From Fimbriimonadia bacterium (GTDB lineage Bacteria > Armatimonadota > Fimbriimonadia > Fimbriimonadales > JABRVX01): a stretch of 64,000 nt of DNA. Of this stretch, positions 1-64,000 are shown one piece after another. Position numbers and translations under genes: made by a program. The stretch spans positions 62,001 through 126,000 of the forward strand of contig JABRVX010000020.1 in the NCBI GenBank assembly GCA_039961735.1. The letters run 5' to 3'. Position 1 is the first letter of the stretch. Every line of letters starts with the position of its first letter. The notes under the pieces were generated by a model. That model saw nothing but the letters and a program-made list of their open reading frames with translations. It was not told the DNA's origin and made no database searches.

Positions 1-1
1 C

Positions 2-142
2 GACAAGCCCACCCGTCGGGTCCAGCCGGTCCAAATTGACTATTGTGGCTTCACCATCCCCGACCGCTTCGTGGTAGGCTACGGCCTCGACCACGACGAA
101 CAATACCGCAATCTCCCATTCGTCGGCGCACTGTCAGAGTAA
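2..142 (+). CDS. hpt: hypoxanthine phosphoribosyltransferase, C-terminal fragment
   Basis: The window opens inside this gene; 46 codons and the TAA stop are present. The translated tail contains DYCGFTIPDRFVVGYGLDHD and ends YRNLPFVGALSE, which is the characteristic end of HPRT (base-binding Phe/Val strand followed by the GYGLDY-type loop and RNLP). The enzyme joins hypoxanthine or guanine to PRPP in purine salvage, in the cytoplasm. The start and the PRPP loop lie outside the window. It converges on the minus-strand flagellar operon. Confidence 0.9.
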   Translation, partial: DKPTRRVQPVQIDYCGFTIPDRFVVGYGLDHDEQYRNLPFVGALSE

Positions 143-283
143 TCTTCCCCTTCTCCCTGGACTGTCACCCGATCAGTGGGCAACGTCCTCGACCGAAAGA
201 ACGAGAAGTTACACGCGTGAGCCCAAACTGCCGCATTGCCGAAAGGTGGAACTCGGCTAGTGTGTTCGGTATGTGTTACACTT

Positions 284-1096
284 TCATCGGCGGGGTGGGA
301 TGTAGATGATACGGTTAGTGGCGGGATCTACTAGCAGCGTGCCTTCCTCGATGATGCCACCCTGAGAACCGGACGCACCCATGCCTCGACCACCACCAGG
401 ACCGCCCGATGCATTCCCGGCCCCGGGTCTACCGCCCGGCCCCATGAGGCCCCCTGGGCCCCTACCCGACATGCCTCCAGGACCCATCCCGGGTACACCG
501 CCGGGTCCGAATCCCGGACCCCACTGACTCTGCCTTAGACCTCCGGGACCGCCGTACTGCTGCCCACCGAAGCCCGGACCGTAGCCTCCTATGCCGGGTC
601 CGAATCCGCCGAAGCTCGGCATGCCACCACCCATTAGGTTGTGAAGCGTCCACCACTCCGGGCTCATCGGTTGCTCGCCCCGCAGGAGCATCATGATCAC
701 GTATGGGTCGGCGTGCCGCACCGTGAACACCTCGACACGTGGCTGCTGCTCCAACAGCTGCTCCGCAGGCTGTTCGGCACTTAGCACAGGAGGCGGTTCC
801 TCGCTTCGCGGCCGAATGACATATACGCCGCCCTCGACGACGTACTCAGCCTTCACCTGTTGAAGCACCAGTCGTAAGGCAGTATCGAAGGGAACGTCCT
901 TTACTGAAATGGTGACAGAGCCCTGTACGGCCGGGTCCACTGTGTAGTTCATCCCAGTTTGCGTGAACAGTGCCCGCAGCGCAGCACGCACATCGAGTTC
1001 CTGTGCCTGCAATGTGACGCTGCCGGACCCGCCCTGCGCCATAGCAAACACCGCGGGAAGGACTAAGCCAAGCACCAACAGGAATCGAAACGGCAT
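284..1096 (-). CDS. secreted secretin N-domain (STN) protein with Gly/Pro/Met-rich segment
   Basis: A 270-residue protein at the 3' end of the flagellar operon. The start at 1096 is chosen because a GGAGG at 1103-1107 sits just before it; an upstream in-frame codon lacks one. Residues 1-20 form a signal peptide (cleavage near AMA-QGG). Residues about 27-97 match the secretin/TonB short N-terminal domain (DVRAALRALFTQTGMNYTVDP, then GSVTISVKDVPFDTALRLVL). Residues 121-140 and the C-terminal LLVDPATNRIIYI resemble the edges of a following secretin N1-type domain, split by roughly 90 residues rich in Gly, Pro and Met. The channel-forming secretin domain is absent, so this is not a complete PilQ/GspD. 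Role in flagellar or pilus assembly is inference from its place 46 bp after flhF. Confidence 0.7.
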   Translation of the reverse strand: MPFRFLLVLGLVLPAVFAMAQGGSGSVTLQAQELDVRAALRALFTQTGMNYTVDPAVQGSVTISVKDVPFDTALRLVLQQVKAEYVVEGGVYVIRPRSEEPPPVLSAEQPAEQLLEQQPRVEVFTVRHADPYVIMMLLRGEQPMSPEWWTLHNLMGGGMPSFGGFGPGIGGYGPGFGGQQYGGPGGLRQSQWGPGFGPGGVPGMGPGGMSGRGPGGLMGPGGRPGAGNASGGPGGGRGMGASGSQGGIIEEGTLLVDPATNRIIYIPPRR

Positions 1097-1142
1097 CTCA
1101 CACCTCCACATGCCAATGAGACGTGGGGATCGGTGAGGGGTT

Positions 1143-2162
1143 TCAGGCGATTACGCCGGAGAGAACGCGCTCCGCCAGCTTCTCGGCATCCGCAGGTTCG
1201 ATGTCCTCGATGCCTGGCCCGTCCGACACGTATTGGATGGGCAGGCCCCACCGCGCGCCCACCGCGAGCAGGGCAGAGCAATCGGCGGTGACATCGAGGT
1301 GGGTGTAGACGAGGCGATTGGGATTGGCGCCCACCGTCATATCTACGAAGCGCAAGGCATCCTTCGGTTTCATCGCGGCGCTTAGCACCAGCACCGACTC
1401 CGCTCCCAACTGGGAAAGTGCGAGACGAGTCTCCTCGAACACGAGACCGTGACCGGGCTGCACGGCGGAGGTGTCTACTATCGCCAAGTCGCATGGTTGC
1501 AGCGCGGCCAAAGCCGATGCCGCCTGCTCGGGCGAGTTGGCCGCCTCGAACGGCATACCCAAAGCTGCGGTAATGGCTCGGATCTGATCCATCCCGCCTG
1601 GCTTCTTGTAGTCCATACCCAGCAGTCCGACGCGCCCTTGCCCGGAGAAGCGTAGGGCCAGCCTGGCGGCTGTCATTGTCTTGCCGGCCCCGCTCGGGCC
1701 GATCAGTGCGACCACCCGCGGGGCTCCGCTCACCACGACTTCCTCCGGCGCTACAGCAAGCAACCCGGCCAACACATCACGAGTGGGAACGCGATCCGCG
1801 TAGGCGCCGAGATCAGCTGGGTCTGCGCCGAGCGCCCTCCAAGCCTTGTGTGCTTGTGGCGGGGCCGCGGGTGCCATCAGCACCGCGCCCTTCTCGAAGA
1901 GAGTGTTGACCGTCTCGCGGAGGTCCTCCAACTCTCTGCGAACCTGATCCACATCTATGCCTGGCTGCGAGGGCTCTTCGGGTGGCCCGGCGTCGCCGCC
2001 CGCCCGCGCGACCACTTCGTACACCTTCTTGCCCAAGAGCCCGGGCAGGCCTGGGGCGGGCGCCTTGCGCTCGCTGACGATGACGGCGTTCGGCCCCAGC
2101 TTGCTCTTCAGGCGCAACACGGCTTCGAGACGACTATCGGCGATTACCTTGAGTTCGTTCAT
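1143..2162 (-). CDS. flhF: flagellar biosynthesis SRP-family GTPase FlhF
   Basis: A 339-residue protein of the SRP54/FtsY/FlhF GTPase class, which sets the place and number of flagella. The N-terminal B domain begins MNELKVIADSRLEAVLRLK and contains the typical 'lgpdAvIvserk' segment. The G domain starts near residue 150, with the P-loop GPSGAGKT at about 155-162 and a DYKKPGG motif downstream. In FlhF families this domain dimerises and acts with FlhG/FleN, which is not in the window. The ATG overlaps the TGA of flhA (ATGA), indicating translational coupling. Confidence 0.93.
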   Translation of the reverse strand: MNELKVIADSRLEAVLRLKSKLGPNAVIVSERKAPAPGLPGLLGKKVYEVVARAGGDAGPPEEPSQPGIDVDQVRRELEDLRETVNTLFEKGAVLMAPAAPPQAHKAWRALGADPADLGAYADRVPTRDVLAGLLAVAPEEVVVSGAPRVVALIGPSGAGKTMTAARLALRFSGQGRVGLLGMDYKKPGGMDQIRAITAALGMPFEAANSPEQAASALAALQPCDLAIVDTSAVQPGHGLVFEETRLALSQLGAESVLVLSAAMKPKDALRFVDMTVGANPNRLVYTHLDVTADCSALLAVGARWGLPIQYVSDGPGIEDIEPADAEKLAERVLSGVIA

Positions 2163-4222
2163 GCGGCCACGCGCCCCACCGGGTTCACTTCGGTTCTGGG
2201 CACGATCTCATTATAGGCAACCACGGCCAGGCTCGGGATGGACCTCTCCACCAACTTGCGCAGCGGCAGCCGGATTGAGCTGGAGCACAGGAGAACGGGT
2301 GTGTTGCCCGACACCGCCGCATTCTCCGCTTGCTTCTCCAGGTGCGAGAGCAGGCTCTCCGCAACCTGCGGGTCTAGCGCGAGCATCTGTCCGAAAGTGG
2401 TCTGCTGCACACTTTCCTTCAACATCTGCTCCACTTGGGGGTCGAGCGTGATCACGTGAATGGTGTTATGCTCGTCCTGGTACAGCCTCGTGATAACCCG
2501 TGATAGCGCCGCGCGAACGAGTTCTCCCAATTGCTCGGGATCTTTGATGCGAGCTCCGTAGTCGGCGAGTGTCTCCAGGATGGTGACCGTGTCACGGATG
2601 GGCACCCTCTCGCGCAGCAAGTGAGCGAGCACCTTCTGCACGTCACCTAGAGAGAGCACGTCGGGTATCAACTCCTCCACCACCGCAGGCGTCTGCCGAC
2701 GCACGTGATCGATGAGCATTTGCACGTCCTGTCGGCTGAGCAGTTCGCCCGCATGCGTCTTCACCACTTCCGTTAGGTGAGTGGCGATCATGCCACCGGG
2801 GTCTACCACTGTGTAGCCGCTTCGCTCTGCCTGCTCGCGCAGGCCTGCCTCGATCCAACGTGCGGGCAGGCCGAACACCGGCTCGGTGGCCGGGCTCCCA
2901 GGGACCTGGCCCGTCACGTCACCCGACTCGATGGCAAGCACTTGGTTTGCGAATGCAGTTCCCCCCGCAACCCGCTCGCCTCGGATGCGAATCACATAGT
3001 CGTTAGGGGGTAGTTGGATGTTGTCGCGAATGCGAACCGAGGGCATCACGAAGCCTAGCTCGGCTGCGATCTGGCGCCGAATGACACTGACTCGGTCGGC
3101 CAAGTCCCCGTGCTCGCGAGGGTCTGCCAATCGCGTGATGGCATACCCCAGCTCGAGCTCGATGGGGTCGACACTAACAAGCGACAGCATCGCTTCTGGG
3201 CCTGTAGAGGTCTTCTCTGGTGTCTGTTGAGGTGCCGGTGCCACCTTCTGTTTCTGCGGTCTCACCCAATAGGCGAGTATGCCGGTGACCAGAGCAACTG
3301 CCAGGAAGGGCACTTTGGGGAACCCGGGTACCAGCGCGAGCAGAATCAGCGCTCCCGTGGCCGCCATCAACGATCGTGGTTGGGCTAGGATCTGGGAGAA
3401 GAGTGCGGTGCCTAGCGAATCGGTTGCGCCGCTCCGTGTAACCATCAATCCCGCCGCAGTGGACACGAGCAATGCCGGTATCTGTGCCACTAATCCCTCG
3501 CCCACCGTCAGCAGCGTGTAGGTCCGCAGAATCGTCATCGCATCGTTCTCGCCGCGAAGAAAGCCTACGCCAAACCCGCCAACGATGTTTACAATCAGGA
3601 TCAGGATGGCAGCAATCGCATCGCCCTTCACGAACTTGCTCGCGCCGTCCATCGCGCCGTAGAAGTCAGCTTCCTGCTTCACCTGCTTGCGACGCTCTCG
3701 TGCCTCGTTCTCGTCAATCAGGCCGGCGTTCAGATCGGCGTCTATGCTCATCTGTTTTCCGGGCATCGCGTCCAGGGTGAACCTCGCGACTACCTCTGCC
3801 ACGCGGCCCGCACCGTTCGTGATGACCACGAACTGAACGATGACCAGGATGACGAAGGCGACGAGGCCCACGACCATGTCTCCGCCGACGAGAAAGTTAC
3901 CAAACGCCTCGATGATACGACCTGCGCTGGCGGAGCCCAGGATCAGCTTCGTCGCCGCGATGCTCAGGGCAAGGCGCAGCAGCGTGGACATCAGCAGTAG
4001 GGAGGGGAACGAGGCGAACTGCAGTGGGTCTGTGACCGATGCGGACATGATGGCAATCATCACTGCGCTGCCCAGGCTGATCACGAACCCCGTGTCCAAC
4101 AGCCACTCGGGCAGCGGTAGCACCAACATGCCCACCACCACCATGATGCCGAGTGCGACGATTACATCGGTGTTACGCAACAACCGATTGAGGCCGACAC
4201 CCGTCACCACGGCGGTTGCCAT
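2159..4222 (-). CDS. flhA: flagellar type III export gate protein FlhA
   Basis: A 687-residue integral membrane protein, full length for the family. About eight hydrophobic segments occupy the N-terminal half, including the FHIPEP-like region (DAMPGKQMSIDADLNAGLI and the charged loop with ENEARERRKQVKQEADFYGAMDGASKFVKGDA). The C-terminal cytosolic domain receives chaperone-substrate complexes and the ATPase ring. The gene is preceded by a GGGGAGGAAA ribosome site and starts a few bases after the capA-like stop. flhB, fliP, fliQ and fliR are not in this window, so the export gate genes are split between loci. Confidence 0.96.
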   Translation of the reverse strand: MATAVVTGVGLNRLLRNTDVIVALGIMVVVGMLVLPLPEWLLDTGFVISLGSAVMIAIMSASVTDPLQFASFPSLLLMSTLLRLALSIAATKLILGSASAGRIIEAFGNFLVGGDMVVGLVAFVILVIVQFVVITNGAGRVAEVVARFTLDAMPGKQMSIDADLNAGLIDENEARERRKQVKQEADFYGAMDGASKFVKGDAIAAILILIVNIVGGFGVGFLRGENDAMTILRTYTLLTVGEGLVAQIPALLVSTAAGLMVTRSGATDSLGTALFSQILAQPRSLMAATGALILLALVPGFPKVPFLAVALVTGILAYWVRPQKQKVAPAPQQTPEKTSTGPEAMLSLVSVDPIELELGYAITRLADPREHGDLADRVSVIRRQIAAELGFVMPSVRIRDNIQLPPNDYVIRIRGERVAGGTAFANQVLAIESGDVTGQVPGSPATEPVFGLPARWIEAGLREQAERSGYTVVDPGGMIATHLTEVVKTHAGELLSRQDVQMLIDHVRRQTPAVVEELIPDVLSLGDVQKVLAHLLRERVPIRDTVTILETLADYGARIKDPEQLGELVRAALSRVITRLYQDEHNTIHVITLDPQVEQMLKESVQQTTFGQMLALDPQVAESLLSHLEKQAENAAVSGNTPVLLCSSSIRLPLRKLVERSIPSLAVVAYNEIVPRTEVNPVGRVAA

Positions 4223-4225
4223 TGG

Positions 4226-5248
4226 CTAGTTTCCTCCCCCGAGCCGTCGTCGTAGGTCGCGCGTGGCATCCCCGATGCGCGTCAGCCCCGCTTGCGCATC
4301 CTTACCTATCAGCCTGTTAGGGAAGCTCCCACGGATCCGCGCCGGTGTTATGCGCAGCGATGTCAGAGTTCCATCCCGATAGCGCATCTCGAAGACCAAA
4401 GTTTCGCCGAGAGGGCCAGCGTGATTCGAGGCGGTGAAGTTGCCTAGCGAGTATAGGATCGGCTTGCCACGATAGATGGCATAAGGCTGCAGGACATGTG
4501 GATGATGGCCTATCACTCCATCCGCACCGGCATCTATCGTGGCCTTCGCCAGCGCCACCTGATAGCTAGTGGGTGTTCGGTGCCTTTCCAGCCCCCAGTG
4601 GTATGACACCAGAACGATGTTCGCCATCCGCCTGGCCCTGGAGATCGCGGCACGAAGCTTCGACCGGACCTCGTCCGTGATTCCGTTACCCCCGCCGTGT
4701 AGTGCATTGACGCCTGCTTTCGTGGCACTTGCAGGACCACATGCGGCCAGTGCACCCTCGCCGCGAAAGGCCAGAAACGCCAAAAACACTACCTTTACAC
4801 CGTTCGCATCTAACACCACAGGGCGCGAGGCCTCTTCTAGGTTGCCACCGGCTCCTACCACTCTCATGCCTGCTCGTGATACCCCCGCAATCGTGTCGAG
4901 CAGTCCCTCTGCGCCATAGTCCATCGCATGGTTGTTCGCTAGCGAGAGGACGTCGAAAGAGGCGCCGTCCAGCAGCGGGATCCACGCCGGGTCGGCGCGA
5001 AGAACATACTGTCTCTTCGCAGCCACGTCGCGAGAGCTCTTGGCGGTGGTGGGCTTGCCTGCTTTCGTTGGAGGTGTCTCCAAGTTGCCGAAGGTTACGT
5101 CCGGCATAGCGAGGTACAGCCGCAACGACTGAAACGCGTTCGGTGTGGGCGCGAGTCCGTTCAGCATCAGATCACCCACGGTAGCTACACTGACGGGCGC
5201 CCCCTGCGCGGCGGCGATTGCCTGCCCCGCAACATAAGTCAGCCACAT
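4226..5248 (-). CDS. CapA/PgsA-family metallophosphatase-like protein
   Basis: A 340-residue protein of the CapA family (poly-gamma-glutamate capsule type), which adopts a calcineurin-like metallophosphatase fold. Diagnostic motifs are VATVGDLMLNG, FGNLETP, LSLANNHAMDYG, VSYHWGLE, IGHHPHVLQP and YSLGNF, in the usual order. The N-terminus is only weakly hydrophobic, so export is uncertain. A strong GGAGAGGAG precedes the start and spans the stop of the transglycosylase gene, so it is translated within the flagellar operon. The presence of a CapA homologue between the flagellar transglycosylase and flhA is unusual; a role in the envelope around the basal body is speculation. Confidence 0.88.
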   Translation of the reverse strand: MWLTYVAGQAIAAAQGAPVSVATVGDLMLNGLAPTPNAFQSLRLYLAMPDVTFGNLETPPTKAGKPTTAKSSRDVAAKRQYVLRADPAWIPLLDGASFDVLSLANNHAMDYGAEGLLDTIAGVSRAGMRVVGAGGNLEEASRPVVLDANGVKVVFLAFLAFRGEGALAACGPASATKAGVNALHGGGNGITDEVRSKLRAAISRARRMANIVLVSYHWGLERHRTPTSYQVALAKATIDAGADGVIGHHPHVLQPYAIYRGKPILYSLGNFTASNHAGPLGETLVFEMRYRDGTLTSLRITPARIRGSFPNRLIGKDAQAGLTRIGDATRDLRRRLGGGN

Positions 5249-5254
5249 GAGTGG

Positions 5255-5758
5255 TCACTCCTCTCCTAGCACCCGAGCCACGTAGGCAACGGTCTCGGGA
5301 TAGGGTGGCACAGATCCGTAGCGTTGGACCGCGCCGGGACCCGCGTTGTACGCCGCAACTGCCAGTCTCGGGTCGCCGAATCGGTCCATCATGCTCCGGA
5401 GATACCTCGCACCTCCGTCCAAGTTTTGCACAGGGTCGAAGGGATCTTCCACGCCGAGTACCTGCGCCGTCGCCGGCATGAGCTGTGCCAGCCCCATGGC
5501 TCCCGCCGGCGAGACCGCCCGCGGATTGCCGCCACTCTCCGCGCTCACCAACCGTTCAAAGAGGTCAGGGTCTACACCGTGACGGTTCGCAGCCTCACGC
5601 GCTAGCGAGGCAATGTCTCCCGCAAGCGGTGCAAGCCCTCCGCCTCCTCCGGCCCGCTTTGTGCGTGGCTGCTCCGGGCTGCCTAGCACCTCGCTCATGC
5701 GCCGCTCGATCTGAGCGATCCGGCTCTCAATCCTGGCTACCAACCCCTCGACTCTCAC
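5255..5758 (-). CDS. SLT-type lytic transglycosylase domain protein (flagellar)
   Basis: A 167-residue protein, GTG start. After a short N-terminal helix (residues 1-25) and a Gly-rich linker comes a soluble lytic transglycosylase domain from about residue 50. It has the catalytic Glu in LFERLVSAESGGNP, the GAMGLAQLMP motif, and AAYNAGPGAVQRYG. These enzymes cleave the MurNAc-GlcNAc bond of peptidoglycan to form 1,6-anhydro ends; in flagellar operons they open the wall for the rod. No signal peptide is visible, which would require flagellar export or an undetected route. It lies 6 bp after fliJ. Confidence 0.88.
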   Translation of the reverse strand: MRVEGLVARIESRIAQIERRMSEVLGSPEQPRTKRAGGGGGLAPLAGDIASLAREAANRHGVDPDLFERLVSAESGGNPRAVSPAGAMGLAQLMPATAQVLGVEDPFDPVQNLDGGARYLRSMMDRFGDPRLAVAAYNAGPGAVQRYGSVPPYPETVAYVARVLGEE

Positions 5759-5764
5759 GCTACA

Positions 5765-6229
5765 TCACCTTGTCTTCCTTTCCCTTCCCAACCGCGATGG
5801 TTGCGGTGAGGGCTTCCGAGTCAAGATCGCCCACTCGTCCAAGTCGCGTTGTTCCTCCCGTAGCACTTCGGCCTCGTGACGGCGAAGAGCCCTCGCTCTA
5901 AGCTCTTCCAGCGCCTTCACCTCGCGTCGGGCAGCCAGCCACTCCTTGCGCGCAGCATCTTCGTCTCGCATCAGGATTTCGACCAGTTGATGCTGCGCCG
6001 CAATCAGGTCGTCCAGGCGGATAAGATAGATCTCGCGTCGTCGTCGCGTTTCCAGGTCCACACCTAGCTCCATGGTGGCCACGGTCTGTCTCGTGCGTTC
6101 CAAATCAGCTGCCTGAGCCTCGGCAATCAGACGGTTGCGATGTGCACGTGCGAATGCCGACTCCTTCATCTCCTCGATGCGTCGGCGGTACCGCAGCACG
6201 GACTCTAACCGGAAGCGGAACTTACGCAC
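5765..6229 (-). CDS. fliJ: flagellar export chaperone FliJ
   Basis: A 154-residue, highly charged, almost entirely alpha-helical coiled-coil protein beginning MRKFRFRLESVLRYRRRIEE, the hallmark N-terminus of FliJ. FliJ inserts in the centre of the FliI hexamer and links the ATPase to FlhA. The GTG start overlaps the fliI stop by 8 bp. Sequence conservation in FliJ is always low, so position immediately after fliI is a major part of the evidence. Confidence 0.85.
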   Translation of the reverse strand: MRKFRFRLESVLRYRRRIEEMKESAFARAHRNRLIAEAQAADLERTRQTVATMELGVDLETRRRREIYLIRLDDLIAAQHQLVEILMRDEDAARKEWLAARREVKALEELRARALRRHEAEVLREEQRDLDEWAILTRKPSPQPSRLGRERKTR

Positions 6230-7550
6230 CGATGGCCTCCTGCATCCGCGCCAGGGCCTCGGGAAGGCTGCCTCGCTCGTCGCGTTTTTGCCGCAGAAAC
6301 GCGTTCATCGCATCACGCCGCTGAATGGCCTTGTCCACGAGCGGATTGGAGCCTTCTTGATACGCTCCAATCTGGATGAGGTCCTCGGCACTCGCATACG
6401 CCGCCAGCAGCTCCCGAAACCTGCGGGCAGTCTCGAGGTGTTCCTCGGACACCACCATGGGCATCACGCGCGAGATGCTCTGGCTGATGTCAATCGCCGG
6501 GTAGTGCCCCTGATGAGCAAGCGCCCGCGACAGCACGATGTGGCCGTCCAAGATGGCTCGTGCGTGGTCGGCAATGGGCTCATTCGTGTCGTCACCTTCC
6601 ACGAGTACTGTGTAGATGCCCGTGATGCTCCCTACCGCAGCAGTACCGGCTCGCTCGAGTAGGCGTGGCATCATCGCAAACACCGAAGGCGTGTAGCCGC
6701 GTGTGCTGGGAGGTTCGCCGACCGACAGCCCCACCTCTCGTTGCGCCATGGCAAGCCGAGTCAGGGAGTCCATCATCAGCACGACGTCCTTGCCCTCGTC
6801 CCGGAAGTGCTCTGCGATGGCGGTCGCTACCAGCGGCGCCTTGACCCGCACCAGCGCCGGCTGATCGGACGTTGCGACCACCAAGATCGACCTGCTCATC
6901 CCCTCGGCGCCTAGATCGTTCTCGATGAACTCGCGCACCTCGCGCCCGCGCTCGCCGACCAAAGCGATGACGTTCACCTCGGCCGAGGTGTTGCGGGCGA
7001 TCATCCCGAGCAGAGTACTCTTCCCGACGCCACTGCCGGAGAAGATGCCCACCCTCTGCCCGCTCGCACACGTCAGCAGCGCGTCAATCGCTCGCACACC
7101 GAGGCACAACGGTGCGTCCAGGATTCGCCGCTCGAGTGGGTTCGGTGGCATTGCCTCGAGAGGGCGGGGACGAGCGTCGGGCAGCGGGGGGCCGCCATCC
7201 ATGGGGCGACCAAGCCCATCCAGCACCCGCCCGAGCATCGCGTCGGATGCCGGCACGGATGGTCTTTGGCCCCCCGCTTCGACCACCGCTCCCTCACAAA
7301 TCCCCTCCAGCGGGCCGAGCGGCATAAGCAACACTCGCGACTCCCTGAAGCCCACGACCTCCGCGTGAACGTGTCGTCCGGATGCGTGGTCAGTGACGAT
7401 GCACACCTCGCCAAGGGCCGCCTGCGGGCCGTTCGATTCCAGCACCAGGCCCACTACCTGCGCGACCCGACCGTGGACGCGCACCGGATCGCATGCGCGA
7501 ACCGCTGCGACATCAGCAGCGAGGTTGGGCTCAGGGGCAATCACTTTCAT
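6222..7550 (-). CDS. fliI: flagellar export ATPase FliI
   Basis: A 442-residue F1-beta-like ATPase that energises substrate unfolding at the flagellar export gate. The Walker A GSGVGKST lies at about 172-180, followed by the GERGREVREF segment and Walker B VVLMMDSLTRLA. The motif GEPPSTRGYTPSVFAMMPRLLERAG is typical of FliI/YscN. The start overlaps the fliH stop in an ATGA and the end overlaps fliJ, so the three export-energising proteins are translationally coupled. Confidence 0.96.
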   Translation of the reverse strand: MKVIAPEPNLAADVAAVRACDPVRVHGRVAQVVGLVLESNGPQAALGEVCIVTDHASGRHVHAEVVGFRESRVLLMPLGPLEGICEGAVVEAGGQRPSVPASDAMLGRVLDGLGRPMDGGPPLPDARPRPLEAMPPNPLERRILDAPLCLGVRAIDALLTCASGQRVGIFSGSGVGKSTLLGMIARNTSAEVNVIALVGERGREVREFIENDLGAEGMSRSILVVATSDQPALVRVKAPLVATAIAEHFRDEGKDVVLMMDSLTRLAMAQREVGLSVGEPPSTRGYTPSVFAMMPRLLERAGTAAVGSITGIYTVLVEGDDTNEPIADHARAILDGHIVLSRALAHQGHYPAIDISQSISRVMPMVVSEEHLETARRFRELLAAYASAEDLIQIGAYQEGSNPLVDKAIQRRDAMNAFLRQKRDERGSLPEALARMQEAIGA

Positions 7551-8203
7551 GCCGCCTCGCCTCGCAGCACTTCCTGAATCTGCTCGATCTGGCTATTCAC
7601 GCTCGCGTCCACGATGCCGATCGTACTTTCGACCACGCACCCACCTGGCTGAATGTCGGCGGCCGTGATCTCCACCCGCTCCACACCCTGAAGCGCGGTC
7701 ACAAGCTCCTGCTGGCTCGCCTTCAGCGTGGGGAGATCGGAGAGACTCACGCGCACCCGGACGTCTCGGGAGTTGGCAACCCGCATGATCGCATCACGGA
7801 CCACGCTGAGGATCGACTCTGGGTTTTGCCGCAGCTCTTGCTTCAGCAGCACCTCGGCGATTGCTACGGCCAGTTCTCTCAGTTCGCTCTCGGATCGCAT
7901 CCAGAATCGCTTCGCCGCCTCCTCCAGCCGCTCGGAGGCCGTGTGCAACTCCTCCGCAAGGGCGTTCAGCATGCCCTGATGAGCGGCTTTCACCTCAGCG
8001 AGAGCTTGCTCCCGACCCTGCTGCACGCCCTCCGCGTGACCAGCTTCGTAGCCCTTCTCGTAGCCCCGTCGTCTTTCCTCGGTGTACGCAGCGTTCGCGC
8101 GTGCATTGGACTTCAGGCGGAGCTCCTCTTTGGGGATCGAGACCGAGACCGCATTTCGCCAGTCCCCCTCGGCCTGATCGCCTCGGTAGATGCGCTTAGA
8201 CAA
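7547..8203 (-). CDS. fliH: flagellar assembly protein FliH
   Basis: A 218-residue protein with an N-terminal Glu/Arg/Ala-rich helix (about residues 35-70, with glycine repeats EKGYEAGHAEGVQQGREQ, the FliH GxxxG-type region) and a C-terminal domain like V-ATPase subunit E/FliH. It is the stator-like regulator of FliI. I place the start at the TTG at 8201-8203 (LSKRIYRG) because it overlaps the fliG stop by 8 bp and a GAGG precedes it. The longer open frame upstream lies inside fliG and has no FliH-like sequence. Confidence 0.88.
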   Translation of the reverse strand: MSKRIYRGDQAEGDWRNAVSVSIPKEELRLKSNARANAAYTEERRRGYEKGYEAGHAEGVQQGREQALAEVKAAHQGMLNALAEELHTASERLEEAAKRFWMRSESELRELAVAIAEVLLKQELRQNPESILSVVRDAIMRVANSRDVRVRVSLSDLPTLKASQQELVTALQGVERVEITAADIQPGGCVVESTIGIVDASVNSQIEQIQEVLRGEAA

Positions 8204-9209
8204 CGACCTCGTCCTCGCCACCACGGTAGATTTCCAACTCTCCTGCCTCTTCGAGCCTTCGGATGATGGCCACAATGCGCTGCTGAGCCTCCTCGATGAC
8301 CCTGAGGCGAGTCGGGCCCATGAACTCCATGTCCTCCTTGAGCTGCCCGGTCGCACGCTCGGACATGTTCTTGAATATCTTCTGCTGTACCTCGTCGCTC
8401 GTACCCTTGAGCGCTGTCGCGAGCTCCTTCATGTCCACTTCCTTCAGGATCTGCTGCACCGCCCGGTCGTCGAGGGACACGATGTCCTCGAACACGAACA
8501 TCATGTTCTTTACTTCCTCGGCGAGCTCTGGATTAGTCTCCGTCAAGCCATCCAGAATAGTTCGCTCCGTTGCTCGGTCCACCCAACTGAGAATCTCCAC
8601 GAGCGTCTTCGGCCCGCCCGCGCTCGTCAAGTCCTGGTTGATCACACTGGAGAGCTTCCGCTGAAGCACACTCTCCACGCGATGCACCACGTCGGGAGGA
8701 GTACGGTCCATCATCACGAGGCGCTCGGCGACGTCGGCACGAATCTCCGGGGACAGCTTCCCGAGGATCGCTGCGGCATGCGCCGGCTTCACGTAGGCCA
8801 GTACCAAAGCGATCGTCTGGGGGTGCTCGTCCTGGATGAAGCTGAGTAACTGTGCCGGGTCCGTGTTCTTTAGGAAGTCGAACGGGACAACCTGAAGGGC
8901 GCGCTTCACACGCTCGACGATCTCGTTGGCCTTCTCAGGTCCGAAGGCCGCGAAGAGATTTTGCTCCGCATAATGGATCCCGCCCTCCTGGATGAAGTCC
9001 TGCACTTGGCAAAGGTGATGAAACTCCTCGATAACTTCGCCCCGCACATCCGGCTCGATCTTCTCAAGGCGCGCTATCTCGATCGCCAGGGTCTCGGCAT
9101 CTTCCTCGGACAACTGCTGAAGCACCGGGGCCGCGAGCTCCGGCCCTAGGGCCGTCAGCAGAATGGCGGCCTTCTTCCGGAAGGTTAGCTGGCCGTGCGC
9201 CGCCCTCAT
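8196..9209 (-). CDS. fliG: flagellar motor switch protein FliG
   Basis: A 337-residue protein of typical length with three FliG domains. The N-terminal domain (FRKKAAILLTALGPELAAPVLQQL) binds FliF. The middle domain carries the EHPQTIALVLAYVKPAHAAAILGKL motif. The C-terminal domain has the charged torque helix (FEDIVSLDDRAVQQILKEVDMKELATALKG) that faces the stator. It forms the cytoplasmic C-ring with FliM and FliN, which are not in this window. It begins 1 bp after fliF ends. Confidence 0.96.
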   Translation of the reverse strand: MRAAHGQLTFRKKAAILLTALGPELAAPVLQQLSEEDAETLAIEIARLEKIEPDVRGEVIEEFHHLCQVQDFIQEGGIHYAEQNLFAAFGPEKANEIVERVKRALQVVPFDFLKNTDPAQLLSFIQDEHPQTIALVLAYVKPAHAAAILGKLSPEIRADVAERLVMMDRTPPDVVHRVESVLQRKLSSVINQDLTSAGGPKTLVEILSWVDRATERTILDGLTETNPELAEEVKNMMFVFEDIVSLDDRAVQQILKEVDMKELATALKGTSDEVQQKIFKNMSERATGQLKEDMEFMGPTRLRVIEEAQQRIVAIIRRLEEAGELEIYRGGEDEVVV

Positions 9210-9210
9210 G

Positions 9211-10884
9211 TTATCGCTTGTCCTCCATCAGCCAGCTCTTAACCAGCATCGCCACCGTGCGCGGATTGTCGTTTACCATGCGAGCGATCTGCTCGAATGG
9301 CACATTGAATCGGGTCGGGATGGGCGTAACCTCGATCTTGGTCTCCACTTGCTGAGGCGGCGTGTCTTCCTGCAACCTCGGCATCGTGCCTGGGGTGGGC
9401 TCGCCGAGGCTCGGGGGGGCGCTTCCCGCCCCTGCGGCTGCCGGGCTCAACTGCGGAACCTCGAGACGGATGGACTGCTTCCCGAGCGCCTTCATCACCA
9501 GTATCGCTGCAAGGATGAGTGCGATGGAGGGAAGCAGCGACAGGTAGCGCTCTATCCGCGCCGCGGAGGCGTTCGCTTGCCCCGCCTTCATCGCCGCTTC
9601 CTTCGCGGTCTTGTCGAAGGCGATGGGGTTGACGCTCACCGAATAACCCGGAGGTGGTGTCGCCGCGTCCGAGATGCCGAGCAAGCCGTTCAGGTACTGT
9701 GTCACCGCAGTCACCTGCTCCGGTTTCACGCTCTCATCCACCATGACGGATACGCTAAGCTTCTCGATGCGCCCAGGAGCTCTCGTAGTACTTCTGTGCT
9801 CCTGGTCGAACGCGTACTCGCTTTGCCTGCGCTCCGACGAGTAGCCGCGCCCTGCCGCACCCGACGTGGCGGCTGCACCCCCTGTCGCCCCGGCCACATT
9901 GGACGCCGTGCCAACGGCTCCCCTCGCACCTGTTCCGCCGCTCGAATACGTTTCCGTCGTAGTCGTCTCAGAAATGACGTTCGGAGAGGACTTCGGTAGA
10001 GTCGGCGTGCCGGCCGGAGCCACCGAGCCGGCAGAAGGCGTGTTGATGGTGCGCTCCGACTGCTCCGTGTCGAAGTTCATCACACACTGCACGCCTGCGA
10101 TCGCCTTCCCGGGTCCCAGAACGTGCTCTAAGTGGCGCTCGATCTCGCTCCGCAAGGCCGCGGCGTACGCAGTTTCCTGCTGTCGCTTAACGTCGTAGAT
10201 GCCCGTGCCGCCCGGTCCCTGCGTCGCTCCGTCGTGCAGCACTCGGCCCTCGCCATCCACAACCGAGACGTTGCGCGGGGTCATGCCGCTAACGCTTCCG
10301 GTGACCACGTGAACAATCCCTGCTACCTGCTCGGGAGCCAACTTCTCCCCTGCGCCAAGGTGCACCACCACGTTTGCAGTGGGCGCTGTCTGTTGGTCAG
10401 CAAAGGGTCCGGATTGGCCCTCCGTTAGGTGCACTTTTGCCGCCTGAACGGGTTTCAGCGACTCGATGGTCTTCTGAAGCTCCTCCTCCAGCATCACGCG
10501 CATCACGACGCGCTCATGCTCTTGGGTCTGACCGATGCTAGACTTGTCCAGCCAGCCCTTGCCGAGCCCGGCAGCCTGTACCGGAAGACCGTCCGCCGCC
10601 AACTTCATGCGGACTTCATCACGCTGGCGCTTCGGCACCTCGATGGTCGCCCCGTCGGCCCCGATACGGAACGGCACCTTCAGGTCCTTCAACTTGTTGA
10701 TCACCTTCCCGCTGTCGGCGGGTGTGAGATCGGCGTATAGCACCACAAAGTCCGGCTTGGAGGCCAAGTAGAAGGTGACGGCCATCGTGACCAACAGAAA
10801 CGCGACACCGACAATCGTGACGGTCCGGGCCGTCTTGTCGGCGATATTCCACCACGCTCTGATCTTCAGGATCAGTCCTTGCAT
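9211..10884 (-). CDS. fliF: flagellar MS-ring protein FliF
   Basis: A 557-residue protein with an N-terminal membrane helix (about residues 20-40), the YscJ/FliF ring-building domains (LYADLTPADSGKVINKL, and RMKLAADGLPVQ), a Gly/Ala/Thr-rich disordered stretch near residues 300-345, and a second membrane helix (LSLLPSIALILAAILVMKAL). The cytoplasmic tail ends with the FliG-binding helix (FEQIARMVNDNPRTVAMLVKSWL). The ATG at 10884 has GAGGG about 9 bp upstream; a TTG two codons earlier is an alternative start. Confidence 0.95.
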   Translation of the reverse strand: MQGLILKIRAWWNIADKTARTVTIVGVAFLLVTMAVTFYLASKPDFVVLYADLTPADSGKVINKLKDLKVPFRIGADGATIEVPKRQRDEVRMKLAADGLPVQAAGLGKGWLDKSSIGQTQEHERVVMRVMLEEELQKTIESLKPVQAAKVHLTEGQSGPFADQQTAPTANVVVHLGAGEKLAPEQVAGIVHVVTGSVSGMTPRNVSVVDGEGRVLHDGATQGPGGTGIYDVKRQQETAYAAALRSEIERHLEHVLGPGKAIAGVQCVMNFDTEQSERTINTPSAGSVAPAGTPTLPKSSPNVISETTTTETYSSGGTGARGAVGTASNVAGATGGAAATSGAAGRGYSSERRQSEYAFDQEHRSTTRAPGRIEKLSVSVMVDESVKPEQVTAVTQYLNGLLGISDAATPPPGYSVSVNPIAFDKTAKEAAMKAGQANASAARIERYLSLLPSIALILAAILVMKALGKQSIRLEVPQLSPAAAGAGSAPPSLGEPTPGTMPRLQEDTPPQQVETKIEVTPIPTRFNVPFEQIARMVNDNPRTVAMLVKSWLMEDKR

Positions 10885-10920
10885 ATCCAAACTGCCCTCG
10901 TCTCACCCGGTCTCCTACCT

Positions 10921-10941
10921 CTCTCCCTTTCCAAGGGAGAG
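10921..10941. other. intergenic hairpin between fliE and fliF
   Basis: Perfect 9-bp inverted repeat (CTCTCCCTT / AAGGGAGAG) with a 3-nt loop in the 61-bp gap between fliE and fliF. In the direction of the operon no T-run follows it, so it is more likely an RNA processing or attenuation structure than a full terminator. A GGTTTT tract follows on the plus strand. Confidence 0.45.
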
Positions 10942-10951
10942 GGTTTTCGTA

Positions 10952-11242
10952 CTAGACCGGTATGCGACTGATTTCCTGGTAAGCTTCGAGCAGCTTGTTG
11001 CGGACTTCCACCGCGAGCTGAATCGCGACGCCGGCCTTCTCCAGGGCGATCATCACGTCATGCAGCTCCACCGGCTCGCCGTCCGCGAACTTGGTTCTCA
11101 GCTCACCCGCCTCGAGTTGGGTCTCATTGACCTCTTTCAAGGCGTCCATGAGCAGCTTGCCGAAGTCCGTCCCCGCCGGCTCATTTCCGGTGCGAAGGGG
11201 CGCCGGCTGAAGGCTCGATCGGGTCAGGTCTTCGATTCTCAT
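10952..11242 (-). CDS. fliE: flagellar hook-basal body protein FliE
   Basis: A 96-residue protein of normal FliE length. The C-terminal two thirds hold the family pattern: FGKLLMDALKEVNETQLEAGELRTKFADGEPVELHDVMIALEKAGVAIQLAVEVRNKLLEAYQEISRIPV. FliE joins the MS ring to the proximal rod and must be the first rod protein exported. It lies 3 bp after flgC. Confidence 0.95.
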   Translation of the reverse strand: MRIEDLTRSSLQPAPLRTGNEPAGTDFGKLLMDALKEVNETQLEAGELRTKFADGEPVELHDVMIALEKAGVAIQLAVEVRNKLLEAYQEISRIPV

Positions 11243-11245
11243 GCG

Positions 11246-11650
11246 TTAGGTCGCACCTATGGTCAGGGCGTTCAGCATCATGCCCTTGGCGGCGTTAAAC
11301 GCCGTGATGTTGGCTTCGTAGGCACGCGTGGCGGATAGCAGGTCTACCATCTCCATCACCGGGTTGACATTGGCGCCTTCCACCATGCCCTCAGCGTCGG
11401 CGCCCGGAGCCCCTGGGTCAAACACCCGAGGCCCCTCGGACGGATCCTCCTCCACGCGGTCCACCTGCACGCCTCGCAGGTTCTCGTCCATCACCTCTGC
11501 GAAGCGGACGATGCGCCGCTTGAACGGCAACCCGTCCTCGGTGCGCGTTGTGCTGCTGTTCGCGAGGTTGTGAGCGATTACGTCCATACGGAATCGCTCA
11601 GCGTGCAGGCCGGAAGCACTGATTGCCATACTGCTCGATAGCAGGCTCAT
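11246..11650 (-). CDS. flgC: flagellar proximal rod protein FlgC
   Basis: A 134-residue rod protein. The N-terminal motif SGLHAERFRMDVIAHNLANSST and the C-terminal VNPVMEMVDLLSATRAYEANITAFNAAKGM form the paired helices typical of the flagellar rod/hook family. The ATG at 11648-11650 is chosen because GGGAGG lies 8 bp upstream; the GTG three codons earlier is directly adjacent to that site. It starts 5 bp after flgB. Confidence 0.95.
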   Translation of the reverse strand: MSLLSSSMAISASGLHAERFRMDVIAHNLANSSTTRTEDGLPFKRRIVRFAEVMDENLRGVQVDRVEEDPSEGPRVFDPGAPGADAEGMVEGANVNPVMEMVDLLSATRAYEANITAFNAAKGMMLNALTIGAT

Positions 11651-11655
11651 GATGA

Positions 11656-12066
11656 TCACCTCCCACTGCCGCCGATGACGCGGCGAAGACCCTGGAAATA
11701 GCGAGAAGCCATCTGAGTGAGCGCACGGTAGCGCAGCTCGGCATCGGCGAGCTCGACCATCTGGGATTCCAGGTTGACGTTGTTGCCGTCAGGCCGAATC
11801 GACGGCTCCTCGGAGGTCACGATCTCGTAGGGGATGCCACGCTCGTCCTCGGGCGCTGTGACGTTTGGTGAAGGCACGTTTGGCAAATGCGTGTCATTTT
11901 GCCGTGACTGGGCTTGGGACAGCGCCAATCGGAAGATACTCTTGGCCTTGTAGCCAGGAGTGTTGACGTTGGCGATGTTGTGAGCGATTACGCGTTGCCG
12001 CGTGGACTCGTAGCCTAGCGCACGTTCGAGCTCGCCCAACGTAGGGGCGAACAGGGACTCCAGCAT
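11656..12066 (-). CDS. flgB: flagellar proximal rod protein FlgB
   Basis: A 136-residue rod protein and first gene of the operon. It has the N-terminal STRQRVIAHNIANVNTPGYKAK motif and the C-terminal NVNLESQMVELADAELRYRALTQMASRYFQGLRRVI helix. The start at 12066 follows GGGAG by 9 bp; the open frame continues upstream but that stretch is not flagellar in character and contains the putative promoter. FlgB, FlgC and FliE lead the operon, as in many non-enteric bacteria. Confidence 0.95.
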   Translation of the reverse strand: MLESLFAPTLGELERALGYESTRQRVIAHNIANVNTPGYKAKSIFRLALSQAQSRQNDTHLPNVPSPNVTAPEDERGIPYEIVTSEEPSIRPDGNNVNLESQMVELADAELRYRALTQMASRYFQGLRRVIGGSGR

Positions 12067-12161
12067 ATCAGGTCGCTCCCAGTAATCCCCATGGGGCGTC
12101 CTAGCCGATTTCCCGACACACAGTCCGTTGCGCCGGTGCGGGAATCCACCCGCCAAACGCC

Positions 12162-12188
12162 ATATCGGCGAGATAGGCTCGTATGTTA
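12162..12188 (-). promoter_or_regulatory. FliA (sigma-28)-like promoter upstream of flgB
   Basis: Read on the minus strand, TAACATAC, an 11-bp spacer and GCCGATAT match the flagellar sigma-28 layout (TAAAGTTT-N11-GCCGATAA): seven of eight positions at -10 and four of eight at -35, with correct spacing. It sits about 96 bp before the flgB start. Found by eye; no other flagellar promoter could be compared within this window. Confidence 0.5.
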
Positions 12189-12261
12189 ACCCGGTCCCAT
12201 TCCGGTATTTGCGCCGATGCGGCGAGCCATGGACTTCCTCGGCTCTTAGAGGCAAGTAGAC

Positions 12262-12290
12262 TTGCAATGCGCCGAAAACTCTGATAGAGT
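12262..12290 (+). promoter_or_regulatory. sigma-70-type promoter for the TPR gene
   Basis: TTGCAA, a 17-bp spacer and TAGAGT lie about 45 bp before the ATG at 12335. Each hexamer is close to the housekeeping consensus and spacing is ideal. It is divergent from the flagellar promoter in the same 268-bp gap. Confidence 0.45.
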
Positions 12291-12334
12291 AATCGGGAGA
12301 AGGTTTCGACCACCGACCTCGGGTGTACAAACAT

Positions 12335-12715
12335 ATGACACCGGATGCAACCAGTGTTACACTACATGAGGCCGCCCGCCTGGCTCTGAAGGAGCACAGA
12401 TACGCGGATGCCGCTCGGACCCTGGAGCGGGCCGTCGCCCATGACCCCAACGACGCATGGGCGCATGACAAACTCGGTATCGCTTATCAGAGACTAGGAA
12501 GAGAGGACGATGCTCTGAACCAGTTCGAACTAGCCGTCTCTCTCGCCCCCGACAACCCAGTGTATCGCTATAACCTGGGTGCAATGCTGGTCAGTGCGGG
12601 TCAGAGTGAGGAAGGCTGCGACCATCTCCAGCGATGCCTGGAGTTGGACCCCAACCACCTGACCGCGAAGGACCTACTGAATCGGCTCTGCTCGGATTCC
12701 CATCCGACAGGCTAA
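12335..12715 (+). CDS. TPR repeat protein
   Basis: A 126-residue protein of tetratricopeptide repeats. Three helical pairs are visible, for example YADAARTLERAVAHDPNDAWAHDKLGIAYQRLGREDDALNQFELAVSLAPDNPVYRYNLGAMLVSAG. It has no signal peptide and is probably a cytoplasmic protein-protein interaction module. The ATG at 12335 is preferred; an in-frame GTG at 12323 is possible and neither has a clear Shine-Dalgarno. It is a single-gene unit with its own promoter and terminator, so no partner can be named. Confidence 0.75.
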   Translation: MTPDATSVTLHEAARLALKEHRYADAARTLERAVAHDPNDAWAHDKLGIAYQRLGREDDALNQFELAVSLAPDNPVYRYNLGAMLVSAGQSEEGCDHLQRCLELDPNHLTAKDLLNRLCSDSHPTG

Positions 12716-12763
12716 GACGGCTTCACGCTGAGACGTAAGTTCAGACCGTCTCGGTGTGTGGGC

Positions 12764-12792
12764 AGGCGCCCCGCTCGTCGGGGCGCCTTTCT
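12764..12792 (+). terminator. rho-independent terminator after the TPR gene
   Basis: A perfect 9-bp GC-rich stem (AGGCGCCCC / GGGGCGCCT), 7-nt loop, followed by TTCT, 50 bp beyond the TPR stop. Confidence 0.75.
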
Positions 12793-12840
12793 AATGCTCC
12801 GAGCGGCTCGCCTCTCACACCTAAGGCTCCTCCGAGACGC

Positions 12841-12865
12841 AAAAAGAGGCGGGCTGCAGCCCGCC
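12841..12865 (-). terminator. terminator on the minus strand, downstream of ruvC
   Basis: An 18-nt palindrome (GGCGGGCTGCAGCCCGCC) followed in the minus direction by TC and five Ts. It ends transcription coming from mutL-ruvC about 220 bp after the ruvC stop. Confidence 0.7.
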
Positions 12866-13084
12866 AATTGCATGCAACTGCGCTCTTCCAGGGGATCGGT
12901 CACCAAATCGTGGGATCCAACCTCTCGAACCGGAGGTGAAAACCGTGAGCCGCACCACGTTGCCGGTGTCCAATGGCACCTCGGGGGCGGCAAGCCATCA
13001 CGTTTCCGGTATCTTTACTTGCACACATTGTATCGCAAAGTGCGCCGATTGCGTGCCAGGACTCGTTCGCTGCAGAAGAAGAAG
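12866..13084. other. non-coding or weakly coding gap between terminators and ruvC
   Basis: No gene can be supported. On the plus strand a GTG at 12945 follows GGAGG by 9 bp and opens a frame with a CTHCIAKCADC cysteine cluster, but it runs about 100 bp antisense into ruvC. On the minus strand a frame starting near 13000 and read toward lower coordinates gives about 32 residues. Neither resembles a known family. The region may be a long 3' untranslated tail of ruvC. Confidence 0.3.
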
Positions 13085-13579
13085 TCAGATCTCCGCCCGC
13101 AGGTGGCGAGCGGCCACCGACTGGTGGTGGCACACGGCGAGAGCCAGCGCGTCCGCAGCATCAAAGGGACTCGGCGGAGTCTGAAGCCCGAGAATCTGCG
13201 TGACCATATAACGCACCTGCTGCTTCCCGGCTTGGCCCACTCCGGTAACGGCCAATTTCACCTCGGGCGGCGAGTACTCGGCGCAGCGCAGCCCAGCCTC
13301 GCCGATAGCCAGCAGTATCACTCCCGATGCCCGAGCAACATCCATCACCGTCTTTCGATTCGTCGAGAACAGTAGGCGCTCCAGTGCTACCGCATCCGGC
13401 TCGTGCTCCCGAAGCAGCTCCTGGACCTCTACCCTAAGCCGAACTAGACGAGCAGGCGTGTCCTCCGTTGTAGGGGTCCTGATGGCACCGTACGCAAGTG
13501 CGTGCATCCTCCCGGCCTCGCGTGTCACCACGCCGTAGCCCGTCGTCGTCAAGCCCGGGTCGAGCCCCAATACGGTCAT
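13085..13579 (-). CDS. ruvC: Holliday junction resolvase RuvC
   Basis: A 164-residue RNase H-fold endonuclease that cuts four-way junctions released by RuvAB. The N-terminal MTVLGLDPGLTTTGYGVV holds the first catalytic Asp, ALERLLFSTN the Glu, and FDAADALALAVCH the paired C-terminal acidic residues. Full length. The ATG overlaps the mutL stop (ATGA), so the two are co-translated. ruvA and ruvB are not nearby. Confidence 0.96.
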   Translation of the reverse strand: MTVLGLDPGLTTTGYGVVTREAGRMHALAYGAIRTPTTEDTPARLVRLRVEVQELLREHEPDAVALERLLFSTNRKTVMDVARASGVILLAIGEAGLRCAEYSPPEVKLAVTGVGQAGKQQVRYMVTQILGLQTPPSPFDAADALALAVCHHQSVAARHLRAEI

Positions 13580-15327
13580 ATCCGTTTGAACTTGCGCAGC
13601 AGCTCGTCATGACCGATGGTGACCACGATGGGTCGTCCATGCGGGCATAGGTACGGGTTCTCGGTGTCGGCCAGGTCGTGGATCAACTTCAGCATTTCGG
13701 CATGGGAAAGGGGGTCCCCAGCCTTGACCGCCATGCGACAGGCGGTCGCGATCCACACGCGTTCGCGGGGAGCGTACCCGCCTCGTCCTCCCGAGTCGTC
13801 TGCAATCTCGTCCAGGATGTCCTGCAACACCCCGCGATAGTCCTTACCCGAGAGCACCGCCGGTACCGCCCTGAGTAAGAAGGACTGGCCGCCAAAGGGT
13901 TCGATGTCGTACCCGACAGAACGAAGGTCGTCGATCGCTTCCTCCAACCGCACGGCCAGTCGTCGGTCGAGCATTACGGTCTCCGGGCTGAGAAGCGATT
14001 GCCTCTCGACCGGCTGGTTTCCCTTGATGCCGCACAACCGCTCGAAGATAATCCTCTCGTGTGCTACGTGCTGGTCTATGATGGCTAGGCCGGTCGCCGT
14101 CTCCGCGATGATAAAGGTGCTCATGGCCTGGCCAATCACCCGCAGCGATTCCAGCAGATAGGAGAAAGGAAATCGTGGTCTCTGCTCCGGCTGCTCAATG
14201 AGTGCGGGCTGTTCTCCGGCAGAAGCCGTCGCCGGCTCGAAGGCATGGACAGCAGCTGCAACCATGGTCCGAGATGGGCGATACGCACCCGGTCTCGTAG
14301 GGACGGGGTGCGAGCTGAGTGCTTCCGGCATCATCCCTTCGTGCAGCAGCGCGGATCGAATGGAACCCCGCACCGCCTCGAACACGTCTCCCTCGCGCTG
14401 GAACTTCACCTCGCTCTTACTCGGATGAACGTTGCAATCCACCCTGGCTGGGTCCATCTCGAGCCCCAGGACGGCCATCGGGAACCTGCGCTCAGGCGTG
14501 AGTGAGCGGAACGCCTCGGCGAGCGCAGCAGACATCGTCTTCGATCGAACGGGCCGGTGGTTGACGAAGAAGTGCTGGTACGCCCGCGAGTGGCGAGTAA
14601 GGTGTGGTGGCGACACGTAGCCCGATACTCGGATGTCATGGCGCTCGTAGTCCACAGGCACGAGCTTTTCTGCTGTTTCCCTCCCCCACACCGCAGCGAT
14701 GCCTTTCAGCAACCCCGTCCCGCCGGGGCTGCGCAGTAGATCCTGCCCGTCGTGACGAAGGAAGAAGCCGACCGCGGGATAGATGATCGCGTATCGAGCT
14801 ATCAGATCTACGATCTGCGCGAGTTCGGTGGCGTCGGACTTCAGGAACTTCAGGCGGGCGGGTGTGTTGAAAAAGAGGTCCTCGACCAAGACCATGGTAC
14901 CCACCGGCGTTGCTACATGCTTGATCGGGCTGCGCCGCCCGCCTTCGATGTGGACCTGTACCCCGCCTTCCGCTGTCCGAGTGCGGGTGGTGAGTGTCAT
15001 ACGCGAGACCGATGCGATGCTCGGCAACGCCTCCCCTCGGAATCCCAGGGTCGAGATGGAAAGCAGGTCCTCGGCATCCTCGATCTTGCTGGTCGCGTGG
15101 CGCTCCAAAGCCATCAGCGCATCCTGCTCGTCCATGCCGCAACCATCATCGGTCACCCGGATCAGGCGTTTGCCGCAGTCCTCGACATCCACCTGCACCA
15201 GCGTCGCTCCTGCATCGAGGCTGTTCTCGATCAGCTCCTTGACGACGGAAGCCGGACGCTCCACCACTTCGCCGGCGGCGATGCGGTTGACGACGTTGGG
15301 ATCGAGCAGTCGGACTCTCCTGGACAC
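13576..15327 (-). CDS. mutL: DNA mismatch repair protein MutL
   Basis: A 583-residue protein. The N-terminal GHKL ATPase has RIAAGEVVERPASVVKELIENSLDAG, DDGCGM and GFRGEALPSI. The C-terminal domain has the metal-binding nickase-type motif DQHVAHERIIFE, plus ACRMAVKAG and CPHGRP, so this MutL is probably an intrinsic endonuclease, as in bacteria without MutH. The DQHA position is Val here. The GTG at 15325-15327 is chosen by alignment with the usual start just before RVRLLDPNVVNRIAAGEV; 40 further in-frame codons upstream do not look like MutL. No mutS is present in the window. Confidence 0.94.
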   Translation of the reverse strand: MSRRVRLLDPNVVNRIAAGEVVERPASVVKELIENSLDAGATLVQVDVEDCGKRLIRVTDDGCGMDEQDALMALERHATSKIEDAEDLLSISTLGFRGEALPSIASVSRMTLTTRTRTAEGGVQVHIEGGRRSPIKHVATPVGTMVLVEDLFFNTPARLKFLKSDATELAQIVDLIARYAIIYPAVGFFLRHDGQDLLRSPGGTGLLKGIAAVWGRETAEKLVPVDYERHDIRVSGYVSPPHLTRHSRAYQHFFVNHRPVRSKTMSAALAEAFRSLTPERRFPMAVLGLEMDPARVDCNVHPSKSEVKFQREGDVFEAVRGSIRSALLHEGMMPEALSSHPVPTRPGAYRPSRTMVAAAVHAFEPATASAGEQPALIEQPEQRPRFPFSYLLESLRVIGQAMSTFIIAETATGLAIIDQHVAHERIIFERLCGIKGNQPVERQSLLSPETVMLDRRLAVRLEEAIDDLRSVGYDIEPFGGQSFLLRAVPAVLSGKDYRGVLQDILDEIADDSGGRGGYAPRERVWIATACRMAVKAGDPLSHAEMLKLIHDLADTENPYLCPHGRPIVVTIGHDELLRKFKRI

Positions 15328-15561
15328 GACCCGGAGTGTACCGCCCGGCACGTCCTCGTAGAGTAGACTTGATTGGCTTGTGAAGAGTCGCGCATTACCG
15401 GGGAAGTTACTGGGTTTCGAAGTTGAGAGGCGTGATTCTCGCCCCAAACCCTAAAGCGGATTCTGAGGGCCGCCGACCATAGAAGTACAGGTCGCTCATC
15501 GGCTCACCCTGATGTACAGGCCGGCTTGAGACTTGAAGCAGATCCAGTGCGCGTGGGTGGG

Positions 15562-15608
15562 CCAAAGGAAGCCGGATGGGTATCCCCGCTCATCCGGTTC
15601 CTCTTTGG
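15562..15608 (-). terminator. long hairpin downstream of dnaA
   Basis: An extended imperfect dyad: CCAAAGGAA-GCCGGATG pairs with CATCCGG-TTCC-TCTTTGG around a 12-nt loop. It lies just after the dnaA stop at 15632 in the transcription direction. It lacks a long T-run, so it could equally be a processing or replication-related structure. Confidence 0.45.
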
Positions 15609-15631
15609 GGACCTGCGACCCATGTCCGAGA

Positions 15632-17053
15632 TCAGTGCTGACGCTTGGACCTTGCGGCCTCCACGATCTCATCCAGCACGCGCTGCTGGTCCGGCCTGCG
15701 TACCAGCTCCTCGCCGATGGACTTGTGCGCGTAGATCGCCGATGAGTGATCCTTCCTGAATAGGGTGCCAATCTGCTTCCAGGGCAGGCTCCAGACCTCA
15801 CGGCATAGGTACATGGCCACCTGCCGCGCCCTCGTGATGGCCTGCCTCCGACCTTTGCCCATCACCTCTTCCATAGTGACACCGTGGTAGTCGGCGGAAG
15901 CCTCGATGAGCGCCTCGGGCGAAGGCTTGCCGGCATTGGTGTCCTCGAAGAAGCTGCGGAGCACTTCCTCAGCCATCTCGACCGTTGGAGGACGACCGGC
16001 CAGCGACGCCTCTGCTAAAAGCCTGCACAGGCTGCCCTCTAGCTTCCGGATGTTGGATTGGATACGGTCGGCCATTAGGTCCACCACGTCCATGGGCAGC
16101 TCCACGCCTTCTTCCTCCGCCTTCTTTATGAGAATGGCGGCGCGGGTCTCGAAGTCAGGAGGGCTGATGTCGGCAACAAGCCCAGACTCGAAGCGCGACC
16201 GCAAGCGCTCCTCCATCAGATACAGCTCGCGCGGCGGCCGATCGCTGCAGATCACGATCTGTCTCCCGCCTTCATACAGAAAGTTGAACGTGTGGAACAG
16301 CTCCTCTTGCGTGCGGTCCTTGCCGGCGATGAGCTGTACGTCGTCCACCAGCCAAATGTCTACACTACGCTGCATGCTTCGGAACTCGCCGACCCGGCCG
16401 GTCTTGACCGAGTGAATGAACTCCTCCGCGAACACCTGACCGGTGAGATACACGATTCGGGAACGGGCGTCGCGTGCAAGCACCTGTTGCCCGATGGCGT
16501 GCAACAGGTGGGTCTTGCCAAGCCCAGGACCTCCATAGATGAAGAGCGGGTTGAACTTTTTCCCCGGTTGGGCTGCGACAGCTTGTGCCCCTGCCAGTGC
16601 CAGCCGGTTGCTGTTGCCTTCGACAAACCGATCGAAAGTGTACTTGCTGATGAACCCCGGTCTTCGAATAGCCGGCTCGGAGCCGCTGGGCTTCTTCTTG
16701 GCAACCGATGGTGGCGGAGCCTGCTCCGTCTTGGCGTTTTCATCGAGAACGATCTGCACCGTCACGGGCTCGCCGAGCGCTGAAGATAGACTTGCTGCGA
16801 GCATCTCCGTGAACTTGCGGGTGATCCACTGCCTGGCGAACTCCCCGTTCGTTGCCAGGCTGATCACGGAACCGGTTCGACCGACGGGCGTCAGCGTGCT
16901 TATCCAACGGTCATAGGTCGCAGGATTAACCAACTCCTTCAGTTCGACGAGAGTGGCTTCCCATGCGCCCTTCAGAATCACGACTTGCTCGGGCTCTCCT
17001 AGCGTGAGCTGCGTGCTTGCGATAGTATGCCTCCCTGCTAGTAATTCAAACAA
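15632..17053 (-). CDS. dnaA: chromosomal replication initiator protein DnaA
   Basis: A 473-residue initiator ATPase. Domain I is at the N-terminus (GAWEATLVELKELVNPATYDRWISTLTP). The AAA+ domain begins with YTFDRFVEGNSNRLALAGAQ, then Walker A GGPGLGKTHLLHAIG, and Walker B IWLVDDVQLIAGK. Domain IV at the C-terminus has the DnaA-box helix-turn-helix (GKGRRQAITRARQVAMYLCRE and FRKDHSSAIYAHKSI). The first in-frame start is TTG at 17053; a GTG at 16981 lies nearer the usual N-terminus. GGGAGG at codons 7-8 suggests the real start lies downstream of the TTG, but no ideal start codon follows it. Confidence 0.94.
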   Translation of the reverse strand: MFELLAGRHTIASTQLTLGEPEQVVILKGAWEATLVELKELVNPATYDRWISTLTPVGRTGSVISLATNGEFARQWITRKFTEMLAASLSSALGEPVTVQIVLDENAKTEQAPPPSVAKKKPSGSEPAIRRPGFISKYTFDRFVEGNSNRLALAGAQAVAAQPGKKFNPLFIYGGPGLGKTHLLHAIGQQVLARDARSRIVYLTGQVFAEEFIHSVKTGRVGEFRSMQRSVDIWLVDDVQLIAGKDRTQEELFHTFNFLYEGGRQIVICSDRPPRELYLMEERLRSRFESGLVADISPPDFETRAAILIKKAEEEGVELPMDVVDLMADRIQSNIRKLEGSLCRLLAEASLAGRPPTVEMAEEVLRSFFEDTNAGKPSPEALIEASADYHGVTMEEVMGKGRRQAITRARQVAMYLCREVWSLPWKQIGTLFRKDHSSAIYAHKSIGEELVRRPDQQRVLDEIVEAARSKRQH

Positions 17054-17161
17054 GTTATATTACGTAATGCGCCTTGTGGGACGCAGTGACTCCATGCCCT
17101 TGCCACGGGAATCGCCGCCGGGGGTTTGAGCTTTCGGGCTTGGATTCGCCCGTCGCCCATA

Positions 17162-17190
17162 ATTCTATCACCTCCCCGAGTTGTCGTCAA
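17162..17190 (-). promoter_or_regulatory. sigma-70-type promoter for dnaA
   Basis: On the minus strand TTGACG, a 17-bp spacer and TAGAAT form a near-consensus promoter about 110 bp before the dnaA frame. The 290-bp gap 17054-17343 contains no clear TTATCCACA-type DnaA boxes on either strand by eye, so oriC or DnaA autoregulation is not supported here. Confidence 0.6.
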
Positions 17191-17343
17191 ATCGCACAAA
17201 CCCGGTGCCGACCACTGAGCGGAATCTGGAGGCGATCAGGCCGGTAAATGTGCCGGAAGCTTTCGTTTTCGCGAAGTTCCTTCTGCCGCGAAGCAAAGGC
17301 CCGGAATCGTCGTAAAAAAAGCCCAAGAAGCCGATGTCCGTCA

Positions 17344-18390
17344 TCACTCGGAGAGAGCGGCTAGCAGGTGATCTGCTACCACCCTCTGAGGCGCGGGCAT
17401 CGGGGTGTTACCTAACAGATCGAGACGCGTCCACGATCTCGGACCGAGTGCCACTCGGAACAGAACAGGATGCAGGCTGATTCGATGGTGTGTGACGGTG
17501 TGTGTCACTGTTGGCAGCGGCACGCCATCATCTGCCGACACCCCAGAACCCAACGCCGCCCGACGAGCAGCAGCCGAAGTGCTCTCACCGCGCGACACGT
17601 CGGTTCTCGGGAACTCCCAAAGCCCGCTCCACCATCGGTCCGGCCCAATCTGCACCAGCTTGGCTCGCCTGCCGTCGGTTAGTACTGCGCACGCATGAGA
17701 CAATCGCACCGGCGCACGCGATTCCGGCCTCGCGGGGATCCGGTCGGTGAGGCCTTCTGCGTGTGCACGGCAGTACACGCTGACCGGGCACTCGGCACAT
17801 CTCGGCTCGCCGGCGACACACACACGTGCCCCCAACTCCATCATCGCTTGATTCCAGTCTCCCGACCTCTCTCGATCCAGCAATTCCCGTGCACCCTCAC
17901 GGATGGCGGCCCTACCCGGTGCGGCGTCTAGCTTCCCTTCGATGCCAAATAGCCGTGCGACGACACGCTCGACATTCCCGTCCACTGCGGCGACCGGTAC
18001 CCCGTACACCCGACTTGCCAAGGCTGCAGCGCTGTACTCGCCGATCCCTGGCATGTCCCGAAACCCCGCCACGTCGTGCGGCACAGGTCCTGCCACCAGA
18101 CGCTGTGCCGCTAGCCGAAGGTTGACCGCTCGACGGTAGTAGCCGAGGCCTTGCCATACAGCCAGGACCTCTTGTTCCGACGCCGCAGCGAGCGAACGCA
18201 GGTCGGGGAAGCGTTCCATGAAACGCTCGAAGTAGGGGCCCACCGTGCCTACACGAGTCTGCTGCAGCATCACTTCGGAGACCAAGACGGGGTACAGGTC
18301 GTCGGATTTCCTCCACGCGAGATCACGCTTTTCACGCTCGTACCAGCCTAGCAGCCGTCTGCGCAGAGCGGCAAGGTCCCGGTCGTTCAC
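17344..18390 (-). CDS. mutY: A/G-specific adenine glycosylase MutY
   Basis: A 348-residue base excision enzyme that removes adenine opposite 8-oxoguanine. The HhH-GPD core has VSEVMLQQTRV (catalytic Glu), MPGIGEYSAAAL (helix-hairpin-helix) and AVDGNVERVVARL (catalytic Asp). The iron-sulfur loop C-X6-C-X2-C-X5-C is complete in CVAGEPRCAECPVSVYC. The C-terminal Nudix-like domain reads the 8-oxoG side (FPRTDV, THTVTHHRI). The GTG at 18390 overlaps the upstream TGA in a GTGA and is preferred over an ATG seven codons earlier. Confidence 0.95.
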   Translation of the reverse strand: MNDRDLAALRRRLLGWYEREKRDLAWRKSDDLYPVLVSEVMLQQTRVGTVGPYFERFMERFPDLRSLAAASEQEVLAVWQGLGYYRRAVNLRLAAQRLVAGPVPHDVAGFRDMPGIGEYSAAALASRVYGVPVAAVDGNVERVVARLFGIEGKLDAAPGRAAIREGARELLDRERSGDWNQAMMELGARVCVAGEPRCAECPVSVYCRAHAEGLTDRIPARPESRAPVRLSHACAVLTDGRRAKLVQIGPDRWWSGLWEFPRTDVSRGESTSAAARRAALGSGVSADDGVPLPTVTHTVTHHRISLHPVLFRVALGPRSWTRLDLLGNTPMPAPQRVVADHLLAALSE

Positions 18391-19403
18391 CGGTTGGCGG
18401 CAGCCGGCCATGCGAGTTTCACGACGATGGGGAAGTGATCGGTGACCTTCGTCGGGTCATGGTCGTGGAAGATGCGAACGTCTCGGATACGATGGTAGAG
18501 CGGCCGGGACAGCAGAATATGATCGATCGCGTCGAACTCCGTGTCGGCGTCAATCTCGCCGTCCTTGTTGCGGTCGAAGAAGCAGGTGTAGCGCAGTTCC
18601 TGGGGTAGATGGGCTGACGCATTCAGAAGGTCGTCCGTCGAGTCGTCGGGGTCGAGGTCCCGGATTGTCTTCAACACATTCGTGATCGGCCTGCTACCAC
18701 GCTTGTCCAGGCTATCCTCGGCGCCGTCGAAATCGTTCAGATCGCCCATGACGATAACCTGATACCCATCTTTCCACAGGTCGCGCGCAATCCCCCGAAC
18801 TGCGTCCGCTTGCGCCTCTCGTTCCGCTTTGCGTTCCCTGTTCATCGGCTCGGCCAAGAAGTGGACGCCGATCACTGCGATTTTCGACCCCTGCGATTCG
18901 AATCGCGCGATCAGATTCTTGCTCACCCCCTTGCTCGTGGCTCCGCTTCTGCCTTTCCGGTCGTCGCGCGAGATGCGGTCGCCAATCGGGTCGAGTCTCG
19001 TTAGCAGCCCCACGTCCTGCCCCGTATGCGTGTCCTTGCCGTCAACCAGGAACGCCCGGTAGCCCTTTCCTTGCAGGTAGCGGTCGTTCAGCATCTCGAG
19101 CGCCTTTAGGTTTTCCACTTCGCAGAGCAGCACGATGTCCGCGTCGGCCTTGGCGATGATGGCTGCAATCGCCTTCATATGTTCCGCCGATTTATGCGGT
19201 GAGCCGCGGCGGTCGCCGAACTCGACTCGGCCCTCTTCAGGCGGCAATCCGTCCCACAGCCACTCGGCGTTCAGTGCCATCAGCACCAACGATGCCTTGT
19301 CGGCTCGCCGGTCCGGCTCGACCGGAAGCGTCTTCGAGACGCAGCTCAGATACGAACTGAGCAGGAGGAGGAAGGGTAGAAGAACGCGGGGTCGCATGCT
19401 CAT
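18387..19403 (-). CDS. endonuclease/exonuclease/phosphatase-family lipoprotein
   Basis: A protein of about 338 residues. After a hydrophobic leader (RPRVLLPFLLLLSSYLSC) a lipobox-like Cys suggests a lipoprotein. The EEP fold is marked by MALNAEWLWDG, DIVLLCEVEN, GVHFLAEP, MGDLNDFDG and the final VTDHFPIVVKL (catalytic His in DHxP). Such enzymes hydrolyse phosphodiesters in DNA, lipids or nucleotides; substrate is unknown. The segment DRNKDGEIDADT resembles an EF-hand/dockerin calcium loop inserted before the last catalytic strand. The start is one of two nearby ATGs (19403 or 19397). Confidence 0.82.
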   Translation of the reverse strand: MSMRPRVLLPFLLLLSSYLSCVSKTLPVEPDRRADKASLVLMALNAEWLWDGLPPEEGRVEFGDRRGSPHKSAEHMKAIAAIIAKADADIVLLCEVENLKALEMLNDRYLQGKGYRAFLVDGKDTHTGQDVGLLTRLDPIGDRISRDDRKGRSGATSKGVSKNLIARFESQGSKIAVIGVHFLAEPMNRERKAEREAQADAVRGIARDLWKDGYQVIVMGDLNDFDGAEDSLDKRGSRPITNVLKTIRDLDPDDSTDDLLNASAHLPQELRYTCFFDRNKDGEIDADTEFDAIDHILLSRPLYHRIRDVRIFHDHDPTKVTDHFPIVVKLAWPAAANR

Positions 19404-19484
19404 GATGCTGAGCAGAATACCGCAATGCCTGCCGTCGCACGACTGAGAGGCTGGTGCTACAATCGGCGCGAGGTTCATCATCGA

Positions 19485-21023
19485 ATGTCTCTAGGCCGCG
19501 TGACTTCTAGTGCGCTCGTCGGGATCGACGCATACGGCGTCACCGTCGAGGTGGACGTGCACCCTGGCCTCGCGAACTTCATCATCGTCGGGCTGCCCGA
19601 CACTGCAGTCAACGAGAGCAAGGAGCGCGTTCGCACGGCCATCAAGAACTCCGGGCTTTCCTTCCCTAACACGCGCATCACCGTCAACCTCGCGCCCGCC
19701 GACGTGCGCAAAGAAGGACCGAACTTCGATCTTCCCATCGCGCTCGGCATCCTCGCAGCAACGGGGCAGCTCTCGCCAGAGTGTCTCTCGAAGACACTGA
19801 TCCTGGGAGAACTCGGCCTCGATGGTGCAACGCGACCGATTGCAGGGGCACTCTCCGCGGCGATCTTCGCGCAGGCCGATCCCGAGATGGAAGCCCTGCT
19901 CTTACCTGTAGACAACGCCCGTGAGGCGGCGGTGTTCGGGGACCTTCCGGTCTACGGTGCGGGGTCGCTGCTCGAAGCCATAGACATCTTGGTGGACCCC
20001 GTCTCCGCAAAGCCGCAACCAGTGCAGCCGACGGAGTTCGGCTCGGCACTGAACGAGTGCGAAGAGGACATGCGCGACGTGAAGGGCCAGGAGACTGCGC
20101 GTCGCGCCATGGAGGTTGCGGCAGCGGGCGGCCATAACATGATCATGATAGGGCCGCCCGGCTCGGGCAAGACGATGCTGGCTCGGCGCCTGCCTACTAT
20201 TCTGCCGCCGCTCACCCTCTCCGAGTCCATCGAGACCACTCGCATTCATAGCGCAAAGGGCCTTATGGGGCCACACCAAGGTCTGCTCGCGCTGCGTCCC
20301 TTTCGCGCGCCGCACCACACTTCGTCCTATGCCGCCATTGTGGGAGGAGGGAAGTTCCCTCGCCCCGGCGAGATCAGCCTCGCACACAACGGCGTCTTGT
20401 TTCTGGACGAGATGCCGGAGTACGACAGGGATGTGCTTGAGGCGTTGCGCCAGCCGCTGGAGGACGGGCTCGTGTCGGTATCTCGCGTTGCCGGGCACAT
20501 AGACTTCCCGGCAAAGTTCCAGCTCGTGGCCGCGGGCAACCCGTGCCCGTGTGGGTACTTCGGCGATGCCATGAAGCAATGCACCTGTAGTCCATCCGCC
20601 ATTCGGAGGTATCTCCAGCGGATCTCCGGGCCGCTGATGGACCGGATCGACATCCACATCGAGGTGCCGCGCGTTCGACAAGAAGACCTGCTGAGCCTGA
20701 ACCTGGGAGAACCCTCTGCACCGATTCGGGACCGGGTGACCGCAGCGAGAGAGCGCCAGTACGAGAGGCTGAAGGGAACCGGCATTTACGTCAACGCGCA
20801 TCTTTCGCCGCGCCAGCTCAGAGAGACCTGCCCTCTCAGCGAACCGGTGAAGGAGTTTCTGCAGATGAGTTGCCGCAAGCTAGGCCTGTCGGCGCGAGCT
20901 TTCGACAGGTTGGTGAAGCTGGCGCGAACCATAGCCGACCTAGACGGTGCTTCAGACATCGCCGTTCCGCACGTAGCCGAGGCGGTGCAGTACCGCACGA
21001 TGGACCGACGCGCTTGGGCTTAG
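19485..21023 (+). CDS. comM: ComM/YifB-family Mg-chelatase-like AAA ATPase
   Basis: A 512-residue protein. It has an N-terminal Lon-like S5 fold domain (MSLGRVTSSALVGIDAYGVTVEVD, then GLPDTAVNESKERVRTAIKNSG), a central AAA+ module (Walker A GPPGSGKTMLARRLP, FRAPHHTSSYAAIVGGG, Walker B VLFLDEMPEYDRDVLEALRQPLEDG) and a C-terminal Mg-chelatase domain with NPCPCGYFGD. ComM is a branch-migration helicase that aids integration of incoming DNA in transformation. The start at 19485 is set by the family's N-terminus. It is divergent from the EEP gene. Confidence 0.93.
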   Translation: MSLGRVTSSALVGIDAYGVTVEVDVHPGLANFIIVGLPDTAVNESKERVRTAIKNSGLSFPNTRITVNLAPADVRKEGPNFDLPIALGILAATGQLSPECLSKTLILGELGLDGATRPIAGALSAAIFAQADPEMEALLLPVDNAREAAVFGDLPVYGAGSLLEAIDILVDPVSAKPQPVQPTEFGSALNECEEDMRDVKGQETARRAMEVAAAGGHNMIMIGPPGSGKTMLARRLPTILPPLTLSESIETTRIHSAKGLMGPHQGLLALRPFRAPHHTSSYAAIVGGGKFPRPGEISLAHNGVLFLDEMPEYDRDVLEALRQPLEDGLVSVSRVAGHIDFPAKFQLVAAGNPCPCGYFGDAMKQCTCSPSAIRRYLQRISGPLMDRIDIHIEVPRVRQEDLLSLNLGEPSAPIRDRVTAARERQYERLKGTGIYVNAHLSPRQLRETCPLSEPVKEFLQMSCRKLGLSARAFDRLVKLARTIADLDGASDIAVPHVAEAVQYRTMDRRAWA

Positions 21024-21072
21024 GAGGAGACATGTCGGATCCGTCAAACGAGTCCGACCTCTTCCACTTGCC

Positions 21073-21972
21073 CTACCACTCCCCCTTGCTCAGTTCCAGC
21101 ACCCGCTGCACGTGCTGCCGCACGCCATCGAGACCACGGTTCAATCGGGCCCCGAGCGCTCGGGCCTTGTCCGATAGCACTCGAAAACGTGGTTCCGCTG
21201 CGCCGATACGATCTTCGATTACCGCGTTGCTGCCACTCAACTCCTTGGCAAATTGGGCCACTTGCTGCTTATAGTAGTAGCAGTCCACCACGTTGTACTG
21301 CTGACCGGCCACTGCCGGGTTACCGACTGCGAGAACGATTGCGTGTGCAGTGTCCTCCATCGAGTTGACCGAACCGCCCTCGTCGCTGGAGAACGGCTCG
21401 CCACGCGCCACCGAGAGAATTAGGTTCCGCCACGTAGCCCGCTTCGGGTCCAACATGTCCACGCCGTACACCAGGGCAGGGCGCCAGGACGAGGTATTCA
21501 TTCCATACACGTGGTGGTAGCCGGTGCACGCGTCGTCCACCATCGCTTTGCAGGTGCCGTAGATCGTGTCGGGCCAGATGGGGTGGATCTCGCTTAGCGG
21601 GATGTCGGGTGCCACGGCACCGAGGGCCGCTATGGAACTGACGAAGATGAACTGCTGCCGGCCGTGTTTGCGGGCGAACTCCAGCAAGTCGAGGCTCCTG
21701 CCCACGTTGGTCTCGAACGCCTCACGTGGGCTGTCGGTGAAGTTCACCCACTCGAGCGCGTTGTGCAGGACGACTTCGGTCCCGTCCACGAGTGCTTCGA
21801 GCGAAGCAACGTCGTGCAGGTCCCCGGGGACCATCTCGACTCCCCATTTGCTCAGCAGCTCGCGCCGGCTGGACTCGCGCACGAGAGCTCGAACCTCGTG
21901 CCCACGGTCCAGTAACTCCTTAGTCAGATAGTGTCCCAGAAAGCCGGAAGCTCCGGTAAGTGCAACCTTCAA
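21073..21972 (-). CDS. NAD(P)-dependent epimerase/dehydratase (extended SDR)
   Basis: A 299-residue Rossmann protein. VALTGASGFLGHYLTKEL is the GxxGxxG nucleotide-binding motif; DLHDVASLEALVDG and VVLHNAL follow the extended SDR pattern. The catalytic YxxxK is represented by IYGTCKAMVDD. The start is TTG at 21972, preceded by GGGGAGGAG at 9 bp. The substrate is not evident and no sugar-nucleotide genes are adjacent. It converges with comM. Confidence 0.85.
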   Translation of the reverse strand: MKVALTGASGFLGHYLTKELLDRGHEVRALVRESSRRELLSKWGVEMVPGDLHDVASLEALVDGTEVVLHNALEWVNFTDSPREAFETNVGRSLDLLEFARKHGRQQFIFVSSIAALGAVAPDIPLSEIHPIWPDTIYGTCKAMVDDACTGYHHVYGMNTSSWRPALVYGVDMLDPKRATWRNLILSVARGEPFSSDEGGSVNSMEDTAHAIVLAVGNPAVAGQQYNVVDCYYYKQQVAQFAKELSGSNAVIEDRIGAAEPRFRVLSDKARALGARLNRGLDGVRQHVQRVLELSKGEW

Positions 21973-22065
21973 AGCGAATCGCTCCTCCCCATGACCCTAC
22001 GCTGCGACTCTCCGTGGCCTGCCAAGCGGCAGACGAGGGTCCTACCTGGACCCACGCTTCGATCC

Positions 22066-22557
22066 TCAACCGGGCGTGAATACAGGCACGCGGTCGGCGT
22101 CGGTGACGGGCACCTCGGGCGCGGTGCCTGTGCGCTCGGCCACACGTCTGGCAATCCCATTGACGAAATCCTTGCTCCAGGCTCCCATATACTCCAGAAC
22201 CACACCGGACTCGTCCGTCAGATACATGGCCGGGACCGACTGGAGGTCGAAACGGTCGGTTACCTCCAAACCCTTGTCCAGTAGCATTGGGAAGGACGTG
22301 CCGTAATCACGCTCGAACGCCCGGGTCTCCATCGCATCGTTCTGACTCACTCCCCAGACGGTGAGCGTCGGGCATGCGTCGGCTAGCTTTTGAAGGTACG
22401 GAAATGTCAACTGGCACGTGGGGCAGTTGACCTTGAAAAACGCCACGAGCAGCAGGCCCTTGCTCCGGGCATCGGCTGTCGACCGGCTTGCGCCGTTTAG
22501 GTCAGACAGCGTGAAATCTGGAAAGGTATGACCGGTCTGCACCAGCCCAGCACCCAT
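22066..22557 (-). CDS. TlpA/peroxiredoxin-like thioredoxin-fold protein
   Basis: A 163-residue protein with FPDFTLSDLNGASRS at the N-terminus, the redox motif NCPTC in LVAFFKVNCPTCQLTFPYLQ, and the cis-Pro segment DLQSVPAMYLTDESG. This is the AhpC/TSA-TlpA arrangement. No signal peptide, so a cytoplasmic disulfide reductase or peroxidase is likely. A strong AGGAGG lies 7 bp before the ATG. Confidence 0.87.
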   Translation of the reverse strand: MGAGLVQTGHTFPDFTLSDLNGASRSTADARSKGLLLVAFFKVNCPTCQLTFPYLQKLADACPTLTVWGVSQNDAMETRAFERDYGTSFPMLLDKGLEVTDRFDLQSVPAMYLTDESGVVLEYMGAWSKDFVNGIARRVAERTGTAPEVPVTDADRVPVFTPG

Positions 22558-22607
22558 GATAACCCCTCCTCGGCAACGCGATACTCGTCCTGTTGCCGAA
22601 GGCTAGA

Positions 22608-22919
22608 TTACCGCAGGCGCTGTTCGAGAGAGTCCTCAGTGCCACCTGTGCCGCTCAACTTGTTCTCCAGGTGGGCGACGCGCGAGGCCAGCGTCTTCAG
22701 GTTCTCGTCCACGCTCACGGCATGCGCGGTGAGCCCTTCGCGAAGCGTCTGAAACTCCTCACGTAGCTTACGCACGTCAGCGGAGCCCGTGCCGACACGA
22801 TCGCGCTCTAACTGTATTCGCATCTCGACCATCTTGCGCTGATGGCCGGCCAGAATCGCGACGATCGGAATGCATAGCGCCGTGATCGGTATCAGCATAG
22901 CCAGGATCTCGACGTTCAT
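22608..22919 (-). CDS. small membrane protein with C-terminal coiled coil (paralogue A)
   Basis: A 103-residue protein: one N-terminal membrane helix (ILAMLIPITALCIPIVAILAG) and a long charged helix with heptad spacing (DVRKLREEFQTLREGLTAHAVSVDENLKTLASRVAHLENKL). The ATG at 22919 follows a GGGAG site. It is related to the next gene upstream at 22983-23276, sharing HA-SVD-NL--L-S-----LE near the C-terminus and an 'L-QRL' end. Family not recognised; the shape suggests an inner-membrane scaffold. Confidence 0.7.
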   Translation of the reverse strand: MNVEILAMLIPITALCIPIVAILAGHQRKMVEMRIQLERDRVGTGSADVRKLREEFQTLREGLTAHAVSVDENLKTLASRVAHLENKLSGTGGTEDSLEQRLR

Positions 22920-22982
22920 TCTCCCGCCTACCCGAGCCCCGTCCAAGGCAGTATTCGGATCATCTGTTTCACACGTCTCCCC

Positions 22983-23276
22983 CTATCCCCCTAGTCGCTG
23001 CTGCAGTTGCTCGGCGCCACCCATCTGCTCCAGGCGCTTGAGTCTGTCGCTCAGCATGCTGAGATTACGGTCTACGCTAAGGGCGTGTTCGCCAGCAGTC
23101 TCTCGCAGTTCGGTCAGCTCCCGGCGCATCGAAGCCATCTGATCGAGCAACTCAGCCAGTTCCTTGTCGGATATGCCGCGCGCCTTTGCAGAGGACCTTT
23201 TCGTGAGAGCCTCTCCGAGTTGGATGAGGAAAACCATCACTCCAATAGCTAGAATGATCGCTACGACTGTCGGCAC
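22983..23276 (-). CDS. small membrane protein with C-terminal coiled coil (paralogue B)
   Basis: A 97-residue protein with an N-terminal membrane helix (VVAIILAIGVMVFLIQLGEAL), a basic segment, then a coiled coil (LAELLDQMASMRRELTELRETAGEHALSVDRNLSMLSDRLKRLEQM). It is a tandem paralogue of the 22608 gene. The two are co-directional with a 63-bp gap and probably form one transcription unit. Function unknown. Confidence 0.68.
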   Translation of the reverse strand: MPTVVAIILAIGVMVFLIQLGEALTKRSSAKARGISDKELAELLDQMASMRRELTELRETAGEHALSVDRNLSMLSDRLKRLEQMGGAEQLQQRLGG

Positions 23277-23369
23277 AGAACACCTCGGGGCACTGCACTT
23301 CTCAGGATGCTCATATTATCTACCTTCCACTCGGACACGGCGTTGCACCGTTCGGTTGTTGGCCTATGC

Positions 23370-24839
23370 CTACGGTGCGGCCAAGACCGTCGAAGCGCGC
23401 TCGATGCGCGAGAGGACCCGATCTCTCCCCATTGCTTCCATCAGCTCGAATAAACCCGGCCCCGCGGTTCGTCCCGTCAGCGCGATGCGCAAAACATGGA
23501 TGACAGGCGCGCGTTTCTCCAGGTCGAGGTCCGCTGTAGCCCTCTCAACGGCGGCCTCCATGTCGTCGTGCGTCCACGTGTCGAGCGCCCGTAACCTGCT
23601 TTCTGCCGCAGCCAATACAGCCAGGCCGTCGTGCTTGCGAAACCACTTTTCCACGCCCTTCTCGTCAAACGGGTAGTCGTCGCGGAAGAAGAACGAGACT
23701 GCGTCGGTGATCTCGGGAAGCGTGCGGATGCGCTCTTGTTCGAGCGCCAACACGCTCCGCACGTATTCCACGTTCGCGTCATCGGCGGCCTCGGGCACGA
23801 GCTTCGCCTCGACGAGGTACGGCCTGCACAGCTCGACGAAGCGCTCCGGAGCGAGCTGGCGGATGTACACCCCGTTCATCCACCGGAGTTTCTCGTGGTC
23901 GAAGATGGCGGGGCTGGTCTGGACGCCGTCCAGCGAGAAGGCCTCAATCAACTCGTCACGCGTCATCACCTCCCGGTCATCGCCTGGGGCCCATCCACAC
24001 AGCGCGAGAAAGTTGACCAGCGCGTCGGGCAGGTAGCCTTCCGATCGGAAATCCAGAACTCCGGTGGCACCGTGCCGCTTGCTGAGACGCTTCTTGTCCG
24101 GCCCGAGAATGATCGAGGGATGAACCCAGATCGGCTGCTCCCAACCGAACGCCATATAGAGCTGGGCGTGCTTGGGTGAGCTGCTGATCCATTCCTCCGC
24201 GCGAATCACGTGCGTGATCTCCATCAGGTGGTCGTCCACCATCGCGGCGAAGTGGTATGTCGGCATGCCGTCCGACTTGATCAGGACGGGATCGTCCAAC
24301 AGGGCGTTTTCGAATTCGATGGGGCCTCGCAGATAGTCTTGCACCACCGTCTTGCCCTCCGACGGCAATGCCTGTCGGATGACGTATGGTTCGCCTGCGC
24401 TCTCGCGCCGTCTCACCTCTTCGTCCGAGAGCTTACGGCAGGCTCGGTCGTACATGGTGGGCTGCTTGTTCTTCTCCTGCGCCTCGCGAAGGGCGGCAAG
24501 GCGCTCGGGCGTGCAGAAGCACTTGTAGGCAGCCCCCTTCGCCAGAAGCACGGCGATCTGCTCTCGATAGATATCCAGGCGCTCGCTCTGTAGGTAGGGC
24601 CCGAACGGACCGCCCACCCCCGGGCCTTCATCCCAATCGAGCCCGAGCCATCGGAGGCTCTCCATGATCTCTTCGCGTGCCCCCGGCGCCTCGCGGGCGC
24701 GGTCCGTGTCCTCGATGCGCAAGATGAACTTTCCGCCAGGGGTGTGACGGGCAAGGAGCCAGTCGAAGAGGGCAGTGCGGATGTTGCCTACGTGGGGAGA
24801 GCCAGTCGGGCTGGGAGCATAGCGAACGCGAACGGACAT
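23370..24839 (-). CDS. gltX: glutamate--tRNA ligase
   Basis: A 489-residue class I aminoacyl-tRNA synthetase. The HIGH motif appears as HVGN at residues 16-19 (YAPSPTGSPHVGNIRTALFDWL), and the KMSKS equivalent is KRLSKRHGATGVLDF. The IEDTDRAREAP and MDDHLMEITHVIRAEEW segments are typical of GluRS. It charges tRNA-Glu (and possibly tRNA-Gln; no discrimination can be made from sequence alone, though a tRNA-Gln gene lies at 53.9 kb). Confidence 0.97.
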   Translation of the reverse strand: MSVRVRYAPSPTGSPHVGNIRTALFDWLLARHTPGGKFILRIEDTDRAREAPGAREEIMESLRWLGLDWDEGPGVGGPFGPYLQSERLDIYREQIAVLLAKGAAYKCFCTPERLAALREAQEKNKQPTMYDRACRKLSDEEVRRRESAGEPYVIRQALPSEGKTVVQDYLRGPIEFENALLDDPVLIKSDGMPTYHFAAMVDDHLMEITHVIRAEEWISSSPKHAQLYMAFGWEQPIWVHPSIILGPDKKRLSKRHGATGVLDFRSEGYLPDALVNFLALCGWAPGDDREVMTRDELIEAFSLDGVQTSPAIFDHEKLRWMNGVYIRQLAPERFVELCRPYLVEAKLVPEAADDANVEYVRSVLALEQERIRTLPEITDAVSFFFRDDYPFDEKGVEKWFRKHDGLAVLAAAESRLRALDTWTHDDMEAAVERATADLDLEKRAPVIHVLRIALTGRTAGPGLFELMEAMGRDRVLSRIERASTVLAAP

Positions 24840-24955
24840 GCGGGGATTGTGCCACAGCGCCGAGCGACCGTGCCAAGTTCAGGGGCTCCGATGCTAAGCC
24901 GTCCGACACCGCAGGGCATCGGGCGGCCCAGCATCCTACTATCGGTCCCTGCCGG

Positions 24956-25648
24956 TTACGAGCGCTTGCGTCGAATCACGAGCGCGCCGAGGCCGAACAC
25001 CAGCGCGGCGAGCGTGCCGGGCTCGGGAACGAGCGACAGGTTATCGTAATAGACCGGAGACCCTTCGCTGTATAGGTCCACGGCGGCGAGATTCAAAACG
25101 CCGTCGTTCTTCCAGCCGCTGGCCCCGAGCAAGTTGCCGCCGTAGTAGATGGACTTGGTGTCGGCGGTCAGGTCGAAGTCAACCTTGATCTCCGCCCAAG
25201 CACCCACGATGTACGGCAGACTCAGGCCCGAGCCGATGTCGTCAGTGACCTTACCGGTCGCGGAGTCGAACGTGAGCTGGACGCTCCAGCTGTAAGGTCC
25301 GCCGTTGTTGTAAGTGTTCAGCAAGATGAAGTAGGTCTTGCCGGCGAAGTTGTCGGGGATGAACATCCAAGCGGTGTACGTCCACGCGCCGGAGTTTACG
25401 CCGGTGTAGGTGTGGACCGTATCGTCACCGTTGTCGATCATCGCCGAGTTCGGGCTGCTGAGTGCGACCGAGCTGACGACGTCGCCACAAGTGGCCACGC
25501 CGTCCCAGCCGAACCAGCCGCCCTGGCCATTCAGGTTCGAACCGGAAGCATATGAATCGAAGTTATCCGACCACGCTGCGAAGGCCGTGCCCGAGAGCAC
25601 GAAGGTCGCCGCGGCGACAAAGCAAAGAGAGGCAAGTTTCACTTTCAT
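24956..25648 (-). CDS. PEP-CTERM sorting domain protein
   Basis: A 230-residue exported protein. The start at 25648 has an excellent AAAGGAGGGG site. Residues 1-25 form a signal peptide (LASLCFVAAATFVLSGTAFA). The body is a beta-rich, Gly/Asn/Ser/Tyr-rich lectin-like domain (NFDSYASGSNLNGQGGWFGWDG and further). The C-terminus is a canonical PEP-CTERM tripartite signal: VPEPGTLAALVFGLGALVIRRKRS, which is cut by exosortase (EpsH/XrtA type). No exosortase gene is in the window. Likely a surface or extracellular-matrix protein. Confidence 0.9.
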   Translation of the reverse strand: MKVKLASLCFVAAATFVLSGTAFAAWSDNFDSYASGSNLNGQGGWFGWDGVATCGDVVSSVALSSPNSAMIDNGDDTVHTYTGVNSGAWTYTAWMFIPDNFAGKTYFILLNTYNNGGPYSWSVQLTFDSATGKVTDDIGSGLSLPYIVGAWAEIKVDFDLTADTKSIYYGGNLLGASGWKNDGVLNLAAVDLYSEGSPVYYDNLSLVPEPGTLAALVFGLGALVIRRKRS

Positions 25649-25718
25649 AATTGACCCCTCCTTTACGTTTGAACTTCGTGTACATAGTAACACATTTCAT
25701 GCCAAATGGCCAGTGAGT

Positions 25719-25738
25719 TACCGGGCAAAAACCCGGTA
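25719..25738. repeat. 20-nt perfect inverted repeat in the divergent promoter region
   Basis: TACCGGG, a 6-nt CAAAAA loop, and CCCGGTA. It is about 70 bp upstream of the PEP-CTERM gene and about 240 bp upstream of the subtilase, in the non-coding gap between them. It could be an operator or a transcript hairpin. Only this copy was noticed. Confidence 0.5.
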
Positions 25739-25975
25739 TAGAGGCAAGGTCTCGGGGCACATTTTTGCCTACGCGGCGATCTGAGGGCCTACAACCCGGG
25801 TGTGAAACTCTGGCCCTTGCGCAGGCAAGCATTTCATCGTATACTGCTTTCTGGCATCAGATTAGAGCGTCGTATCCTAGCGGTGCCCTTCGGGGAGCCT
25901 CTGATCACGGTGCCGATCTCGTTTCGTGAGCATCGCGGAAGGAGTTACTCTCGGTGTGATAGGAGTTTGGAGAAA

Positions 25976-27619
25976 ATGAACTTAGGAAGATGTTTGGCGA
26001 CTGCTGGCGTTCTCACTCTTCTATCGGTTCGGGCCCTCACGCAGGCCCCGGCGTACGAAGTGGCTGTTGCTCCGGACGGCAGTCCCTATGTGAAGGGACA
26101 TGTCCTGGTCGGATTCCACGGTGGTGTGCTCCCCGCCATCCAACTTGGCGAGCGGCTATTCGGGGGCACCGTAGCCCGGCTGCTACCGGAGATCGGTGTC
26201 GCTCTCATCGCGTACCCGGTCGAGCATGACGTGTTTCCAATCATCCGAACGGTAAGCGCGGACCCGAGGGTTCGCTTTGCTGAACCCGACTATATCCTGC
26301 ACACGGCGTTCACGCCGAACGACACGTATTGGGCCAATCAGTGGGGGCCGAAGAAGATTCGTTGCGAAGTGGCCTGGGACTATGGCCAAGGGGATGCCGG
26401 GACCGTCATCGCCATCGTGGATACCGGCATCAACTACAACCACCCGGACCTGAACGACAAATACGTCGGTGGATACGACTTCCACAATGGCGACAACGAT
26501 CCAATGGACGACAACGGCCACGGCACCCACTGCGCCGGGATTGCGGCCGCCGAGACGAATAACGCTACGGGCGTCGCAGGAGTAGGCTTCAACTGCAAGC
26601 TCATGGCTGTGAAGGTCCTCGGTTCCAACGGTTCCGGTACCCTCACGAACGTCGCCTCCGGCATCAACTACGCGACGAGCAACGGTGCGAAGGTGATAAA
26701 CCTGAGTTTGGGAAGCACCAGCAGCTCGAGCACACTCCAATCCGCCGTGGACAACGCTTGGAACAGCGGCGCGGTCGTGTGTTGTGCTGCGGGCAACAAC
26801 GGCAGCACCTCGCTGTTCTACCCGGCTGCCTACCCGAACGCCATCGCAGTTGCCTCCACGGATAGCAACGACGCGCGTTCATCCTTCTCGAACTATGGAG
26901 CATCTTGGGTAGACGTTGCCGCACCCGGCCGCGACATCTATTCGACCTATGGCTCGGGATACGCGTATCTCTCAGGCACCTCCATGGCGTCGCCGCACGT
27001 TGCCGGCGCAGCTGCACTGCTCTACAGCAAGATTGGTGGCGCCCGAAGCAACGCCACTGCGACACAAGTCCGAAATCTGCTGGAGAGCACGGCGGTGTAC
27101 GTCGGCACTTGGGTTGCTAGCGGACGCATAGACCTAGGTGCCGCCATGGCGCAGTTGGGTGGCGGAGGGGGCCAGACTCTCACCTTCGACGCCACGAGTG
27201 TGGTAAGGCTCATCGGCAACATGCGGTCGGCTAACCCCGCTCTGCTGCACGACGACGACAATCAGTTCCTGCAAGTGTCCGCAGTCAAGTCCGGCTCGTC
27301 TCGCGTTACCTCGTACTATGCCGAGTACGTCGTGTCTTCTGCCGCCTGGGTTAGCGGGGTCATCGAACTGAGTGCCCGGGCATCGAGAACGGCCGGTTTA
27401 ACCGTCCAAGCTTACAATTGGCCGTTGGCTCGCTGGGAAACGGTTCTTAGCGGAGTCAACCTTACGACTACGGAAGCATTCAGGACGATCAACTTCCCGA
27501 GCCCCATGTCCGACTACATTTCATCCTCCAACCGAGTGCGCGTTCTGGTCAGGACGTCCTCTGGTCAGTCGCATACGGCCTACACGGACCTCCTGCAGAT
27601 CAAGCTGACGAGTCAGTAG
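25976..27619 (+). CDS. secreted subtilisin-like serine protease (S8) with C-terminal beta domain
   Basis: A 547-residue protease. The start at 25976 gives a signal peptide (LATAGVLTLLSVRALTQA). A propeptide-like region (to about residue 110) precedes the S8 domain with catalytic Asp149 (AIVDTGIN), His182 (DNGHGTHCAG), oxyanion Asn274 (AAGNNGS) and Ser336 (GTSMASPHVAG). The closest type is thermitase/WPRR-like: QWGPKKIRCEVAW. After a GGGG linker, about 150 C-terminal residues form a predicted beta-sandwich without a recognised sorting signal. It is divergent from the PEP-CTERM gene. Confidence 0.92.
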   Translation: MNLGRCLATAGVLTLLSVRALTQAPAYEVAVAPDGSPYVKGHVLVGFHGGVLPAIQLGERLFGGTVARLLPEIGVALIAYPVEHDVFPIIRTVSADPRVRFAEPDYILHTAFTPNDTYWANQWGPKKIRCEVAWDYGQGDAGTVIAIVDTGINYNHPDLNDKYVGGYDFHNGDNDPMDDNGHGTHCAGIAAAETNNATGVAGVGFNCKLMAVKVLGSNGSGTLTNVASGINYATSNGAKVINLSLGSTSSSSTLQSAVDNAWNSGAVVCCAAGNNGSTSLFYPAAYPNAIAVASTDSNDARSSFSNYGASWVDVAAPGRDIYSTYGSGYAYLSGTSMASPHVAGAAALLYSKIGGARSNATATQVRNLLESTAVYVGTWVASGRIDLGAAMAQLGGGGGQTLTFDATSVVRLIGNMRSANPALLHDDDNQFLQVSAVKSGSSRVTSYYAEYVVSSAAWVSGVIELSARASRTAGLTVQAYNWPLARWETVLSGVNLTTTEAFRTINFPSPMSDYISSSNRVRVLVRTSSGQSHTAYTDLLQIKLTSQ

Positions 27620-27642
27620 AGGCCTAACTCGCAGGCCTTCGC

Positions 27643-27664
27643 GGGGCGCCCGATAGGGCGCCCC
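27643..27664 (+). terminator. hairpin terminator after the subtilase
   Basis: A perfect 9-bp stem (GGGGCGCCC / GGGCGCCCC) around a GATA loop, 24 bp after the stop; a short T-rich stretch (GATTCTTT) follows. Confidence 0.6.
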
Positions 27665-27712
27665 GTCGATTCTTTGACACGTTCACCAGCCGACAGGTAG
27701 GATTCGCGCCCG

Positions 27713-27788
27713 GAGCCGGTAGCTCAGTCGGTAGAGCAACGGCCTTTTAAGCCGTGGGTCCTGGGTTCAAGTCCCAGCCGGCTCACCA
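27713..27788 (+). tRNA. tRNA-Lys(TTT)
   Basis: A 76-nt cloverleaf. Acceptor GAGCCGG pairs with CCGGCTC, the D arm is GCTCAGTCGGTAGAGC, and the anticodon loop CTTTTAA gives TTT. The T arm contains GGTTCAAGTCC and the 3' ACCA is encoded. It reads in the direction of the MmgE/PrpD gene. Confidence 0.97.
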
Positions 27789-27840
27789 GGGAATCACGAG
27801 CGACGCAGCTCGAGAACACGCAATACGAAGAGGTAATGCG

Positions 27841-29211
27841 ATGGCAACCGTCACTTATCGGCTGGCGGAATGGGCCGCCGGACTGCGCTACGAAGACCTC
27901 ACTCCCGAAGCCGTGGACGCTTCTAAGCGGTTTCTGTACGACTCGATCGGGTGCGCGCTTGGCGGCTACCGTCAAGAGGATTGCGAGCTGCTCCTACACC
28001 ACCTTCGGGAAATGGGCGGCAACCCGCAGTGCACGTGCATAGGTACTGGGTACCGCACTTCTGCTGTGGATGCTTCGTTGTTCAACGCGCTCGCCATCCG
28101 GGCGATGGACTACAACGATATCTACTGGAAGGCCGACCCATGCCACCCGTCGGACATCCTCTCCGGACCTCTCGCCATCTGCGAATGGAAGCGTCTGTCT
28201 GGCAAAGACCTCATCGTAGCGACCGTCATCGCTTACGAGATCGAGATGCGCCTGTGTGAGTTCGGAGACCCCGGAATCCGTGAGCGAGGATGGCACCACG
28301 CGACGCTGACTGCATTCGCCGCTCCCATCGCGGCGGGCAGGGCGCTCGGACTCACTGCGGAGCAGATCCAGCACGCTGTGGGCATCTCCGCGTCACATTC
28401 GGCAACTCTGGGCGCAGTCACCGCAGGCAAGCTGACGATGATGAAGAACACCGTAGACCCGATGGCGACGCAGGCCGGAGTGGTCGCGGCACTGTTGGCG
28501 CAAAAGGGCTACACAGGGCCGGAGCACGTGCTGGACGGCAAAGAAGGCCTGATGCACTGTCTGGGACCGGCTTGGAAGACGGACATCCTCACCGAGGGAC
28601 TTGGCCGCGACTACCGAATCGCACGGTGCGGCATGAAGGCGTTCCCCATCGAAGCGCTGTCCCACTCTCCTGTCACCGCACTACTACGGCTGGTCGAAAC
28701 ACACGACATTCATCCCGAGCAGGTTCAGGAGATTCGCGTCGAGACGATCGCCCGGGCGGCGGACATCCTCTCCGATCCCGCAAAGTACCGCCCTGCTTCC
28801 AAAGAGACTGCCGACCACAGCCTGCCTTACTGCCTCGCCGTCGCGGTTGCCGACCGCCAAGTGACACCGCTGCAGTTCACCGCAGAGCGCATCGCGGACC
28901 CGGCCCTACATCCGTTGATGGACACGGTCAAAGCCGTTGCCAATGAGGAGTTCGAGAAGTTGTTCCCGGACATCCAGCCTTCGCGCGTGGCCGTGACGCT
29001 GAAGGACGGGCGGTCCTTCTCGGAGCGAGTGGACGTCCCGAAGGGCGACTACCGCGACCCGATGACGGTCGAGGAAATCAGCGTGAAGTTCGAAGCGCTC
29101 GCCGAAGGCGCCTTCGACAAAGCGCGGTGCGATGCGATCCGAGAGGCCTTGATGAATCTGGAGCAGTGCGCAGACATCTCGGAGATTGTGCCGCTCCTGG
29201 TTGCGGGCTAG
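27841..29211 (+). CDS. MmgE/PrpD family protein (2-methylcitrate dehydratase-like)
   Basis: A 456-residue protein of the MmgE/PrpD fold. It begins TYRLAEWAAGLRYEDLTPEAVDASKRFLYDSIGCALGGYR, has the conserved NALAIRAMDYNDIYW and HPSDILSGPLAICEW stretches, and KAFPIEALSHSPVTALLRL further on. PrpD dehydrates 2-methylcitrate in propionate breakdown, but the family also includes aconitate and iminodisuccinate-processing enzymes. prpB and prpC are absent here, so a methylcitrate role is unproven. The ATG has AGAGG 8 bp upstream. The gene is isolated between two tRNA genes. Confidence 0.88.
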   Translation: MATVTYRLAEWAAGLRYEDLTPEAVDASKRFLYDSIGCALGGYRQEDCELLLHHLREMGGNPQCTCIGTGYRTSAVDASLFNALAIRAMDYNDIYWKADPCHPSDILSGPLAICEWKRLSGKDLIVATVIAYEIEMRLCEFGDPGIRERGWHHATLTAFAAPIAAGRALGLTAEQIQHAVGISASHSATLGAVTAGKLTMMKNTVDPMATQAGVVAALLAQKGYTGPEHVLDGKEGLMHCLGPAWKTDILTEGLGRDYRIARCGMKAFPIEALSHSPVTALLRLVETHDIHPEQVQEIRVETIARAADILSDPAKYRPASKETADHSLPYCLAVAVADRQVTPLQFTAERIADPALHPLMDTVKAVANEEFEKLFPDIQPSRVAVTLKDGRSFSERVDVPKGDYRDPMTVEEISVKFEALAEGAFDKARCDAIREALMNLEQCADISEIVPLLVAG

Positions 29212-29263
29212 GCTCTGCTCTCAGCGAGCGCAGCCTCTAAGGGTGCTAGAATCGGCTGCGTGT

Positions 29264-29338
29264 GGGCTCGTAGCTCAGGGGTAGAGCGGGCGGCTCATAA
29301 CCGCTTGGTCGCAGGTTCGAATCCTGCCGGGCCCACCA
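29264..29338 (+). tRNA. tRNA with CAT anticodon (elongator Met or Ile2)
   Basis: A 75-nt cloverleaf. Acceptor GGGCTCG pairs with CGGGCCC, D arm GCTCAGGGGTAGAGC, anticodon loop CTCATAA, T arm GGTTCGAATCC, and ACCA is encoded. A G1-C72 pair rules out initiator tRNA-fMet. Whether C34 is modified to lysidine (making it tRNA-Ile2) cannot be read with certainty. Confidence 0.93.
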
Positions 29339-29528
29339 GCACGGTTCGCTCCGCTTCGGGTGACTGCACACCAGTTAGCATTAGATCCCAGCCGAGTGAA
29401 TCACGGTAGGTAGGTTCAGCTCGCGGCCCCCGTGCGCACGGGGCGGCCATCATAGAGCCAAGTGAACCTATTCGGTGTCGGACTTCGTAGTGATAGCCAG
29501 TGCAACGAGAGGAGCTGATGATCTGCCC

Positions 29529-30014
29529 ATGAAGACGATTATCCCTCACCTGTGGTTTGCCGACAACGCAGAAGAGGCCGTTGACTTCTACACGTCGCTG
29601 TTCCCCAACTCGAGAGTGACTGGGAGAATGCTCTGCGGAGAGTCGGCGGCGAACGTCACGGGGTTGCCGGAAGGGTCGGTCTTGGCCATCTACTTCGACC
29701 TGAACGGACAGCCTTTCGTCGCGTTCAACGCCGGCACGGCTGTAACTTTCAACGATGCAGTCTCGTTCATGGTGCTTTGCGAGTCGCAGGACGAGATGGA
29801 CGGCTACTATGAGAAGCTGTCGGCTGATCGCGAAGCCGAGATGTGCGGCTGGGTCAAGGACAAGTACGGACTTTCGTGGCAGCTCGGTTCGGACGAGATA
29901 GAAACCCTCGTGCGGACTGGGGAGCCCCAAAAGGTCGAACGCATGTTCGCGGCGATGATCACGATGAAGCGCCTCGACATCGCCGCACTCAAGCGCGCCT
30001 ACGCTGGTATCTAG
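29529..30014 (+). CDS. VOC superfamily (PhnB-like) protein
   Basis: A 161-residue protein beginning MKTIIPHLWFADNAEEAVDFYTSLFPNSRV, the typical start of the PhnB/3-demethylubiquinone methyltransferase-like branch of the glyoxalase/VOC superfamily. The C-terminal half has CGWVKDKYGLSWQL, matching the family. An upstream GTG at 29475 extends the frame, but the MKTI start agrees with the family. These proteins are often annotated from fold alone and the reaction is unknown. Confidence 0.85.
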   Translation: MKTIIPHLWFADNAEEAVDFYTSLFPNSRVTGRMLCGESAANVTGLPEGSVLAIYFDLNGQPFVAFNAGTAVTFNDAVSFMVLCESQDEMDGYYEKLSADREAEMCGWVKDKYGLSWQLGSDEIETLVRTGEPQKVERMFAAMITMKRLDIAALKRAYAGI

Positions 30015-30177
30015 CTCCCGGTTCCGGCTTATCGTGCCAGTGGGCTGCTGCTACCGTGCACGGGGCCGACCGACGATAACGCACGAGCGCTAGAAGGTAA
30101 GCCCTGGGCTGAGGCGAACTGTCTTCGCAGCGTCGTCGGTACCCCCGGCCTCGGAATCCGCTCAAAGGAGTGCTGCC

Positions 30178-31212
30178 ATGCGTAGAACAGCGTCACTTGC
30201 CGTCGTTGCCTTCGGCCTGCTGTTGTTCGGCTGCAACCCCGACACCAAGAACGGCACCAACCAGAACCCCTCGAACCCAGGCGGCGGCCCTAAGGACGTG
30301 AAGATCGGCTTCATCGTCAAGTCCATGGCCGACAGCTGGTTCCAGAGCGAAACCAGCTTCGCCAAGGAGAAGGCGAAGGAACTCGGCGCCGAGCTCATCG
30401 TCCAGGAGGCGCTCAACGGGAACGCCGTGCTCACCACCATCGACTCGATGGCGACGAACGGCTGCCAGGGCATTATCATCTGCTCTCCTGAGGTGCAGTT
30501 AGGAAGCGCGATCAAGGCGGCGGCCGCGAGGCACGACATGAAGCTGATGAGCGTGGACGATCGGCTCGTCGGTGGAGATGGCAAGCCACTTACCGATATC
30601 CCGCATCTCGGCATTGATGCCTACAACATCGGCAAGCAAGTGGGTCAGGCCATCGTGGATGAGATGGGTCGTCGTGGCTGGAAGCCGGATGAGGTCGCTG
30701 GTCTGGCGATCACCGCTCCCGCGCTAGAGACGGCTAGGCAACGCGTCAACGGCGCCAAGGAAGTGCTGCTGGCGAACGGGTTCCGGGAGTCGAACATCTT
30801 CGAAGCGCCGTGGACCGGCTCGGTGGACATCGCAGCCGCGAGCGACGCGGCGAACGGCGTGCTGACAGCCCGCAGCCACTTCCGCAAGTGGGTCGTTTTC
30901 AGCTCCAACGACGATGGCGTGCTCGGGGGTATCCGGGCCATCTCGAATCGGGGCATTCCCGCCACCGGCATCATCGGGGTGGGCATCAACGGCGCACTCG
31001 CTGCAGCTGAATGGGCCAAGGGCACGCCTACCGGCATGGTAGCCTCTGTGCTGCTTCAGCCGAGAGTTCACGGAGCAGACACGGTAGAGATGATGTACCG
31101 CTGGATCACGGAAGGCAAGGAACCCCCTAAGGAGACCTACACCACTGGCACCATCATAGACAAGAACAACTACAAGGAGGCTCTGAAGAAACAGGGCCTG
31201 TCTTTGCCGTAG
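30178..31212 (+). CDS. araF: sugar ABC transporter substrate-binding lipoprotein (AraF-like)
   Basis: A 344-residue periplasmic-binding protein of the CUT2 type. A lipobox (LLLFGC, Cys19) gives a lipoprotein, followed by a Gly/Asn/Pro linker and KIGFIVKSMADSWFQSETSFAKEKAKELGAELIVQEA, typical of AraF/arabinose-binding proteins. The second lobe contains FSSNDDGVLGGIRAI and GVGINGALAAAEW. Ribosome site AAAGGAG precedes it. First gene of an araFGH unit. Arabinose as ligand is inferred from family similarity; no arabinose catabolic genes are present. Confidence 0.87.
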   Translation: MRRTASLAVVAFGLLLFGCNPDTKNGTNQNPSNPGGGPKDVKIGFIVKSMADSWFQSETSFAKEKAKELGAELIVQEALNGNAVLTTIDSMATNGCQGIIICSPEVQLGSAIKAAAARHDMKLMSVDDRLVGGDGKPLTDIPHLGIDAYNIGKQVGQAIVDEMGRRGWKPDEVAGLAITAPALETARQRVNGAKEVLLANGFRESNIFEAPWTGSVDIAAASDAANGVLTARSHFRKWVVFSSNDDGVLGGIRAISNRGIPATGIIGVGINGALAAAEWAKGTPTGMVASVLLQPRVHGADTVEMMYRWITEGKEPPKETYTTGTIIDKNNYKEALKKQGLSLP

Positions 31213-31228
31213 CCCACCAGCAGCGATC

Positions 31229-32722
31229 GTGGTCGGCTTCCACTCCATCTCTAAGGCGTTTGCGGGCGTGCAGGCTCTGCATAACGTCTCGTTCGCCGTC
31301 GCGGATGGGAGCATCCATGCACTTTGCGGAGAAAACGGGGCAGGCAAGAGCACGCTCCTGAAGGTCCTTAGCGGGGTGCACCGGCCGGAGACCGGCCACG
31401 TCGAGATTGACGGCACGGCTTATCGCTTCCGCACCACGTGGGAGGCTTTGGATGCCGGGGTGGCGGTCATCTACCAGGAACTCAACCTGGTGCCCGAGAT
31501 GAGCGTCGCCGAGAACGTGTGGCTCGGGCACTTCGCTCGGAAAGGCCCATTCGTAGACCGACGGGAGCTGGCCAGGAGGACCACCGAGTCGCTTCGGCGA
31601 GTTGGGTTGGATGTGAGCCCTTGGACGCGAGTGGGGTCCCTCAGCCTCGCTCAGAGGCAGATGGTCGAGACCGCAAAGGCTCTCTCTCGCAATGCACGGG
31701 TCATCGCCTTCGATGAGCCTACGAGCAGTCTGAGCGCGCGAGAGGTAGACACGCTGTTCGCGCTGATCCGGGAACTGCGGGATCGCGGGCTATCCGTGCT
31801 TTACGTGTCGCATCGCATGGACGAGGTGGTGCAGCTATGCGATGCGTGTACGGTGCTGCGGGATGGCCAGCATATCGAGACCTTTGAGAGCATGGAGGGC
31901 GTGGACGCAGGGCTGATCACCAACCGCATGGTAGGCAGAGAACTGATCCACGTCAAGTCGGAGATCCCGTCGAAGTACGGACCGCCGGTCCTCGAGGTGC
32001 ACGGCGTACGTGGGCCGGGCCTCGCCGAGCCGGTCAGCCTGGTTGCCAGGGAAGGGGAGATCGTGGGCATCTTCGGGCTGGTCGGTGCGGGCAGGACGGA
32101 GCTGCTCAAAGCTATCTACATGGGTACGGAAGGCCAGGTGCTAGTGCGGGGCGTACCCGCCCCACGCCGTGGGCCCGATTCGTCCATTCGTGCAGGCATC
32201 GTCTTCTGTCCAGAGGATCGAAAGAAGGAGGGCATCGTCCCAATGCTCTCCGTCTCCGAGAACATCAACCTCAGCATCCGGCGAGCGCTGGCGCGCCTGC
32301 GGGTATGGCTTGCCGCTCAGCGGGAGCGGGAGAACGCGCAGCGCTTCATCGAAAGGCTCCGCATCCGCACAAGCTCGCTGCAGACACCGGTGGCCAACCT
32401 GAGTGGAGGGAACCAGCAGAAGGTGATCCTCGCGCGTTGGCTCAGCGAGGACGTCAAGGCAATTCTCTTCGACGAGCCTACGAGGGGCATAGACGTCGGT
32501 GCCAAAGCCGAGATCTTCGCAATCGTTCGCGGGCTCGCCGCGCAGGGCATCGGCGTGGTGTTCGTCAGCAGCGAGCTGCCCGAGATACTGGCGCTCAGCC
32601 ACCGTGTCATCGTCATGTGCGAGGGTCGTGTCACGGGTGAGATGCCCACCTCGGAGGCCACCGAGCAGGCCTTACTCGAGCTTGCTCTGCCCAAATCCGC
32701 CTCCACCGGAGTTTCTGCATGA
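31229..32722 (+). CDS. araG: sugar ABC transporter ATP-binding protein (AraG-like)
   Basis: A 497-residue double-ATPase subunit of the CUT2 class. The first NBD has Walker A GENGAGKSTLL, signature LSLAQRQMVETAKAL and Walker B VIAFDEPTSSLS. The second has FGLVGAGRTELL, signature LSGGNQQKVILARWL and FDEPTRGIDVGAK, whose degenerate Walker A is normal for this family. GTG start 16 bp after araF. The stop overlaps the araH start by 4 bp. Confidence 0.93.
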   Translation: MVGFHSISKAFAGVQALHNVSFAVADGSIHALCGENGAGKSTLLKVLSGVHRPETGHVEIDGTAYRFRTTWEALDAGVAVIYQELNLVPEMSVAENVWLGHFARKGPFVDRRELARRTTESLRRVGLDVSPWTRVGSLSLAQRQMVETAKALSRNARVIAFDEPTSSLSAREVDTLFALIRELRDRGLSVLYVSHRMDEVVQLCDACTVLRDGQHIETFESMEGVDAGLITNRMVGRELIHVKSEIPSKYGPPVLEVHGVRGPGLAEPVSLVAREGEIVGIFGLVGAGRTELLKAIYMGTEGQVLVRGVPAPRRGPDSSIRAGIVFCPEDRKKEGIVPMLSVSENINLSIRRALARLRVWLAAQRERENAQRFIERLRIRTSSLQTPVANLSGGNQQKVILARWLSEDVKAILFDEPTRGIDVGAKAEIFAIVRGLAAQGIGVVFVSSELPEILALSHRVIVMCEGRVTGEMPTSEATEQALLELALPKSASTGVSA

Positions 32723-33660
32723 ACGTAAAGCAGTTCGTCGTCCAGTCGGGCATGATCATCGTGTTCGGTTTCGTCGTATTGGCCGCATTCCTGATCGCGC
32801 CGCAATTCCTCAGCCTGAACAACATGATCAGCTTAGGGCTGCAGGTGACGTCGGTCGGGATCGTGGCGTGCGCGATGCTGTTCTGCCTGGCGGGTGGAGA
32901 CTTCGATCTGTCGGTCGGCTCGACGTTGGCGCTGGGCGGGATGGTCGCAGTGCTGGTTGCGAATGCGAGCGGCAGCCTGTGGCTCGGGACGGTAGCCGCA
33001 GTGGGTGCGGGTGCGGCAGTCGGGTCCGTGAACGGCGTCGTGATCTCGCGCTTCGGCATCAACGCGCTAATCACCACGCTGGCCACCATGCAGATCGTGC
33101 GCGGTCTGACGAATATCCTGGGGCACGGGACCCCGGTGACCGCTTCACGCCCGGGCTTCGAGTACTTGGGCAATCAAACGTTCTTCTCGATTCCGCTGCC
33201 AATCTGGATCATGATCGGGTTCTTCGTGTTGTTCGGCATCTTGCTTAACAAGACGGTGTTCGGGCGAAACACGCTGGCCATCGGCGGCAACCGCGAAGCG
33301 GCGCATTTGGCCGGCATCCCAGTGGCGAGGACCAAGATGGCCGTGTTCATCATCTCGGGGATGGCAGCAGCCTTCGCGGGGGTCATCACGGCATCGCGCC
33401 TGGTCGTGGCGAGCAACAATGCCGGTGAGAAGTTGGAGCTTCAGGCAATCTCGGCTTGCGTGTTGGGTGGTGTGTCGCTGTCTGGGGGCGTGGGTACGAT
33501 GAGCGGTACCGTGGTAGGGGTGCTGATCATGGGGATCGTCGAGAACGTGATGCGTCTGAAAAACGTGGATGCGTTCTATCAGATGGTGGTGACGGGCATT
33601 ATCCTGCTGCTCGCCGTGCTGCTCGACCGTGCCAAGTACCGGCTGCTAGCGAAGCAGTAG
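32719..33660 (+). CDS. araH: sugar ABC transporter permease (AraH-like)
   Basis: A 313-residue permease of the CUT2/RbsC family with about eight or nine membrane helices. The signature GGDFDLSVGSTLALGG and the cytoplasmic loop GRNTLAIGGNREAAHLAGIPV (coupling helix to the ATPase) are intact. ATGA overlap with araG indicates coupled translation. It completes a three-gene transporter; no regulator is adjacent. Confidence 0.93.
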   Translation: MNVKQFVVQSGMIIVFGFVVLAAFLIAPQFLSLNNMISLGLQVTSVGIVACAMLFCLAGGDFDLSVGSTLALGGMVAVLVANASGSLWLGTVAAVGAGAAVGSVNGVVISRFGINALITTLATMQIVRGLTNILGHGTPVTASRPGFEYLGNQTFFSIPLPIWIMIGFFVLFGILLNKTVFGRNTLAIGGNREAAHLAGIPVARTKMAVFIISGMAAAFAGVITASRLVVASNNAGEKLELQAISACVLGGVSLSGGVGTMSGTVVGVLIMGIVENVMRLKNVDAFYQMVVTGIILLLAVLLDRAKYRLLAKQ

Positions 33661-33707
33661 TTATCTCGATACGTGGCGGCGCGGAGCAGGGGGACCCCAG
33701 ACGAACT

Positions 33708-33735
33708 CCGGGGAGAGGGCTAGCCCTCTCCCCGG
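33708..33735. terminator. palindromic hairpin between araH and the convergent small gene
   Basis: A perfect 28-nt palindrome (arms CCGGGGAGAGGGCT) located 48 bp after araH. No T-run follows on either strand, so a bidirectional or factor-assisted terminator is the likely role. Confidence 0.55.
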
Positions 33736-33762
33736 CTCAAAAAGTCGGTTTCGACGAACCGC

Positions 33763-34041
33763 TTAGAAGTTGACGACGAGGTCGTTGTCCGCCGCGAGCT
33801 GGCGGGCCTTGGAGATCGGGATGTACGGATCGTCGGACAGCTTCGCCACGGCTACGGGGATGTTGCTGAAGAACGTCACCCGCGGGCTCCTGCCCTCTGC
33901 GACGCCGTCGTACGGCACGCGGCAAAGCGTGCCCCACTCGATGAACAGGTAGGTGCCCGGCTCGTTGATGTCGTTCCAGTTGTAGACGGGAGCGGTCCCA
34001 GGGGTGTAGTTGGTGGTGGTCTGAGAGTTCTTGCTCTTCAT
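33763..34041 (-). CDS. hypothetical 92-residue protein
   Basis: Starts MKSKNSQTTTNYTPGT with an AAGGGAAG site before the ATG. The sequence (VYNWNDINEPGTYLFIEWGTLCRVPYDGVAEGRSPRVTFFSNIPVAVAKLSDDPYIPISKARQLAADNDL) is soluble and compact, with no signal or membrane segment. I do not recognise the family. It stands alone between convergent and divergent neighbours, with no clue to function. Confidence 0.6.
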   Translation of the reverse strand: MKSKNSQTTTNYTPGTAPVYNWNDINEPGTYLFIEWGTLCRVPYDGVAEGRSPRVTFFSNIPVAVAKLSDDPYIPISKARQLAADNDLVVNF

Positions 34042-34209
34042 GCTCTTCCCTTAACTCCGTAATCGGGTATTTGGCGCAAGCCAAGCCGTCGTCTTCGCCC
34101 CAGCGCGAAGCCCGCCGGTAGCGCCTGCTGCCTACCCTAGATTTCGGTTTCTGGCGGGGTCCTCTTTAGGGTCTCGGGGCGCTTACGAAGCACGCGGTAG
34201 AATCCCCGC

Positions 34210-34722
34210 ATGAGTGGCGATCGGCCGATGCCGCAGGTCCGAGTGCTGGAGCCCGGCGATCTGCAGATCGAGATGGACGAGCACAAGCTGACCCCCAAGA
34301 TGACCGTGGGCGGTGAGACGACCTACTACGACGTTCACTTCGCACGCGCCTACCCATTCTCCGACCCTGAGCGCTACATCGGAGCATATGACGCCGAAGG
34401 CAACGAGATCGGACTGATCGCCGACATCTCGGCCCTGCCCGAGCCACAAGCGGCAATCGTCCGACAGGATCTTTCCCGCCGCTACTTCACCCCCGCAATC
34501 CTCGCCATCAAGGGCTTGAAGCAGGACGCCACCCTCTGGCTGTTCGACGTCGAGACCACCCGTGGGCGCTGCGAGTTCTACGTGCGGCATTGGCGCGACA
34601 ACGCGTACGAGCTATCGCCCGGCAGGTGGATGATTACCAGCGTGGACGGCGTGCGCTTCGAGATTCCGGACTGGTCTGCCCTGGACGAGCGAAGCAAGGT
34701 GTTGCTGGAGCAACTGAACTAG
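34210..34722 (+). CDS. DUF1854 domain protein
   Basis: A 170-residue protein with the DUF1854 pattern: ARAYPFSDPERYIGAYDAEGNEIGLIADISALPEPQAAIVRQDLSRRYFTPAI, then DATLWLFDVETTRGRCEFYVRHWRDNAYELSPGRWMITSVDGVRFEIPDWSALDERSKVLLEQL. The family is of unknown function; elsewhere it occurs near ABC-type or cyanophycin-related genes. Here it is directly followed by comF, whose ATG begins at the next base after its TAG. Confidence 0.82.
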   Translation: MSGDRPMPQVRVLEPGDLQIEMDEHKLTPKMTVGGETTYYDVHFARAYPFSDPERYIGAYDAEGNEIGLIADISALPEPQAAIVRQDLSRRYFTPAILAIKGLKQDATLWLFDVETTRGRCEFYVRHWRDNAYELSPGRWMITSVDGVRFEIPDWSALDERSKVLLEQLN

Positions 34723-35400
34723 ATGCTGCTGGTCGAGGGTTTGCTCGACCTACTGTTTCCTCCGCGTTGCGGAGTCTGCGACGGCCTTCGACGCCCGATC
34801 TTCTGCGACGACTGCCGACAGCTGCTCGCACCCATCGTCGGTCCTGTGTGCCCGCGCTGTGGGCGGCCCGGCCGCCCCTGCGACCGCTGCCAGAATACAC
34901 CCGCTCCTTGCCGCTCGGCCTTCCATTACGACGGGGCGGCAGGCGCTGCCGTACGAAGGCTGAAATACGACCGCGTCTATGCGCTCGGCTCCGCTATCGG
35001 CGAGTTGCTCGCCGAATCCGTCCGGGCTTGGCCCGAGGTTGCCGATGTGGACGAGGTGCTACCGGTCCCAATCCACGTCTCTCGGCAGCGGGAGAGGACC
35101 TTCAACCAGGCCGAGCTGATTGCCAGACCAGTTGCAAGGGCCTTGAGACTGAGCTGCGCTACGGACGTGCTCATCCGTCACCGGCGAACTCCTCCGCAAG
35201 TGGGTCGCTCACGACAGGAGCGGCGGAGGAACATCGAGGGGGCTTTCCGAGTAGTCAACCGGGGTCGGGTGACCGGGCGGAGCTTCATGCTGGTGGACGA
35301 CGTGTACACGTCCGGCTACACTTTGCGGGAGTGTGCGGCGGAGCTGATGTCGGCAGGCGCGAGCCACGTCACGGCTATAACGGTGTGTAGGGAAGACTGA
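34723..35400 (+). CDS. comF: ComF-family phosphoribosyltransferase-like protein
   Basis: A 225-residue protein. The N-terminal zinc-binding part has CGVCDGLRRPIFCDDC and CPRCGRPGRPCDRC. The C-terminal phosphoribosyltransferase domain has LPVPIHVSRQRERTFNQAELIA, RRTPPQVGRSRQERRRNIEGAF and the PRPP-loop-like FMLVDDVYTSGYTL. ComF supports DNA uptake in competent bacteria; with comM at 20 kb it suggests some competence machinery. Starts immediately after the DUF1854 stop. Confidence 0.9.
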   Translation: MLLVEGLLDLLFPPRCGVCDGLRRPIFCDDCRQLLAPIVGPVCPRCGRPGRPCDRCQNTPAPCRSAFHYDGAAGAAVRRLKYDRVYALGSAIGELLAESVRAWPEVADVDEVLPVPIHVSRQRERTFNQAELIARPVARALRLSCATDVLIRHRRTPPQVGRSRQERRRNIEGAFRVVNRGRVTGRSFMLVDDVYTSGYTLRECAAELMSAGASHVTAITVCRED

Positions 35401-35800
35401 GAACGGGAATGACTGGGTGAGTGCTTACCCGAGCGCTCACAAAGAAGCACTCACACCAGCCAGATGGGTCCAAACACTACAAAGCAGTGATGGGTCTTAT
35501 GAGACCCTTACCTATCCAGATCGAGGAATCACAAACACAATTGTCAGCGTACTTCAGAGACGGGATGCTTATTGCATCCTCTTCCTATCCAAGTCAAGGC
35601 AATAGTCAAAACAAACGAGCAGTTTCCTGCTCGGAACCGGGACGGTGATCCGCCCTCTCACGGACTCCAGTCTAACCCATGAATCGCGGTCTGTCAAGTC
35701 CGCAGCCAAGAAATCCCGTTTCGTTTTGCCGAAGCCCCGCGCAATGCTAGACTCTTGGTCGAATCCACCCCGACCAAACCGCTGGAGGAACGCGCACGAC
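35401..35800. other. 400-bp gap with inverted repeats, no supported gene
   Basis: A 10-bp perfect inverted repeat GTGAGTGCTT / AAGCACTCAC lies at 35417-35426 and 35445-35454, with GAGCGCTC between, just after comF; it may terminate or regulate. A short hairpin GGGTCT/AGACCC is at 35492-35507. Two overlapping frames of 62 and 75 codons have no recognisable product. The region is more AT-rich than its flanks. Confidence 0.4.
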
Positions 35801-37609
35801 ATGTCCGACAACGAAGTCCAGACCATCATCGCAACGGATTGCGGCAGCACCACCACCAAGGCCATCCTCATCGAGAAAAAGGGAGACGAGTACCGGCTTA
35901 TTGTCCGTGGCGAGGCTCCGACCACCGTAGAAGCGCCGTTCGAGGACGTCACCGTGGGGGTACAGAACGCTGTGAGCGAAGTGGAGGAGCTCTCTGGCAA
36001 GAAGTTCCTCGACGAGACCGGCAAGGTCGTCGCGTACATTCACCGGGGCCAAAGGACCGGGACTCGCAAGGACGAGAACTTCGCCGACCTCTATCTATCC
36101 ACGTCGAGTGCCGGGGGCGGCCTTCAGATGACCGTTGCGGGCCTCGTGCGTACGATGAGCGCCGAGAGCGCAGAGCGTGCCGCGCTCGGTGCCGGAGCCA
36201 TCATCATGGACGTGGTAGCGGTGGACGATGGCCGAAAGGAGCACGAGCGCGTCGAGCGACTGCGAATGCTTCGGCCCGACATGGTACTCCTGTCAGGGGG
36301 TACCGATGGCGGGAACGTAGATCAGCTCAACAATATCGCCGAGACTATCTTCGCTGCGGATGCGAAGCCGCGGTTCGGCGGCATGAAGCTGCCCGTCATA
36401 TTCGCGGGCAACAAGGATGCACGCGAGACCATCAAGGAGACTCTCGGCAGCAAGATCGACACCCGGATCGTGGAGAATCTTCGACCGAGCCTCGACAGAG
36501 AGCAGCTCGGACCAGCCCGCGATGCCATCCACGAGCTGTTCCTGGAGCACGTGATGCAACAGGCACCGGGCTACTCCAAGCTGTCCGAGTGGGTCAGCGA
36601 GGACATCATGGCGACCCCCAACGCAGTGTTCGAGATCATGCGTACCATCGCACGTCAGAGGGGCATGGACATACTCGGCGTGGACATCGGCGGGGCCACC
36701 ACCGACACCTTCTCCGTCTTCGGTGGCACGGCCAACCGCACGGTGTCTGCCAACCTCGGAATGAGCTACTCGATCTGCAACGTGCTAGCGGAAACTGGCG
36801 TAGCCAACATCCAGCGCTGGGTGCCTTTCGAGATCGATCCGTTCGAAGTGCGCAATCGGATGCGCAACAAGATGATCCGACCTACCACGATCCCGCAGTC
36901 CTACCATGACCTGTTGCTGGAGCAGGCGGTGGCGCGCGAGGCGCTTCGACTGGCATTCGAGCACCACAAGCTGCTGGCACGCGGACTAAAGGGTGTTCAG
37001 CAACAGAGAGGCATCGGCGAGGCGTTCGAACAGACAGAGACGGGCATGACGCTCGTAGACATGTTCGCGCTGGGCATGATCATCGGTTCTGGCGGCGTAC
37101 TGAGCCATGCGCCGAGGCGCGCTCAAAGCGCACTGATGATGATGGATGCCTATCAGCCGCAAGGGATCACGATGTTGGCAGTCGACTCCATCTTCATGAT
37201 GCCGCAGCTAGGCGTGTTGTCGAAGATTCTGCCGGATGCCGCTGATCAAGTGTTCGATCGGGACTGCCTGGTCAGGCTCGGTGATTGTATCGCGCCGGTC
37301 GGAACTGCGAAGAGGGGTGAGCCGTGCGTAACGGTCGCGATTGGTGGAACCGAGCACAAGGTGGCCTTCGGCGACATTCTCGTCATCCCCTTGGCGGAGC
37401 GCGAGACGGTGGAGGCAGAGATCCGGCCAGCCCGGGGGTTCGACCTGGGTGAAGGGAAGGGCAAGTCGGTCCGGCGGGTGCTGAACGGTGGCGTGGTCGG
37501 CATCATGATCGACGCTCGAGGGCGTCCGCTGAAACTACCGGAAAACAACGCGGAGCGGGTCACACGCCTGAAGGAGTGGCTGGCGGCGTTCGGTCTTCCA
37601 GAACCTTAG
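35801..37609 (+). CDS. GlmL/MutL-family actin-fold ATPase (glutamate mutase reactivase-like)
   Basis: A 602-residue ASKHA-fold ATPase. The N-terminal phosphate-binding loop is TDCGSTTTKAILIEK; the second is LGVDIGGATTDTFSVFGG. The sequence follows the GlmL family that accompanies B12-dependent glutamate mutase: STSSAGGGLQMTVAGLVRTMSAESAERAALGAGAIIMDV and GGTDGGNVDQLNNIAETI. GlmL is thought to act as a chaperone/reactivase for GlmES. No mutase genes flank it. The ATG at 35801 has GGAGG about 12 bp upstream; the frame extends further upstream without family similarity. Confidence 0.85.
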   Translation: MSDNEVQTIIATDCGSTTTKAILIEKKGDEYRLIVRGEAPTTVEAPFEDVTVGVQNAVSEVEELSGKKFLDETGKVVAYIHRGQRTGTRKDENFADLYLSTSSAGGGLQMTVAGLVRTMSAESAERAALGAGAIIMDVVAVDDGRKEHERVERLRMLRPDMVLLSGGTDGGNVDQLNNIAETIFAADAKPRFGGMKLPVIFAGNKDARETIKETLGSKIDTRIVENLRPSLDREQLGPARDAIHELFLEHVMQQAPGYSKLSEWVSEDIMATPNAVFEIMRTIARQRGMDILGVDIGGATTDTFSVFGGTANRTVSANLGMSYSICNVLAETGVANIQRWVPFEIDPFEVRNRMRNKMIRPTTIPQSYHDLLLEQAVAREALRLAFEHHKLLARGLKGVQQQRGIGEAFEQTETGMTLVDMFALGMIIGSGGVLSHAPRRAQSALMMMDAYQPQGITMLAVDSIFMMPQLGVLSKILPDAADQVFDRDCLVRLGDCIAPVGTAKRGEPCVTVAIGGTEHKVAFGDILVIPLAERETVEAEIRPARGFDLGEGKGKSVRRVLNGGVVGIMIDARGRPLKLPENNAERVTRLKEWLAAFGLPEP

Positions 37610-37656
37610 CGATCAGGCCAGACGTAGTAGGCACAGATCCGAGGCACGGCGTGTTC

Positions 37657-37685
37657 TTGCATTTCGTGAGAGAATGTGCTAACAT
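37657..37685 (+). promoter_or_regulatory. sigma-70-type promoter for the thiol/cysteine-rich locus
   Basis: TTGCAT, 17-bp spacer, TAACAT. It lies about 23 bp before the earliest start (GTG 37708), so the predicted transcript begins near 37692. It follows the GlmL stop by 48 bp, indicating that the locus is transcribed on its own. Confidence 0.5.
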
Positions 37686-37758
37686 AGGATCCGAGTGAGG
37701 ACGCGAGGTGATCGCGAAGCCACCATCCTCTTCTAAGGCCGCTGCCGGGGCTCTCTCC

Positions 37759-38632
37759 ATGCGGTGCCGGGTCCTGATCGCTCTGCTACCCGTCCTCGTT
37801 GCAGCAGCGGGTCTTCCGACAATAATAGCTTACTCACTCTCGGCTTCAGCGCAGACTGATGCGCTCGCTGCGCAGTACGACGCTTACTTCGTGACCGCCC
37901 CAAGCTGCCCCCAGTGCCGCGTGATGCTTGCCGACATCGTACGGACACCGGGGATCGAGGTGTGGGACTGGTCGAAGCCGGGATCGCGGGCCGCGTACAA
38001 CCGCCTTCGAGAGTTGCACGGGCTACCCCGCCTGACGAAGCCGATTGTACTGCCCCTCTTGGTGACCACCACGCCGGGAGGGCGCTACTGGGAGTGGACG
38101 GGGCCCGGGACATTGCCACGGCGCTATCAGTCATTGGCCGCTGGGACAGACCGCCGTTCCCCCACATGCAGTTGGCTGTGGTGCTCCTTGGCTTCGCGCT
38201 GGGAATGGCCTTCAGCACCCGCATCGGGGCGCAGCGGGCCCCCTCGTGCTGGGCATCGCGGCGGTCGCCGCAGCGGTCAAGATGAGCCTCACGTGCCCAT
38301 CGTGTGATGCTGCTGGAACCGCCGCTGCAACGGGGATGGCGATCGCGGCTTGCGGCATCGGTGCCGCTGCGGCGGGTGCAAGGGCGACAAGCCCGGTACG
38401 TCAACTAGTGGTGCCGTGCGTGCTCGCCGCGCTCTTGGCCGGCCAGTTCTTCCTGCTGATTAGCGACACGCGCGTCTGCTGGCCCTGCACGGCTTTCCTG
38501 TTCTTGGTGAGCCTTCTTGGGGGGGCCATGCCCGCAGCGGTGCGCGAGCTGAGTATGCCCCTGCCGAAACTTGCCGGGCCGCTCCCTGTCGGCGTGTTAG
38601 TGGGCGCGTCGCTCGCGGTCTGGGCGCCCTAG
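37759..38632 (+). pseudogene. membrane thiol oxidoreductase (VKOR-like), frame-broken
   Basis: Three successive frames together give a protein of about 290 residues. Frame one (from GTG 37708 or ATG 37759) has a signal/membrane helix (LIALLPVLVAAAGLPTIIAY) and a thioredoxin/glutaredoxin-like domain with SCPQC. After the G-run near 38100 the sense moves to a second frame (RDIATALSVIGRWD, then LAVVLLGFALGMAFSTRIG). After the G-run near 38225 it moves to a third (VLGIAAVAAAVKMSLTCPSC to TRVCWPCTAFLFLVSLLGG). Membrane helices with CPSC and CWPC pairs recall vitamin K epoxide reductase homologues, which oxidise thiol partners. Both shifts need one extra G. Either a decayed gene or sequence errors; the VKOR assignment is inference. 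Confidence 0.6.
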
Positions 38633-38656
38633 GCAGTAGCCACCGCGAGCGTTGCC

Positions 38657-39100
38657 ATGCAGACGGATCAGGGGCTTGTGCCAGTGGGCGCGCGCCCCCA
38701 GCAGCCGTCACTCCTCAGGGTCCCGACGAAGAGGTTCGTGCAATCAGTTGAGGCCGGCCCAACGGCAATCGCCAATCGAGTGTTTGTAATGGGGAAGCCA
38801 GCGTGCCCGCCGTGTGAGTCGGCGTACCGGATTCTCCGGGCCGCCTTCGGGCAGCGTGTGGCATTCGTGCGACCCAAAGAGGACTTGGGGATGTACTCAC
38901 GGATCTTCCCGCGTCCGGTGGAGACCGCGAGTACCCCGCTTCGGTACACCATCACCGTCAGTATGTCGCCTCTTCTCGTCGTCACGGATGCGGAGGGCAG
39001 GGTCGTCTGGCAACATTCATCCTGGCCCATCGAGGACGCCGACGCTGAGGCCATATTGCGGCAGGTGGAAGGAGTGTTGGAAACCGGAGGAGAGAGATGA
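38657..39100 (+). CDS. thioredoxin-like protein with CPPC motif
   Basis: A 147-residue protein with a thioredoxin-type active site (RVFVMGKPACPPCESAYRILRAAFG, CPPC at about 50-53) and a later strand SMSPLLVVTDAEGRVVWQH holding a cis-Pro-like position. It has no signal peptide of its own and no Shine-Dalgarno. It is in the same frame as the end of the preceding VKOR-like gene, separated by one TAG; the residues between (AVATASVA) prolong a hydrophobic segment. It may therefore be the C-terminal thioredoxin domain of a VKOR-thioredoxin fusion. Its stop overlaps the next start. Confidence 0.72.
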   Translation: MQTDQGLVPVGARPQQPSLLRVPTKRFVQSVEAGPTAIANRVFVMGKPACPPCESAYRILRAAFGQRVAFVRPKEDLGMYSRIFPRPVETASTPLRYTITVSMSPLLVVTDAEGRVVWQHSSWPIEDADAEAILRQVEGVLETGGER

Positions 39101-39471
39101 GAAGGACATCGCTTTGGAGAGGAGCCGCGCTGGTGGCGGCCCTGGGGGCCGTGGGTTGGATCGCCGTAACGGGGGCGGTGCCATGCGGGCCGGGAGAGTC
39201 CTGGATAAGGTATTGGCGGCCGATCACGGCCTGCTACGACTGGCCCGGGCACTACTGCAATCCTATCAGTTGGAACTACGGATACGCGTGGGGCTGCTGG
39301 CTTTACTGCTGCTACGATCCATACACAGGCGCATTGCTCGGCAAGCATATGGCAGACTGCTACCCCGATCCGTGCGTGCTGAACGGCGGCTGCTGCAACT
39401 TCACCATCTCGTGTGAGGAGGCCCGAGCCAACGACCTGCAGAACTTCGTCTGCCCGGTCTGGGTGCCATGA
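39097..39471 (+). CDS. secreted 12-cysteine, tryptophan-rich small protein
   Basis: A 124-residue protein with a strong GGAGGAGAG ribosome site and an ATGA overlap with the preceding thioredoxin-like gene. Residues 1-28 form a signal peptide or anchor (RGAALVAALGAVGWIAVTGAV). The mature part has 12 Cys (30, 46, 54, 67, 71, 72, 88, 93, 99, 100, 106, 119) and seven of the nine Trp, in motifs such as YAWGCWLYCCYD and CVLNGGCC. An even number of Cys in an exported protein next to thiol oxidoreductases suggests six disulfides. I do not recognise the family. Methylamine dehydrogenase light chain also has 12 Cys and needs dedicated redox helpers, but no sequence match to it is evident. Confidence 0.75.
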   Translation: MRRTSLWRGAALVAALGAVGWIAVTGAVPCGPGESWIRYWRPITACYDWPGHYCNPISWNYGYAWGCWLYCCYDPYTGALLGKHMADCYPDPCVLNGGCCNFTISCEEARANDLQNFVCPVWVP

Positions 39472-40201
39472 CGGTTAGGCGAAAGCAACGGGATCTCCAC
39501 CGCCAAGGAGGCAGTGGCGCAGCCGCAGCGACTGGCCCTCACGGTGCCCACGCCGGTGTACGTGCGCCGCCGCTGCGGGCACAGCGCCGGTGGCGTCGCG
39601 GCTTCACTCTTATCGAACTGCTGATGGTGGTCGCGGTGGTAGGGGTCGTGTTGGGGCTGGTCTACCCCGTCGTGCTGCAGGCGCGACGGCAGTCACTGCG
39701 CGCGTCCTGTACGACGAACCTGCGCAATCTCTACGTCGCGCTTCAAGCCTACTGCGATGATCACGGCGGCTGGCGCAATGCGCCGCGGTATCTGTCGGCC
39801 ATCGAGCCGTACGCAAAGGACATGAGGGTAATGCATTGCGGTGCAGACCCGAGACCGACCACCGGGACTCGGTTCCCACTCATCATCGGCTGCCCGTGGG
39901 ATGTGCCGCCCTACGTGCGCTATCCCGTGAGCTACCACTACATTCGCCACTTCGAGCCCTGGGACGGCGCCTACCACTGGCGCTGGATCCTGGCGCGAGC
40001 CCCGCGCCTCGGGATCCTCGCCTGCCCATGGCACGGGTACAAGTGCAGGAATCAGACGACGCTCGTGCCGTTTGGCAGGTATTGCGGCTCCAGATAGATG
40101 GATCGGTGGCAAGCATGCGCGGGCTGGACGAAGGGGACCCATGGGCCTTCACGTTCTGCGATAACTACACGTATTTCATCGAGGGAGCGAGTGGGAGGTA
40201 G
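39468..40201 (+). pseudogene. type II/IV pseudopilin with 45-residue leader, frame-broken near its end
   Basis: The N-terminus [26 protein letters not shown] is a class III prepilin signal with cleavage after Gly45; the preceding basic leader is exceptionally long. The body has at least seven Cys, unusual for pseudopilins (CTTNLRNLYVALQAYC, MHCGAD, CPWHGYKC). The first frame ends at 40097, but the plus-two frame continues with VLRLQIDGSVASMRGLDEGDPWAFTFCDNYTYFIEG to 40201, the expected end of an H-X9-DG-type pilin. One G missing in the TTTGGCAGG near 40070 would explain it. The start overlaps the cysteine-rich gene (ATGA), so it is coupled. Confidence 0.65.
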
Positions 40202-40205
40202 GACG

Positions 40206-40646
40206 ATGGGGAAGTGGCTGGCTTGGTTCGGCATGGTTGCGGGCATCTGGTTCGCTTCGGGCTTCCTCTCCGGGCTTGTATGGGTATCGATCGGCGTGGG
40301 CACGCGCGTGTACAGCCAGGGGGTGGCAGTGAGCGCGCTGGTTTCTGGCGGGCTTGGGCTGCTTGTTCTCGGGCCACTTTGGCATCTGAGTCGTCGCCAG
40401 CCTGGCATCAGCATCACCCTTTGTGCGGTAACCGCAGCAGCGCTCATGAATGGCTTCCGAATGCTGCTTGGGTATCAATCCCACGGGATCCTGACGTACA
40501 ATACGCTGTTCGACGCCGCCGTTCCACTTCTCATCGGGGGTAGCAGTGCAGCCCTGTGCTGGGTGGGATACTGGTATCTGGACCTCGGCGTGGGTGAGCG
40601 CAAGGGGCAGGTCTCCACGTCCCACCCAGGAGAGCGCCTGGGGTGA
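40206..40646 (+). CDS. four-helix membrane protein
   Basis: A 146-residue integral membrane protein. Hydrophobic segments at about 3-28, 35-57, 67-88 and 98-122 (WLAWFGMVAGIWFASGFLSGLVW; LVSGGLGLLVLGPLWHL; ITLCAVTAAALMNGFRMLL; LLIGGSSAALCWVGYWYL). GGGAGG lies 8 bp before the ATG, inside the end of the pilin frame. Family not recognised. As the last gene of the locus it could anchor or transport the cysteine-rich protein or pilin; that is inference from position only. Confidence 0.65.
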   Translation: MGKWLAWFGMVAGIWFASGFLSGLVWVSIGVGTRVYSQGVAVSALVSGGLGLLVLGPLWHLSRRQPGISITLCAVTAAALMNGFRMLLGYQSHGILTYNTLFDAAVPLLIGGSSAALCWVGYWYLDLGVGERKGQVSTSHPGERLG

Positions 40647-40676
40647 GAGGGGAGGGGCGCCTCGATGCGCACCGCG

Positions 40677-40692
40677 CGGGTGCATGCACCCG
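40677..40692. terminator. palindrome between convergent genes
   Basis: A 16-nt perfect palindrome CGGGTGCATGCACCCG lies between the thiol/pilin locus and acr3 stops. Convergent position suggests a bidirectional terminator; no clear T-run. Confidence 0.4.
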
Positions 40693-40702
40693 TGGCTCGG
40701 AG

Positions 40703-41749
40703 TCAGGCGACCGAGGGCAGGCTGCGGAACCAGCGGCGCTGGAACCATAGCGAGACGTTGACGAGCGAGATCAGCACCGGGACCTCCACCAAGGGACCGA
40801 TTACTGCTGCGAACGCCGCTCCGCTCTTGATACCGAATACTGCCACTGCAACTGCGATGGCGAGCTCGAAGTTGTTGCTAGCAGCGGTGAACGAGATTGT
40901 CGCGGTTCTGGAGTAGTCGGCACCCAAGCTCTTTCCGATCCAAAAAGAGACCAGAAACATCAGAACGAAGTAGAAGAGCAGAGGCACCGCGATCCGTAGC
41001 ACGTCGAGTGGAAGCTGCACGATCACTTCACCCTTTAGCGAGAACATGACGACGATGGTGAACAGCAACGCGATGAGGGTGATGGGCGAGATCACCGGGA
41101 TGAACCTCTTCTCATACCACTCACGCCCTTTCGCCCGCACCAGGGTGAAGCGTGTTAGCATACCAGCGATGAACGGGATGCCGAGGTAGATGAACACACT
41201 CTCTGCGATCTGGCCTATGCTTATCTGGACGATGCTACCCCTCATGCCGAACACCGGCGGTAGCAGCGTGATGAATACGTAGGCGTACACCGAGAAGAAG
41301 AACACCTGAAAGATCGAGTTGAATGCCACGAGCCCCGCAGCGTACTCGGTGTCACCCTTTGCGAGGTCGTTCCACACGATTACCATCGCGATGCAGCGTG
41401 CCAAACCTATCATGATCAAACCGACCATGTATTCCGGGTAGCCCGCGAGGAATAGCAGTGCCAACGCGAACATGAGCACCGGCCCGATCACCCAGTTGAG
41501 GAGCAGCGAGATGCCAAGGATGCGAAAGTCGCGGAACACACTCGGCAACTCCTCGTACCGCACCTTGGCGAGCGGCGGGTACATCATCAGGATCAGCCCT
41601 ACCGCAATCGGGATGGACGTGGTCCCCACCTGAAAGCGGGTACTCAGTTGCGCCACGGCGGGCCAGAAGTGACCGAGCCCTACCCCGAACGCCATGCCCA
41701 GGAATATCCACAACGTGAGGTAGCGGTCTAGCAGGCTCAGCCGTCGCAT
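40703..41749 (-). CDS. acr3: arsenite efflux permease Acr3
   Basis: A 348-residue, ten-helix transporter of the ACR3 (BART superfamily) type that exports As(OH)3. The N-terminus [26 protein letters not shown], the [16 protein letters not shown] segment with the essential Cys, and the [21 protein letters not shown] motif are diagnostic. It is the last gene of arsR-arsM-arsC-acr3 and overlaps arsC by 13 bp. Confidence 0.95.
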
Positions 41750-42144
41750 CGTCTCAACTCCTCCACCAACTGCTCGACTCGGGCACGTACTTCGTCCCGT
41801 ATTCTTCGCACCTCTTCAATCGGCCGTCCCTTGGGGTCGTCCAACCCCCAGTCCTCGCACTCCATGCGAAGTGCCGGGCAGGACTCCGCGTCCACCCCGC
41901 ATCCCATTGTGATCACCCTATCGGCCGCCTGTGCCATCTCGGGTGTCAGCAGCTTGGGTGTATGCCCCGACATGTCGTATCCGACCTCTGCCATCGCCTC
42001 CACCACCATCGGATTGAGCGTTGCTCCACCCTCGGTGCCAGCCGACTCCGCGATCGCGACATCCGCACCCAACCGCCTGAGAAATGCCTCGGCCATCTGG
42101 CTGCGCCCGGCGTTGTGTACGCATACGAATAGCACCCGCTTCAT
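41737..42144 (-). CDS. arsC: arsenate reductase, low-molecular-weight phosphatase type
   Basis: A 135-residue reductase of the thioredoxin-coupled LMW-PTPase class. The P-loop VCVHNAGRS contains the nucleophile Cys8 and Arg14. Later Cys ([26 protein letters not shown]) form the relay disulfide, and DDPKG contains the general acid. It reduces arsenate to arsenite for export by Acr3. Its ATG overlaps the arsM stop (ATGA). Confidence 0.95.
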
Positions 42145-42977
42145 GCGTGCGGCTTCCTCGCGCGGATGAACGCTGCCATGATACCTCCGTCCAGTCGCAG
42201 TCTCTCCTCGGTATCCAACAGACCAAGGGCCCCCGGTTTCAGACCCACTGACTCCGCGTCGGCAAACGTGTAGCGGCGCGTCGGCTCCACACTCACTTCG
42301 ATAAAGCCTGCCGCCTCCAGCCTCCGCACGTAGTCGGTCCGTTCCAGTGCCCCCGCGATGCACCCGACGAACAACTCCATGTCCTTTCGCACCGCCTCTG
42401 GCAGTTCGCCCTCCACTACCACGTCCGACACGGCGAAGCGTCCGCCCGGGCGCAGCACGCGAAAGGCTTCTGCGAACACTCGGTCCTTGTCCGCCGATAG
42501 GTTGATCACGCAGTTCGAGATGATCACGTCTACGCTATCGTCTGGGAGCGGGATGGCCTCGATGTGTCCCTTCAAGAACCGAACATTCTCGAGGCCGGCA
42601 GCTTCCCGATTGCGCTCGGCCAGATCCAGCATCTCGTCCGTCATGTCTAGGCCGTAAGCAAACCCGGACGGTCCCACGCGCTTGGCGGACAGCAGTACGT
42701 CAATTCCGCCGCCACTCCCTAGGTCCAGGACCGTTTCTCCTTCTCTGAGTTCTGCCAATGCGGTCGGGTTACCACAGCCCAACGACGCCAGCACGGCCTG
42801 CTCCGGCAGCGTTTCAGTCTCCATACGGCTGTAAAGATCCGCCGTTATTGGATCGCAGCCTCCCGAGCCGCAGCAACTGCCCTTCTCGCCCGAGATCACG
42901 TGCAAGGCTGCCCCCGCGTATCTCTCTCGTACGGCCTGCTCTATCTGCTCGGACCGGTCGTTCTCATCTGCCATCAC
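42141..42977 (-). CDS. arsM: arsenite S-adenosylmethionine methyltransferase ArsM
   Basis: A 278-residue methyltransferase. The N-terminal Cys cluster (GSCCGSGGC, C35, C36, C41), the SAM site VLDLGSGGGIDVLLSAKRVG, and the catalytic Cys in ISNCVINL and VGCIAGAL follow the ArsM layout. It methylates arsenite to less retained, volatile species. ArsM together with Acr3 gives two detoxification routes. The start overlaps arsR by about 14 bp. Confidence 0.93.
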   Translation of the reverse strand: MMADENDRSEQIEQAVRERYAGAALHVISGEKGSCCGSGGCDPITADLYSRMETETLPEQAVLASLGCGNPTALAELREGETVLDLGSGGGIDVLLSAKRVGPSGFAYGLDMTDEMLDLAERNREAAGLENVRFLKGHIEAIPLPDDSVDVIISNCVINLSADKDRVFAEAFRVLRPGGRFAVSDVVVEGELPEAVRKDMELFVGCIAGALERTDYVRRLEAAGFIEVSVEPTRRYTFADAESVGLKPGALGLLDTEERLRLDGGIMAAFIRARKPHA

Positions 42978-43332
42978 TCGTCGCTCCTTCCTCGACGCAA
43001 CACTCCTCGGCGGCCTCCACGAAGTTTGCTAGTGCTCGAACTGCCTCCGGGTTGACAGAACAGATCAGGTGTCGGCCCTGCCTGGTGACGTCAATCAGGC
43101 CCGACGTGCGTAGCTCCTTCAGGTGAAAGGAGACGGCCGAAGACACCCGCTCCTCGCCGGTGACGTGGCAGCACACCTCGCCCACAGTCTGGCCGTGCAC
43201 GCGGCGGACATCGCCGGAATCGTCCATGGCCACGGGACGGCAGACGTCCCGCAGGAAGCAGAAGATCCGAAGCCGCGTCGGTTCGCCCAGCGCCTTGAAG
43301 TATCTTGCGAGCTTGATTTGGTCCGGTGTCAT
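42964..43332 (-). CDS. arsR: ArsR-family arsenic-responsive repressor
   Basis: A 122-residue winged-helix repressor. ARYFKALGEPTRLRIFCFLRD is the typical ArsR N-terminal helix; SSAVSFHLKELRTSGLIDVTRQGRHLIC is the DNA-recognition and wing region. The vicinal pair C54-C55 (GEVCCHVTG), with a C-terminal EECCVEEG, offers thiols for As(III). First gene of the operon, which it should repress until arsenite binds. Confidence 0.93.
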   Translation of the reverse strand: MTPDQIKLARYFKALGEPTRLRIFCFLRDVCRPVAMDDSGDVRRVHGQTVGEVCCHVTGEERVSSAVSFHLKELRTSGLIDVTRQGRHLICSVNPEAVRALANFVEAAEECCVEEGATSDGR

Positions 43333-43376
43333 CGCGTCTTTGCGATAATTATAGAACTATTGAAGTGTTGAGCCCG
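43333..43376 (-). promoter_or_regulatory. arsR promoter/operator region
   Basis: On the minus strand a perfect TATAAT at 43348-43353 lies 15 bp before the arsR ATG, within an AT-rich imperfect dyad (CAATAGTTCTATAATTATCG). ArsR operators typically overlap the -10 in this way. A -35 box (TCAACA) is weak. The transcript would be nearly leaderless. Confidence 0.5.
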
Positions 43377-43442
43377 CGGAGGAGCCCCAAGCCGGGACTA
43401 TCGCCCCCTCATCTACCGAATGAGGTCCTCTGCCGGACGCCG

Positions 43443-44540
43443 CTACCTGGTCCGCCCCGAGCGCTGCTGAAGCGCCGAGCGCACCATCACGAACTCGCCG
43501 ATGTTCTCGGCGGTAATCATCCCCACCAGTTGCCCGCGGCTCAGCACCGGCAAAGAATGGCAGTCGGAGGCCTGGATGCGCTGAAACCCGACGTCCAGCA
43601 TCTGCTCGGCGTCGAGCGCGTCGCAGGTACGCCGCATCGCGTTCGAGACTGGCTGGCTAGGGCCTCCGGTTGTCAGCGCGTTCACTAGGTCCTGCCGAGT
43701 CAGGACCCCGATCACTACACCGTTCTCCAAGACCGGGAAGTCCTGTTGGTAGCCCGCAAGGAGGGCATCTACGGCGGTCTGAAGAGGTGCGTTGGAGTCT
43801 AGCGTCTGGAACTGCGTCACCATCGCCTCCCGTACCGGCACGTTCTCGAAGGATGCGCGCATTACCGCCGCGGACGCCTCGCCCGCCGCTCCCAGGTACA
43901 CGAACAGTGCGATGAAGATCAAAAACGGGTGGCCGATCCACAGCCCGATGAAGCCGAAAATGAATGCCATGCCTTGGCCGAGGCCCGCAGCAACCTGGGT
44001 CGCCTGAGCGTATGGCATGCGCATGGCGAGTAGAGCACGCAAGACCCTTCCGCCGTCCATCGGGAAGGCCGGCAGCATGTTGAACACCACCAGCCAGATG
44101 TTCACCACCATCAGCTTCGGGAGCAACCCGCCGCCAACGATCTGCACTCGCGAAAGATCCTTCAGCCCGTCGCTGATGGAAAGGGCGATGTACAGCGCGA
44201 TCGCGATTACTACGTTTACGGCGGGACCCGCCAGCGCCACCCACAGTTCTTGCCGTGGGTCGTCCGGCATTCGCTCGAGCCGGGCCACGCCGCCGATGGG
44301 CAGGAGCGTTATGTCCCGTGTCTTGATGCCGTAGCGCTTAGCGGTCAGAGCGTGTCCGAACTCGTGCAGAACCACGCAGAGAAACAGCAGCAAGGTGAAG
44401 AGTACGCCGCCGAGCGCGGTAGCGAGGTTGTGCCCCTGCTCGAAGTGAACCCACAACACGAACCCGATGATGAGAAGGAACGTGGCGTGGATGTACACGG
44501 GGATACCCGAGATAGTCGCGATCCTCCAAGACCATTTCAT
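43443..44540 (-). CDS. site-2 protease-family (M50) metalloprotease with CBS pair
   Basis: A 365-residue membrane protease. HEFGH at residues 59-63 is the zinc motif; FNMLPAFPMDGGRVLRAL carries the third ligand (Asp). About six membrane helices lie in the first 220 residues. The C-terminal 120 residues hold two CBS motifs (VREAMVTQFQTLDSNAPLQTAVDAL and TCDALDAEQMLDVGFQRI), which probably sense adenine nucleotides. This is the SpoIVFB/RseP-like group III. Substrate unknown. Confidence 0.93.
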   Translation of the reverse strand: MKWSWRIATISGIPVYIHATFLLIIGFVLWVHFEQGHNLATALGGVLFTLLLFLCVVLHEFGHALTAKRYGIKTRDITLLPIGGVARLERMPDDPRQELWVALAGPAVNVVIAIALYIALSISDGLKDLSRVQIVGGGLLPKLMVVNIWLVVFNMLPAFPMDGGRVLRALLAMRMPYAQATQVAAGLGQGMAFIFGFIGLWIGHPFLIFIALFVYLGAAGEASAAVMRASFENVPVREAMVTQFQTLDSNAPLQTAVDALLAGYQQDFPVLENGVVIGVLTRQDLVNALTTGGPSQPVSNAMRRTCDALDAEQMLDVGFQRIQASDCHSLPVLSRGQLVGMITAENIGEFVMVRSALQQRSGRTR

Positions 44541-44635
44541 GCTGCATTTCCTTTCAGCGTTGCGCGAGCCATGCTACCGATTCGTTACGTGATGAACCGT
44601 GCCTGCGACACGAAAGGCCCTGAGAAGCGATGCAA

Positions 44636-44710
44636 TGGAGCGGGAGAAGGGAGTCGAACCCTCGACATTCAGCTTGGGAAGCTGACGTTCTACCGCTGAA
44701 CTACTCCCGC
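44636..44710 (-). tRNA. tRNA-Gly(CCC)
   Basis: A 75-nt cloverleaf read on the minus strand. Acceptor GCGGGAG pairs with CTCCCGC, D arm GTTCAGCGGTAGAAC, anticodon loop TTCCCAA gives CCC, T arm GGTTCGACTCC, and CCA is encoded. It sits at the border of a repeat-rich gap. Confidence 0.96.
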
Positions 44711-44790
44711 TCAACGGCTGAAGTATAGCCCCGTCTGCACAGCGTGTCAAGGAACGGGTGTGCAGGAGGCTGATATCGGCGACTCCTATG

Positions 44791-45040
44791 TCTCCATCCG
44801 CCCTCGAGGCTGAGCCGGTATGAGCCTGAGGTGTCCGAAACCGCCATGGTGAGACCGTCATGCTGAGCCTGTCGAAGCATCGGATCATGTACCGCACCCT
44901 CTCGGTCTCCCTGGGCACGTTCGCCTCTCTTAGATGCATGCTTCGACAGGCTCAGCATGACGACAGCGATTGGGCTCGGAGGGTTACGACGGGCTCAGCA
45001 TGACGGTTGCAACCGGCTCAGCCTCGAGGGCGGATGGAGA
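44791..45040. repeat. 250-bp element bounded by a perfect 29-bp inverted repeat
   Basis: The outer arms (44791-44819 and 45012-45040) are perfect inverted copies, beginning TCTCCATCCGCCCTCGAGG. Inside lies a second inverted repeat (44857-44880 / 44938-44961). There is no supported gene in the 424-bp gap 44711-45134. The architecture is that of a nested palindromic, MITE- or BIME-like element. No target-site duplication is evident. Confidence 0.75.
44857..44961. repeat. inner 24-bp inverted repeat pair (family recurring at 63 kb)
   Basis: A 24-nt unit with core GCTGAGCCTGTCGAAGC occurs at 44857-44880 and in perfect inverted copy at 44938-44961; a partial copy follows at 44991-45004. Exact copies recur at 63326-63349 and, inverted, 63407-63430. 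Similar intergenic repeats are common in many bacterial genomes. Confidence 0.85.
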
Positions 45041-45134
45041 TATGGGGATTTTTTCCGCCCGCCCATGGCACCCGGCCTCACGACAGGGCTTCCCTTGACC
45101 TGTGACCGTGTGGCGTGTCAGGCTATTCCTTAAT

Positions 45135-45614
45135 ATGAAGGACGAAGTTCTGCTGACCAAGGCGGGCCGCGACAGGCTGCTGCAAGAGCTGCAGGAACTG
45201 AAGGGCCCGAAGCGGACACAGGTGGGCGAGGCGCTGCGAGAGGCCCGCGCCCACGGAGACATCCGCGAGAACGCCGCGTACGAAGAGGTCAAATCGGTTC
45301 AGGCTCGGCTGGAAGGGCGGATCCGGGACCTCGAGTGGATCCTGGACCACGCCAAGATTGTCGAGCGCCCGGACGGCATGGGCGAGATGCTCCACATCGG
45401 CTCCCAGGCGACGCTGTACGACGTGGAACGAGGCGGCGAGTTCACCGTCACCCTGGTGGGCGCCTTCGAGGCCGACCCCGAGCACGGATTGGTCTCCATC
45501 GTGTCCCCGATGGGCAAAGCGCTCATCGGAAGGGTGGTCGGAGAGACGGTGGCGGTTCAGAGCCCACGTGGGGAAGCGCATTACCGCATCGTGTCTGTCG
45601 CTGAACCTGCGTAA
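45135..45614 (+). CDS. greA: transcription elongation factor GreA
   Basis: A 159-residue protein. The N-terminal coiled coil carries LTKAGRDRLLQELQELKGPKR and the tip residues in REARAHGDIRENAAYEEVKSVQARLEGRI (conserved acidic and DIRENAAY). The C-terminal FKBP-like domain ends VSPMGKALIGRVVGETVAVQSPRG. It rescues backtracked RNA polymerase by stimulating transcript cleavage. The ATG at 45135 is the family start; the upstream extension is not GreA-like. Confidence 0.94.
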   Translation: MKDEVLLTKAGRDRLLQELQELKGPKRTQVGEALREARAHGDIRENAAYEEVKSVQARLEGRIRDLEWILDHAKIVERPDGMGEMLHIGSQATLYDVERGGEFTVTLVGAFEADPEHGLVSIVSPMGKALIGRVVGETVAVQSPRGEAHYRIVSVAEPA

Positions 45615-45729
45615 TATGCCTGCTTTTGGAACAAGATCGGTCCTGTTAAGATACAATAAATAGCCCATTGGGCATTCCGAAGGCGTATCGCGCCTCAAAG
45701 GCCCGGGCAATCAAGGAGGTTTCACCTAT

Positions 45730-46593
45730 ATGAGGCGAGGCTTTACACTCATCGAGCTGCTCGTCGTGATTGCAATCATCGCTATCCTCGCAGCCATTCT
45801 CTTCCCGGTTTTCGCCCAGGCGCGAAGCCAGGCCAAGAAGATCCAGTGCTCGAACAACTTCAACCAGGTCGGCAAAGGCGTCGAGATGTATAAGGGAGAC
45901 AACGGCACGAAGTTCCCACCGACGAACCTCTACCCAGCCATCAACTATTACCCTGACAAGCCTTGGACGTGGACGATTCAGCCGTATTTGAAGAGCTGGA
46001 ACATCTTGAGCTGCCCGGCTGACCCGAACCAGAGAGCGGACATTCTCGAACGCAACATCGTAACGGGCGCTCCTTGCGCGCCCAATGATACGAATTGCAA
46101 GTACTACGGCCGCGGTACGTTAGCAAATGTCGGCCTCAACATGCAGTACCTATCTCCGCTGTGGCGCGTAAACGGCGTTGACATGGCCGTGCCCATCAAG
46201 GATGGGCGTATCGAAGCGCGCGCCGCCATGATCATGGCTGTTGATAGCATCTGGGACCGAGATCCGAACAACGGCGCTCCAAAGGGGGGCGGTAACTGGG
46301 CGCTCGATCCACCCGCCAGGCTCACGACGGACGGCAAAGATACGATGGAGATCCCCACCGACGGCTCCGTACAGACGTTCTGGTGGTTCGAGGGCTGGAA
46401 GCCTAGTGATCCACTGGCATGGAATGTGTACGGCGGCTCCTGGCCGTGGCACGGTGACCTTGTCAACGTGATCTTCACCGACACCCACGTGAAGACGATG
46501 AAGATCCCGCAGATCGCCGCGGGGTGCGAGGTCAAGGACAAGTGGACCGGCCGTATCTTCGACCGAGATGCCTACCTGTGGGATAGGAAATAG
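45730..46593 (+). CDS. pseudopilin-like protein, GFTLIELL signal (module copy 1)
   Basis: A 287-residue protein with a minimal prepilin leader (MRRG, then [24 protein letters not shown]), cleaved by prepilin peptidase. The globular part has [20 protein letters not shown] and the H-X9-DG-type end [17 protein letters not shown]. Such proteins are highly multiplied in Planctomycetota and Armatimonadota. An AAGGAGG lies about 10 bp before the ATG. It is followed after 2 bp by a small membrane protein gene, so the two are an operon. Confidence 0.88.
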
Positions 46594-46595
46594 GG

Positions 46596-46826
46596 ATGAA
46601 GAAGAACGTCAGCCCTTGGTGGATCGTCGTCATCGCGGTGATCGTTCTCGGTGGCGTCTGGCTGATCGCCCAGAAGGTCGGGGCCGGTTCTGACCAACAC
46701 TCGACCCAATCCGCGCTGGATGAGATGGCCAAGCAGAAGGCGCCGGGAGAGCACGAGCCGCTCCAAGAAGGCGGTGTCCTGCCGGGCTCTGGCATGGTCG
46801 CCCCGTCAGTCAAGGGTAGCCGGTAG
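46596..46826 (+). CDS. small membrane protein paired with pseudopilin (module copy 1)
   Basis: A 76-residue protein: MKKNVSPWWIVVIAVIVLGGVWLIAQKVG is an N-terminal membrane helix; the remainder is a hydrophilic, Gly/Pro-rich tail ending GSGMVAPSVKGSR. Family not recognised. A close paralogue lacking its start lies at 48486-48710, and a more distant one at 51811-52041 also follows a pseudopilin. Constant pairing suggests that it helps the pilin insert or assemble. Confidence 0.7.
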   Translation: MKKNVSPWWIVVIAVIVLGGVWLIAQKVGAGSDQHSTQSALDEMAKQKAPGEHEPLQEGGVLPGSGMVAPSVKGSR

Positions 46827-46871
46827 CGACTGGACACAGTGTCTGTAGGCGGAGGATTCCGCGATGTGCAG

Positions 46872-46904
46872 CCCCTGCCCAAGCTCGGACCGAGCTTGGA
46901 CAGG
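46872..46904. terminator. strong hairpin between convergent genes
   Basis: CCCTGCCCAAGCTCGG pairs with CCGAGCTTGGACAGGG with one mismatch around a single central base. It separates the small membrane gene from the convergent dockerin-tailed gene. No clear T-run. Confidence 0.55.
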
Positions 46905-46929
46905 GTTGCCCATGATCAGGGCTGTCCGC

Positions 46930-48345
46930 CTACCAGCGTGACGGGCCCTGAGCTGAGAGGTTGATCAGAACTAGGCTCAGATCTGCGAGATCGATAGATC
47001 CGTCGCAGTTCACGTCACAGGCTAGGTGGTAGGATTCCCAGCTCGGGGGGCAAGAGCCCCGTACAGTAGAGCCGAGGTGCAGGAGCACAAGTGACACATC
47101 GCTGAGCGCCACTGAGGCGTCGAGGTCAACGTCTCCGCTCGCCACTGAGGAGGGGCCAAGTACGGTCTGCTGGTTCTCAGTCAACAAGACGCCCTGTCCT
47201 AGACAGGTGGGCACGAAGGGGTGCCCGAGGCCGCGAAGGTAAGTCTGCCCGTAGTCGTCCTGCCCGTCGGAGCAGGTCCACTTCGCCACGTGGTAATGCC
47301 GGGGGAAGATGTAGACGTCATAGGTTCCCGGTTGCAGGTGTCTCACATCGTATGAGAGGCGCGGTGCTGAGTCGTCGGGTGTAAGCGCCACGGTCTCAAC
47401 AATGATGGGCCTAAGCTCGCCGGGTGCCGTGAGAACGATGTCCGCACTTAGCGACCAATATGTCCACCATAGCGACTCAGGCGTGATCTCCGGTACAAAG
47501 CCCGAGTCCTCACGGAAGTAATTGTCACGATTGTCTCCCGCCCAGCCGCTGATGCAGATGGAGCCGGTCAGGCGCCCCCCACCTAGTCCAGACTGCTGCG
47601 GAAGCTCGTACAGCGCAAACGAGGGCCGGTAGATGCTTGACCCAGGCAACTCGTTCCCGAACCACCCGCTGGAGAACCACCTGACTATGTTTGTCGAGTA
47701 GCTAGCCGCCGCGTACGCCCAGGTCTCGAAGTCTTCCCAATCCGAATCGTCGGTGAACCGGATGCCGAGGCTGCGGTTGCTCCCGCCAGGCGCACCAGTG
47801 CAAATGTTCAGTGGATCGTCCGTCCCGTGCACGGTCATCCAGTACGCTCCAGCGTCAAGGCTTATGCCTGAGCTCTGCTGCGTAAAGTCAACAACGAGGT
47901 AGAGCACAGATTGGTCCACGAACCACACTGCGTTTGGGCTGTAGTAGGTGGCCGTCCACACGGCGTCGCCGGATTCGTCGCGGGACGCAGACTCGATCAG
48001 CTGTCCAGGCACGCCGTCGTTGTCCGCGTAGATCCGTACGCTGACTGCATCAGGTGCCCCCGCTCGAACGGCAAGCTGCAATAGGTCAACGCGGGCGGAC
48101 GAGCGCAGGACGAATCGCATGGCGTAACGTGAGTCCGCGGACGAAACAACGTACGGGACGATTGGGGTTAGGTCGGGGTCTGACGCGTCGGGTGGCGCAT
48201 AGGGCCTCTGCACGGCGTTGGAGTCCCACGGAAGTGCGACTTCGGGGGCTCCCGATGAGAAGAGCAGGTGGTGCTTGGACGGATCATCAGATCTGCTTAG
48301 AACCACCATGCTAAGCATTGCGATCAGCATGTGAAGTTTCATCAC
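46930..48345 (-). CDS. secreted protein with C-terminal dockerin-like repeats (module copy 1)
   Basis: A 471-residue exported protein (signal MLIAMLSMVVLSRSD). The body is beta-rich and contains YRPSFALYELPQQ, DNYFREDSGFVPEITPESLWW and HYHVAKWTCSDGQ. The C-terminal 65 residues hold two dockerin type I/EF-hand-like loops: DVDLDASVALSDVSLVLLHL and DVNCDGSIDLADLSLVLINL. It is a paralogue of 49239-50651 (shared NYFREDS, HLVxxWxC and dockerin end). The function of the body is unknown; the dockerin suggests attachment to a cohesin-like partner or simply calcium-stabilised folding. Confidence 0.82.
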   Translation of the reverse strand: MMKLHMLIAMLSMVVLSRSDDPSKHHLLFSSGAPEVALPWDSNAVQRPYAPPDASDPDLTPIVPYVVSSADSRYAMRFVLRSSARVDLLQLAVRAGAPDAVSVRIYADNDGVPGQLIESASRDESGDAVWTATYYSPNAVWFVDQSVLYLVVDFTQQSSGISLDAGAYWMTVHGTDDPLNICTGAPGGSNRSLGIRFTDDSDWEDFETWAYAAASYSTNIVRWFSSGWFGNELPGSSIYRPSFALYELPQQSGLGGGRLTGSICISGWAGDNRDNYFREDSGFVPEITPESLWWTYWSLSADIVLTAPGELRPIIVETVALTPDDSAPRLSYDVRHLQPGTYDVYIFPRHYHVAKWTCSDGQDDYGQTYLRGLGHPFVPTCLGQGVLLTENQQTVLGPSSVASGDVDLDASVALSDVSLVLLHLGSTVRGSCPPSWESYHLACDVNCDGSIDLADLSLVLINLSAQGPSRW

Positions 48346-48485
48346 GATCTCCTATCGAGATTCCTAACAACCCTGGCCCAATAGTTTGGGTACACGACGT
48401 GGCTAGAGGCCTCAGTCCCATTGAGTATACCTAAGCTGAGACTGGTATGCAAAGTTGGAAGGTCGCATTCCGAGCCGACGTGTAG

Positions 48486-48710
48486 GAGGGCTCCAACCCT
48501 TGGTGGATCGTCGTCATCGCGGTCATCGTTCTCGGCGGAGCCTGGCTCATAGCCCAGAAGGTGGGTATTGGAGGCGGACAGCACAAGACCGAGTCCACTC
48601 TCGATGAGCTGGCTAAGCAGAAGTCTCCGGTCGACGCTCCTCCTCTCGAGGAGGGGGGCGTCGTGCCGGGGTCTGGGATGCTGGCTCCTTCTTCGAAGGG
48701 TAGCCGGTAA
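48486..48710 (+). pseudogene. remnant of the small pilin-associated membrane protein (module copy 2)
   Basis: This frame reads SNPWWIVVIAVIVLGGAWLI, then AQKVGIGGGQHKTE, to GSGMLAPSSKGSR-stop, nearly identical to the 46596 protein at protein and DNA level. DNA similarity starts abruptly at CCCTTGG (48497 here, 46613 there). Upstream an in-frame TAG at 48483 and no start codon show that the 5' end and its pilin partner have been lost. A ribosome-site-like AGGAGG remains. Confidence 0.8.
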
Positions 48711-48736
48711 GGGCTTCGAGGTACTTTCATCTCTGG

Positions 48737-48770
48737 CCGGGCGCCCCTCCCAGGGCGCCCGGTCTTCTAT
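48737..48770 (+). terminator. terminator after the remnant membrane-protein gene
   Basis: A perfect 10-bp stem (CCGGGCGCCC / GGGCGCCCGG), 6-nt loop, then TCTTCTATGTTTT. It lies 27 bp after the remnant stop. Confidence 0.75.
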
Positions 48771-48799
48771 GTTTTCAATGCTTCGGTATCAGAGCGCAG

Positions 48800-48991
48800 C
48801 GGCGATGCCGAAGCACGGAAGCGGATGCTTTGGTGAAGATCAGGTACATCCTCGAGAATCCCGTCAGGCGTGGGCTGGTGGAACAGGAAACGGAGTATGG
48901 GTTCTCTAGCGCGAAGCTCCTCGTCGGGAGACTATGGGACGAGGAGGACGGCCTGACGCTGGATGCAGTGGCGAGGCTGGGCGATGGGTAA
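48800..48991 (+). pseudogene. C-terminal remnant of a REP-associated tyrosine transposase (RayT-like)
   Basis: The frame from about 48800 reads ADALVKIRYILENPVRRGLV, then EQETEYGFSSAKL and a short tail to TAA at 48989. The motif YILENPVRRGLVE and the following YGFSSA match the end of the IS200-like REP-associated transposase family (TnpA_REP). The catalytic HUH and Tyr regions are absent. The following 247 bp to 49238 carry a GTCTCC/GGGAGAC hairpin and clustered AGCAT repeats and no gene. Confidence 0.65.
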
Positions 48992-49238
48992 CGGGACCAA
49001 TTGGGCCTCGACGTTCGGCTGCCGGGTGGTCTGAGGGCGGTAGCCTTGAGGTAGTCGGCAGCCGCAACGTCTAGGCATGCGAAAAGCATGGAAAGCATAG
49101 AAGCATGGAAGGAGGAGTCTCCACTGCTCTTGCAGGGGAGACTTGTCGTTGCGCAGCCCCAGCCCATCGCCCGGCGCGTGCAATTCGCCTGCGCATACAT
49201 CGTGCGGAATGGTAGCGGGGCCGTCAGGGTGTCGACGT

Positions 49239-50651
49239 CTACCAGCGGTGCGGGCCGGTTTGGGCGAAGTTGTTCAGGACAACGTTCAGGTCCGCAATGT
49301 CGATGACCCCGCTGTAATCGGCATCAATGCTGGAGTAGTAGCTGTTCCACCCTGAAGGCGGACAGCCCGAGTCCATCAGTACCGTGGCTCCGAAACGTAG
49401 CAGGGCGAAGCTGAGATCGGCCATGCCGACTTCGCAGTCCAGGTCGCCGTCGCCGTTAGCCATTGTGATCTGGCCCAGGTCGGTGTCCTGGCACGCTGCG
49501 ATCTGGACGTTGGGGAGTGCCAGAGGAACGTGGCCGTGGCCCATCCCCCGGTAGGGTGTCTGCGTAAGGTTGTCGCACTTCCAGCGGCCGACCAAGTGGT
49601 GACGGGAGTAGATCCGAACCTCGTACTCGCCGACCGCCACCCGACCTGAGGACACGGGCATCTCGACTCCTGCTTTCCCGAGAGGTAGGCCCAACGCCAA
49701 CGTGTCCACGATGAACGGACGGCCCGTCTCCGGTTCGCAGTACAGCACGTCAACGACCAGGTGCCAGTCTCGGTTGTAACGCAGCCCTTCCGGGGTGAGC
49801 GCTGGCGGGTCTTGGATCCCTGCCGAATCTTCGCGGAAATACCTGTTACGGTAGGGGTCAGCGGGCACCGCCCAACCGTCCACCACCAGCGACGCCTTGA
49901 GCAGGCCCCCCTGCATGAGGTCTTCGAGTGCGTAGGCAATGCGGTACTTGGATGTGTCAGGGAGTTCATTGGGCCTGACGCCCCCGGGTGTTAGTGCCGT
50001 CGAGTACCCAGGCATCTGCCACTGCGTGCCCGGCTCGGGCTGGTCCACCAGGGTCCACTGCTGTCCATTCCACATCCACGTGCCAGCTGTGGCCTTCGGT
50101 TGCCCGCCCGCAGACCCTGCATACAGCGCCAGCGGTGCATCGGCCCCCGCGACCGTCATCCAGTAAGTGCCGGGATCCAGAACGAGATCCGGGCTGAAGC
50201 TCAAGTCAACACCTACCATCGACTGAAGACGCAACTGGGCCCAGTAGTCGACGTTGTTTGCAGTGCGAGCCAGCCCGATCGCTGGGGAGGCCGCTCTTGA
50301 CGAGCCTGGCACCTGCTGCGGTGACGGCGCGCCAGCCTGATCGTAGAAGACGCGTAGTTCGACCTGTGCCGGGAATCCATTGCCGTAGGCCAGGTCGGCA
50401 TACACTCGGAGCTTGGTCAGGTGGTAGGCCGTGCCTGCTGGCGGCAGCGTGAACTGAAACGCAGCAGCCGGCAACTCCGCACCAGAGACGATGCGCGGCA
50501 CGCCCACTTCGGGGTCTGACGGGTCCGGCGAGGGTCCTACCAGGGCAATGTCCGGTGGGCCGGACGACGCTACGACTCTCCCCCATGGGCAATCGTCGGC
50601 GTAAGCCGTGCAGACGACGCACAAGAGAGCTATGGGAAAGCAATTCCGCAT
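49239..50651 (-). CDS. secreted protein with C-terminal dockerin-like repeats (module copy 2)
   Basis: A 470-residue exported protein (signal FPIALLCVVCTAYA). It is a diverged paralogue of 46930-48345, sharing DPGTYWMTVAG, NRYFREDSAGIQDPPALTPEG, HHLVGRWKCDN and a C-terminal dockerin-like pair (GDGDLDCEVGMADLSFALLRFG and IDADYSGVIDIADLNVVLNNF). Like its sister it faces upstream of a + strand gene across a 200-bp, AT-rich divergent gap 50652-50852 that should hold both promoters. Function of the body unknown. Confidence 0.82.
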   Translation of the reverse strand: MRNCFPIALLCVVCTAYADDCPWGRVVASSGPPDIALVGPSPDPSDPEVGVPRIVSGAELPAAAFQFTLPPAGTAYHLTKLRVYADLAYGNGFPAQVELRVFYDQAGAPSPQQVPGSSRAASPAIGLARTANNVDYWAQLRLQSMVGVDLSFSPDLVLDPGTYWMTVAGADAPLALYAGSAGGQPKATAGTWMWNGQQWTLVDQPEPGTQWQMPGYSTALTPGGVRPNELPDTSKYRIAYALEDLMQGGLLKASLVVDGWAVPADPYRNRYFREDSAGIQDPPALTPEGLRYNRDWHLVVDVLYCEPETGRPFIVDTLALGLPLGKAGVEMPVSSGRVAVGEYEVRIYSRHHLVGRWKCDNLTQTPYRGMGHGHVPLALPNVQIAACQDTDLGQITMANGDGDLDCEVGMADLSFALLRFGATVLMDSGCPPSGWNSYYSSIDADYSGVIDIADLNVVLNNFAQTGPHRW

Positions 50652-50852
50652 GTAGTCCTACTTCCGTTCGATTATTGTACACGACACTAACATAAACTCA
50701 TCAGTGCCGCCGTATCGTACCGTGCTCCTAGTGTATCATCTGTGGGTGAGAATTGGTCAAGATAGATAGTACGTTTACTTACTTAGTATGGCCAGACGAG
50801 TCGCTGGTGCCAGCAGCAGGACGTGCTGCGATAGAGGCGAAGCTCTCGTCTC

Positions 50853-51800
50853 GTGCTCAACCGCAGGTTGACTACGGAGCGGTTCTCCGTTGGAGGGCGT
50901 CAGAGGCCCGCCGCAGTGGGTGCTGCGTTCACCCTCGTCGAGCTCCTAGTGGTCGTAGCCGTGCTCGCCATCCTCGCCTCCATGCTGTTCCCTGTGTTCG
51001 GCCAGGCGAGGGAACAGGCCAAGCGTGCGCAGGACATCAGCAACCTCCGTCAGTGCGCCCACGCGATCTTCATGTACCGCGACGACAACGGCAACCGTTG
51101 CGTGCCCGTCAACTCGTGGGGATTCGGCTCTCCCTTCTTCGGCGCATGGCATGGGCCAGGAAGGAGCGAGCACGACATGCCCTGGCCGGAGAACGTCCAG
51201 CCGTACGCGAAGTCCTGGGGCGTCTTTCGCTGTCCTGCGGACCCTAACACCAACGACGAGATGCTGTCCCGGCACCCAACCACCGACGCCTACATTCCGC
51301 CGACAGAGACGGCGCTGCGCCACTGGGCGTGGGCCTGGCGCTCCAGCTACGGGCTCAACTACAACTGGCTCTCATACCCCGTGACCTTTGACCAAGCGGC
51401 AACCATGAAGAACGTGGCTTGGTCGTCTATAGGTTCTCCCGCAAGGACGATTCTGCTCGTGGACTCGATCGGAGGGCGCGAGGTCTCGGGACGACCGCGC
51501 GGTGGCGGTAGCTGGGCGGTGGATGCTCCTGCTGCTCTCCCCGACCTGCGGGCTTGGCTCGGTGGCTGGAGATGCTACTACCCGCCCAACAACGGCGACC
51601 CGAATAGCCCAGGCTGCAAGGCACTGTGGAACGCGTGGGGCGGCTGCTTCCCGTTCTTCAGCGGCGGCCAGGTGTTCAACCTGTCGTTCGCGGACGGACA
51701 TGCGAGCGGTCAGAGGCTGGGGCAGCTCATCCGCGGCGTCAACCCATTCCAGAGGCATATCCTGGACCTAGACGAGTATCAGTGGGACACTATAAGGTAG
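50853..51800 (+). CDS. pseudopilin-like protein (module copy 3)
   Basis: A 315-residue protein from a GTG start. A 25-residue leader precedes FTLVELLVVVAVLAILASMLFPVFGQ; the residue before Phe is Ala instead of the usual Gly. The body contains DNGNRCVPVNSW, RCPADPN and the H-X9-DG-like end VFNLSFADGHASGQR. It shares the layout of 45730-46593. A small membrane protein gene follows after 10 bp. The start is uncertain; a TTG six codons in is possible. Confidence 0.82.
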   Translation: MLNRRLTTERFSVGGRQRPAAVGAAFTLVELLVVVAVLAILASMLFPVFGQAREQAKRAQDISNLRQCAHAIFMYRDDNGNRCVPVNSWGFGSPFFGAWHGPGRSEHDMPWPENVQPYAKSWGVFRCPADPNTNDEMLSRHPTTDAYIPPTETALRHWAWAWRSSYGLNYNWLSYPVTFDQAATMKNVAWSSIGSPARTILLVDSIGGREVSGRPRGGGSWAVDAPAALPDLRAWLGGWRCYYPPNNGDPNSPGCKALWNAWGGCFPFFSGGQVFNLSFADGHASGQRLGQLIRGVNPFQRHILDLDEYQWDTIR

Positions 51801-51810
51801 AGGCGCAAGG

Positions 51811-52041
51811 ATGAAGCAGAGTCTTGACCCGAAGGTTGTCGCGCTCATCATCATCGTAGTGGTTGTCGTAGCCGGCGTGATCGTGTGGAAGTACGCATCG
51901 CCTGCCGGCCCCGGCAGCGGGACGTACGAAGTGATCAAGGAGTCCGACATGCCGGCTCCTGGCGAGGGCGCCCTGCCGCCCTCGCCGATTCCCGGTACCG
52001 CCGGCGCACCCGGCGGCGGCCAAGCCAAAGGCGGTCAGTGA
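51811..52041 (+). CDS. small membrane protein paired with pseudopilin (module copy 3)
   Basis: A 76-residue protein with one membrane helix (VVALIIIVVVVVAGVIVWKYA) and a Gly/Pro/Ala-rich tail (PAPGEGALPPSPIPGTAGAPGG). It has the same length, topology and position after a pseudopilin as 46596-46826, although sequence identity is low. Ribosome site AAGGATG region overlaps the start. Confidence 0.65.
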   Translation: MKQSLDPKVVALIIIVVVVVAGVIVWKYASPAGPGSGTYEVIKESDMPAPGEGALPPSPIPGTAGAPGGGQAKGGQ

Positions 52042-52048
52042 AAGAGTT

Positions 52049-52079
52049 AGCCCTCCCTCTCCTCCGGGAAGGGAGGGCT
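52049..52079. terminator. hairpin between convergent genes
   Basis: A perfect 10-bp stem AGCCCTCCCT / AGGGAGGGCT with an 11-nt loop, 8 bp after the small membrane gene stop. Confidence 0.6.
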
Positions 52080-52107
52080 GATGGCTCTCGACAGCCGAAG
52101 CGGTATG

Positions 52108-52569
52108 CTACCGCGGCTGCAGCGAATCGAGCCGTTTTGCCATCTCTAGCACGGCGGATCGCTGCGTCTCGACGTTGGTGCTCACATCTATCCGGGTCTC
52201 TTCCACCTGCTTTTGCACTGCACGAATCCCGTCACCACCCACGCCACCGCCGGGAGCGAGTGTGCTCAGGATAGTCGCAGCTTCCGAAAGTCTCTCCTGT
52301 GCTTTGCCGAAGTTGCGCTCTTCGAGATCGGCCGCCGTTCGATACAGGAGCGATCGAGCCAGTGCCACGTCCCGCTGCTCAGTGACCTTAGCCAGGTTCT
52401 CCTGGGCCGCGTCCAACTGGGTGCGGAGGTCGCCCACTTGGCTACGGCCGTTCACAAAGCCGATCACGTATAGCACTATAGCGATTGCGATGCCCACCAA
52501 CACCAAAATCAGCGTGCGACGCGACTTCGGCGCAATGTCCGGGCTCTGTTCCGCGCTCTTCTGCTCCAT
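52108..52569 (-). CDS. membrane-anchored coiled-coil protein
   Basis: A 153-residue protein with a basic N-terminal region, a membrane helix (TLILVLVGIAIAIVLYVIGFV, about residues 19-39) and a coiled coil (GDLRTQLDAAQENLAKVTEQRDVALARSLLYRTAADLEERNFGKAQERLSEAATIL). A Gly-rich break near residue 105 precedes a final helix. Family not recognised. It may share a promoter with the gene at 52609-53421, or be expressed alone. Confidence 0.65.
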   Translation of the reverse strand: MEQKSAEQSPDIAPKSRRTLILVLVGIAIAIVLYVIGFVNGRSQVGDLRTQLDAAQENLAKVTEQRDVALARSLLYRTAADLEERNFGKAQERLSEAATILSTLAPGGGVGGDGIRAVQKQVEETRIDVSTNVETQRSAVLEMAKRLDSLQPR

Positions 52570-52608
52570 GCTTCACCTCCTCTACCAGTGAGAATACCCC
52601 TGACGGGC

Positions 52609-53421
52609 CTAACGAGGTAGAGTCTCCGCGCCGACGCGAGCAATCCACTCGCGGGTCCACTCCACGGCATCCAGGCCTAGATCACAGATGCAGGTGGCGA
52701 GAAACACTATGCCTTCGATGCGACCGGTCCGGAGCCATCGCATTCCCATCTCACACTGATGCTGCATGTGCTCGACCGGCATGGGTGTGTTGGTGCCGTA
52801 GTCCCACATGTAGCACCCTAACACCTTGCGCACTTTCGGCGCGAACGCTTCGAACCGCGCGAACGAGTCTGCCAGGGTTGTTAGGTCCTCCGCACGCCAC
52901 GTCCAGAAGGTCGCAATATCGGCGTTTGCAAGGTGTGATAGTATAGGCTGATCGAGGTTCTGACGATACACTACCACCCACAGGTCCAGCGGTCTGCGTG
53001 TGCTTTGCAGACTGGAGCGAAAGCGAGATAGGTCATCGGCGCTGAAGCGTGCGAAGCTGCCATCCGGCTTCGGATCGAAGAACAGGTCGTCCATGATAGC
53101 GCCGACCACGTTGGGGTGCCTTTCACATAGGCTTACGACCTCGTCCAGATCGGTGTTAGTATCGTTGCGGGTGCTGCCCGCGTCGCCCACGATGGACCAC
53201 ACGACCCTGTCTAGGTGGTCGTACCTCTTCGCGACTGGTTCGAACGGCGGGGCAGGGTCTCCACCATATACTACCATTATGAGGTTAGGGACACCCATGT
53301 ACTCGCATGCCTGCGCCGGGGTGATGGTGGACTCGCCGGGGAGACCCCATGCAGCGCCGTTGTGACTGCCCTCCCGGTGACCCCACAACCAGAGCCTGTC
53401 TCGAACGCACTGTCCTTGCAT
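52609..53421 (-). CDS. hypothetical protein, probable TIM-barrel hydrolase-like
   Basis: A 270-residue soluble protein. Alternating hydrophobic strands (NLIMVVYGG, VVWSIVGDAGS, VVGAIMDDLFF, LDLWVVVYRQ, DIATFWTWRA, VLGCYMWDYG, IEGIVFLATC) with intervening helices suggest a TIM barrel, and MDDLFFD with CYMWDYG could be active-site loops, as in glycoside-hydrolase-like folds. I do not recognise the family. No signal peptide. The function cannot be set from sequence. Confidence 0.55.
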   Translation of the reverse strand: MQGQCVRDRLWLWGHREGSHNGAAWGLPGESTITPAQACEYMGVPNLIMVVYGGDPAPPFEPVAKRYDHLDRVVWSIVGDAGSTRNDTNTDLDEVVSLCERHPNVVGAIMDDLFFDPKPDGSFARFSADDLSRFRSSLQSTRRPLDLWVVVYRQNLDQPILSHLANADIATFWTWRAEDLTTLADSFARFEAFAPKVRKVLGCYMWDYGTNTPMPVEHMQHQCEMGMRWLRTGRIEGIVFLATCICDLGLDAVEWTREWIARVGAETLPR

Positions 53422-53875
53422 GGGAGCATTGTGGCCGATTCGGGAGCCGACCGAGGGGCCTACGGCTCCGTTCTCCTGTTACAGCCGTGGTGTTGGTGAG
53501 CGGCGGTCCTCCGTTCTACCTCTGCTCCTGCAGCAGAGGAGTTCGGGTTGTCGTTTGGGCTTCGCGAGCCTGTTCGCAATCTCTCAATGCTGAACCTGCC
53601 TGCAGCCAGATGCCGCTCCCGCTCTGACGCGGCCTTAGCCTAGCGCGAGCAGGCTCGCGAAGCCCCAGAGGTTCCACCCCTCCACGGTCCAGTCGCGGGA
53701 GCCCGGACAACCGCCTGGCTCGCCGGCGCCTATCGCGGCCAGGTGTTCGCCGGTGGTGCTTCCTAGTTGACCGCTGCCGGGGCGCTCGCCCTCTCCCGCT
53801 AGCAAACAAGGATGTGCGCTCGACCCGAAACCCCGCAGAAGACGCAGGGCCGCACCTCGGACCTCGACAATGAAG
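53422..53875. other. gene-free gap with inverted repeats
   Basis: A hairpin CCTCTGCT/AGCAGAGG lies at 53519-53539. A 21-bp inverted repeat with one mismatch (core GGGCTTCGCGAGCCTG) is at 53557-53577 and 53645-53665. No supported gene; the frames here have no recognisable product. Confidence 0.5.
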
Positions 53876-53951
53876 TGGCTGCCGGACTAGGGCTCGAACC
53901 TAGAACCTCCTGATCCAGAGTCAGGCGCTCTGCCAGTTGAGCTATCCGGCA
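53876..53951 (-). tRNA. tRNA-Gln(CTG)
   Basis: A 76-nt cloverleaf on the minus strand. Acceptor TGCCGGA pairs with TCCGGCA, D arm GCTCAACTGGCAGAGC, anticodon loop CTCTGGA gives CTG, T arm GGTTCGAGCCC, and CCA is encoded. Confidence 0.95.
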
Positions 53952-54209
53952 GCGACGCTGCATCTTAGCATCCAGACCTCGGCGGGGTCAAGTTAGGTTC
54001 GAAATCGGCCATAACGACGCTTCAGACAGCCGGTGACAACGTGTCGAGGGGTCCGCGAAAGGACAAGCCGATGACCCACTTTCAGCATCTGATTCTGGCC
54101 GAATCCGCCGACGTGTTCCGACTACGTCGGCAACAGGCTTCGTGACGTTCCGCAAAGATGGTCGCTAGGTATCGCTACGCCACCGAAAAGTCGATGCGTT
54201 CGCTGGTAT

Positions 54210-54410
54210 GTGGTACTTCAGGCCATTGGCGCGATACTGTTTCGGGCATTCCTCTCGGACCCGATAGACAATGGCATGATCGATACATCGGTAGGCTTCC
54301 TACACCATCACCTACGGGTGTTCTTCCGATGGGCCGTGGCCGAAGGGCTACTCGAAGCGGCCCCGACCGACCGGTCCGCTCCCCCTAAGGTTCTGAAGAA
54401 GCAGCTCTAG
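54210..54410 (+). pseudogene. tyrosine recombinase/integrase fragment
   Basis: A 66-codon frame ending in TAG. The segment VGFLHHHLRVFFRWAVAEGLLEAAPTDRSAPPKVLKKQ follows the core-binding (SAM-like) domain of phage-type integrases (typically 'lr.FFrWaveegli..nP...ikpPKv.k'). The catalytic R-H-R-Y domain is missing. It lies 259 bp from tRNA-Gln, a common integration target. The gap 53952-54209 has no gene. Probably the residue of a lost element. Confidence 0.55.
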
Positions 54411-54464
54411 TAGATGCTCATAAACCCATTGTCGGAAGTGTCAGGGCCTCGGTGTTCGGCTTCC

Positions 54465-55463
54465 TTAAGGTATCGAAGCAGCCGCCAACTCCGTCACCTC
54501 TCTCGGAGAGGCGGTTCCAGTGACGCCACGTTTGCGGATGGTCACGCCAGCGCATAGGTTCGCCAACTCGGCCGCCTCTCGCGTGCCCGCCCCAACGCAC
54601 AGCGCGCATAGCATGCCCGCAGCAGCCGCGTCTCCTGCGCCGACGGTGTCAATCTCCTCGGGAGCAGCGGGGGCTGGAACGAGGCCCTCCCCGTCCTCGC
54701 CGCAGAATGCGATGCCTTTCGCCCCGAGGGTTACGAAAGCCCGAGTCGCCCCACGTTCGCGCAGCGCCCGTGCCGCATCCACCGCGTTACCCGCGGTTAC
54801 CTCGTGCCCGAGAGCGCTGGCAGCCTCCGATGCATTCGGCTTGACGCACATTCCCCGAAACTCCCCAATCCTCGACCTGCTATCCACCAGCACCGTGAGG
54901 GCAGGGAAGTCCCGCGCCAAATCCATCAGTCGCTCCCTCATCCACTCGGTCACTAACCCGAAAGCATGGGCACATTGGTCTGACACCATCACACCGCTCA
55001 ATCGCGGTGCCTCTTTCGCGAGCGCACCGATCACCTTTCTCTGCAGTTTGAGCGAAGGTGGCTTGCGGTTTTGGATGTCGAGCCGCTCCATCTCGCGACC
55101 CGCCGCCATGGGCTTCATGTAGGTGGGTGTAAGCATTCCTTGTGACTTGATCACCGAACCCGTCTCAATGCCATGGTTCCGCAGTGTCCGCACGAGGTCG
55201 AAGCCCTCGCCGTCGCACCCGACGAAGCCCATTGCGTGCACCGCCCCCACTCCTAGCGCCTTAAGGTTGGATGCGACCGTGCCCGCCGCTCCCGGGGATT
55301 TCCGCACCTTCACAACCTGGTACGCCTCCAAGCCGGTTTCCAGCGAGCGTTCCGAAAGCGATGGGTCTATTTCGAGGTACTTGTCCAGGAAGAAGTCCCC
55401 TACCACGGCGATGGAGAGGGAAGGGAAGCGTTGCAGAAGCTCAGCCAGATGTTCGCGGGTCAT
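54465..55463 (-). CDS. PfkB-family carbohydrate kinase (HldE/RfaE1-like)
   Basis: A 332-residue ribokinase-fold enzyme. SIAVVGDFFLDKYLEIDP opens as in RfaE-type heptose-7-phosphate kinases; KSPGAAGTVASNLKALGVGAVHAMGFVGCDGEG is the substrate/GG motif, and EEIDTVGAGDAAAAGMLCAL holds the catalytic Asp in the anion hole. Heptose kinase activity is inference; no other LPS heptose genes are present. The start overlaps the upstream gene by 23 bp. Confidence 0.82.
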   Translation of the reverse strand: MTREHLAELLQRFPSLSIAVVGDFFLDKYLEIDPSLSERSLETGLEAYQVVKVRKSPGAAGTVASNLKALGVGAVHAMGFVGCDGEGFDLVRTLRNHGIETGSVIKSQGMLTPTYMKPMAAGREMERLDIQNRKPPSLKLQRKVIGALAKEAPRLSGVMVSDQCAHAFGLVTEWMRERLMDLARDFPALTVLVDSRSRIGEFRGMCVKPNASEAASALGHEVTAGNAVDAARALRERGATRAFVTLGAKGIAFCGEDGEGLVPAPAAPEEIDTVGAGDAAAAGMLCALCVGAGTREAAELANLCAGVTIRKRGVTGTASPREVTELAAASIP

Positions 55464-56418
55464 GCTCCCTCAGCCTTAGCCAGAGCGTTCGGATGGTGTC
55501 CCGGTGGTCGCCCTGCACGTAGTAGCTGCGCCCTCCGTCCGCCACCGTCCGTACCAAGATGGTTTTCCAGGGACGGTAGTAGTAGCGCGCATCACTCCTG
55601 GGTGGTTCTTCGTGATAGTCTCCGGTGATCGGTAGCAGGTCGAACACCGCTGTGGTGAAGTTGGTGATCGTACGGCCCTCCTGCCGCGCTACGTTGCGCG
55701 CCATCGAGAGCGCCTTCAGATACACCTCTGGACCCATCACCGCCGAACCGAAGTTGAGGAATACCCCGCCTTCCAGGTTCTCGATGCTGTGTGCGTAGAT
55801 GAGGAAGTCGCGATACGAGGTGAGGCCGGTCGCCGCCGCGTCGAAGTTGGGGTGCTCGTGTAGGATGTCGTAGCCGATGCCGACGTGCACGGTGACGGGC
55901 ACTCGCAGCCGATACCCCATCGCGAAAATGCTGTCCTCGCGGTTGGGGTACTGCTCACGTTCGATTATCCGGCCGATGGCTTCACCCAGTCCGATGCCGT
56001 CGCGTGCGCCCTCCACCGCAGCATGGTTCAACTCGGCCGTTTCGCGCCACATACCGAACCGTCCCTGCTTGATGTAGAACGGCACGCTCTCTGAAGTTGC
56101 GCCGAAGCGGGACAGTTCGAAGTCGTGGATGGGCCCAGCGCCGTTGGTGGCCACGTGGGTCACGTATCCCTGTCGCATCAGGTCAATCACGAACCGGCAC
56201 AGGCCCGACTTCACTACGTGCGCACCCATTGAGAACAGCACCGTCGCGCCCCGCTCGCGAGCACGCAGAATGTCGCGGGCGATGGTGCATATGTCGGGGT
56301 TCGACATCGGCTCGAAGGGCTCGTCGAGTCGCGGCATCTCGTCCAGCCGGTGCAGGTTCTCGCGATTGGCGAACGGCTCGATGTGTAGGCGGCTGACGTC
56401 GAACATGGGATATGGCAT
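55441..56418 (-). CDS. deoxyhypusine synthase-like protein
   Basis: A 325-residue protein. ATVLFSMGAHVVKSGLCRFVIDLMRQGYVTHVATNGAGPIHDFELSRFGATSES strongly recalls the Rossmann core of deoxyhypusine synthase-like proteins (GPxHDxE), and VTVHVGIGYDILHEHPNFD follows. Bacteria lack eIF5A, so members of this superfamily in bacteria probably act on other substrates (homospermidine-like chemistry is known). The overlap with the PfkB gene implies a two-enzyme pathway. Precise function unknown. Confidence 0.65.
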   Translation of the reverse strand: MPYPMFDVSRLHIEPFANRENLHRLDEMPRLDEPFEPMSNPDICTIARDILRARERGATVLFSMGAHVVKSGLCRFVIDLMRQGYVTHVATNGAGPIHDFELSRFGATSESVPFYIKQGRFGMWRETAELNHAAVEGARDGIGLGEAIGRIIEREQYPNREDSIFAMGYRLRVPVTVHVGIGYDILHEHPNFDAAATGLTSYRDFLIYAHSIENLEGGVFLNFGSAVMGPEVYLKALSMARNVARQEGRTITNFTTAVFDLLPITGDYHEEPPRSDARYYYRPWKTILVRTVADGGRSYYVQGDHRDTIRTLWLRLREHDPRTSG

Positions 56419-56477
56419 CTCTCTCAGGTTAGGTGTGCGAGTCCGATCTCCTGTTCACTGCCCGGTATACTCAGCCT

Positions 56478-56792
56478 ATGCGTTGGGTGTGGATTGGGTT
56501 CATTGTCGCGGTTGTTGCGCTCCTCGTGGGGTGCGGGGGTTCGAAGTACGCGCAAACCGAGCTGGATGCTGCGCGCAACTTCATCCAGGCGACCAAGACG
56601 GAAAAGAGCGAGGGCGAGGTGATCGAGATGGCCCGGTCTGCACTGAAGGATGCGGGCGCGCGGGTGAGTGTGGAGAACGTGAAACAGGTGTTGGAGGGCG
56701 CGCACCTGACCGACCCCTCGAAGGGTATTCAGAACATCCCGGACATCGCCCGCCAAGTCGCCGCGTACGAAAAAGGCGAGCTGGCGGAGTAG
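56478..56792 (+). CDS. small lipoprotein
   Basis: A 104-residue protein. The ATG at 56478 gives an N-terminal lipoprotein signal (WIGFIVAVVALLVGCGG). The mature part is helical (YAQTELDAARNFIQATKTEKSEGEVIEMARSALKDAG), without a recognised domain. Function unknown. Confidence 0.7.
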   Translation: MRWVWIGFIVAVVALLVGCGGSKYAQTELDAARNFIQATKTEKSEGEVIEMARSALKDAGARVSVENVKQVLEGAHLTDPSKGIQNIPDIARQVAAYEKGELAE

Positions 56793-57134
56793 CCTCTGCA
56801 TCCTTGGGGTGGGTGGCCTGCCTCGCGGTTCTTCAATGAGAAGAATACGAAAAAGAGCGCGCCGCCCCGACTGCGTGCTGCTGGGAGGCTCCTGCGGGGG
56901 AGGCTGAGAGAGAACAAGGAGCTCGTTGCAGGACCGGGATTCAGCTTACAGCTATTTGCCATACCCTGGCGCACGAACTGAGCCCAGGGAGATAGCACCG
57001 GGGTGCCGGACCTTCCGCCGCCCATTGCATCTGGTTCGCCTCTGCCCGAAAGTCGCGGGCCCTGAGAACCGATATTAATGCCGTGGGCCCTGGCATTCCG
57101 AATCGAATAGCCCCTGTACGGCACTGGGTGGAGG
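56793..57134. other. 342-bp gap without recognised content
   Basis: No gene, tRNA or clear terminator is visible. GGGCCC-containing short repeats occur (for example GGGCCCTG near 57058 and 57089). It separates the small lipoprotein from the next gene. Confidence 0.3.
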
Positions 57135-58874
57135 ATGGGACCTAGCGAGGGCTGGGCGCGAGTCGCGCTCGTCACCGGCCCTGACTGGACCCATGCGCCG
57201 TCAGTCGCTGACGCGCTGCGAACGGCTGGGCTGGTGTTTCGCAAGTACTCCGCGGACCAGATCGAGGCCGCGTGCTCCTATGCACAGATACTGATCGTGC
57301 CCCCGCTGCCCGACACTCCGGAGGCTGCAACGCTCCTTGCCCGCCATGTCGAAGAGGGCGGCTCCCTCATCTGCATCGGTGACACCTGCGGGCTGAACGC
57401 CTATCTCGGTGTACGCTCTCCAAGCGAGAACTGCGAGTTCGGCGAAGGCTACCTGGCTCCGGTCAGCGAACACTTCCTGCTGGGTGACGAGACCGTTCCC
57501 ATCCACTGCATCGGTGGGCAGTGCGTGGTGGCTGACGGCACCATGACCCTTGCCCAACTCCTGGACCGCCACGGAAAGCCGACGGGCCTGTGCGGCCTCT
57601 CGGTGCAGGAACACGGCTCGTCCACGGCCATCTATATCGCCCCAGACCTCGGCTTGACGGCGGTTAGACTGAGGCAGGGCAGCTACGTGGAGATGGATGG
57701 GATACCCGCGTCCGACGGCACCGCGAAGATTCGCGACGGCATCTTGCGTAGCGAGGACGGCTCGGTGCTCGATTGGGACTTCGACCGCTCCACCGACCTA
57801 GCGGGCGAGCCGCCGGCTTTCTTGCTTCCGGCGGTGGATCGGTTGGTAGGGATAGTAGTGCGTGCGGCCGCGTACGCCGCAGAGCGGATGAGCCTACCGC
57901 TTCTTCTTCTCTGGCCGCATCCGAACGGTGCGGTAGCAACGGGCATGGTGTCCTTCGGCACCGACGGCACCGACGTGCAGAACGTGCAGACCATCCTGCA
58001 TCAGGCCACCCTGGTCGGTCTTCGCGCGACATGGTGCCTGCGCAGCCCCGGCTTCAGCCTGGACGTGGCGAAGGCGCTGCGCACCCGGGACCACGAGGTG
58101 GCGCTGCAATTCGAAGTGAACGAGCCCGAAGACTGGGCGTCAGACAGGCTGAGCTTCCAGCAGACGCGTATGAGTCGCTCATTGGGAACGCGACAGCTAC
58201 TGTCCACAAGCATTCAGGATGGAAGGTGGCATGGGCGCAACGAGTTCTGGGAATGGTGTGCTCGGGTGGGCATCGAGGCGGAAATCGGGCGAATGCCACG
58301 ACAGCCGGGAAACGTCGGGTCCATATTTGGAACCTGTCGGCCCTTCCGACCTGCGCGGCGAGACGGGTCGCTGCTGCCCGTGCTCAGCATTCCGTGCCTT
58401 GCCGCGGACATAGGCAAGGGTGTCTCATCGGCACGCGCCCTCGAGATTCTGGAGCACGCGGTAAGATCGCATGGGGTCGTTCACTTCTTCTTCGAGACGC
58501 GCTCCTTCGAAGAAAAGACGGTGTCCGAGGCGTTCCGCAACTTTATGGCGCACGCACGTCCAAGAGGGATCGAGTGGGCCACCGCCGAGGAGATAGTGCA
58601 GAGAATGAAGGCCGTGCGAACCATGCGAGTGGATCTGAGTTTCGCCGACGAGGGGCTTGCCGTGGTGTTGCACCCCGAGTACGAGATGCCGGAAGCGGCG
58701 TTGTGCATTACCGGAGACACGATAGTGGGTGCTACGGCGCTGCAGAAGAGGTTGCGAGTGACTCGAGTGGTTAGGTATGGGATTCCGTGCTGCTCGGTCA
58801 CCGTAGATTTGAACGCTCAGTGCCCAACCTATGTCACCCTCGAACGCACCGCCCCAGCCGAGATGACGAGCTAG
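57135..58874 (+). CDS. two-domain protein: GATase-like N-terminus and polysaccharide deacetylase-like C-terminus
   Basis: A 579-residue protein. Residues 1-110 (VALVTGPDWTHAPSVADALRTAG, then ARHVEEGGSLICIGDTCG) resemble class I glutamine-amidotransferase-like or ThuA-like folds without an apparent catalytic triad. Residues about 260-520 follow a NodB/polysaccharide-deacetylase topology: MVSFGTDGTDVQNVQTILHQATLVGLRATWCLRSPGF and RTRDHEVALQFEVNEPEDW, then HGVVHFFFETRSFEEKTVSEAFRNFM. Several metal ligands of true NodB are not obvious, so activity is uncertain. The end overlaps convergently with selB by 4 bp. Confidence 0.6.
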   Translation: MGPSEGWARVALVTGPDWTHAPSVADALRTAGLVFRKYSADQIEAACSYAQILIVPPLPDTPEAATLLARHVEEGGSLICIGDTCGLNAYLGVRSPSENCEFGEGYLAPVSEHFLLGDETVPIHCIGGQCVVADGTMTLAQLLDRHGKPTGLCGLSVQEHGSSTAIYIAPDLGLTAVRLRQGSYVEMDGIPASDGTAKIRDGILRSEDGSVLDWDFDRSTDLAGEPPAFLLPAVDRLVGIVVRAAAYAAERMSLPLLLLWPHPNGAVATGMVSFGTDGTDVQNVQTILHQATLVGLRATWCLRSPGFSLDVAKALRTRDHEVALQFEVNEPEDWASDRLSFQQTRMSRSLGTRQLLSTSIQDGRWHGRNEFWEWCARVGIEAEIGRMPRQPGNVGSIFGTCRPFRPARRDGSLLPVLSIPCLAADIGKGVSSARALEILEHAVRSHGVVHFFFETRSFEEKTVSEAFRNFMAHARPRGIEWATAEEIVQRMKAVRTMRVDLSFADEGLAVVLHPEYEMPEAALCITGDTIVGATALQKRLRVTRVVRYGIPCCSVTVDLNAQCPTYVTLERTAPAEMTS

Positions 58875-60763
58875 TCGGCGAGCACCCTATCGTCCCCGAC
58901 ACGGCGGGTAAAGTGGATCGAATCGAGGTACTCCACCAGCGGCACAGCGTACTTGCGAGACGTCTGTGTTAGGTCCCTGAACGCTGCAACGGTCAGTCCG
59001 CCCGTGCAGCCGACCTTCTCACGTACCAGTCGCTTGATCTCCTCTACCGTCTCCACCGGGTAGTACAGATCATCGCTTACCTTCACCACCCGACCAAGAT
59101 TGCGTGCGAGGCGCAGTACCTCGTTGATCGCAGGTTCGGGCAGTCCTGCAACACGCGGGAGTTCACTGACCGTCGGCACGCGAAAGCTTGCGTCCAGCAG
59201 CAGTTTCACCACGCGGTCCACCAGAGCCTGCTGTTTTTCCGAGACCTGCACGTGGAAGTCGGCGAGTCTAACGCCCGCGCCGCTACTAACGACCAGACCA
59301 TCGTCCGAGAGCCGAGCCAGCGCTGCGTCCAGAGCCTTGGGGTCGTCTTGTATCGGCGTCGCGGCGGCCCATGTCGCTTTCGGCATCATCGGCGTAGTCG
59401 TGTGACTCGCATGGTAAGTGCGAATCGGCCGCACAAGGGCCTCCTTCAACGCCTCCCAGCCTCGTAGTGTTAGTATCCGCTCGCCTAGCGTGATCACCCG
59501 CCCGGACGCACCCAGTCGTTCTACGATGTCGCGGGCTTCGGCGGGCTGCAGGCCACACAGACGCCCAATCTGCACGAAATCCAGCCCGGATGCGCTCGAG
59601 TCGAGTGCTGCCAGTACTGCTTCTTCCGGCGATGCAGACAACGCGTCTGCAAACGCCTCCGACTCGATCTGTGCCCGCTTGCGTCTAGGTGCGATTGGTA
59701 GTACGATCTGCCCTCCGCCGATGGTGATCCCAGGCGAATAGCGACGTAACACGAACCGGTCCCCTTTCGCACATGCGATCGGCGACTCGCATCGCAGTTG
59801 CACGGCGCCAGTCTCGCCGCTCCCGATCTCGTCCATTGATGATCCCAGTGCGACCCGCGCGATCACCTCCGCCGTGCCGATGTGCAGGCGAACGCGTACC
59901 CCATGCTTGAGTGGCGGGGCGTCGCGCAGCAACGTGATCAAGGCGTCGCAGCAGAGTGTCTCCTCGCACGCGCCACGCGCGGACAACATTTGACCCCTAT
60001 GCAACTTCTCCTTCGCCACGCCGGTCAGGTTCGCGGCCACCCTCTGACCTGCGACTGCTCGGGAGACTTTCTTTCCATGCACCTGCAATCCGCGTATGCG
60101 GCAATCCAGCGAGCCGGGGACTAACACATAGCTGGCACCCTCTGCCAACGTTCCAGCTACCAGCGTACCTGTCACCACCGTTCCGAATCCTGTCATGGTG
60201 AACACACGATCCACTGGCATGCGCGCCGGTGCGCCCGTGTCTCTGGCCGGCATGCGCTCCAATGCAGAGTCCAGCGTCTCGCGCAGTTCGTCCAAGCCGC
60301 TTCCCGTGACGGCAGACGTCTCCACGATTGTCGGTTCAGGCAGCTTGCGTTCCTCGAGCAGCGTACGAACATCCTCGGCGGCTAGCGCTCGCATCTCCCC
60401 ATCCGCCAGGTCGCACTTGGTCAGCGCCACGACCACTCCGTGCACGTCGAGCAAACTGAGAATGTCGAGGTGCTCTCGTGTCTGTGGCATCACACCCTCG
60501 TCCGCAGCAACCACTAACAGTGCGAGGTCCACACCGCCCGCGCCTGCCAGCATGTTCTTCAGGAATCTCTCGTGCCCAGGCACGTCCACGATGCCCACAC
60601 GTCCGGAGCGCGGAAGATCCAACCACGCGAAGCCGAGATCGATTGTCATGCCACGCTGCTGCTCTTCACGCAGACGGTCGGGGTCGATGCCTGTTAGAGC
60701 TTTGATCAGTGTGGACTTGCCATGATCCACATGCCCCGCCGTGCCGATGATGAGCGGCTTCAT
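58871..60763 (-). CDS. selB: selenocysteine-specific elongation factor SelB
   Basis: A 630-residue translation factor. G1 is GHVDHGKST at residues 10-18, G3 VDVPGHERFLKNM, G4 TKCD; the beta-barrel domains carry the SelB-type PVDRVFTMTGFGTVVTGTL. Four C-terminal winged-helix repeats (LDSSASGLDFVQIGRLCGLQ, LVDRVVKLLLDASFRVPT, VREKVGCTGGLTVAAFRDLTQTSRKYAVPLVEYLD) bind the SECIS hairpin. It brings Sec-tRNA to in-frame UGA. selA, selC and selD are not in the window, and no selenoprotein was identified here. Confidence 0.94.
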   Translation of the reverse strand: MKPLIIGTAGHVDHGKSTLIKALTGIDPDRLREEQQRGMTIDLGFAWLDLPRSGRVGIVDVPGHERFLKNMLAGAGGVDLALLVVAADEGVMPQTREHLDILSLLDVHGVVVALTKCDLADGEMRALAAEDVRTLLEERKLPEPTIVETSAVTGSGLDELRETLDSALERMPARDTGAPARMPVDRVFTMTGFGTVVTGTLVAGTLAEGASYVLVPGSLDCRIRGLQVHGKKVSRAVAGQRVAANLTGVAKEKLHRGQMLSARGACEETLCCDALITLLRDAPPLKHGVRVRLHIGTAEVIARVALGSSMDEIGSGETGAVQLRCESPIACAKGDRFVLRRYSPGITIGGGQIVLPIAPRRKRAQIESEAFADALSASPEEAVLAALDSSASGLDFVQIGRLCGLQPAEARDIVERLGASGRVITLGERILTLRGWEALKEALVRPIRTYHASHTTTPMMPKATWAAATPIQDDPKALDAALARLSDDGLVVSSGAGVRLADFHVQVSEKQQALVDRVVKLLLDASFRVPTVSELPRVAGLPEPAINEVLRLARNLGRVVKVSDDLYYPVETVEEIKRLVREKVGCTGGLTVAAFRDLTQTSRKYAVPLVEYLDSIHFTRRVGDDRVLAD

Positions 60764-60768
60764 GGCAC

Positions 60769-61647
60769 TCAGCCCTCCTTCAGCGATTCGATCCCTGGAA
60801 TGGGCACCTCTTCGAAGTTGCCGTCAATGCATACTTGGGCCGTGAAGCCTTCTTTGGAGGCTGCGGCTCCCCACTCACCCTCTTTGCTCACGGCGAACAC
60901 GGCGCTGCAGCGAGCGGTGGTGTTGGGTCTTCGCCTCACCATCTCCGCGATGGCCACGCGGCACGACTGCATGGGTGATAGGCCTGCACGCATGCCATCC
61001 ACCGCGCGGTAGCTCAGCAAGAAGCGCCAGATGTCTTCGCCGACACCCGTCGCGCCCGCGCCACCCACCTCATCGTCCGCATAGAGTCCGGCTCCGAAGA
61101 TAGCAGAGTCGCCCACGCGACCAGGCATCTTCCATGCCAGGCCGCTGGTGGTGCACCCTGCTACTACGTGCTTGCCGTCGGTTCCGACGCAAGTGCACGT
61201 GTCGTGCGTGTCGTGCGCGGTCATGGGCATGGTCTGCTTCATCTGCCACTCCTGGTACCGTTCTAGTGCCTGGGTGGTGAGTAGCTGCCGCACCTCGAAT
61301 CCGTGACGGATGGCGAACTTCTGCGCGTTCTCTCCCACCAGCATCACGTGAGGAGTCTCCTCCAGCACCCTGCGTGCGAGGCTGATGACGGGCACGATCC
61401 CTTGCACCCCGGCCACTCCGCCGCACCTCAGGGTCTCGCCATCCATCAAGCCCGCGTCCAGCTCCACCACACCCTCGGAGTTGGGCATTCCGCCATAGCC
61501 CACCGAGGTGACCGAGGGGTCCAACTCGACCTGGGCAAGTCCGTGCTCGACCGCGGTGAGAAGGTCGGCATGTCGCTCCCACACGCTCCATGCCTCGTTC
61601 ACGCAAATCCGACCGAAAGACCAAGTGGAGACGAAAACCGTTGGCAT
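60769..61647 (-). CDS. N4-(beta-N-acetylglucosaminyl)-L-asparaginase/isoaspartyl peptidase family
   Basis: A 292-residue Ntn-hydrolase precursor. The autocleavage site lies before Thr150 in THDTCTCVGTDGKHVVAG; the typical downstream motif MPGRVGDSAIFGAGLYADDEVGG and GATGVGEDIWRFLLS agree. The N-terminal half has GGMPNSEGVVELDAGLMDG as in aspartylglucosaminidases. These enzymes cleave glycosyl-Asn bonds or isoaspartyl dipeptides. The start at 61647 (MPTVFVSTWSFG) is the family start; the frame continues upstream inside the oxidoreductase gene region but is not related. Confidence 0.9.
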   Translation of the reverse strand: MPTVFVSTWSFGRICVNEAWSVWERHADLLTAVEHGLAQVELDPSVTSVGYGGMPNSEGVVELDAGLMDGETLRCGGVAGVQGIVPVISLARRVLEETPHVMLVGENAQKFAIRHGFEVRQLLTTQALERYQEWQMKQTMPMTAHDTHDTCTCVGTDGKHVVAGCTTSGLAWKMPGRVGDSAIFGAGLYADDEVGGAGATGVGEDIWRFLLSYRAVDGMRAGLSPMQSCRVAIAEMVRRRPNTTARCSAVFAVSKEGEWGAAASKEGFTAQVCIDGNFEEVPIPGIESLKEG

Positions 61648-61679
61648 ACGCGTATCGTACCCTTCGCCGTCCGAGGTTC

Positions 61680-62696
61680 CTACAGGGTACGGATTGGGAT
61701 GCGTCGTTTGCGCTTCGCGGATTCGATGGCGGCGAACACCATGGCGAGCGACGCGATGTTGTCGTGGCATTCCGTCTGGGGCGGCGTTCCTTTTCGCTGG
61801 TAGGTCAGCATCTCGTTCAGCGCCCCATGGAACCCTTGGTACTTCACGGCCACCTTCGGTGCCCGCACGGCCTTGCGCTTGCGCTCGAAGCCGGAGCCGG
61901 GGAGCGCAATCTCGCCCGCCGGGTCCGCGTTCGCTTCGTATAGCATCGTGCCTTTCGTGCCGATAACCCGCCAGTCGCCGTTCCAACTCGTCGGGCAACC
62001 TTCCGCGCACCAACTGCCGCGATAGGTGAACACGATGCCGTTTGTCATCTCGAACACGCAGGTCGCTGCGACGTCCCCTTTGTACCACGAGCCCTTCGGG
62101 TTGAATTCGTGGGCGTACACCGCCACGGGGTCGGCGCCGGTGAAGAATCGCGCCAGATCGAACTGGTGAATGGCCATGTCCAGGATGAGTGGGCTCTGCA
62201 TCTGCTCACGGAAGCCGCCGAAATGCGCACCCATGTAGAAGTCGCAGTTGATGGTGGTCACGTCGCCGATCAGGCCGCGGCGCAGCCCTTCGCGAAGAGA
62301 CGCGTGACGCGAGTCCCATCGCCGGGTTTGCGCCACCATGTACAGCCGGCCGGTCTGCTCCGAGGTGCGAACCATCCTTCGCGCTTCGGACATCGAGGCT
62401 GCCATCGGCTTCTCGCCCAGCACGTGGCAGCCGGCTCTAAGCGACGTGGTGGTAACTCCGGCATGTGCATCTGGAGTGGTCAGGTCCAAGACGAACGTGG
62501 GCTGGTGCTTCCGCAACGTCGCCTTCAGGTCCGTCGAGACCTCCGCGCCAAGCCCGTAGCGCTTCACCGCCTTCTGGGCAACCTTCGGATCCAGCTCCAC
62601 GACCGCTCGTACGTCTACGCCTTCTTCGATGAGCCGCGGGAACCACGCGCCCGAGATGCCTCCCGCTCCAACGACGACAACCGTTTCCTTGGCCAC
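61680..62696 (-). CDS. Gfo/Idh/MocA-family oxidoreductase
   Basis: A 338-residue NAD(P)-dependent sugar dehydrogenase-like protein. VVVVGAGGISGAWFPRLIEEG is the Rossmann motif; HVLGEKPMAASMSEARRM contains the EKP signature; DMAIHQFDLARFFTG carries the catalytic His region. Substrate is probably a sugar or inositol derivative. The adjacency to a glycosylasparaginase and a cupin suggests a small carbohydrate-breakdown group, but the overlap is not tight enough to prove an operon. Confidence 0.92.
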   Translation of the reverse strand: MAKETVVVVGAGGISGAWFPRLIEEGVDVRAVVELDPKVAQKAVKRYGLGAEVSTDLKATLRKHQPTFVLDLTTPDAHAGVTTTSLRAGCHVLGEKPMAASMSEARRMVRTSEQTGRLYMVAQTRRWDSRHASLREGLRRGLIGDVTTINCDFYMGAHFGGFREQMQSPLILDMAIHQFDLARFFTGADPVAVYAHEFNPKGSWYKGDVAATCVFEMTNGIVFTYRGSWCAEGCPTSWNGDWRVIGTKGTMLYEANADPAGEIALPGSGFERKRKAVRAPKVAVKYQGFHGALNEMLTYQRKGTPPQTECHDNIASLAMVFAAIESAKRKRRIPIRTL

Positions 62697-62779
62697 TGTC
62701 CTCCTCCTTCTTCCTGCCTGCCGACACGCGGATTCTACCGACAGACCCCTTTGTCCCCTGTCCTCCGTGGTGACGGCAC

Positions 62780-63133
62780 TTATCTACAGCAGGGTTGCTC
62801 GACTGGGATGATGCAGAGGAAGCGGAAGGGGGAGGTACCCGTGTTCTCGAAGCTGTGTGGCTCGCCACCGGGCACCAGCACCGCGTCGCCTTCCTTCACG
62901 GCGACGGGGCCGGTGTCCGTGTGCACCTCTCCCGTGCCCGAGAGAATGTATACCTCGTGCTCCCACGCATGGCTGTGATGCATGGTGTGCCCTCCAGGGC
63001 GTATCTCGAAGAGGCGCATGGCGAAGTTCGGTGCGCCTTCACGCTGCGTGAGCAATTCCTTGATGTACGCGCCGCTCGCTCCTTCATAGGTTACTTCCTC
63101 GAACGGCAGTTGCTCGGACTGCACTACTACCAT
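62780..63133 (-). CDS. cupin domain protein
   Basis: A 117-residue single-domain cupin. Motif 1 is GGHTMHHSHAWEHEVYILSGTGEV (His and Glu ligands) and motif 2 is GDAVLVPGGEPHSFENTG. It should bind a metal in a small beta barrel; ligands and reaction are unknown. It lies 83 bp upstream of the oxidoreductase gene on the same strand. Confidence 0.88.
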   Translation of the reverse strand: MVVVQSEQLPFEEVTYEGASGAYIKELLTQREGAPNFAMRLFEIRPGGHTMHHSHAWEHEVYILSGTGEVHTDTGPVAVKEGDAVLVPGGEPHSFENTGTSPFRFLCIIPVEQPCCR

Positions 63134-63172
63134 CTCTTTCCCCTCTTCTGTGTCATCGTATTATCGCATATG

Positions 63173-63490
63173 CCTCCGCTGCTCTGCAGTGGAGGTAGTT
63201 CGCTTCCGACACACCCCCACGCGGTGCGACATGGTGGCCGACGCGGAGGGCCTCGGTGTCCCGCTTCTTACACACCCGCGCACGGTGCCCACCGCTGCTT
63301 CTGCAGTGGAGGCATGTAGGACTGCGTCATGCTGAGCCTGTCGAAGCATGACGCCGCCTGGAGCACCCTTTCGTTTCCGGTTTTCACCCTTGCGGCAACC
63401 GACCGCATGCTTCGACAGGCTCAGCATGACGTTTGCTTCGATGAGCTCAGCATGACGTTATGACGTTTGCTTCGACAAGCTCAGCATGAC
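63173..63490. repeat. repeat cluster: hairpin units and multiple copies of the 44.9-kb repeat
   Basis: Within the 426-bp gene-free gap 63134-63559, two similar hairpins (CCTCCGCTG..CAGTGGAGG type) lie at 63173-63195 and 63289-63312, linked by related ACACACCC segments. Copies of the 24-bp unit follow: 63326-63349 (direct), 63407-63430 (inverted), and variant copies at 63435-63456 and 63469-63490. Such tandem and inverted units suggest a REP/BIME-like array. Confidence 0.75.
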
Positions 63491-63559
63491 GGTCCACAAC
63501 CCTCACGACTCGCAGTGGTGAGAGAAAACGACTGCAGGGTAGTCGGAAGCCAAATGCTA

Positions 63560-64000
63560 TCACTGAGCCAGCGCGCCCATCGGGTCCCAGGGCGGGAGCC
63601 CGACCGGCTCGGTGTCAAGCACCGGCAGTAGCGAGTCTGGCAGGTACTTCTTGTCCACTACCACCTCGTACATGTACTCGTCGAACCACCTATCCGTCAT
63701 CACCAGAAAGCCCTTGTCGCCCACCTTGTCGCCCCAGCTATTCTCGACGCGCCACTTGCGAGGTTTCCCGGAGTCGTCCAGGTCCACTCCAGTTAGCACC
63801 ATGGCATGGTTCATGGCACTGTGGCAGTAGTCCAGCCTCTGCGCCTTGTCCAGTCGAAAGTCGGTGCCGTATACCAGCGGATAGTCGAGCACGTGAGTGT
63901 CCAGCACGCCGAGTTCACGTTCCAGCCCTTTCCCAACGTCGCAGCCGAACCACACGGAACGTCCATCCTTCAGTTGCGCCAGCGCGGCCTCCTTGAACAC
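63560..64000 (-). CDS. aminopeptidase C/bleomycin hydrolase-type cysteine peptidase, C-terminal part
   Basis: The last 146 residues of a papain-like C1B peptidase; the gene begins beyond the right edge. The catalytic His is in AMNHAMVLTGVDLD and the Asn in WRVENSWGDKVGDKGFLVM, and FDEYMYEVVVDKKYLP is typical of PepC. The catalytic Cys is off the window. The real start is not seen and the Met at 64000 is probably internal. PepC acts in cytoplasmic peptide turnover. Confidence 0.9.
   Translation of the reverse strand: MFKEAALAQLKDGRSVWFGCDVGKGLERELGVLDTHVLDYPLVYGTDFRLDKAQRLDYCHSAMNHAMVLTGVDLDDSGKPRKWRVENSWGDKVGDKGFLVMTDRWFDEYMYEVVVDKKYLPDSLLPVLDTEPVGLPPWDPMGALAQ

Follow-up and report, generated by a model that had tools for sequence, protein, structure and literature searches.

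A degraded, mobile-looking gene cassette of Armatimonadota that may couple a VKOR-like thiol oxidase to an exported Cys-rich protein and a pilin

MauD and MauE are dedicated thiol helpers for the light chain of methylamine dehydrogenase (MauA), a Cys-rich, exported protein. Bacteriocin and contact-toxin operons encode a small, fast-evolving secreted protein together with a small membrane immunity protein, and orphan retention is seen in them. Type IV and type II prepilins (TIGR02532, GspG and the Verru_Chthon cassette pilins) share an N-terminal prepilin motif. The bacterial VKOR-Trx (Synechococcus, 3kp9; PMC4555120) consists of a helix bundle with two Cys pairs, in which a late helix opens with a CxxC, and of an extra helix that leads into a C-terminal thioredoxin (Trx) domain; the VKOR signature comprises the loop pair Cys43/Cys51 and Ser57 (PMC4555120). 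Armatimonadota also have a housekeeping VKOR, a canonical VKOR with a Trx-fold (DsbA-like) fusion, which was present in 40 of 41 relatives, mostly in one copy. Here we describe a locus in a 64-kb stretch of DNA (the window, by which we mean the whole stretch analysed) from G000, a draft genome of 3.2 Mb. Neither the curated libraries nor the open-licence literature searched contain a named family or a described system that fits it, and in that literature there was no description of the combination of an oxidase, a Cys-rich protein and a pilin. What is new is this combination of genes, not a demonstrated new chemistry, and the system may be present outside Armatimonadota under another description.

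The enzyme of the cassette appears to have in common with bacterial VKOR-Trx the helix bundle with two Cys pairs, the late-helix CxxC and the extra helix before the C-terminal Trx domain. However, its loop pair is a CxxC where VKOR has C-x7-C, it does not conserve the signature Ser, there is an extra N-terminal Trx-like domain, the protein falls under Pfam VKOR detection, and it appears dedicated to a cassette of small genes. The housekeeping VKOR has the phylum and the general architecture in common with it, but clearly belongs to a separate family encoded outside the cassette, and hhalign joins the two only weakly, over 40 columns (probability 71). In contrast to MauD/MauE and MauA, the cassette has no MauE or MauA match, Trp is not conserved, and a pilin takes the place of the dehydrogenase. 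Its pilin carries the prepilin motif but stays under the specific cut-offs and has a C-terminal domain of its own. With bacteriocin operons it shares a fast-evolving secreted protein, a small membrane protein and orphan retention, but it has no sequence match to them and includes a dedicated oxidase and a pilin.

In the window, the locus spans 37.7-40.65 kb on the + strand. The five reading frames (37708-40646), the ATGA overlaps at positions 39097 and 39468, and the motifs CPQC, CPSC, CWPC and CPPC are all there as the first-pass annotation had described them, as is the signal-bearing protein with 12 Cys and 9 Trp. Its parts are as follows.

37708..38100, + strand: N-terminal part of VKOR-Trx, in the first of three frames; comprises a membrane anchor and a Trx-like domain that carries CPQC
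38100..38235, + strand: second-frame part of VKOR-Trx; first transmembrane helix, collinear with the relatives in the alignment
38237..38632, + strand: third-frame part, the VKOR-like membrane region; CPSC is its loop pair and CWPC opens a late helix; stops at an in-frame TAG
38657..39100, + strand: C-terminal Trx/glutaredoxin-like domain with CPPC; fused to the VKOR-like part in intact relatives
39097..39471, + strand: Cys-rich exported protein of 124 aa, 12 Cys, C-x3-CC spacing class; intact
39468..40201, + strand: cassette-specific prepilin with N-methylation motif; frame-broken
40206..40646, + strand: small multi-helix membrane protein of 146 aa, 33% identical to its paralogue on contig C59 of G000; intact

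Some of the gene boundaries drawn earlier turned out to be artefacts, because the VKOR-Trx and pilin genes are frame-broken. Frame breaks within G/C-rich runs flank the 38100..38235 part on both sides, and the in-frame TAG (38630-38632), with the same frame before and after it, separates the VKOR-like part from the CPPC domain, which taken as a separate ORF has no signal peptide. The motifs assigned to a VKOR-like protein and a separate thioredoxin hold, but their separateness does not, as VKOR and Trx are a single protein in every intact relative; likewise CPQC lies outside the VKOR-like part, in a separate N-terminal Trx-like domain. The coding signal of the prepilin switches frame at ~40020-40090 and its C-terminus (...VLRLQIDGSV...) runs on in the other frame; we place the end at 40201, not at 40097, because a paralogue in G000 shows such a C-terminus. 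The last protein is indeed small and hydrophobic, but starts at 40206 and not at 40098. The locus had also been called promoter-led, a description that the promoter and terminator scan did not bear out, as no sigma-70-like site or terminator came over its threshold.

Profile searches of 291 Armatimonadota genomes reported 25 loci in 18 genomes that encode VKOR-Trx, the Cys-rich protein or both, in whole or as remnants. Among these loci, twelve are complete cassettes (G033:C19, G039:C3, G068, G101, G111, two in G132, G133, two in G139, G140:C97 and G145), the one in G101 being divided by a contig break; the others are interrupted or incomplete, or lie at a contig end. There is thus a conserved block in related genomes, but of four genes in intact relatives and not of five, in the order VKOR-Trx, Cys-rich protein, prepilin, small membrane protein. 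As a single query the Cys-rich protein gave no match in the genome contigs and only itself among 60 relatives, and in the 291 genomes it found two true relatives (E 3.6e-6 and 8.4e-4) amid many chance matches, both in the same four-gene order with VKOR-Trx as one protein of 430 aa. A profile of three Cys-rich sequences matched seven genomes, all seven in cassettes or remnants, and an enlarged profile matched 13; the VKOR-Trx profile matched 15 genomes, 18 on a later round, and a profile of the globular domain of the pilin 27. Separate searches with each component recovered the same gene set elsewhere, and every Cys-rich profile match in the phylum adjoins a thiol oxidoreductase and/or a pilin, or sits at a contig end. 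As the enlarged profile was partly built from neighbours of VKOR-Trx, its later rows are no independent evidence of linkage; this evidence comes from the first seven Cys-rich matches, from G059 (Cys-rich profile) and from G145 (pilin search). The gene cluster is real and conserved, beyond chance.

The flanking genes vary: in G111 they include lon and genes for ABC transporters, the variant locus G039:C6 lies beside groES/groEL, and in the window MutL is upstream. The unit is therefore a cassette and not part of a frozen neighbourhood. Three genomes of one genus (G109, G110 and G111) have the site in common, and decay has affected two of their three copies. Plasmids searched by tblastn gave no match. 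At G039:C6 a 9-Cys protein adjoins the pilin pair and the oxidase is absent. Two natural fusions were found: one of VKOR with the Cys-rich protein, lacking Trx, in G130, which could be a deletion product of doubtful topology, and one of the small membrane protein with the pilin in a single frame, in G145. The two fusions suggest that the genes work in pairs, the enzyme with its substrate and the pilin with its membrane partner.

That the disulfide-rich protein has an oxidation system of its own, as already proposed in the first-pass annotation, is well supported by linkage, because the Cys-rich matches are placed beside an oxidoreductase and/or pilin or at a contig end. With slightly better than even confidence, we read the locus as a degraded, mobile-looking four-gene cassette for dedicated oxidation of an exported Cys-rich protein, followed by its handling by the pilin and the membrane partner. 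A Sec-type signal peptide, read from the sequence, would export the small Cys-rich protein. Judging from architecture and linkage, the VKOR-like helix bundle with its two CxxC pairs and the periplasmic Trx/glutaredoxin-like domain would introduce five to six disulfides, with electrons passing from Trx to the two CxxC pairs and presumably on to quinone. The folded mini-protein may be exported via, or displayed on, a type IV- or type II-like filament by the cassette prepilin and its membrane partner; pilus-like display, raised earlier, is possible. We infer the direction of oxidation, the quinone acceptor, the pilin-assisted export or display and an external target, and likewise any role of the Cys-rich protein in display, export or killing.

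In the enzyme, the CxxC that follows an early helix, the late-helix PKxCxxC, and the CxxC and cis-Pro of the C-terminal domain are invariant among 13 sequences, and PKxCxxC (C259/C262, invariant in the alignment) marks the start of the last core helix. A structure model from 21 sequences (pLDDT 80; an earlier one from three sequences was too poor, pLDDT 56) predicts, after an N-terminal anchor, a Trx-like domain followed by six helices and, at the C-terminus, a Trx domain. The N-terminal Trx-like domain, of beta-alpha-beta-alpha-beta-beta-alpha topology in the model of a relative, has its CxxC in the G000 copies only (window, C8 and C59) and not in the other aligned relatives, and it is missing or separated at several loci. 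When the model was compared with PDB folds most top matches were single Trx folds, and the Synechococcus VKOR-Trx 3kp9 came at rank 11, with a weak E of 0.025 over 297 aligned columns, as the sole membrane protein among the best 50 matches listed. The C-terminal domain has the CxxC and cis-Pro of the Trx/glutaredoxin fold, a glutaredoxin match among PDB sequences (E 1.4e-5) and Trx-fold matches by structure. The Pfam VKOR model PF07884 matched a different gene in G000, and gave no match to the three- or 13-member sets or to the window pieces. All members that reach the loop pair have a CxxC there, without a conserved Ser/Thr at the place expected in VKOR, and neither the Cys43/Cys51 spacing nor Ser57 (PMC4555120) is kept. 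We say that the cassette enzyme would function like VKOR-Trx, yet we do not class it as a VKOR because of the 40-column alignment, the absence of a Pfam call and the loss of the signature spacing and Ser. As an ordinary VKOR fusion is already present in nearly all the relatives, the cassette enzyme is an additional, specialised one. It is under purifying selection (dN/dS 0.11).

The members of the Cys-rich family are 92-135 aa long, have a signal peptide, and gave no match in Pfam, NCBIfam, PADLOC or PDB sequences. Their invariant columns, eight among 13 sequences and six among 17, are all Cys. Beyond residue 25, after the signal, the number of Cys is even, 10 or 12, in 13 of 16; most relatives have 10, and the extra pair was gained as a class. 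Three classes of spacing can be told apart. Two have 10 Cys, one of them with CC and the other with WxCNG and an end in CPCP; the third has C-x3-CC, and its members from the window and C8, which within G000 are 26% identical, have 12 Cys. With dN/dS of 0.37 or saturated, this is the fastest-evolving part of the cassette (0.12-0.13 in the pilin, indicating purifying selection, and 0.29 in the small membrane protein), and its fast divergence suggests a variable biotic partner.

The window pilin has the prepilin motif GFTLIEL and matched PF07963 (4.5e-07) and, over its cut-off, TIGR02532 (3.1e-08); the GspG model TIGR01710 reached 35 bits against a cut-off of 88.85, and the cassette pilin stayed under the cut-offs of every specific pilin model. 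In intact cassettes of 12 genomes the cassette pilins match full-length (E 1e-23 to 1e-59), the other pilins of the same genomes match the cassette-pilin profile mostly at the N-terminus only, and the frame-broken window pilin scores 1.6e-10. The cassette pilin is a distinct subfamily, whose own C-terminal domain is found only with the cassette system. The pilin and the small membrane protein occur without the enzyme or the Cys-rich protein at nine further loci, as well as in the G109 and G000:C59 remnants, and because the pair occurs alone at nine loci the link between pilin and Cys-rich protein may be indirect. The small membrane protein has no name in Pfam, NCBIfam or PADLOC.

The window copy itself is probably inactive, as its enzyme and pilin genes are frame-broken, the former by two frame shifts and one in-frame stop and the latter by one shift, and here we depart from the picture of a working locus given by the first-pass annotation. 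A second cassette of G000, on contig C8, also has a broken VKOR-Trx, and a remnant with a deletion lies on contig C59, so that VKOR-Trx is damaged in all three copies. The five frame changes of the window and C8 all shift in the same direction and lie within G/C-rich sequence, which leaves room for assembly error. It is a minority possibility that the window holds a working copy, whose frame changes would reflect errors of assembly or recoding: the coding signal carries on across every break, and the Cys-rich and small membrane ORFs are both open and uninterrupted. However, the stop between VKOR and Trx is no indel, C59 is a clear remnant, coding-frame analysis of the genes flanking the locus in the window showed no similar cluster of breaks, and decayed copies are found also in the unrelated genomes G099, G109 and G110. 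The in-frame stop and the C59 deletion favour real decay.

As to what the oxidised protein does, a combined reading, of minority probability, is antagonism or surface display, in which the private VKOR-like/Trx enzyme would oxidise hypervariable, disulfide-knotted mini-proteins, the private pilin and membrane partner would deliver or display them, and orphan pairs would be kept as protection. Antagonism in the narrow sense is the strongest rival for the final role of the Cys-rich protein, though of similarly low probability: a disulfide-knotted antibacterial toxin would be matured by VKOR-Trx, and immunity or receptor-side protection would come from the small membrane protein, possibly together with the pilin. 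The rate of evolution of the Cys-rich protein speaks for it, and so do the patchy spread, the several variants per genome, the frequent decay, and the persistence of an open small membrane protein and pilin after loss of the Cys-rich protein (G109, G000:C59 and the nine orphan pairs, and a lone copy in G111 that is also open). This orphan pattern, however, is equally what one would expect if the pilin pair were the core and the cargo optional; G140:C129 and G059 keep an intact Cys-rich ORF with no small membrane protein adjacent, the G145 fusion links the membrane protein to the pilin and not to the Cys-rich protein, and PADLOC, a defence library and a weak test, matched none of 10 proteins.

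We consider it distinctly unlikely that the Cys-rich protein is a pilus-borne adhesin or binder, a rigid tip or decorating subunit with its cognate pilin. Its strict pairing with one pilin subfamily, the conserved Cys pairs of the pilin itself (PTCD..WR.SC) and the variable sequence on a constant scaffold would suit such a role, but pilin pairs occur without it and no adhesin-like or binding fold was recognised for the family. Still less credible is the reverse direction, a CcdA/DsbD-like reduction that keeps metal-binding thiols of the Cys-rich protein reduced; although the reducing Trx folds of CcmG/DsbE were the first structure matches for the Trx parts, the helix order and CxxC positions are those of VKOR-Trx, the paired and mostly even Cys suit disulfides, and no CxxCH haem motif was seen in the Cys-rich alignment. 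Maturation as in methylamine dehydrogenase, where MauD/MauE serve a light chain with 12 Cys and a cofactor made from Trp, was suggested by the 12 Cys and 9 Trp of the window protein beside thiol helpers and can be set aside almost completely, since most relatives have 10 Cys, Trp varies from 0 to 9, so that a cofactor made from it cannot be a trait of the family, a Trp-free member refutes such maturation as a family property, and there is no Pfam match to MauE or the light chain.

If dedicated oxidation followed by pilin handling is true, the cassette would be a self-contained pathway that keeps a thiol oxidase together with a single substrate and a pilin as it moves. It would offer a clean model in which to study dedicated oxidative folding and the way in which disulfide-rich folded cargo comes into contact with type IV-like filaments. 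Two protein families without a name and one VKOR-like family that current models do not cover are added here, from a phylum of which few members have been cultured. Were the Cys-rich proteins toxins or binders, they would be a new source of natural disulfide-stabilised scaffolds.

The pilins of G033:C13 and G130:C19 (35 kb) were considered as cassette members and rejected, their neighbourhoods being no cassettes. Two weak matches to the VKOR-Trx profile were seen in G278 and G286. The VKOR-Trx tree is deep with weak support, and only the group of G111, G068, G101 and G140a stands out (90/94), a grouping that would fit either transfer or an old paralogue.

The genome from which the window derives (G000) holds further cassette material on two other contigs.
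L066 3296-6900, minus strand: second cassette, contig C8
L132 3457-5200, minus strand: remnant cassette, contig C59

The VKOR-Trx of the C8 cassette is interrupted at two places, and open frames are present for the 12-Cys protein, the small membrane protein and the pilin. The nearest relative of the window copy is the C59 remnant, in which an N-terminal thioredoxin domain (CPEC) and a VKOR piece are both broken and the Cys-rich gene is missing; its pilin and small membrane protein frames are open.

Joined genes and partial sets were found in Armatimonadota genomes.
L128 4346-5365: joint VKOR-like/Cys-rich gene, G130
L158 2913-4013: small membrane protein and pilin in a single open frame, G145
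L150-L157 and L159: orphan pilin/small-membrane-protein pairs
L134 3832-5454: variant locus, G039 contig C6
L022 4449-4895: lone small-membrane-protein paralogue, G111

The Cys-rich domain of G130 is joined directly to the VKOR-like part, the thioredoxin domain is missing, and this gene is either a fusion or a deletion product. The nine orphan loci pair a cassette-type pilin with the small membrane protein and lack both the oxidase and the Cys-rich protein. The G039 variant, where an exported, unrelated-looking 9-Cys protein adjoins the pilin and small membrane protein, also lacks the oxidase; groES/groEL are adjacent. The G111 paralogue lies ~3.3 kb from the small membrane protein of that genome's own cassette.

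The window cassette is flanked by the following genes.
34723-35400, upstream: double-zinc-ribbon phosphoribosyltransferase
35645-37609, upstream: MutL-family protein (PF13941)
40703-43332, minus strand: arsenic-type cluster (translations read)

One end of the arsenic-type cluster lies just downstream of the cassette, and its putative members are an ACR3-like transporter, an arsenate reductase-like protein, an ArsR-like regulator and an ArsM-like methyltransferase with a Cys-rich N-terminus.

What the first reader, a model, noticed from the sequence alone, without database searches (positions are those of the whole stretch)
39097..39471. Orphan small protein with 12 cysteines and tryptophan-rich core
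Cys at 30, 46, 54, 67, 71, 72, 88, 93, 99, 100, 106 and 119, with two CC pairs and aromatic clusters. The frame is intact with a strong ribosome site although its neighbours carry lesions, suggesting selection. Exported, disulfide-rich and Trp-rich proteins can carry protein-derived cofactors (as TTQ in MauA) or be toxins or structural plugs. The family is not recognised.
Basis: partly seen in the sequence, partly recalled or inferred. Interest (0 to 1): 0.7.

Follow-up and report, generated by a model that had tools for sequence, protein, structure and literature searches.

The report
Disulfide-rich exported protein with own oxidase
The small cysteine-packed protein is not an orphan: it belongs to an undescribed, fast-changing family of exported proteins that are nearly always encoded beside their own disulfide-forming type of enzyme, a pilin-like protein and a small membrane protein, so it is probably a disulfide-stapled surface or secreted protein made by a dedicated folding cassette.

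Summary
The ORF is as described: 124 aa, 12 Cys, two CC pairs, a Shine-Dalgarno site, ATGA overlaps with both neighbours, frameshifted genes nearby. It is not an orphan. Searching the mature part through 291 genomes of its phylum, then iterating, found 21 loci in 16 genomes. Almost all share one cassette: a membrane oxidoreductase (Trx / VKOR-like / Trx), this Cys-rich exported protein, a prepilin-like protein and a ~140-aa membrane protein. Homologues are 19-34% identical, yet 17 of 18 aligned mature parts hold exactly 10 or 12 Cys, and Cys gains and losses compensate, as a fully disulfide-bonded protein predicts. No Trp is conserved, so the TTQ idea fails. The own genome carries three further cassettes: two lost the Cys-rich gene, one keeps a 12-Cys paralogue. 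In two close genome pairs the mature part diverges much faster than signal peptide and neighbouring genes, at synonymous sites too, suggesting allele replacement. Best explanation: a Sec-exported protein oxidised by its own VKOR/Trx-like enzyme and displayed or secreted with the pilin-like protein. A variable antibacterial toxin with the membrane protein as immunity remains possible. The family is absent from Pfam, NCBIfam, PADLOC and PDB.

The parts
37708..38136 (+). Trx1-like N-terminal domain of the cassette oxidoreductase (CPQC); the ORF runs on to 38307 but leaves the native frame near 38090-38130
   Evidence: 34-39% identical to own-genome copies on C5 and C59; frame analysis
38137..38632 (+). 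VKOR-like transmembrane part, broken by frame changes; carries CPSC and CWPC
   Evidence: frames; same layout in intact 410-442 aa homologues
38657..39100 (+). Trx2-like protein, CPPC active-site motif, intact
   Evidence: own-genome paralogue E 5e-19; the family's Trx2 region matches glutaredoxin structures at E 1.8e-5
39086..39092 (+). Shine-Dalgarno GGAGGAG
   Evidence: sequence; nearly the same sequence before the leader remnant in own copy 2
39097..39471 (+). Cys-rich exported protein, 124 aa, hydrophobic leader about residues 6-29, mature part with 12 Cys
39468..40097 (+). prepilin-like protein (GFTLIELL); native C-terminal part continues in another frame to about 40201
   Evidence: Pfam N_methyl 4.5e-7; aligned with own copies and frames
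40206..40646 (+). small multi-TM membrane protein
   Evidence: 28-32% identical to own copies 2 and 3; hydropathy

Best explanation
The protein is the exported substrate of a dedicated oxidative-folding cassette. It leaves the cytoplasm through Sec by its N-terminal leader. Its 12 Cys (10 in most relatives) are paired into disulfides by the Trx2 domain, which is re-oxidised through the VKOR-like membrane domain of the cassette oxidoreductase, presumably by quinone. The stapled, sequence-variable product is then displayed or released together with the co-encoded pilin-like protein, the small membrane protein acting as anchor or assembly helper. Shown: family, cassette, Cys constancy, compensating Cys changes, variable mature part. 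Inferred: export, the disulfides themselves, which enzyme oxidises it, and the link to the pilin-like protein.
For: Homologues found with the mature part (G151 E 7.6e-6, G108 E 2.9e-4) lie in the same four-gene order with an intact fused oxidase of 428-432 aa; profile iteration adds further loci. 17 of 18 aligned mature parts hold exactly 10 or 12 Cys at 19-34% identity to the window protein. The second Cys of CCY is missing in exactly the four of 13 sequences that gain a C-terminal CPC Cys (chance 1 in 715), and the fused G072 member follows the same rule. The oxidase has three invariant CxxC: between two TM segments, at the start of a later TM, and in a Trx domain; the Trx part matches glutaredoxins. 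VKOR-DsbA fusions restore disulfide formation in E. coli dsb mutants (PMC12453122). Conserved junction: own copy 2 keeps the RBS, start overlap and leader where the gene should be.
Against: The window's oxidase gene is frameshifted and two own copies have lost the Cys-rich gene, so the window copy may be dying. The cassette oxidase is below Pfam's VKOR cut-off although ordinary VKOR genes in the same genomes are recognised. No structure supports the pairing. G169 and G064 show the cassette without a visible Cys-rich gene. G039's second copy has 9 Cys. The pilin link is gene order only.
Confidence: 0.6

Rival explanations
1. Secreted antibacterial peptide or toxin: the disulfide-stapled mature part acts on competing bacteria, the pilin-like protein helps export and the small membrane protein gives immunity.
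For: Mature part diverges far faster than its signal peptide and than the neighbouring genes, at synonymous sites too, in two close genome pairs; a ~140-aa multi-TM protein lies close in the cassettes.
Against: No toxin family, defence family or structure match; a mature size of about 80-105 aa with 10 Cys is large for a bacteriocin; own copies 2 and 3 keep the membrane and pilin-like genes without the Cys-rich gene.
Confidence: 0.2
2. Structural or adhesive surface component fixed to a type IV-like filament, with variability driven by phage or grazer recognition (a narrower form of the best explanation).
For: Constant neighbour is a prepilin-like protein; most cassette pilin-like proteins keep a Cys pair (CDPxDxWRxSC type) and three (L114, L119, L120) lose both Cys, as a disulfide would (read).
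Against: No filament assembly genes in the cassette; the genome has about 60 pilin-like genes, most without this partner.
Confidence: 0.35
3. TTQ-type cofactor protein (as MauA).
For: Trp-rich in the window copy, many Cys, thioredoxin-type neighbours.
Against: No conserved Trp; one homologue has none in its mature part; no dehydrogenase large-subunit gene in the cassette.
Confidence: 0.01
4. Decaying remnant without function in this genome.
For: Frameshifts in two of the cassette genes here, deletions in own copies 2 and 3.
Against: The Cys-rich frame, all 12 Cys, the RBS and both overlaps are intact; Trx2 is intact; a second 12-Cys paralogue persists on C8.
Confidence: 0.2

Closest known systems
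Bacterial VKOR-DsbA fusion enzymes (Synechococcus, Clostridium sp.)
   Same: Membrane part with two Cys pairs between TM segments followed by a Trx-type domain with CxxC; in those enzymes it makes disulfides in exported proteins (PMC12453122)
   Different: Many of the cassette enzymes have an extra N-terminal Trx-like domain, none is recognised by Pfam VKOR, and they sit beside one small Cys-rich gene; ordinary VKOR genes exist elsewhere in the same genomes
Prepilin-like / DUF1559-type proteins
   Same: GFTLIELL methylation motif
   Different: Most cassette members carry a Cys pair and have a constant Cys-rich neighbour
NVEALA-type Cys-rich exported peptides beside redox genes in Bacteroidetes (from memory, a lead only)
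   Same: Small exported Cys-rich product beside redox genes
   Different: No Pfam or NCBIfam match; different partners
MauA (TTQ)
   Same: Many Cys, Trp, thioredoxin-type neighbour
   Different: No conserved Trp pair

Membership tests
VKOR (PF07884), for the cassette oxidase | Pfam profile match over cut-off | tested here: not met
   Cassette oxidase absent from the hits or E 9.8 (G089), while other VKOR genes of the same genomes score over the cut-off
VKOR (PF07884), for the cassette oxidase | Cys pair in a loop between TM segments, CxxC at a later TM, fused Trx | tested here: met
   Invariant Cys columns in 14 sequences and TM placement by hydropathy; the four-helix fold itself is not shown
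Thioredoxin/glutaredoxin, for Trx2 | Profile match and CxxC | tested here: met
   Profile of the family matches glutaredoxin 2klx E 1.8e-5; CxxC invariant; single sequences match Pfam only weakly
Type IV prepilin-like, for 39468-40097 | N-terminal methylation motif | tested here: met
   PF07963 4.5e-7 over cut-off; TIGR02532 over cut-off
TTQ proteins (MauA) | Two conserved Trp that cross-link | tested here: not met
   No conserved Trp column
The cassette family of Cys-rich proteins defined here | Eight invariant Cys, even Cys total, oxidase and pilin-like neighbours | tested here: met
Bacteriocin with immunity protein | Killing activity and protection | not testable with these tools
   Needs a bench assay

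The most novel reading that the evidence does not exclude
A previously undescribed system in which a dedicated VKOR/Trx-type oxidase folds a swap-prone, hypervariable, disulfide-stapled effector that a pilin-like protein delivers to other bacteria, with the small membrane protein as immunity.
Probability: 0.15. Interest if true: 0.85.

Novelty: new variant of a known kind. Interest (0 to 1): 0.6.

Why it matters
Bacterial disulfide enzymes are usually seen as general housekeepers. Here a second, diverged VKOR/Trx-type enzyme is tied to one small variable exported protein and a pilin-like partner across several families of a phylum. If true, it gives a ready-made enzyme and substrate pair for studying multi-disulfide folding, a way to test whether the pilin-like genes so abundant in this genome export or display partners, and a new family of hypervariable extracellular proteins.

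Tried and rejected
Orphan status: the full-length query missed relatives in 100 nearest genomes, in genome contigs, viral contigs, plasmids and PDB; only the mature part over the whole phylum found them. Trx2 and membrane-protein profiles built from own copies alone did not reach other genomes convincingly, nor did the Trx1 profile in genome contigs. Of the weak hits, L066 (G186) and L067 (G138) showed no cassette ORFs on inspection and I treat them as chance. G156/G157 likewise lack the cassette. Single-sequence structure prediction was uninformative; folding with homologues from the genome search was not attempted because the tool lists only other sources as allowed. A plasmid search with the G108 oxidase found nothing. 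TTQ rejected on Trp conservation.

Full report
Observation. GGAGGAG ends four bases before the ATG. The start overlaps the stop of the gene before it (ATGA) and its stop overlaps a candidate start of the next gene (ATGA). The oxidoreductase gene further upstream (37708 to 38632) changes frame twice and the pilin-like gene downstream changes frame once. Cys number alone proves little: another open frame of the window, on the minus strand at 26667-27116, reaches 13 Cys per 100 residues.

Own genome. The Trx2 gene (38657-39100) has a paralogue on contig C5, the Trx1 part has further copies on C5 and C59, and the pilin-like gene has the same two strong partners. Copy 2 (L041) has Trx1 and Trx2 in one frame without the VKOR-like part. 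Its native Trx2 frame ends GGEK-stop, overlapping a GTG preceded by nearly the same RBS; a 23-codon leader follows and then a jump into the second half of the pilin-like gene. So the Cys-rich gene probably stood there and was deleted. Copy 3 (L049) keeps Trx1, the pilin-like and the membrane gene, with shreds of the VKOR-like and Trx2 parts between. A fourth cassette on C8 (L103) has a 12-Cys paralogue at 4574-4960, minus strand.

Relatives. The full-length protein found nothing convincing in the 100 nearest genomes or in the public collections. The mature part searched through 291 genomes of the phylum found G151 (E 7.6e-6) and G108 (E 2.9e-4). Both carry an intact cassette: a fused Trx-VKOR-like-Trx protein (428 and 432 aa), the Cys-rich gene, a prepilin-like gene and a small membrane protein gene. 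Profiles then found more: G033, G039 (two), G061 (two), G066, G069 (two), G072, G084, G085, G089 (two), G139, G141 (split over two contigs), G150 (partly deleted) and G006 (frameshifted). With the window and C8 that is 21 loci in 16 genomes. In some, the membrane gene comes before the pilin-like gene (L146, L149, L140, L103). G064 and G169 have the cassette without a Cys-rich gene that I could see. The oxidase profile matched 22 of 291 genomes at E 1e-5 or better.

Cysteines. In 13 aligned members eight Cys are invariant (window 46, 54, 71, 88, 99, 100, 106, 119), and a further Cys near the start of the mature part is present in nearly all, probably C30 in the window. All 13 have 10 or 12 Cys in the mature part; with five more members, 17 of 18 do, and the exception (G039 second copy, 9 Cys) looks truncated. 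Changes compensate. C72 is missing in exactly the four of 13 that gain a C-terminal CPC Cys (1 in 715 by chance), and the fused G072 member fits too. A Cys at the C67 position is present where C106 is missing in L146, L136, L140 and L149. The window and its C8 paralogue alone have 12, with a Cys at the C67 position and another just after C88 (C93 in the window). These are the traces that disulfides would leave. No Trp is conserved.

Evolution. Between G151 and G150 the signal-peptide DNA is 93% identical and the oxidase and pilin-like genes 79-84%, but the mature part does not align by blastn. By codon counts the mature part is saturated at synonymous sites (pS 0.88, against 0.39 in the oxidase; pN 0.36 against 0.09). 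G139 and G141 show the same with less contrast (mature C part pS 0.93, pN 0.39; oxidase pS 0.62, pN 0.13). Faster change at synonymous sites as well points to replacement of the mature part by recombination rather than only relaxed selection. This rests on two pairs and short stretches.

Mechanism. The oxidase has three invariant CxxC pairs: one between two TM segments, one at the start of a later TM, one in a Trx domain that matches glutaredoxins by profile. That is the layout of VKOR-DsbA fusions, which make disulfides in exported proteins; VKOR uses quinones (PMC12453122). Pfam's VKOR model does not recognise it, although it recognises ordinary VKOR genes in 10 of 11 of the same genomes. 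So the cassette enzyme works like a VKOR fusion by anatomy, but I do not file it as a member of that Pfam family; it would be a second, dedicated enzyme. In G072 the Cys-rich domain is joined in frame to the VKOR-like part, which supports a functional link but could also be a deletion like those in own copies.

Known or new. No match for the Cys-rich family in Pfam, NCBIfam, PADLOC or PDB, and the papers searched hold no description. Structure prediction of the window protein alone gave pLDDT 46 and was not used.

Verdict. The finding is sound; the orphan label and the TTQ idea are not. It is one member of an undescribed disulfide-rich exported family with a dedicated oxidase and a pilin-like partner. 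Whether its job is surface display or attack is open.

Noticed in passing
L103 (own contig C8) 2796-5744: A fourth cassette in the window's genome with a second 12-Cys protein, two small membrane genes and a pilin-like gene; its oxidase is broken into pieces.
   Followed up: partly
L105, L108, L109, L041, L049: The VKOR-like half of the cassette oxidase is deleted or shredded again and again (G139, G150, G149, own copies 2 and 3), with G149 and G150 breaking at nearly the same place. Cause unknown; assembly error not excluded.
   Followed up: partly
L138 1423-2442: In G072 the Cys-rich domain is fused in frame to the VKOR-like membrane part and the Trx2 domain is missing.
   Followed up: no
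window 40703-43332 (-): Cluster of a sodium/bile-acid-symporter-family transporter, a low-molecular-weight phosphatase-family (ArsC-like) protein and a methyltransferase, with an ArsR-like regulator by eye: probably arsenic resistance and methylation.
   Followed up: partly
whole genome G000: About 60 pilin-like genes in a 3.2-Mb genome, far more than a type IV pilus needs.
   Followed up: no
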